From the NCBI GenBank assembly GCA_023267515.1, contig JAHFNF010000011.1, forward strand, positions 1 through 16,019: a stretch of 16,019 bases of DNA. Reading direction: 5' to 3'. Under the pieces are notes generated by a model that did no database searches, was not told the DNA's origin, and saw only the letters and a list, made by a program, of their open reading frames with translations. Positions 1 to 16,019 of this stretch are shown here, one piece after another (within the stretch, counting starts at the first letter, position 1; each line of letters opens with the position of its first letter). A program made the position numbers and the translations under genes. The stretch is from Candidatus Nomurabacteria bacterium. Lineage in GTDB: Bacteria > Patescibacteriota > Minisyncoccia > Phycocordibacterales > UBA9973.

Positions 1-15
1 TTTAATAAAAAATAT

Positions 16-693
16 ATGGAAATAACAATAGAAGAAATCCAAAAAAAGTTTGATAGTCTGCCAGAGGAATTAAAATGGGCAATAATGGCGGCAGATGTGG
101 ATAGTAAAATTATTGAGATAGCGAAAAAAGAGGAGCTGAACAATGTGCAGATGGGGCAGCTGGCACTTGAAACCAATGTGGTGATGTTCGGCTTTTATCC
201 GCCGGAAAAATTTGAAGAATCCCTTAAAGGCAGTCTAGGCCTCCCAGATGAGAAGATAAAAGCTATCGCCAATGATGTGAATGAACTGATATTAAAAAAC
301 ATCCGAGAAAAATTAAAAACTGGAGCGCCGGTGGGCGAAGAAACCACCTCGGAGAAAGACGATAAAGAAATACTTAAAAGTGCCGGTATTGAAATAGCGG
401 AAGATAGCGTAATGCCGACAAAGATACCGATTCGGACTATCACTGAAAACCGCGAAGAGCTGCTCAAAGGGATGGAGCATCCAGAGCTCATTGCCGGAAA
501 GACCCCTCCGCCAATGATCCAAAGCTCAAAACTAGTCGGCTCTTTCCAAATACCAGCGACTAAGACAGAATATAAAATGGACAATATGACAAAAGGTGGG
601 GGCGCGCCAGCAGTGGCGACTCCGACAGTCAAAGATGGAGAAGGAGCTTTGGCGCCAAAAGCAGATCCATACCGGATGCCAATAGAGGAGTAG
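16..693 (+). CDS. Conserved helical protein of unknown function, first gene of the type IV secretion-like cluster
   Basis: This 225-residue protein has no recognised catalytic motif. Residues 1-105 are charged and predicted mostly helical, with no signal peptide or membrane segment, so a cytoplasmic location is likely. Residues 105-225 are low in complexity and rich in Pro, Gly, Ala and Thr, which suggests a disordered tail. It starts at an ATG with no Shine-Dalgarno sequence upstream. The start lies 15 bases from the window edge, so an upstream neighbour cannot be judged. The stop is 15 bases before the PrgI-family gene, which puts it in the same transcription unit. I recall similar N-terminal domains in Parcubacteria next to PrgI/VirB4 genes, but I cannot assign a function; a cytoplasmic accessory role in the secretion-like complex is inference from position only. 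Confidence 0.75.
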   Translation: MEITIEEIQKKFDSLPEELKWAIMAADVDSKIIEIAKKEELNNVQMGQLALETNVVMFGFYPPEKFEESLKGSLGLPDEKIKAIANDVNELILKNIREKLKTGAPVGEETTSEKDDKEILKSAGIEIAEDSVMPTKIPIRTITENREELLKGMEHPELIAGKTPPPMIQSSKLVGSFQIPATKTEYKMDNMTKGGGAPAVATPTVKDGEGALAPKADPYRMPIEE

Positions 694-708
694 ATTTAAG
701 AATAAAAT

Positions 709-1143
709 ATGCAATTTAAAGTACCACAATTTTTAGACATAGAAGACAAGATTTTCGGCCCTTTCACTTTCCGGCAATTTGCGTACCTCGCTGGTGGAGG
801 TGGCCTTTGTTTTGTCATATACAAAGCAATGCCCTTATATATAGGAATATTTATTATGCTGCCCGTACTGGGAATGTCTCTCGCTCTCACTTTTTATCGG
901 ATAAATAATAAACCCTTTATTTTTGTTCTTGAATCCGCTTTTAGATACGCTATTGCGGACAAATTGTATATCTGGAAGAGAAGGTTAAAAAAGCCTGGAA
1001 CCAAAAAAGAACAAGAAGAAGCGGCCGCTAAAAAACAGATTGCAATGGCTAGGACGCAGCGGCTCGGGACTAGTCGGTTGAAAGACTTGGCTTGGAGTTT
1101 GGATGTACTAGACTTAAAAAAAGAAAAGCAAAAAGCAATTTAA
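709..1143 (+). CDS. PrgI family membrane protein (type IV secretion-associated)
   Basis: This 144-residue protein fits the PrgI family, small inner-membrane proteins encoded just upstream of VirB4 in Gram-positive-type conjugation systems and equivalent in position to VirB3. The N-terminus (MQFKVPQFLDIEDKIFGPFT) is typical: a short cytoplasmic beta segment, then the 'GPFTFRQFAYLAGG' turn. Two adjacent hydrophobic segments follow at about residues 24-41 and 44-63. After them comes a conserved 'NKPF' region, an amphipathic segment and a Lys/Arg/Gln-rich cytoplasmic tail from about residue 90. The known family role is to partner and anchor the VirB4 ATPase at the membrane. The gene follows the 225-residue gene by 15 bases and precedes the VirB4-domain gene by 9 bases. 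An AGGAG at 686-690 is too far from the ATG (18 bases) to be a normal ribosome site. Confidence 0.85.
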   Translation: MQFKVPQFLDIEDKIFGPFTFRQFAYLAGGGGLCFVIYKAMPLYIGIFIMLPVLGMSLALTFYRINNKPFIFVLESAFRYAIADKLYIWKRRLKKPGTKKEQEEAAAKKQIAMARTQRLGTSRLKDLAWSLDVLDLKKEKQKAI

Positions 1144-1152
1144 AATAAATTT

Positions 1153-1800
1153 ATGGCCCTATCAGCAAAAGCAACTCAAGAGTTTGTCCCTATCAAGGAA
1201 GTCCGCGATGGTATCGTGATTTTAAAAGACGGCGGGCTAAGAGCGTTAGTCCTCGCGAGCTCTACAAATTTGTCCTTAAAATCTTCCGACGAACAGCGCG
1301 CGACAATTTTACAATTCCAATCATTCCTCAATACTTTGGACTTCCCAGTGCAAATAGTGGTGCAGTCCAGACGCTTGGATATCCGGCCATACCTACTACT
1401 TTTGGAGAACCGAATGAAAGTGCAGACAGAACCACTACTCAAAATACAGACTAGGGAATATATGGAATTCATCAGAAATTTTACTGAATCGGTAAATATT
1501 ATGACTAAGAACTTTTTTATCGTTGTGCCTTACACCCCGAAAAAGCTGACAGTAAGTGGCGGGGCTTTCAGCGGAATTTTTTCCAAGAAGACTGCTAATA
1601 TGGCGCGGGAAGCAGCCACAGCGGAGTTTGAAGAAAAGAGATCCCAGCTTGATCAGCGAGTGGGAGTGATAGAGCAAGGGCTCGCGCGCTGCGGTATCAA
1701 ATCAGTAGAGCTAGGCACGGAAGAAGTAGTAGAAGTTTATTATAAAGTATTCAACCCAGGGGAAGTGGAAGGAAAGATTGAGCTTGAAAAAGTCCAATAA
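1153..1800 (+). CDS. VirB4/TraC N-terminal-domain-like protein without an ATPase domain
   Basis: This 215-residue protein resembles the extreme N-terminal domain of TraC/VirB4 ATPases from PrgI-type systems. It has an opening segment 'FVPIKEVRDGIVILKDGG', a strand-rich middle with 'FQSFLNTLDFPVQIVVQSR' at about residues 55-74, and 'FFIVVPY' at about residue 122, followed by a charged coiled segment. There is no Walker motif and no membrane segment, so it is probably cytoplasmic and structural. It ends 5 bases before the VirB4-like ATPase gene. Its 215 residues plus the following 616 approach the length of a single full VirB4, so the two may be a split form of one ancestral protein. The reading frame is clean and both halves have proper start and stop codons, which argues against a sequencing frameshift. 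The ATG has no Shine-Dalgarno; a TAAAAT box lies 6 bases before it. Confidence 0.7.
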   Translation: MALSAKATQEFVPIKEVRDGIVILKDGGLRALVLASSTNLSLKSSDEQRATILQFQSFLNTLDFPVQIVVQSRRLDIRPYLLLLENRMKVQTEPLLKIQTREYMEFIRNFTESVNIMTKNFFIVVPYTPKKLTVSGGAFSGIFSKKTANMAREAATAEFEEKRSQLDQRVGVIEQGLARCGIKSVELGTEEVVEVYYKVFNPGEVEGKIELEKVQ

Positions 1801-1805
1801 ATTAT

Positions 1806-3656
1806 ATGTCAATCTTAGATAAAATTTTAGGCAAGAAAAAAGCAAGCGGGGCGGAAAAAAACGTCTCCGTGTCTGCTTTGCCGGTCCTCCCACAGGAAAT
1901 ATACGAATCGGCCACAATGGAGTTGCAAGACATCATTGCTCCTTCTGCCTTGAAAATTGAACCGAAAGCAATAAACCTAGGTGATAAAATCGCCCGTACG
2001 TTTTTTGTTATTTCTTACCCAAGATATTTGACGGACAACTGGTTCTCTCCGATTATAAACTTGGATAAAATTTTTGACGTAGCTATATTTATCCATCCGA
2101 TAGATACTTCACTAGCGCTACGCCAATTTCAAAAGAAAGTGGCGGAAGTACAAAGCCAAATAAACGCTCGTGAGTCCAAGGGGATGGTGCGTGACCCGAT
2201 GCTAGACACCGCCAATCAAGATTTAGAGAGCCTCCGAGATTCCTTGATGCAGGCCCAAGAAAAAATGTTTGACGTCGGGCTTTATATCACTATATATGCG
2301 GACAGTGATTTAGAGTTATTCAAAATAGAAAGTGAAATAAAATCAATCCTGGAATCAAAGCTGATTTACTTGAAGCCGGCACTTTTCCAGCAAGACGATG
2401 GATTTAAAAGTGTGGTACCTATCGGCAACGACCTACTAAACGTGCACCAAAAATTAAACTCCGAGCCTCTTTCTTCCATTTTTCCTTTCGTTTCTTTTGA
2501 CTTAACTTCTGATAAAGGTATTTTATATGGATTAAATAGACATAATTCTAGCCTTGTAATATTTGACCGATTTTCGTTGGAAAATTACAACTCGGTTACC
2601 TTTGCCAAATCTGGCTCGGGAAAATCTTACTGCACCAAACTGGAAATTTTGCGTAGCTTGATGTTTGATACAGATGTGATCGTCATAGACCCGGAAAGGG
2701 AATACGAATTCCTAGCGGAAGCAGTCGGGGGAAGATATTTCAACATTTCGCTTTCATCGAACCACCACATCAACCCTTTTGACTTGCCGATACCGCGTGA
2801 AGACGAAACCGCCGCAGACGTCTTGCGTTCAAACATAATAAATCTAGTCGGTCTTTTCCGATTAATGTTGGGCGGTCTTACCCCAGAAGAAGACTCATTA
2901 GTGGACCGCGCTATATCGGAAACATACGCCATCAAAGACATCACCCCAGACTCTGACTTTGCGAACGTTGAGCCTCCTCTTTTATCAGACTTTGAAATGG
3001 TCCTCTCTGGTATGGAAGGGTCAGACTCGGTAGTGCAAAGACTGGTAAAGTATACTCGGGGTTCCTGGTCTACATTTTTAAACAAGCCATCCAATGTGGA
3101 TATAAATAAAAAATTCATCGTTTTTTCAGTGCGAGATATGGAAGACGAATTAAAGCCGGTAGCAATGTACATCGTTACACACTATATATGGAACGCAGTC
3201 AGGAAAAATCTCCGTAAGCGCCTCTTGGTGGTGGACGAGGCTTGGTGGATGATGAAATCCGAAGACACCGCTTCCTTCCTATACTCCATCGCCAAACGCG
3301 GCAGAAAATACTATTTAGGACTTGCCACCATCACCCAGGACGCCGCCGACTTTATGAAGTCTCCCTATGGCGTACCGATCGTGACCAACTCTTCAATCCA
3401 AATCTTGTTGAAACAATCTCCTTCAACGATAGATATTTTGCAAAAAACTTTCAACCTGACAGACGAGGAAAAATATCTGCTTTTGGAATCTGGGGTAGGA
3501 GAAGGAATTTTCTTTGCCGGGACAAAGCACGTTGCCATCAAGGTCATCAGTTCTTATACCGAAGATCAGATCATCACCTCAGACCCATCCCAACTTCTAT
3601 CTATCAAAAAAGCAAAACAAGACTTGGAGGAAGCCGAGGGGGTAGAGAAAAGATGA
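1806..3656 (+). CDS. VirB4/TraC-like type IV secretion ATPase
   Basis: This 616-residue P-loop ATPase would power a type IV secretion or pilus-assembly machine at the inner membrane. The Walker A motif is AKSGSGKS at residues 267-274, with Ala where Gly is usual at the first position. 'VIVIDPEREYEFLAE' follows, a typical VirB4 segment after Walker A. Walker B is LLVVDEAWWMM, with D477-E478. The 'SIAKRGRKYYLGLATITQD' segment after it is a further family motif. Residues 1-250 match the VirB4 middle domain ('FFVISYPRYLTDNWF') and include a probable coiled coil at about 110-150. There is no membrane segment, so membrane association would come from the PrgI partner. It is 5 bases downstream of the separate N-domain gene. 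No relaxase or VirD4 coupling protein is seen nearby, so DNA transfer should not be assumed. Confidence 0.92.
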   Translation: MSILDKILGKKKASGAEKNVSVSALPVLPQEIYESATMELQDIIAPSALKIEPKAINLGDKIARTFFVISYPRYLTDNWFSPIINLDKIFDVAIFIHPIDTSLALRQFQKKVAEVQSQINARESKGMVRDPMLDTANQDLESLRDSLMQAQEKMFDVGLYITIYADSDLELFKIESEIKSILESKLIYLKPALFQQDDGFKSVVPIGNDLLNVHQKLNSEPLSSIFPFVSFDLTSDKGILYGLNRHNSSLVIFDRFSLENYNSVTFAKSGSGKSYCTKLEILRSLMFDTDVIVIDPEREYEFLAEAVGGRYFNISLSSNHHINPFDLPIPREDETAADVLRSNIINLVGLFRLMLGGLTPEEDSLVDRAISETYAIKDITPDSDFANVEPPLLSDFEMVLSGMEGSDSVVQRLVKYTRGSWSTFLNKPSNVDINKKFIVFSVRDMEDELKPVAMYIVTHYIWNAVRKNLRKRLLVVDEAWWMMKSEDTASFLYSIAKRGRKYYLGLATITQDAADFMKSPYGVPIVTNSSIQILLKQSPSTIDILQKTFNLTDEEKYLLLESGVGEGIFFAGTKHVAIKVISSYTEDQIITSDPSQLLSIKKAKQDLEEAEGVEKR

Positions 3657-3662
3657 TATAAT
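3654..3662 (+). promoter_or_regulatory. Extended -10 promoter element, possible leaderless start of the Ig-like gene
   Basis: The sequence TGATATAAT is a perfect extended -10 (TGn-TATAAT). It overlaps the TGA stop of the VirB4-like gene and lies 7 bases before the ATG at 3670. That spacing would place the RNA start at or next to the start codon. No good -35 is seen at the usual distance, which extended -10 promoters can tolerate. It could give the last three genes of the cluster their own transcript. Sequence pattern only. Confidence 0.45.
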
Positions 3663-3669
3663 AAGAAAA

Positions 3670-4650
3670 ATGAAGAAAATATATTTAATTTTAATTTTGG
3701 TAGCAACGCTCGCTCTTTACGCGTATCCAGTAGAAGCTCAGTTAAAAACCTCAGACGTGACCTTAAATATCACTCCGCTCTTCCCGACTCCGAATCAGAC
3801 CGTTAGCGCCAACTTGGAAAGTTTTGCGATAGATTTAGATAAGACAAATATAGCCTGGCTGTTAAATAGCCAAGAAAAAATCTCTGGGGTGGGGAAAAAA
3901 GCTTTTTCATTCAACGTCGGAGGGACCGGGGTATCACTATCCATAGAAGCGCGGATTAGCACCGTTACCGGTCAAAATATAATCAAAAGAGCGGTAATTA
4001 CGCCAGCTGATATTGATATGATGTGGGAGGCATTTGATTCTTATGCCCCGCCTTTTTACCGCGGAAAAACAATGGTTTCTACTGAGGGAAGTTTTAAAGT
4101 AGTAGCAATGCCGAACCTTATAAACTCGTTCGGCAAGGTAAACCCTGCTAGCCTTTCTTACTCTTGGGTAAAAGACGAAACTCCACAGCCGGATCTTTCT
4201 GGCTGGGGGAAAAATTATTTTGTTTTTAAAAACAGCTCGTTAGATAACGAGAACACGATAAGTGTAGCGGTGTCCGACGCCTTTGGCGGAGCGAACACCC
4301 AAGGTGAGATCACTTTACAGACAGGGACTCCCGAAATAATATTTTACGAAAACAACCCTTTGCTTGGCGTAAATTATGACAACGCTGTCCGAGACGGATT
4401 CTTAATAAATAAAACTGGATCAACCCTAGTTGCCGCTCCATACTTTTTTTCACCAAATGATCTGAGCTCCAAGGACTTGTCTTTTACTTGGTCACTAAAC
4501 GGAGAGGGAATAGCAACACCAGTTCCTAAAAATATTCTTTCCATTAAGCCAGCCGAGGGGCAGGGAGGATCAGCAGTTATAAAAATCGCCATTAACAACG
4601 CTCAGACTCTTTTCCAGTCATTGGAGAAAGAACTAAATGTCAGCTTTTAA
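3670..4650 (+). CDS. Secreted or membrane-anchored Ig-like domain protein of the secretion-like cluster
   Basis: This 326-residue protein starts with a clear signal peptide or anchor: Lys-Lys, then a hydrophobic stretch at about residues 4-20 and a possible cleavage after 'VEA'. The rest is strand-rich with no membrane segment. It resembles two or three tandem Ig-like/PKD-like domains: 'SLSYSWVKDE' at about residue 157 and 'DLSFTWSLNGEG' at about residue 275 look like equivalent strands of repeated domains. I recognise no catalytic motif. It lies 13 bases after the VirB4-like gene and overlaps the next gene by 14 bases, so translation of the two is probably coupled. An extracytoplasmic structural or adhesive part of the type IV-like machine is the likely role, but this is inference. 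Confidence 0.75.
   Translation: MKKIYLILILVATLALYAYPVEAQLKTSDVTLNITPLFPTPNQTVSANLESFAIDLDKTNIAWLLNSQEKISGVGKKAFSFNVGGTGVSLSIEARISTVTGQNIIKRAVITPADIDMMWEAFDSYAPPFYRGKTMVSTEGSFKVVAMPNLINSFGKVNPASLSYSWVKDETPQPDLSGWGKNYFVFKNSSLDNENTISVAVSDAFGGANTQGEITLQTGTPEIIFYENNPLLGVNYDNAVRDGFLINKTGSTLVAAPYFFSPNDLSSKDLSFTWSLNGEGIATPVPKNILSIKPAEGQGGSAVIKIAINNAQTLFQSLEKELNVSF
4623..4626 (+). promoter_or_regulatory. Possible Shine-Dalgarno site for the VirB2-M15 gene
   Basis: GGAG lies 10 bases upstream of the ATG at 4637, inside the 3' end of the Ig-like gene. It is one of the few Shine-Dalgarno-like sites before a start in this window, and it belongs to an overlapping gene that cannot use a leaderless start. 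The match is short. Confidence 0.35.
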
Positions 4651-6112
4651 AAATAAAACTAAAAAGGCGGTTCTCTATTCTCTATTATTCTTTTTCTTAT
4701 TTTTTTCTCTGTCTGTAAATATAAGACGTGTAGAGGCGGCAGATTTGAGCACTTTATTTACCACAACCATAACCCAAGTAGGCCAGAATCAGGATAAGGC
4801 GATTGTAAAGATAAAAATAGAAACACAAGATTTAGCAAATTATGACGCCGTAGAAGACAATGCTACCAATCCAAACAGCGGTTTCTACGTTAAATTCGGT
4901 GTGGGGGACACTTACTGGACAGGATTTAGGTACGTCACCAGCAATATTCACACTGATCAAAAGATAAATGAATTTTTGGTGGTATTTGATAAATCAAGCG
5001 ATGCGGACGTAGAAAATCTGACAGTCTGGTCAAGCCAAGAACCTACCCCAAAGATACGTGTGCAGGTAGCAGTGGAGGAAGATTTTAGCACTACCACCTA
5101 CGACATTAGCCCCGCCTTTGTTGCTCATTTTGACCCGAGCCCGGTTGTGGTGACAAACAACAACTCTACCAACACAGGCGACTGGCAATATTATACAAAC
5201 CCAGACCACACCACGCTCAGCAGTAGTCGTTATCCGACAGAAGAAAAATGTAGGTCTTCTTTGCCTCCTGGTCCTGGATATGGACCGTGTGTACAAACCT
5301 ACACTCTCTTGCAACCAATACCCAATGGGACTACCGACTTGAAAACTTTTGCCGCCGGCGAACCGGGGGCTTTCGCCAGATATTTTAATATAATGTTCAA
5401 GCTCTTTATTGGTATTTGCGCAGTTTTGGCAATGGTGATGATAGTCTGGGGAGGAATAGAATATATAACGAGCGAACTTATCTCTGGAAAAGAAGCCGGA
5501 AAAGAAAGGGTCTTAAACGCAGTCTTTGGTCTCTTGCTTGCCCTCGGCGCTTTTGCTCTGCTTAATACAATAAACCCCCAACTCCTAGATATAGGACTAA
5601 ACAACCTACCCCAAGCAATAGTAAGATCAGAAGACGAACCAGAAACCGGTATCACATCTTCCACTATCAACCTGATAGAAAAAAGCAACGGCAACACAGT
5701 GGTTTTATCCAACTGTGATACTTCTAAATTAGTCACAGCAACTGTGTTCGGACATAGTGTGCAGGTATATAAAGGGGTAAAGCCGAGCCTAGAAAGAATA
5801 AATACCGCTTGGTTGGCTCACGGGGGCGCAAGTGGGTATGAAGTCAAAACAATTTTCGGATATAATTGCCGAAGAGTAAAAAACCAACCAAATTCTTGGT
5901 CTGCACACGCCTTTGGAGTGGCTTTGGATATAAATCCTCAACAAAACCCTTATGGAACAACCCAAGTAACAGATATGCCTTCCTGGTTCAGACAGTTATT
6001 TATTACCGAAGGTTGGGGTTGGGGAGGGAATTGGTCAAACCCTAAAGATGCGATGCATTTTAGTAAGTACCCATCAAGCGAAGGGGGCGATAAAAAAGTA
6101 GAAACAATTTAA
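4637..6112 (+). CDS. VirB2/TrbC-like membrane module fused to an M15-family zinc peptidase
   Basis: This 491-residue protein has four parts. A signal peptide covers residues 1-35 ('VEA|AD' cleavage possible). A strand-rich extracytoplasmic region follows to about residue 245; it has a Cys pair, C205 and C218, just before the 'YTLLQPIPNG' segment. Two membrane helices at about 251-275 and 293-313 are joined by a Lys/Glu-rich loop and end in 'LLNTINPQLL', as in VirB2/TrbC pilin-like proteins of Parcubacteria. The C-terminal domain (about 360-485) has the M15 signatures SAHAFGVALDIN (zinc ligands H424, D431), the 'EGWGWGGNW' segment and DAMHF (D471 acid, H474 ligand). That pattern fits the M15C/VanY-like group, which cleaves peptidoglycan stem peptides. 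C360 and C411 could form a disulphide. With a cleaved signal peptide and two helices, the peptidase sits outside the membrane, where it could open the wall for the machine. Peptide specificity cannot be told from sequence. Confidence 0.88.
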   Translation: MSAFKNKTKKAVLYSLLFFFLFFSLSVNIRRVEAADLSTLFTTTITQVGQNQDKAIVKIKIETQDLANYDAVEDNATNPNSGFYVKFGVGDTYWTGFRYVTSNIHTDQKINEFLVVFDKSSDADVENLTVWSSQEPTPKIRVQVAVEEDFSTTTYDISPAFVAHFDPSPVVVTNNNSTNTGDWQYYTNPDHTTLSSSRYPTEEKCRSSLPPGPGYGPCVQTYTLLQPIPNGTTDLKTFAAGEPGAFARYFNIMFKLFIGICAVLAMVMIVWGGIEYITSELISGKEAGKERVLNAVFGLLLALGAFALLNTINPQLLDIGLNNLPQAIVRSEDEPETGITSSTINLIEKSNGNTVVLSNCDTSKLVTATVFGHSVQVYKGVKPSLERINTAWLAHGGASGYEVKTIFGYNCRRVKNQPNSWSAHAFGVALDINPQQNPYGTTQVTDMPSWFRQLFITEGWGWGGNWSNPKDAMHFSKYPSSEGGDKKVETI

Positions 6113-6115
6113 TTT

Positions 6116-7450
6116 ATGTCAAAACAAAAACTTATAATCTTAATAATTTTCCTTGTCGGTCTCACTGCTTTATTTTTTGCATACTTATACTTCTTCCCGG
6201 GGTCAAAAGCGGCACAAGTGGTGCAAAAAAACGCGCCGAATTTCTTTCCATTCGGCAGTAACGTAACAAAAACAACTCCTGGAACCACGGAAAATAATAA
6301 TTCTGGATTAGAAATACCAAACAACACGATTTCACCACAGAGTCAGTTGAAATTAAAAAAAGTTTCAAGTATGCCTATCGCCGGATTTGGTATTTTTAAC
6401 AAAGAAGTTTATAAAGACGTTTCTCCGATCACTCCTATCACTGCTATTGGAGAAGAAGTGACAAACACTACCCCTCCTCCATCAGCTCCGACCACAGAAT
6501 TCATCCCGACATTGCGATATGCAGACAAGGCAACGGGAAATATTTATCAAGCTCGCGCTGACAAATTAGATGAGCGAAAACTGAGCAGTACTATAATCCC
6601 GCAAATTCATGATGGAATTTTTGCCAAGGAAAGTACCGCGGTGGTACTGCGTTATTTAAAGGAAGATGGCAGGACCATTGCTTCCTTTTTAGGAGCTCTG
6701 CCAGCAGATACATTGGGCGCGGACACCTCTGAGGGAGCAGAACTTAAAGGTATTTTCTTACCGGACAATACTACGGAGGTGAGTGTCTCGCCAGACGACT
6801 CTAAAATATTTTACTTATATAACACAAATAATGTATCCTTCGGTGTAGTTTCTGGCACAGCCGGAGAGGCTAGATCACAGGTACTCATTTCACCCTTTAC
6901 TGAATGGCTAGTAGAGTGGCCAAACTTTAAAATGATTACACTTAATACAAAACCAGCCTCCGGTATTCCAGGATATATGTACGCTCTTGACCCGGAGAAA
7001 AAAGATCTCAATAAAGTACTGGGGGGTATCAATGGCCTCACCACCAACACAAGTCCAACGGGTAAAATGGTACTTTACAGCAGTTCAAGCGACAACTCCA
7101 TCTCTCTTGGTATGTATGATATCAGCAACGGGAACTCAATTCCCCTTGGCATAAAAACCTTGCCGGAAAAATGTACCTGGACTAAAGCAGGGGATTCTTT
7201 ATACTGCGCAGTTCCAAAATTCCTTGATAGCATGAGCTACCCTGACTCTTGGTACAAAGGGCTCACCTCTTTCTCTGATGAGATTTGGAAAGTAGATGCA
7301 GAAAGCGGCAGTGCAGTTAAAATAGCGGATCCGGTAGAAGTATTAAATGAAGATATGGATGCCACAAAGCTCACTCTGGATAGCGACGAAAACTACTTAT
7401 TTTTTATAAACAAAAAAGACTCTTACTTGTGGGAACTTCGTCTAAGATAG
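6116..7450 (+). CDS. Membrane-anchored beta-propeller-like protein, last gene of the cluster
   Basis: This 444-residue protein has one N-terminal membrane anchor at about residues 5-27, then a Pro/Thr/Asn-rich linker to about residue 130. The C-terminal two thirds are strand-rich with recurring blade-like elements: 'SVSPDDSKIFYLY', 'TSPTGKMVLYSSSSD' and 'TLDSDENYLFFINKKD'. These recall TolB/WD40-like propellers. No enzyme motif is visible. The start is 3 bases after the stop of the VirB2-M15 gene, so it belongs to the same unit, and the domain would lie outside the cytoplasmic membrane. A scaffold or binding role next to the peptidase is plausible but unproven. The last 9 bases overlap the 3' end of the convergent jag gene. 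I recall similar proteins after VirB2-like genes in other Parcubacteria. Confidence 0.78.
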   Translation: MSKQKLIILIIFLVGLTALFFAYLYFFPGSKAAQVVQKNAPNFFPFGSNVTKTTPGTTENNNSGLEIPNNTISPQSQLKLKKVSSMPIAGFGIFNKEVYKDVSPITPITAIGEEVTNTTPPPSAPTTEFIPTLRYADKATGNIYQARADKLDERKLSSTIIPQIHDGIFAKESTAVVLRYLKEDGRTIASFLGALPADTLGADTSEGAELKGIFLPDNTTEVSVSPDDSKIFYLYNTNNVSFGVVSGTAGEARSQVLISPFTEWLVEWPNFKMITLNTKPASGIPGYMYALDPEKKDLNKVLGGINGLTTNTSPTGKMVLYSSSSDNSISLGMYDISNGNSIPLGIKTLPEKCTWTKAGDSLYCAVPKFLDSMSYPDSWYKGLTSFSDEIWKVDAESGSAVKIADPVEVLNEDMDATKLTLDSDENYLFFINKKDSYLWELRLR

Positions 7451-7915
7451 CTCGCCGACGTATTTAATGACTACTCGCCTAGTCGGGCCAAAGCCGGTTG
7501 ATTCGGTCTTTAAGTCGGTAGCAGCGGAAAGAAATTCGTGGATTATCCGGCGATCAAATGCGGACATTGGGTCCACTTCAATACTTGATTTGAAATAACG
7601 CGCTCTTTCAGCCATCATATACGCTATGGCTTTTACATTTTCTACTTTTTTCTTTTGAAACCCGCCAATATCCACCAGAACCGATGGACCTTCTTCTTTT
7701 AGAGGTTCCTTCTTCTCTAAAATTCTCCTGACAAGGTGATTTAGCGCCGCCAGAGCGTCTCCTTCCCGGCCTAAAAATAAATGCGGTTCAGAAACTTCAA
7801 CCGAGTACCACAGTGTTTTAGACCCATCATCCTGTGAAATTTGAATATTCTTAACAGAAATATCCATTTTTTGGATTAGCTCCTTTATTAAATTTTGCAA
7901 TTCCACTGTGTCCAT
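7442..7915 (-). CDS. jag: Jag/KhpB-like RNA-binding protein (KH-II plus R3H)
   Basis: This 157-residue cytoplasmic protein has the Jag/KhpB core. A KH type II domain covers about residues 20-90 with the GxxG loop GREG at 49-52. An R3H domain covers about 90-155, with the RxxxH signature at R122-H126 in 'MSAFDRRIIHEFLS'. The C-terminal 'STGFGPTRRVVIK' is also typical. The N-terminal Jag_N domain is absent, so this is a short form. In Firmicutes the family binds RNA and affects cell elongation and division; that role is assumed here, not shown. It is encoded 10 bases downstream of yidC, the usual partner order, and is the last gene of the rpmH block. No Shine-Dalgarno is seen. Its stop overlaps the convergent propeller-like gene. 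Confidence 0.93.
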   Translation of the reverse strand: MDTVELQNLIKELIQKMDISVKNIQISQDDGSKTLWYSVEVSEPHLFLGREGDALAALNHLVRRILEKKEPLKEEGPSVLVDIGGFQKKKVENVKAIAYMMAERARYFKSSIEVDPMSAFDRRIIHEFLSAATDLKTESTGFGPTRRVVIKYVGELS

Positions 7916-7925
7916 ATTTTTAAAA

Positions 7926-8651
7926 TTATTTCGTGACCAAAGCTAGTCTTTTCTTTTTATTAGAATAAATCTGTTGACCCACGGCAAATAAATTGCTCAC
8001 AATCCAATATAAAGCGACCGCTCCGGAAATAGAATAGGCAAAGAAAGCTATAAGGAACGGAAACACATACTTCATCTGCATTTGCATACTCTTCCCAAAA
8101 CTTTCAGCAAAGTTGCCTTTCCCTCCCACAGACGGTGCGCTCTTCGGCATATAATGCGCTTGCAAAAACTGGGAAACACCAGCCAGTACTGCCAGCACCA
8201 TACTCTTCCCGCTTAAATCCACTAAACCAAGAAAAATATTATTTACATGGAGAGGTGCGTGAATAAAAGAATATAAAACACCTTCATCAAACTTTATGCC
8301 TTTATAAAACACGTAGTAGAGAGCAAAAATTATCGGTATTTGGATAAAAATCAAAAGACAGCCAGAGAAAGGATTGGTCTTGTATTTTTTATAAAGGTCA
8401 AAAGTCTGCTTGGCTTGTTCTTCTTTTGAGGCACCGCCTGCTTTTATTTTGGCAATTTCAGGCTCTAAAAGCTTCATCTTCGCTTGGCTTTCAATGGAAC
8501 GTTGAGAAAGGGGGAAGAGGGCGGTTTTTACAAGGAGAGTGAGGATGATAACAGCTACTCCCATATCTCCCCCAGGAATGATTGAAACTAAAAAAGCTAA
8601 AACATTCACAAACGGCTTATATAGAAGGGCATTCCATAAATTATGTAACAT
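7926..8651 (-). CDS. yidC: Membrane protein insertase YidC/Oxa1
   Basis: This 241-residue protein is a short YidC/Oxa1-type insertase that places proteins in the cytoplasmic membrane, alone or with SecYEG. It lacks the large periplasmic domain of Proteobacterial YidC. The core is clear: 'ILTLLVKTALFPLSQRS' in the first core helix, a cytoplasmic charged hairpin ('QAKMKLLEPEIAKIKAG'), 'TNPFSGCLLIFIQIPIIFALYYVFY', and further helices to about residue 220, with a basic C-terminus. The groove position occupied by Arg in E. coli (R366) is Lys, K42. The start follows yidD by 39 bases and has a promoter-like TAGAAT 6 bases upstream. No lipoprotein Cys is present near the N-terminus, and residues 1-25 are moderately hydrophobic. 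Confidence 0.95.
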   Translation of the reverse strand: MLHNLWNALLYKPFVNVLAFLVSIIPGGDMGVAVIILTLLVKTALFPLSQRSIESQAKMKLLEPEIAKIKAGGASKEEQAKQTFDLYKKYKTNPFSGCLLIFIQIPIIFALYYVFYKGIKFDEGVLYSFIHAPLHVNNIFLGLVDLSGKSMVLAVLAGVSQFLQAHYMPKSAPSVGGKGNFAESFGKSMQMQMKYVFPFLIAFFAYSISGAVALYWIVSNLFAVGQQIYSNKKKRLALVTK

Positions 8652-8657
8652 TCATCC

Positions 8658-8685
8658 ATTCTATACGAAAAAACCTAAAAATCAA
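8658..8685 (-). promoter_or_regulatory. Candidate promoter for yidC-jag with start-codon-proximal -10
   Basis: Read on the minus strand, TTGATT (8680-8685) and TAGAAT (8658-8663) are separated by 16 bases, and the yidC ATG begins 6 bases after the -10. Transcription would start at or within a base of the ATG. The elements match four of six and five of six of the sigma-70 consensus. It would allow yidC-jag to be expressed apart from rpmH-rnpA-yidD. The GGATGA between box and ATG could instead act as a weak ribosome site. Confidence 0.4.
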
Positions 8686-8690
8686 AGCTC

Positions 8691-8906
8691 TTATTTTACT
8701 GGATCTATCCTATTTTTCTGCCAGGGGTGACAACGAAGTATCCGACGAAAGCCGAGGTATATACCTTTAAGCCCGCCATATTTTTCTATCGCTTCTTTTG
8801 TGTACTCTGAGCAGGTAGGATAAAAAACACAGCTCGGATTTTTAAATCCTGAAATCTGTTTTTGATAAAAACTAATGCAATTTACCAAGAATGATTTGAA
8901 TTTCAT
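8691..8906 (-). CDS. yidD: Membrane protein insertion efficiency factor YidD
   Basis: This 71-residue protein matches the YidD family in length and motifs. 'FYQKQISGF' is followed by 'CVFYPTCSEYTKEAIEKYG', 'GIYLGFRRILRCHPW' and a short tail. The family's conserved Cys residues and the RCHPW motif are all present. YidD is a small amphipathic membrane-associated protein that assists YidC-dependent insertion. The gene overlaps the 3' end of rnpA by 35 bases in another frame, a common arrangement, which supports this start and suggests coupled translation. It precedes yidC by 39 bases. Confidence 0.95.
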   Translation of the reverse strand: MKFKSFLVNCISFYQKQISGFKNPSCVFYPTCSEYTKEAIEKYGGLKGIYLGFRRILRCHPWQKNRIDPVK

Positions 8907-9234
8907 TTTCTAAATTTAGAATTGGGTTATATTGTTTTGTTTTTTCTCCGCCAAACATCGCTCCGCTTTTTTTACCAAAAATAAAAGCACCGACAAATCC
9001 AGGAGGGAACTTATTAAAATATTTTCGCACTGCTGCGTAGCCCCGCCGGCGAAGTTGGTTTCGGACGACTGCTTTTTTTGATACAGTTTTTGGTGTAATA
9101 AAAGAAATTTGGGCGGGGGCAGGACTTTTAGATGAAATAAACTTCAAAGAAATATTAGCAGAATTAATAAAGACCCCATTTTTAAAAATGTTTTCTATTG
9201 TTTTGCGGTCTGCTCTATTTTTTTTAGCGAGCAT
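8872..9234 (-). CDS. rnpA: Ribonuclease P protein component
   Basis: This 120-residue basic protein is RnpA, which binds the RNase P RNA and helps mature tRNA 5' ends. The family signature (RNR motif) is 'KKAVVRNQLRRRGYAAVRKYF' in shortened form: 'VVRNQLRRRGYAAVR' at about residues 56-70. It follows the central cleft strand 'AQISFITPKTVSKK'. The N-terminus 'MLAKKNRADRKTIENIFKNG' matches the usual RnpA opening. The residues after the RNR core (GYAAVR) depart from the common 'RRxRE' form. The gene starts 9 bases after rpmH and overlaps yidD by 35 bases. No Shine-Dalgarno is seen. Confidence 0.95.
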   Translation of the reverse strand: MLAKKNRADRKTIENIFKNGVFINSANISLKFISSKSPAPAQISFITPKTVSKKAVVRNQLRRRGYAAVRKYFNKFPPGFVGAFIFGKKSGAMFGGEKTKQYNPILNLENEIQIILGKLH

Positions 9235-9243
9235 TTGCTTGCG

Positions 9244-9378
9244 TTAGACTGAAAGCTTACGCCTTCCTTTTTGCATCCTTCTTTTTAGGACCCTTCGGCC
9301 GGTTGAGGATTTTGATCTAACAAGGAAACCGTGGGTTTTTGCTCTCTTCCTCTTTTTAGGTTGGTATGTTTGTGACAT
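9244..9378 (-). CDS. rpmH: 50S ribosomal protein bL34
   Basis: Reading the minus strand from the ATG at 9378 gives a 44-residue, highly basic protein. It opens with [18 protein letters not shown], continues with '[20 protein letters not shown]' and ends in 'RRKLSV'. This is the bL34 pattern: 'TxQPxxRKRxxxHGFxxRxxTxxGRxVLxxRRxKGRxxL'. It is a component of the large ribosomal subunit. The gene heads the rpmH-rnpA-yidD-yidC-jag block and points away from dnaA, as at many bacterial origins. A good promoter lies directly upstream, with the -10 only 6 bases from the ATG. Confidence 0.96.
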
Positions 9379-9384
9379 AAGTTG

Positions 9385-9412
9385 AGTATAGCGTATTTTA
9401 GCTTTAAGTCAA
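9385..9412 (-). promoter_or_regulatory. Promoter of rpmH, probably leaderless
   Basis: On the minus strand, TTGACT (9407-9412) and TATACT (9385-9390) lie 16 bases apart, each matching five of six consensus bases. The rpmH ATG begins 6 bases after the -10, so the transcript should begin at or next to the start codon. This is the best -35/-10 pair in the window and would drive the whole rpmH block. Confidence 0.65.
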
Positions 9413-9437
9413 AATATGAGTCGCGTAGGTGTTTAAA

Positions 9438-9457
9438 TTATCCACAGTTTATCAACA
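9438..9457 (+). promoter_or_regulatory. Pair of DnaA boxes
   Basis: TTATCCACA at 9438-9446 equals the DnaA box consensus. TTATCAACA at 9449-9457 differs at one base. They are in direct orientation with an 11-base period, which suits cooperative DnaA binding on one helix face. Confidence 0.8.
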
Positions 9458-9477
9458 GAGTTAATAAGTTTTTGTAA

Positions 9478-9506
9478 TTAGCATATATGGTGAGAACGGT
9501 TATAAT
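9478..9506 (+). promoter_or_regulatory. dnaA promoter with start-codon-proximal -10
   Basis: TATAAT (9501-9506) is a perfect -10, and the dnaA ATG starts 7 bases later at 9514. A weak -35, TTAGCA (9478-9483), is 17 bases upstream. There is no room for a Shine-Dalgarno leader, so a leaderless dnaA mRNA is likely. It lies 20 bases downstream of the DnaA box pair. Confidence 0.55.
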
Positions 9507-9513
9507 GTAGCCT

Positions 9514-10869
9514 ATGGTAGATGCAAAAGAGCTTTGGAAAAGCTGTCTAAATGAAATAGAAAACGAGGTATCAAAAGCAAATTTCAGCACTTGGTTCCGA
9601 AATACCTCTATTTTAAAGGAAGAGGGAGGGGTTATTTACATAGGGGTCCCAAACGAGTTTGTGCGTGATTGGCTCCAAAATAAGTACCATAAACTAATCA
9701 CTAAAACGGTGGCGGGCTTTTTTGACACAATGAGGGCAGTAGAGTATGCGATCACTAAGATAGAAGGGCCGCAAAAAGACTTACCCATACAAAACGCCGA
9801 GTCCTTTATGAATAACGAGCTCCCCTTGAAAGACTTATATATAAACAAGGAAGACAACCTAAACCCACGTTATAAATTTGATTCTTTTATTGTCGGAGCG
9901 TTCAATGAGCTAGCATATGCGGCTGCCCAAGCGATAATAAATAAGCCGGGGGCTAGCTACAATCCATTTTTTGTTTATGGTGGTACTGGTTTGGGTAAAA
10001 CCCACCTAATACAGGCAATAGGAAACTCAATTAAAGAAAAACATCTTGATAAAAAAGTGCATTATATAACTTTAGAGAAATTTGCTACTGATTTGGTCAA
10101 CTCTTTCACCGCTGGAAATAATAAAACTAACGCTTTTAAAGAAAAATACAGGAAATACGACTTGTTAATAATAGATGATATTCAATTTATTGGCAAAATG
10201 GAAAAGACCCAAGAAGAGCTCTTCCATACCTTTAATACCTTTTACGAAAACAATAAACAAATTGTATTTTCTTCTGACAAACACCCGAACTTTATCCCTG
10301 GCCTGGAAGACAGATTAAAATCCAGATTTGCGGCGGGCATGATCGTGGATATTTCAGAACCAGAGTACGAATCACGCTTAGCTATACTAAAAGTTAAATC
10401 AAAAGAGCTTGGAGTGACTTTAAGTGAGGAACTTCTCCGTTATATGGCGGAATCCATCCAAGGGAATATACGAGAGCTAGAAGGAGGGCTCAACACAATT
10501 ATTTGCCAATATAGGCTTAAAAATAAGGCTATATCAGTGGGGGAGGCAAAGACACTGCTAAAAAATAGCATCAAACCAAAGAAGAATGTGGCAATAAAAG
10601 AGGTGGTAAAAACAGTCGCGGATTTTTACAACCTTGGGGAAATGGAAATATATGAAAAAACCAGAAGAAAAGAGATTGTGCGCGCTAGACAGGTGGTGAT
10701 GTATATACTACGAGAGGACTTTAATGTTTCATACCCGCTTATAGGGCAAAAATTGGGGGGAAAAGACCACACCACAGTAATACACTCACACCTTAAAATA
10801 AAAACTGACTTAAAAAACGATTCATCGTTAGTACAAGATTTAGAACAGATAAGGATAATGTTTAAATGA
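9514..10869 (+). CDS. dnaA: Chromosomal replication initiator protein DnaA
   Basis: This 451-residue protein is full-length DnaA. Domain I (about residues 1-80) opens 'LWKSCLNEIENEVSKANFSTWF'-like and mediates self- and partner contacts. A short domain II linker runs to about 110. Domain III is an AAA+ ATPase starting near 'NPRYKFDSFIVGAFN', with Walker A GGTGLGKT at 156-163, Walker B LLIIDDIQ with D221-D222, and an arginine-containing 'GLEDRLKSRF' segment. Domain IV ends with the DNA-binding signature DHTTVIH at 418-424. DnaA-ATP binds DnaA boxes and opens oriC. The gene lies between two probable origin half-sites and upstream of dnaN. The start was chosen because domain I begins directly at this ATG and the promoter -10 is 7 bases before it. 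Domain II is short for the family. Confidence 0.98.
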   Translation: MVDAKELWKSCLNEIENEVSKANFSTWFRNTSILKEEGGVIYIGVPNEFVRDWLQNKYHKLITKTVAGFFDTMRAVEYAITKIEGPQKDLPIQNAESFMNNELPLKDLYINKEDNLNPRYKFDSFIVGAFNELAYAAAQAIINKPGASYNPFFVYGGTGLGKTHLIQAIGNSIKEKHLDKKVHYITLEKFATDLVNSFTAGNNKTNAFKEKYRKYDLLIIDDIQFIGKMEKTQEELFHTFNTFYENNKQIVFSSDKHPNFIPGLEDRLKSRFAAGMIVDISEPEYESRLAILKVKSKELGVTLSEELLRYMAESIQGNIRELEGGLNTIICQYRLKNKAISVGEAKTLLKNSIKPKKNVAIKEVVKTVADFYNLGEMEIYEKTRRKEIVRARQVVMYILREDFNVSYPLIGQKLGGKDHTTVIHSHLKIKTDLKNDSSLVQDLEQIRIMFK

Positions 10870-11076
10870 TTGTTGAAAGTATGTTTATATCTATTTAATA
10901 AAAATGTATATAAAATTAAAATAATATTAAATAAAAAAAACAGGAGATAAATAAATAAAAAGTTGTTAGCTATAAATTAAAAAAATAAAGTAAATAAAAA
11001 CGTTTATTAATAAAGTAAAAAATAGTTTTCCACTTATTAACACCCTTAATAGTAATAATAAATTTAATATAAATAT
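10870..11076. other. Downstream half of probable bipartite oriC (dnaA-dnaN intergenic, AT-rich unwinding region)
   Basis: This 207-base gap is extremely AT-rich and holds no gene. Near its right end lie two degenerate DnaA boxes, TTTTCCACT (11026-11034) and TTATTAACA (11034-11042), sharing one base, then CCC (11043-11045), then a phased triplet run TAA-TAG-TAA-TAA-TAA (11047-11061), then AT-only DNA up to the dnaN ATG. This order of box, GC patch, TAG/TAA trios and AT-rich DNA matches the described basal unwinding arrangement. Further left is a repeated ATAAAGTAAA (10985-10994, 11010-11019) and a small inverted repeat AATAAA/TTTATT (10993-11008). A weak dnaN -10, TAATAT, ends 6 bases before the ATG. 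Confidence 0.65.
11047..11061 (+). repeat. Phased TAA/TAG triplets resembling DnaA-trios
   Basis: Five consecutive in-phase triplets (TAA, TAG, TAA, TAA, TAA) follow a degenerate DnaA box by four bases, with CCC between. DnaA-trios are described as 5'-TAG-like repeats read by DnaA on single-stranded DNA during opening. The match is by pattern and location; AT-rich DNA can produce TAA runs by chance. Confidence 0.5.
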
Positions 11077-12174
11077 ATGAAGCTAGAATGTGATTTAGGA
11101 AAAATTAAAAATGCAGTCAGTTTTACTGAAAAAATAACCAGTAAAAATATGACCCTCCCAGTTTTAAATTCAATACTTCTAACCGCCTCTGGTAAATCAC
11201 TTAAATTACGATCCACCAACCTTAGTATTGGTGTAGAAATAGAAATACCCTCAAAAATTGAAAAAGATGGGGTATTAGCTGTCTCTGGGGCTGTTTTGTA
11301 TGGGGTTTTTTCTAATATAAACCAAAATGAAAACATAATATTAAAAGAAGATAATGGGAATTTAATGGTTCAAACTAAAAAAAGTAAAGTTAAAATAAAA
11401 TGCCAACCATATGATGATTTTCCAACAATACCAAATGTATCAGGAAGTAATTTTATTATAAACTCCGAAAAGTTTATAGGGGGTATTAAATCTGTTTATT
11501 TTAGCGCTTCAGTATCTGATATTAAACCAGAAATTTCAAGTGTTTATATATATTCAAACGATGATGGGCTAGTGTTTGTTTCCACTGATTCTTTTCGTTT
11601 AGCGGAGAAGAAAATAAAAATGAATAATACCCTTGAAGTCAGTGGTATTTTAATACCATTTAAAAATATTCCAGAAATTATAAGGATTTTTAGTGAAACA
11701 AAAGGAGATATTAAAGTATGTTTTAATAAAAACCAAATTTCATTATCAGCTGACGGCGTTTACTTTACTTCTAGGGTTATAGATGGGGTTTTCCCTGATT
11801 ATAAACAAATTATTCCAAAAGAAAATAAGACTGAAGCCGTAGTGCTAAAACAAGATTTATTAAATGCTTTAAAGTTATCAAATATTTTCTCCGATAAATT
11901 TAACCAGTTGAACCTAAAAGTTTTACCAAAAGAAAAAATGTTTGAAATTTCCTCCCAAAACTCTAATGTTGGGGAAAACAATACCAATCTTGATGCCGCG
12001 CTCTCTGGGGAGAATGTGGAACTTTCTTTTAATTATAAATATTTTTTAGATTGTTTTGGGTCAATCAATTCAGATAGTATTGTTTTAAAACTAAACCAAT
12101 CAAATCGCCCTATGGTTATATCTGGGGTTTCAGACCAGTCTTTTACTTACTTAATAATGCCGATGAACAGGTAA
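11077..12174 (+). CDS. dnaN: DNA polymerase III beta subunit (sliding clamp)
   Basis: This 365-residue protein has the three-domain clamp architecture and normal length (about 365-380). The N-terminus 'MKLECDLGKIKNAVSFTEKI' leads to 'LPVLNSILLTASGKSLKLRSTNLSIGVEIEIP', the hallmark of domain 1. 'FRLAEKKIKM' and 'ILIPFKNIPEII' mark domain 2, 'GVFPDYKQIIPKE' the domain 2-3 junction, and the C-terminus ends 'YLIMPMNR', close to the usual 'MPMRL'. The clamp encircles DNA and tethers the polymerase and other replication proteins. The gene follows dnaA across the AT-rich origin half-site, and a small DciA-like gene begins one base after its stop. Its codons are visibly more AT-rich than those of dnaA or pbp. 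Confidence 0.97.
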   Translation: MKLECDLGKIKNAVSFTEKITSKNMTLPVLNSILLTASGKSLKLRSTNLSIGVEIEIPSKIEKDGVLAVSGAVLYGVFSNINQNENIILKEDNGNLMVQTKKSKVKIKCQPYDDFPTIPNVSGSNFIINSEKFIGGIKSVYFSASVSDIKPEISSVYIYSNDDGLVFVSTDSFRLAEKKIKMNNTLEVSGILIPFKNIPEIIRIFSETKGDIKVCFNKNQISLSADGVYFTSRVIDGVFPDYKQIIPKENKTEAVVLKQDLLNALKLSNIFSDKFNQLNLKVLPKEKMFEISSQNSNVGENNTNLDAALSGENVELSFNYKYFLDCFGSINSDSIVLKLNQSNRPMVISGVSDQSFTYLIMPMNR

Positions 12175-12175
12175 A

Positions 12176-12433
12176 ATGATTGAAATAAAAGATCTTCTAC
12201 TCCGGTTTAGTCATTTATTACACTCAGAGGAAGTTAAGAAGGAGTCCATAAGAAACATTATTTCTGAAACTATTGGAATACAAATACCCCTCAAAGACAT
12301 AACAATAAAAAATAATACTGTATTTTTAAATATAAAACCTGTCTATAAAAATAAAATATTTATAAAAAAAGAGCAAATTCTTTCAAAAATAGAAGAAACC
12401 CTTGGTAAAAAAGCGCCAAGTGATTTGCGTTAG
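12176..12433 (+). CDS. Small DUF721/DciA-like protein, possible helicase loader
   Basis: This 85-residue protein starts one base after the dnaN stop, with an AGG five bases before its ATG. The N-terminal 45 residues are helical ('LLLRFSHLLHSEEVKKESIR'). The C-terminal half reads 'DITIKNNTVFLNIKPVYKN', then 'KEQILSKIEETLGKKAPSDLR'. That matches the alternating strand-strand-helix ending of DUF721/DciA proteins, in which a hydrophobic 'tvfl.i' strand is followed by a helix and 'lG...v.di'. DciA interacts with and loads the DnaB helicase in bacteria lacking DnaC/DnaI. The place next to dnaA-dnaN supports a replication role. It is shorter than typical DciA and the match is by pattern only; a generic KH-like RNA-binding protein is the alternative. 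Its TAG overlaps the convergent pbp stop by four bases. Confidence 0.6.
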   Translation: MIEIKDLLLRFSHLLHSEEVKKESIRNIISETIGIQIPLKDITIKNNTVFLNIKPVYKNKIFIKKEQILSKIEETLGKKAPSDLR

Positions 12434-14946
12434 AGGGACACGTTAAAAGTAGATATAGTCTCGCTGCGGTTATAAGCAGTATCGTAAGAAATCAATTTTA
12501 ATTCATTGGTTTGTTTTAAATTATCCAAGTCGGCTGGGGTGAAGGAGAAGTTGAAAGGGGGTTTTGATGTCCCTAAATATACATCATTTACAAATACGTC
12601 TATTTTTTGGAGTGGGAATTTACCAGAACTTGTAATTTGTAGATTTATTTTTTCGGCACTAGGTAAATACATATCCCCAGAAGGGTTTATGATAGTTATA
12701 ATTGGTTTTGAGTCTTCATTGTGGGCATTGTCTACCTCTGTCGGCATATCGTTGGTGCTGATCACTGGGTAGTAATATTTATTTGTTGACCACCAGTTTT
12801 GGACTGGTACCTCAAAGTGTTCAAATTGCGGATCATCCGCAGGATTTTCCGGCGGGGGCCCGAGAATATCACTTTTGTTTACCCAATAGAGGATGGAGTG
12901 TACGTTTGTGATTACTTTCTCCACTTTTGTTTCCTCTGGGGTGTCAATCGTTGCTAACTTGCCGGAAATTTTATCAATAAAGAAGTGATCGTTCCCTTCC
13001 CAGATCCCTCTAAGTACTGGTTTTACCTTTTCCCTATCAATTTCTAGGTTTGGTTTTTCAAATCTTTCTTCTGGTAGAGTTTGGAGCGCTGCGGTGATGA
13101 ACTTATTCCAAATAGGTCCCGCCAAGGCTGCCCCACCCTTCTTCATTGGTGTGTTTTCGTTGTTGCCGACCCAAACACCGACCGTGATAGATGGTGTGTA
13201 GCCGATAGTCCAAGCGTCTCTATTGCTATTAGTTGTTCCGGTTTTTGCGGCTACATCCTTCCCTGGGATTACCAGTGGAGAGTTCGCCCCAAAAGTAGGT
13301 ATTCTAGAAGTATTATCGGAGAGGATGTCTGAAATAGTCAACGCTGTATTTTTGGGGAGTACCTCTCTTTCGTTTTTTGAATACTCTTCTAAGACGTTTC
13401 CTTTATTATCCTCCACTTTCAATATGCCGGTGTAAGGATTTCTAGTCCCATTATTAGCAAAGACACTGTAAGCCGAAGTCATATCCAAAAGGGAAACTTC
13501 TCCACCTCCGATTACTAAGGTCAAGCCATACCTACCAGGGTCTGTCAGCGTACTGATGCCCATATCCTCGGCTGTTTTAAAAGCGTCTTTTATTCCAGCC
13601 AGGTAGAATAGTTGAACTGCCGGGATGTTGATAGATTGAGCCAACGCGTTTCGGAGCGTCATTGGGCCGCGGTATTTTCCGTCGTAATCCTCCGGCATAT
13701 AACAATTTTTTTGCAGGTTGGGAGGAATTGCGTGGCCATATGGGTCACAACCGCCTTGAAATTCTGTGGGTAGGTCAAATAGTATGGAATCCGGAGTAAA
13801 ACCTTTATTAAAAGCATTAGCATAGATGAAGGGTTTAAAAGAAGATCCCGGTTGGCGGTGCGCGGTGGTCACATTGTAATTGCCGTCAATCTCTTTGTCA
13901 AAATAGTCTCGCGATCCCACCATTGTAAGTATTTGTCCTGTCTTAGGGTCAATAGCTACAAGCGCGGCATTACTGCCGTTCCAGTCCTTTTCATTCTTTA
14001 AAGCCCCTGTTTTTACAATCTCCTCTGCTTTTTGTTCTAAGTTGTAATCCAGAGTGGTAGTTACTTTCAACCCTCCATTGGCGACAGCGTCTACTCCGTA
14101 TTTTTGTTCAAGATAATCTTTTATAAAAAATACAAAATGGGGAGCTCTTATTCCCTGTGTGTCCTGAGGGACAAATGTTACCACCTCGCTTTTTGCATTA
14201 TTATATTCCTCGTCTGTTATCATCCCTAGTGTTTTCATTCTTGATAGCACAAAATTTTTGCGTTCTTCCAACTTATCTTTGTTTTTCCCGTAGGGCGATA
14301 AAGTGGTAGGAGATTGGGGCAGGGCTGCTAAATATGCAGCCTCAGCGAGGGTTAAATCTGCGGCATTTTTATTAAAATAGCCTCTCGCTGCTTCGGCCAC
14401 ACCATAAATATTTCCTCCGTATGGAGATTCATTTAGGTAAAGTTCTAGAATTTTTTCTTTCGGGAGCGATTTATCTATCTTGATTGCCAAGACCCACTCT
14501 TTTACTTTTCTTCCTATTGTTTTTTTAGAGTTTAGCAGTGTATTTTTTACAAGCTGTTGGGTGATTGTAGAACCCCCTTGGGTTTTACCCAAATTTAAAA
14601 TATTTGAAAGCACTGCTCTCACAATAGAAGTGAATTTTATACCGCTATGATTGTAAAAGTCAGAATCCTCCACAGCTACCGTCGCGTTTTTTATATTTGC
14701 TCCCATTTCTTCAAAAGGAATAATTGTTCTTTTTACATCTTCGTGAATATCATAAAGCAGCACTGCCCCGGTGCGGTCGTATATTTTTGTAGAGCTGACC
14801 ATTTTCCGTTCGTCAAACGAGTGAAAATCGGGGATTCTAATAGTGGAAAGCCAGATGACCACAATCCCAGCGATCAATACAAATACCCCAGCGACAAACA
14901 TAAATAGATTTTTTACAAAGACGTTCTTTTTAACCTCCAATTTCAT
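12430..14946 (-). CDS. Class A penicillin-binding protein (PBP1A family) with C-terminal Ig-like domain
   Basis: This 838-residue bifunctional enzyme builds peptidoglycan outside the cytoplasmic membrane. A short basic N-terminus precedes one membrane helix at about residues 8-33. The GT51 glycosyltransferase domain (about 60-235) has catalytic E93 in 'VEDSDFYNHSGI', 'GGSTITQQLVKN' and 'EKILELYLNESPYG'. The transpeptidase domain (about 320-640) has SSFK with nucleophile S368 and K371, SIN at 438-440 and KTG at 568-570. All key residues are present. After a linker, the last 90 residues ('IINPSGDMYLPSAEKINL' onward) look like a bacterial Ig-like (Big) domain. The start is supported by the N-terminal anchor and an extended -10 element 6 bases upstream. 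It is divergent from tyrS and convergent with the DciA-like gene. Confidence 0.96.
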   Translation of the reverse strand: MKLEVKKNVFVKNLFMFVAGVFVLIAGIVVIWLSTIRIPDFHSFDERKMVSSTKIYDRTGAVLLYDIHEDVKRTIIPFEEMGANIKNATVAVEDSDFYNHSGIKFTSIVRAVLSNILNLGKTQGGSTITQQLVKNTLLNSKKTIGRKVKEWVLAIKIDKSLPKEKILELYLNESPYGGNIYGVAEAARGYFNKNAADLTLAEAAYLAALPQSPTTLSPYGKNKDKLEERKNFVLSRMKTLGMITDEEYNNAKSEVVTFVPQDTQGIRAPHFVFFIKDYLEQKYGVDAVANGGLKVTTTLDYNLEQKAEEIVKTGALKNEKDWNGSNAALVAIDPKTGQILTMVGSRDYFDKEIDGNYNVTTAHRQPGSSFKPFIYANAFNKGFTPDSILFDLPTEFQGGCDPYGHAIPPNLQKNCYMPEDYDGKYRGPMTLRNALAQSINIPAVQLFYLAGIKDAFKTAEDMGISTLTDPGRYGLTLVIGGGEVSLLDMTSAYSVFANNGTRNPYTGILKVEDNKGNVLEEYSKNEREVLPKNTALTISDILSDNTSRIPTFGANSPLVIPGKDVAAKTGTTNSNRDAWTIGYTPSITVGVWVGNNENTPMKKGGAALAGPIWNKFITAALQTLPEERFEKPNLEIDREKVKPVLRGIWEGNDHFFIDKISGKLATIDTPEETKVEKVITNVHSILYWVNKSDILGPPPENPADDPQFEHFEVPVQNWWSTNKYYYPVISTNDMPTEVDNAHNEDSKPIITIINPSGDMYLPSAEKINLQITSSGKFPLQKIDVFVNDVYLGTSKPPFNFSFTPADLDNLKQTNELKLISYDTAYNRSETISTFNVSL

Positions 14947-14952
14947 CCTTTA

Positions 14953-14961
14953 TTTATAGCA
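14953..14961 (-). promoter_or_regulatory. Extended -10 of the pbp promoter
   Basis: On the minus strand TGC-TATAAA is an extended -10 with TATAAA at 14953-14958. It lies 6 bases before the pbp ATG, so the transcript may begin at or next to the start codon. AAAGG directly abuts the ATG, which is too close for a normal Shine-Dalgarno. The -35 area would overlap the tyrS -10. Confidence 0.45.
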
Positions 14962-14968
14962 TAAAACG

Positions 14969-14977
14969 TGCTAGAAT
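14969..14977 (+). promoter_or_regulatory. Extended -10 of the tyrS promoter
   Basis: TGC-TAGAAT is an extended -10 with five of six -10 matches. A start about 7 bases downstream would give a leader of about ten bases with no Shine-Dalgarno before the tyrS ATG at 14994. It lies only 10 bases from the pbp extended -10, so the two divergent promoters share DNA. An in-frame upstream ATG at 14976 overlaps this box and is therefore less likely to be the start. Confidence 0.4.
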
Positions 14978-14993
14978 GATATCCAATATATTT

Positions 14994-16019
14994 ATGGCTG
15001 GCGTATCCAATAAAGAAAAAATAGATGAAATCCTAACCCGTGGCGTGGGAGATTTTATTGACCCAGAAGGAAACTTCCGCAAAAAGTTAGAAAAAGATCC
15101 AAAAAGTATTGTGATAAAGTTTGGGGTTGATCCCACCCGCCCTGATTTACATTTAGGACACGCCGTAGTGCTAAGAAAACTCAGGTCTTTTCAAGACCTC
15201 GGCTGCAAAGTCATATTTTTAATTGGGGATTATACCACTATGATTGGAGATCCGACTGGAAAGGATAAAATTCGCCCAGAAATTTCTCAGATTGAGGTTG
15301 AAGAAAATATGAAAACATATTTAGACCAGGTAAAGAAAATACTTTTAACCGACGAAAAAGTTTTTAGCTGGATCAGAAATTCTGACTGGTTTCTAGATGT
15401 GGCAGATATAGTGCCAGGCCCAAAATCCAAAACAGACATAACAATAACCGAAGGCGGCAAGACAAAGAATTATTCTATTCCACCCGGGAGTTTTGTCGGC
15501 AAAGCCGCTTTATATGAAAATTCCAGAATGCAAAAAACCTATCTTCACAAGCAAACCGTTCATACATACTCCCTTACGCGTGTTTTAGCGGTGTTGCGGC
15601 ATATTACACACTCTCGTCTAATTGCCCGCGATATGTTTCAGGCTCGTTTAAAGAGCGGCCAAGAGCTATATATGCATGAAATGCTTTATCCAGTAATACA
15701 AGGTATTGATTCAAGTCTTTTAGCTCAGATTTACGGCTCTTGTGACTTAGAAGTGGGCGGCACCGACCAGACATTTAATATGTTGGTAGGGCGGGACGTG
15801 ATGCGGATGGCAAAACAAGAACTACAATCGGTGCTTGCTTTTGATCTTTTAGTAGGCACGGAGGGTAAAGAAAAAATGTCTAAAAGTATGGATAATTATA
15901 TTGGTATCACTGAAGAACCAGGGCAAATATATGGCAAGGTGATGTCCATACCAGATACAGCGATCCTTACCTATTTTGAGCTCTGCACTTATACCCCAAT
16001 GTCAGAAGTGGAAGAAATG
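14994..16019 (+). CDS. tyrS: Tyrosyl-tRNA synthetase, cut by the window end
   Basis: The first 342 codons of a class I aminoacyl-tRNA synthetase that attaches tyrosine to tRNA-Tyr. The HIGH-type motif is HLGH at residues 53-56 within 'VDPTRPDLHLGHAVV'. The KMSKS motif is exact at 294-298. Between them are 'IGDYTTMIGDPTGK' and 'LEVGGTDQTFNM' segments of the active site, the latter being characteristic of TyrRS. The pattern fits the TyrZ-like subgroup ('FQDLG' after the HIGH helix). The remaining C-terminal part, including any S4 RNA-binding domain, lies beyond the window. It starts 47 bases from the divergent pbp gene. Confidence 0.97.
   Translation, partial: MAGVSNKEKIDEILTRGVGDFIDPEGNFRKKLEKDPKSIVIKFGVDPTRPDLHLGHAVVLRKLRSFQDLGCKVIFLIGDYTTMIGDPTGKDKIRPEISQIEVEENMKTYLDQVKKILLTDEKVFSWIRNSDWFLDVADIVPGPKSKTDITITEGGKTKNYSIPPGSFVGKAALYENSRMQKTYLHKQTVHTYSLTRVLAVLRHITHSRLIARDMFQARLKSGQELYMHEMLYPVIQGIDSSLLAQIYGSCDLEVGGTDQTFNMLVGRDVMRMAKQELQSVLAFDLLVGTEGKEKMSKSMDNYIGITEEPGQIYGKVMSIPDTAILTYFELCTYTPMSEVEEM

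Follow-up and report, generated by a model that had tools for sequence, protein, structure and literature searches.

A single gene in the stretch of Nomurabacteria DNA analysed here (the window, 16,019 nt) joins a VirB2-like pilin module to an M15 peptidase, and the same slot in related genomes carries the same kind of scaffold with other tails. Since scaffold and flanks stay constant while the tails differ, the tail is, judged by sequence comparison, an exchangeable and often wall-cutting cassette on a VirB2-like scaffold. We propose that the protein would be a membrane-tethered wall opener for the Patescibacterial type IV secretion system (T4SS), used in place of VirB1, and that its enzyme end would be swapped as a cassette, sister species keeping the scaffold and the flanking genes and bearing other tails. 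We put the probability of this reading at roughly 0.6. Membership of the T4SS particle, the outside position of the tail, its activity and its target are what we infer from the operon, the pilin module, the predicted orientation and the hydrolase domains.

A pilin-like module and an M15 peptidase in one gene

The earlier note, made from the sequence alone, had described pilin-like helices joined to an M15 peptidase, and the fusion of the two in one gene is real. The ORF, which begins with ATG, matches T4SS_pilin (PF18895) at residues 253-309 with a marginal 27.0 bits against a cut-off of 26.6 (29.7 bits in the whole-genome search) and Peptidase_M15_4 (PF13539) at residues 418-476 with 58.9 bits against a cut-off of 25. 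AlphaFold2 models two helices (residues 245-278 and 282-312, in blocks at pLDDT 81-94) and the M15 domain (pLDDT mostly 91-98, with one block at 73), while residues 27-215 lie mostly below pLDDT 50, so that the N-terminal part has no trustworthy model. This N-terminal region differs in length between relatives; cysteines occur at residues 205, 218, 261, 360 and 411.

Profile, active-site residues and fold agree on M15 membership, with M15 folds found by VIA-align of the window model. H424, D431, D471 and H474 stand where the earlier note had placed them and do not vary across 48 aligned M15-fused proteins, the window's included; by analogy with M15 we take H424, D431 and H474 to be zinc ligands and D471 to be the catalytic acid. 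The best profile matches of the domain are the L-alanyl-D-glutamate endopeptidases Ply500 and LysB4, and since it is nearest in sequence to these enzymes, the M15 version would cut the stem peptide.

Table 1. Coordinates of the operon genes and of the parts of the fusion gene in the window.
Feature	Position	Strand	Evidence
PrgI (VirB3-like)	709..1143	+	PF12666, 37.8 bits, cut-off 27
VirB4 N-terminal half, separate ORF, 215 aa	1153..1800	+	NF045975, 3.2e-09
VirB4 ATPase half (CD1110 family), 616 aa	1806..3656	+	NF045971, 374.5 bits, cut-off 325
Conserved operon protein, signal-peptide-like start by eye	3670..4650	+	present in 35/36 usable family loci
Fusion gene (signal peptide, variable extracytoplasmic region, VirB2-like two-helix module, M15 peptidase; 491 aa)	4637..6112	+	ORF, Pfam, AlphaFold2
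Predicted signal peptide, residues 1-35 (...VEA/ADLS)	4637..4741	+	cleavage site by eye
Variable N-terminal region, predicted extracytoplasmic, with C205 and C218 (residues 36-220)	4742..5296	+	low-confidence beta strands
VirB2/T4SS_pilin-like helix hairpin with K/R-bearing loop (residues 245-312)	5369..5572	+	PF18895, model
Exchangeable tail cassette, end of pilin module to last codon	5597..6109	+	start set by pilin HMM; non-alignable between sister loci
M15 peptidase domain (residues 341-491)	5657..6109	+	Pfam, AlphaFold2, profile matches
H424	5906..5908	+	invariant in M15-fused alignment
D431	5927..5929	+	invariant in M15-fused alignment
D471	6047..6049	+	invariant in M15-fused alignment
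H474	6056..6058	+	invariant in M15-fused alignment
Conserved downstream protein, hydrophobic start by eye	6116..7450	+	present in 36/36 usable family loci

The hydropathy maxima of the protein fall at residues 8-30, 245-282 and 290-317. The first is the predicted signal peptide (hydropathy 2.13 over residues 11-29, AlphaFold2 helix 7-26), which had also been called earlier. Together, hydropathy, loop charge and the model predict a signal peptide followed by a two-helix hairpin with both ends outside, which agrees with the earlier placement of the peptidase outside the membrane. The protein search gave 219 matches among 7994 candidates scored, of which the best 120 were used; the positive-inside signal is moderate, the K+R content of the loop exceeding that of both flanks in 78 of 120 proteins and not doing so in 42.

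Kinship with the T4SS_pilin family is close to the curated limit, which the window passes marginally and several relatives miss, and PF18895 was matched at E up to 0.01 in 71 of 78 survey ORFs. No TrbC/VIRB2 (PF04956) match was listed for the window up to E = 1, and the scanned relatives were below the cut-off; PF04956 does stand among the precomputed domains of P0047, P0054 and P0058, three of the best 120 of 219 relatives. Foldseek against the PDB returned no match with an E-value of 0.001 or lower for the window model or for the model of the largest cluster without a curated match, and structure searches with the helices listed no VirB2 chain, such a short hairpin being hard to rank. At 491 aa the fusion is far longer than the 100-150 aa expected of T4SS_pilin/VirB2. 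The same slot in other Paceibacteria genomes holds VirB2-sized proteins that stop shortly past the second helix, with up to 41% identity to the window module, and plain short pilins of 128, 114 and 126 aa are found on two other contigs of the window's own genome. Because plain pilins of this identity occupy the same slot elsewhere, the fusion looks like a pilin gene to which an enzyme has been added, in a cell that also retains plain pilins. The short VirB2-like pilins of the own genome form arrays (L339, 261-1013 on contig C23; L340, 8019-10004 on contig C20), with a long, repeat-like N-terminal region (442 aa) ahead of one of them.

The source genome spans 644 kb in 76 contigs. Seven ORFs on the + strand, from 16 to 7450, form a continuous operon, with gaps of 15, 9, 5 and 13 nt, a 14-nt overlap and a gap of 3 nt, in the order: a protein without an assigned family, PrgI, VirB4 in two ORFs, a conserved protein, the fusion gene and a second conserved protein. 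PrgI adjoins a CD1110-type VirB4, as in a T4SS of the MPF-FATA type, and the only virB4 match of the genome lies on this contig. The N-terminal VirB4 ORF scores 35.1 bits, far under the whole-length NF045975 cut-off of 590. The N-terminal piece is present on 88 of 89 usable stretches of the class, where the ATPase ORF mostly has about 600 aa, so the split looks ancestral rather than the result of a frameshift. In four class genomes (G016, G031, G081 and G088) the VirB4 ATPase match is broken near residues 272-276, a site within Walker A (GSGKS at 270), by an intein-like insertion of several hundred residues in one long frame; a stop was noted inside that of G031. The two conserved proteins at 3670-4650 and 6116-7450, for which Pfam and NCBIfam gave no match, are probably further parts of the same device; both flank the fusion regardless of tail class. 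A dnaA-like ORF (by eye) lies downstream of the operon, at 9514. VirB1 is the product of a separate lytic transglycosylase gene, whereas the enzyme of the window is an M15 peptidase and is fused. Contig C19 of the same genome encodes an isolated SLT-type protein of 170 aa that starts with a hydrophobic stretch (L338, 3023-3535). By eye, the remaining ORFs of this contig resemble phage or foreign genes, and the contig may come from a mobile element or from an error in binning.

Tails on the pilin module and their exchange between relatives

The family was sampled with 60 genomes, of which 45 matched the module at E up to 1e-10; a VirB4 search for family genomes missed by the module search matched 55 of the 60. 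A tail could be read in 51 genomes: the 45, G358, G392, G401 and G395, and G374 and G389 at contig starts. The other nine comprise six cut by contig ends and three without a virB4 match. A long C-terminal tail follows the pilin module in all 51 readable genomes, so the fusion of pilin and tail is not a matter of chance. virB4 lies on the same fetched stretch in 44 of them and the remaining seven were placed via the conserved next gene. The shortest tail has 161 aa (43 ORFs from 42 fetched loci, L203-L244).

Clustering at E < 1e-6 over 60 residues divides the 51 tails into 13 clusters. An earlier single-linkage clustering, in which shared linkers and weak links had merged M15, NlpC and SLT tails, was discarded and redone more strictly. 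Going by matches obtained on cluster representatives rather than on each member, 29 of the 51 tails belong to clusters matching curated hydrolase families (M15_4, VanY, NlpC/P60, SLT, SLT_2) and 22 to clusters without a curated match above the cut-off. NlpC/P60 tails are the most frequent (11/51), followed by cluster 1 with TGGTE...HWH (9/51), SLT in two clusters (7/51), VanY (5/51) and cluster 9 (4/51); SLT_2, M15_4 and cluster 5 account for 3/51 each, clusters 3 and 10 for 2/51 each, and a YkuD-like tail (17.0 bits, cut-off 23.4) and cluster 12 for 1/51 each. The earlier note had not foreseen that M15_4 is one among many tails at this slot, nor the separate plain pilins of the genome, and as a whole its interpretation is partly supported. 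A second fusion in G360, with Amidase_2, stands outside the count of 51. PF13539 itself occurs in 10 of the 60 family genomes; of seven occurrences examined, three are in the fusion frame and four in frames without a pilin module.

The largest cluster without a curated match bears an H...D...HxH motif, which we take to be that of metallopeptidases of the LAS group, the motif being all that identifies it: VIA-align of its model listed helical-hairpin look-alikes only, a PDB profile search ranked Sonic hedgehog (E 0.99) below an unrelated chain (0.16), and hhalign gave no match to the M15 alignment. The best PDB matches of the cluster of L220/P0044 are lysozymes, at non-significant values (0.075 and weaker), and a profile search with that of L218/P0046 returned no lysozyme or other PDB match. 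NCBIfam and PHROGs made no assignment for any of these three clusters.

Across the class, 123 of 133 genomes gave a VirB4 match at E up to 1e-40. Besides the window's locus, 100 of the other 122 were fetched, the 22 left out being mostly lower in score, cut short or insertion-bearing, and 89 of the 100 were usable. The linkage to VirB4 suggested earlier is indeed repeated: a pilin ORF lies at most 4.5 kb downstream of virB4 on the same strand in 76 of the 89 loci. The tail has at least 90 aa in 44 of these 76 genes and under 40 aa in 14. Domains were found in the tails at E up to 0.01 for SLT (six), M23 (three) and others singly among 78 ORFs with tails of at least 40 aa, window included; class-wide tails are thus less often recognisable than those of the family, and many are Cys-rich or without a match. 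Three to four tailed pilin genes stand in tandem downstream of virB4 at three class loci, with different tails, M23 above the cut-off at two (L111, L120) and cellulase-like below it at the third (L097). Outside the class the module is present in fewer genomes: across the phylum it was detected at E up to 1e-8 in 34 of 193, the class's own included. Of six fusions scanned from other classes, one carries Amidase_2 above the cut-off, one M15 just below it (25.2 vs 27) and four no enzyme match.

By precomputed domains, the best 120 of the 219 relatives include scaffolds of this kind that end in M15, VanY, NlpC/P60, SLT_2 or YkuD tails. Nearly identical scaffolds (last 220 aa) bear tails of different clusters, at 99.5% identity for P0062/P0064, 97.7% for P0039/P0078, 96.4% for P0044/P0045 and 94.5% for P0003/P0052. 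Four pairs at 90-99% scaffold identity have tails of the same cluster and 12 of different ones, a rate that is not unbiased, as the pairs were collected by similarity to the window; the two scaffold pairs at 100% identity are one protein counted twice. At the DNA level, the loci L208 and L209 of two congeners (G377, G365) align at 83% until 14 nt inside the tail. Alignment resumes near the stop codon, at 85%, and only the intervening 580 and 505 nt are non-alignable; one of these tails is M15 and the other comes from a cluster without a curated match. In all nine locus pairs the alignment extends at most 16 nt inside the tail of the first member. Flanks align at both tail ends in six of the nine; the distance is about 16 nt or less in five of these and reaches 101 nt on one side of the sixth. 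In the pairs L220/L223, L205/L207 and window/L218 a close flank is missing from one side or both; the window and L218, its nearest pair, lack it downstream, where alignment starts only at about 1.35 kb.

On a VirB4 tree for 40 loci, in which 14 of 37 inner branches are well supported and L203 and L230 cover less than half of the columns, the 13 tail clusters require at least 27 changes. Shuffled labels gave a mean of 30.0 (s.d. 1.3), and 14 of 300 shuffles were at or below 27. With four coarse groups, the weaker of the two counts since it pools clusters without a curated match by motif, there were 17 changes against 18.1 (s.d. 1.6; 99/300) for shuffled labels. The window's own clade (nine rows, support 100/99) holds six tail clusters. 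Because the phylogenetic signal on this tree is only weak, tail exchange is, by this count, frequent. No orphan cassettes were found at E up to 1e-6 among ORFs of at least 60 aa in the family stretches. Outside the family, one further ORF of L255 (order level) matches cluster 1 and one of L099 (class level) matches the tail of L129.

What the tail would cut, and other explanations

The protein is likely an exchangeable tool that would open a cell wall, perhaps a host's. Since the cutter differs between sister species, whose own walls are expected to be alike, we lean slightly towards the host's wall as the target. That the cutter changes often speaks for variable targets outside the cell, although equivalent cutters may also replace one another almost neutrally. 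More tentatively, and with odds below even, the fusion could serve as a minor pilin that VirB4 mounts among plain pilins, so that a cutter at the outer end would pierce the host wall and cutters would be swapped along with hosts. Against the wall-opener reading stand the 22 of 51 tails without a curated hydrolase match, the class-wide figure of only 44 of 76 tails reaching 90 aa, the many class tails that are Cys-rich or without a match, and the plain pilins of the genome, which could build a pilus without the fusion protein. Further points against it are the marginal pilin score of the window, the structure searches that listed no VirB2 chain, the moderate positive-inside signal and the distant downstream flank in the comparison of the window with L218.

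Canonical T4SSs require a wall-opening enzyme, and the tail might instead act as a VirB1 in cis that opens the producer's own peptidoglycan for assembly of the system, with cutters replaced almost neutrally. The cell should make a wall, given Mur ligase matches in two frames of its genome and a penicillin-binding-protein-like ORF (by eye) at 12430-14946, and no immunity-like gene adjoins the cassette; in 34 of 43 cases the conserved next gene begins no more than about 35 nt from its end. Tails turn over almost independently of the VirB4 tree (27 changes against a mean of 30.0 for shuffled labels), faster than an unchanging target would seem to require, and we regard this explanation as somewhat unlikely. 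The same tight junction (a gap or overlap of at most about 35 nt) bears on a polymorphic toxin of the T6SS evolved-VgrG or CDI kind, in which the tail would be directed at competitors and paired with a cognate immunity protein. A constant scaffold with variable C-terminal domains is what such a toxin would show; yet in these 34 of 43 cases there is no space for an immunity gene between tail and next gene, that next gene is the same conserved one for every tail (36/36) and no orphan cassettes were seen among ORFs of at least 60 aa in the family stretches. A toxin-immunity arrangement is therefore very unlikely, although an immunity gene might lie elsewhere.

The tail could also belong to a membrane-anchored housekeeping hydrolase in a highly expressed operon near dnaA, with no tie to secretion, and the locus does lie near dnaA/dnaN, proposed as a high-expression site in the accessible text of PMC12102498. 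We consider this improbable: the anchor is specifically pilin-like, tail-less pilins occupy the same slot elsewhere, a pilin gene lies downstream of virB4 in most class loci, and the enzyme class of a housekeeping hydrolase is not expected to differ between congeners. Nearly all titled relatives are metagenome-assembled, and one record bears a title that looks wrong, which would suit chimeric assemblies or errors of gene calling. Such an artefact is barely credible, given independent genomes in which both flanks are colinear, breaks at the module end and at about the stop codon, and the invariant residues of the 48 aligned M15-fused proteins.

Relation to known systems

VirB1, TraG and PrgK are separate lytic transglycosylases or two-domain proteins, and the evolved VgrG/Hcp/PAAR and CDI systems join a structural secretion component to an exchangeable enzymatic C-terminus. 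The fusion resembles the latter in having an exchangeable enzymatic C-terminus on a secretion component, but it belongs to another machine, and neither an immunity gene next to it nor, in the family stretches, orphan cassettes were found. Ply500 and LysB4 are endolysins without membrane helices; the fusion shares their M15 domain and active-site residues, and differs from them in its predicted signal peptide and two membrane helices. With VirB1, TraG and PrgK it would share the presumed local opening of peptidoglycan for a T4SS (PMC12102498, accessible text), whereas here the cutter is fused to a pilin-like module and its class varies. The closest likeness is to the Patescibacterial T4SS_pilin/VirB2-like pilins (PF18895) as far as described in the accessible parts of PMC12102498 and PMC10633639, which have a predicted signal peptide, two hydrophobic helices and adjacent virB4 and PrgI; the fusion is set apart by about 490 aa instead of about 130 and by its C-terminal enzyme domain.

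According to the accessible text of a survey of these T4SSs, many VirB2-like genes lie near virB4 and VirB1 is generally absent, a frequent absence interpreted there as no need for VirB1 (PMC12102498). The same text also refers to separate peptidase and lysozyme genes that lie downstream of virB4 in Ca. S. epibionticum and are essential there. The T4SS is essential in the sole species tested, although its role in Saccharibacteria epibionts is described, in the part available, as completely unknown (PMC11665869). The accessible portions of the literature searched, including PMC12102498, PMC10633639, PMC12857230, PMC11665869 and PMC10936435, contain no description of a pilin-hydrolase fusion, supplements and subscription literature being outside the scope of the search.

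A cutter fused to a pilin would explain the missing VirB1 in this group and would offer one starting point for studying how these cells breach a wall. Swapping predicts that the class of the cutter tracks the wall chemistry of the host and not the phylogeny of the cell itself. A caution applies to domain-wise annotation, which labels such proteins as pilin, M15 metallopeptidase, NlpC/P60 or L,D-transpeptidase. Record JAMPXW010000001.1 (L298), titled as a Burkholderiales bacterium, bears a Nomurabacteria-type locus, and its title looks wrong.
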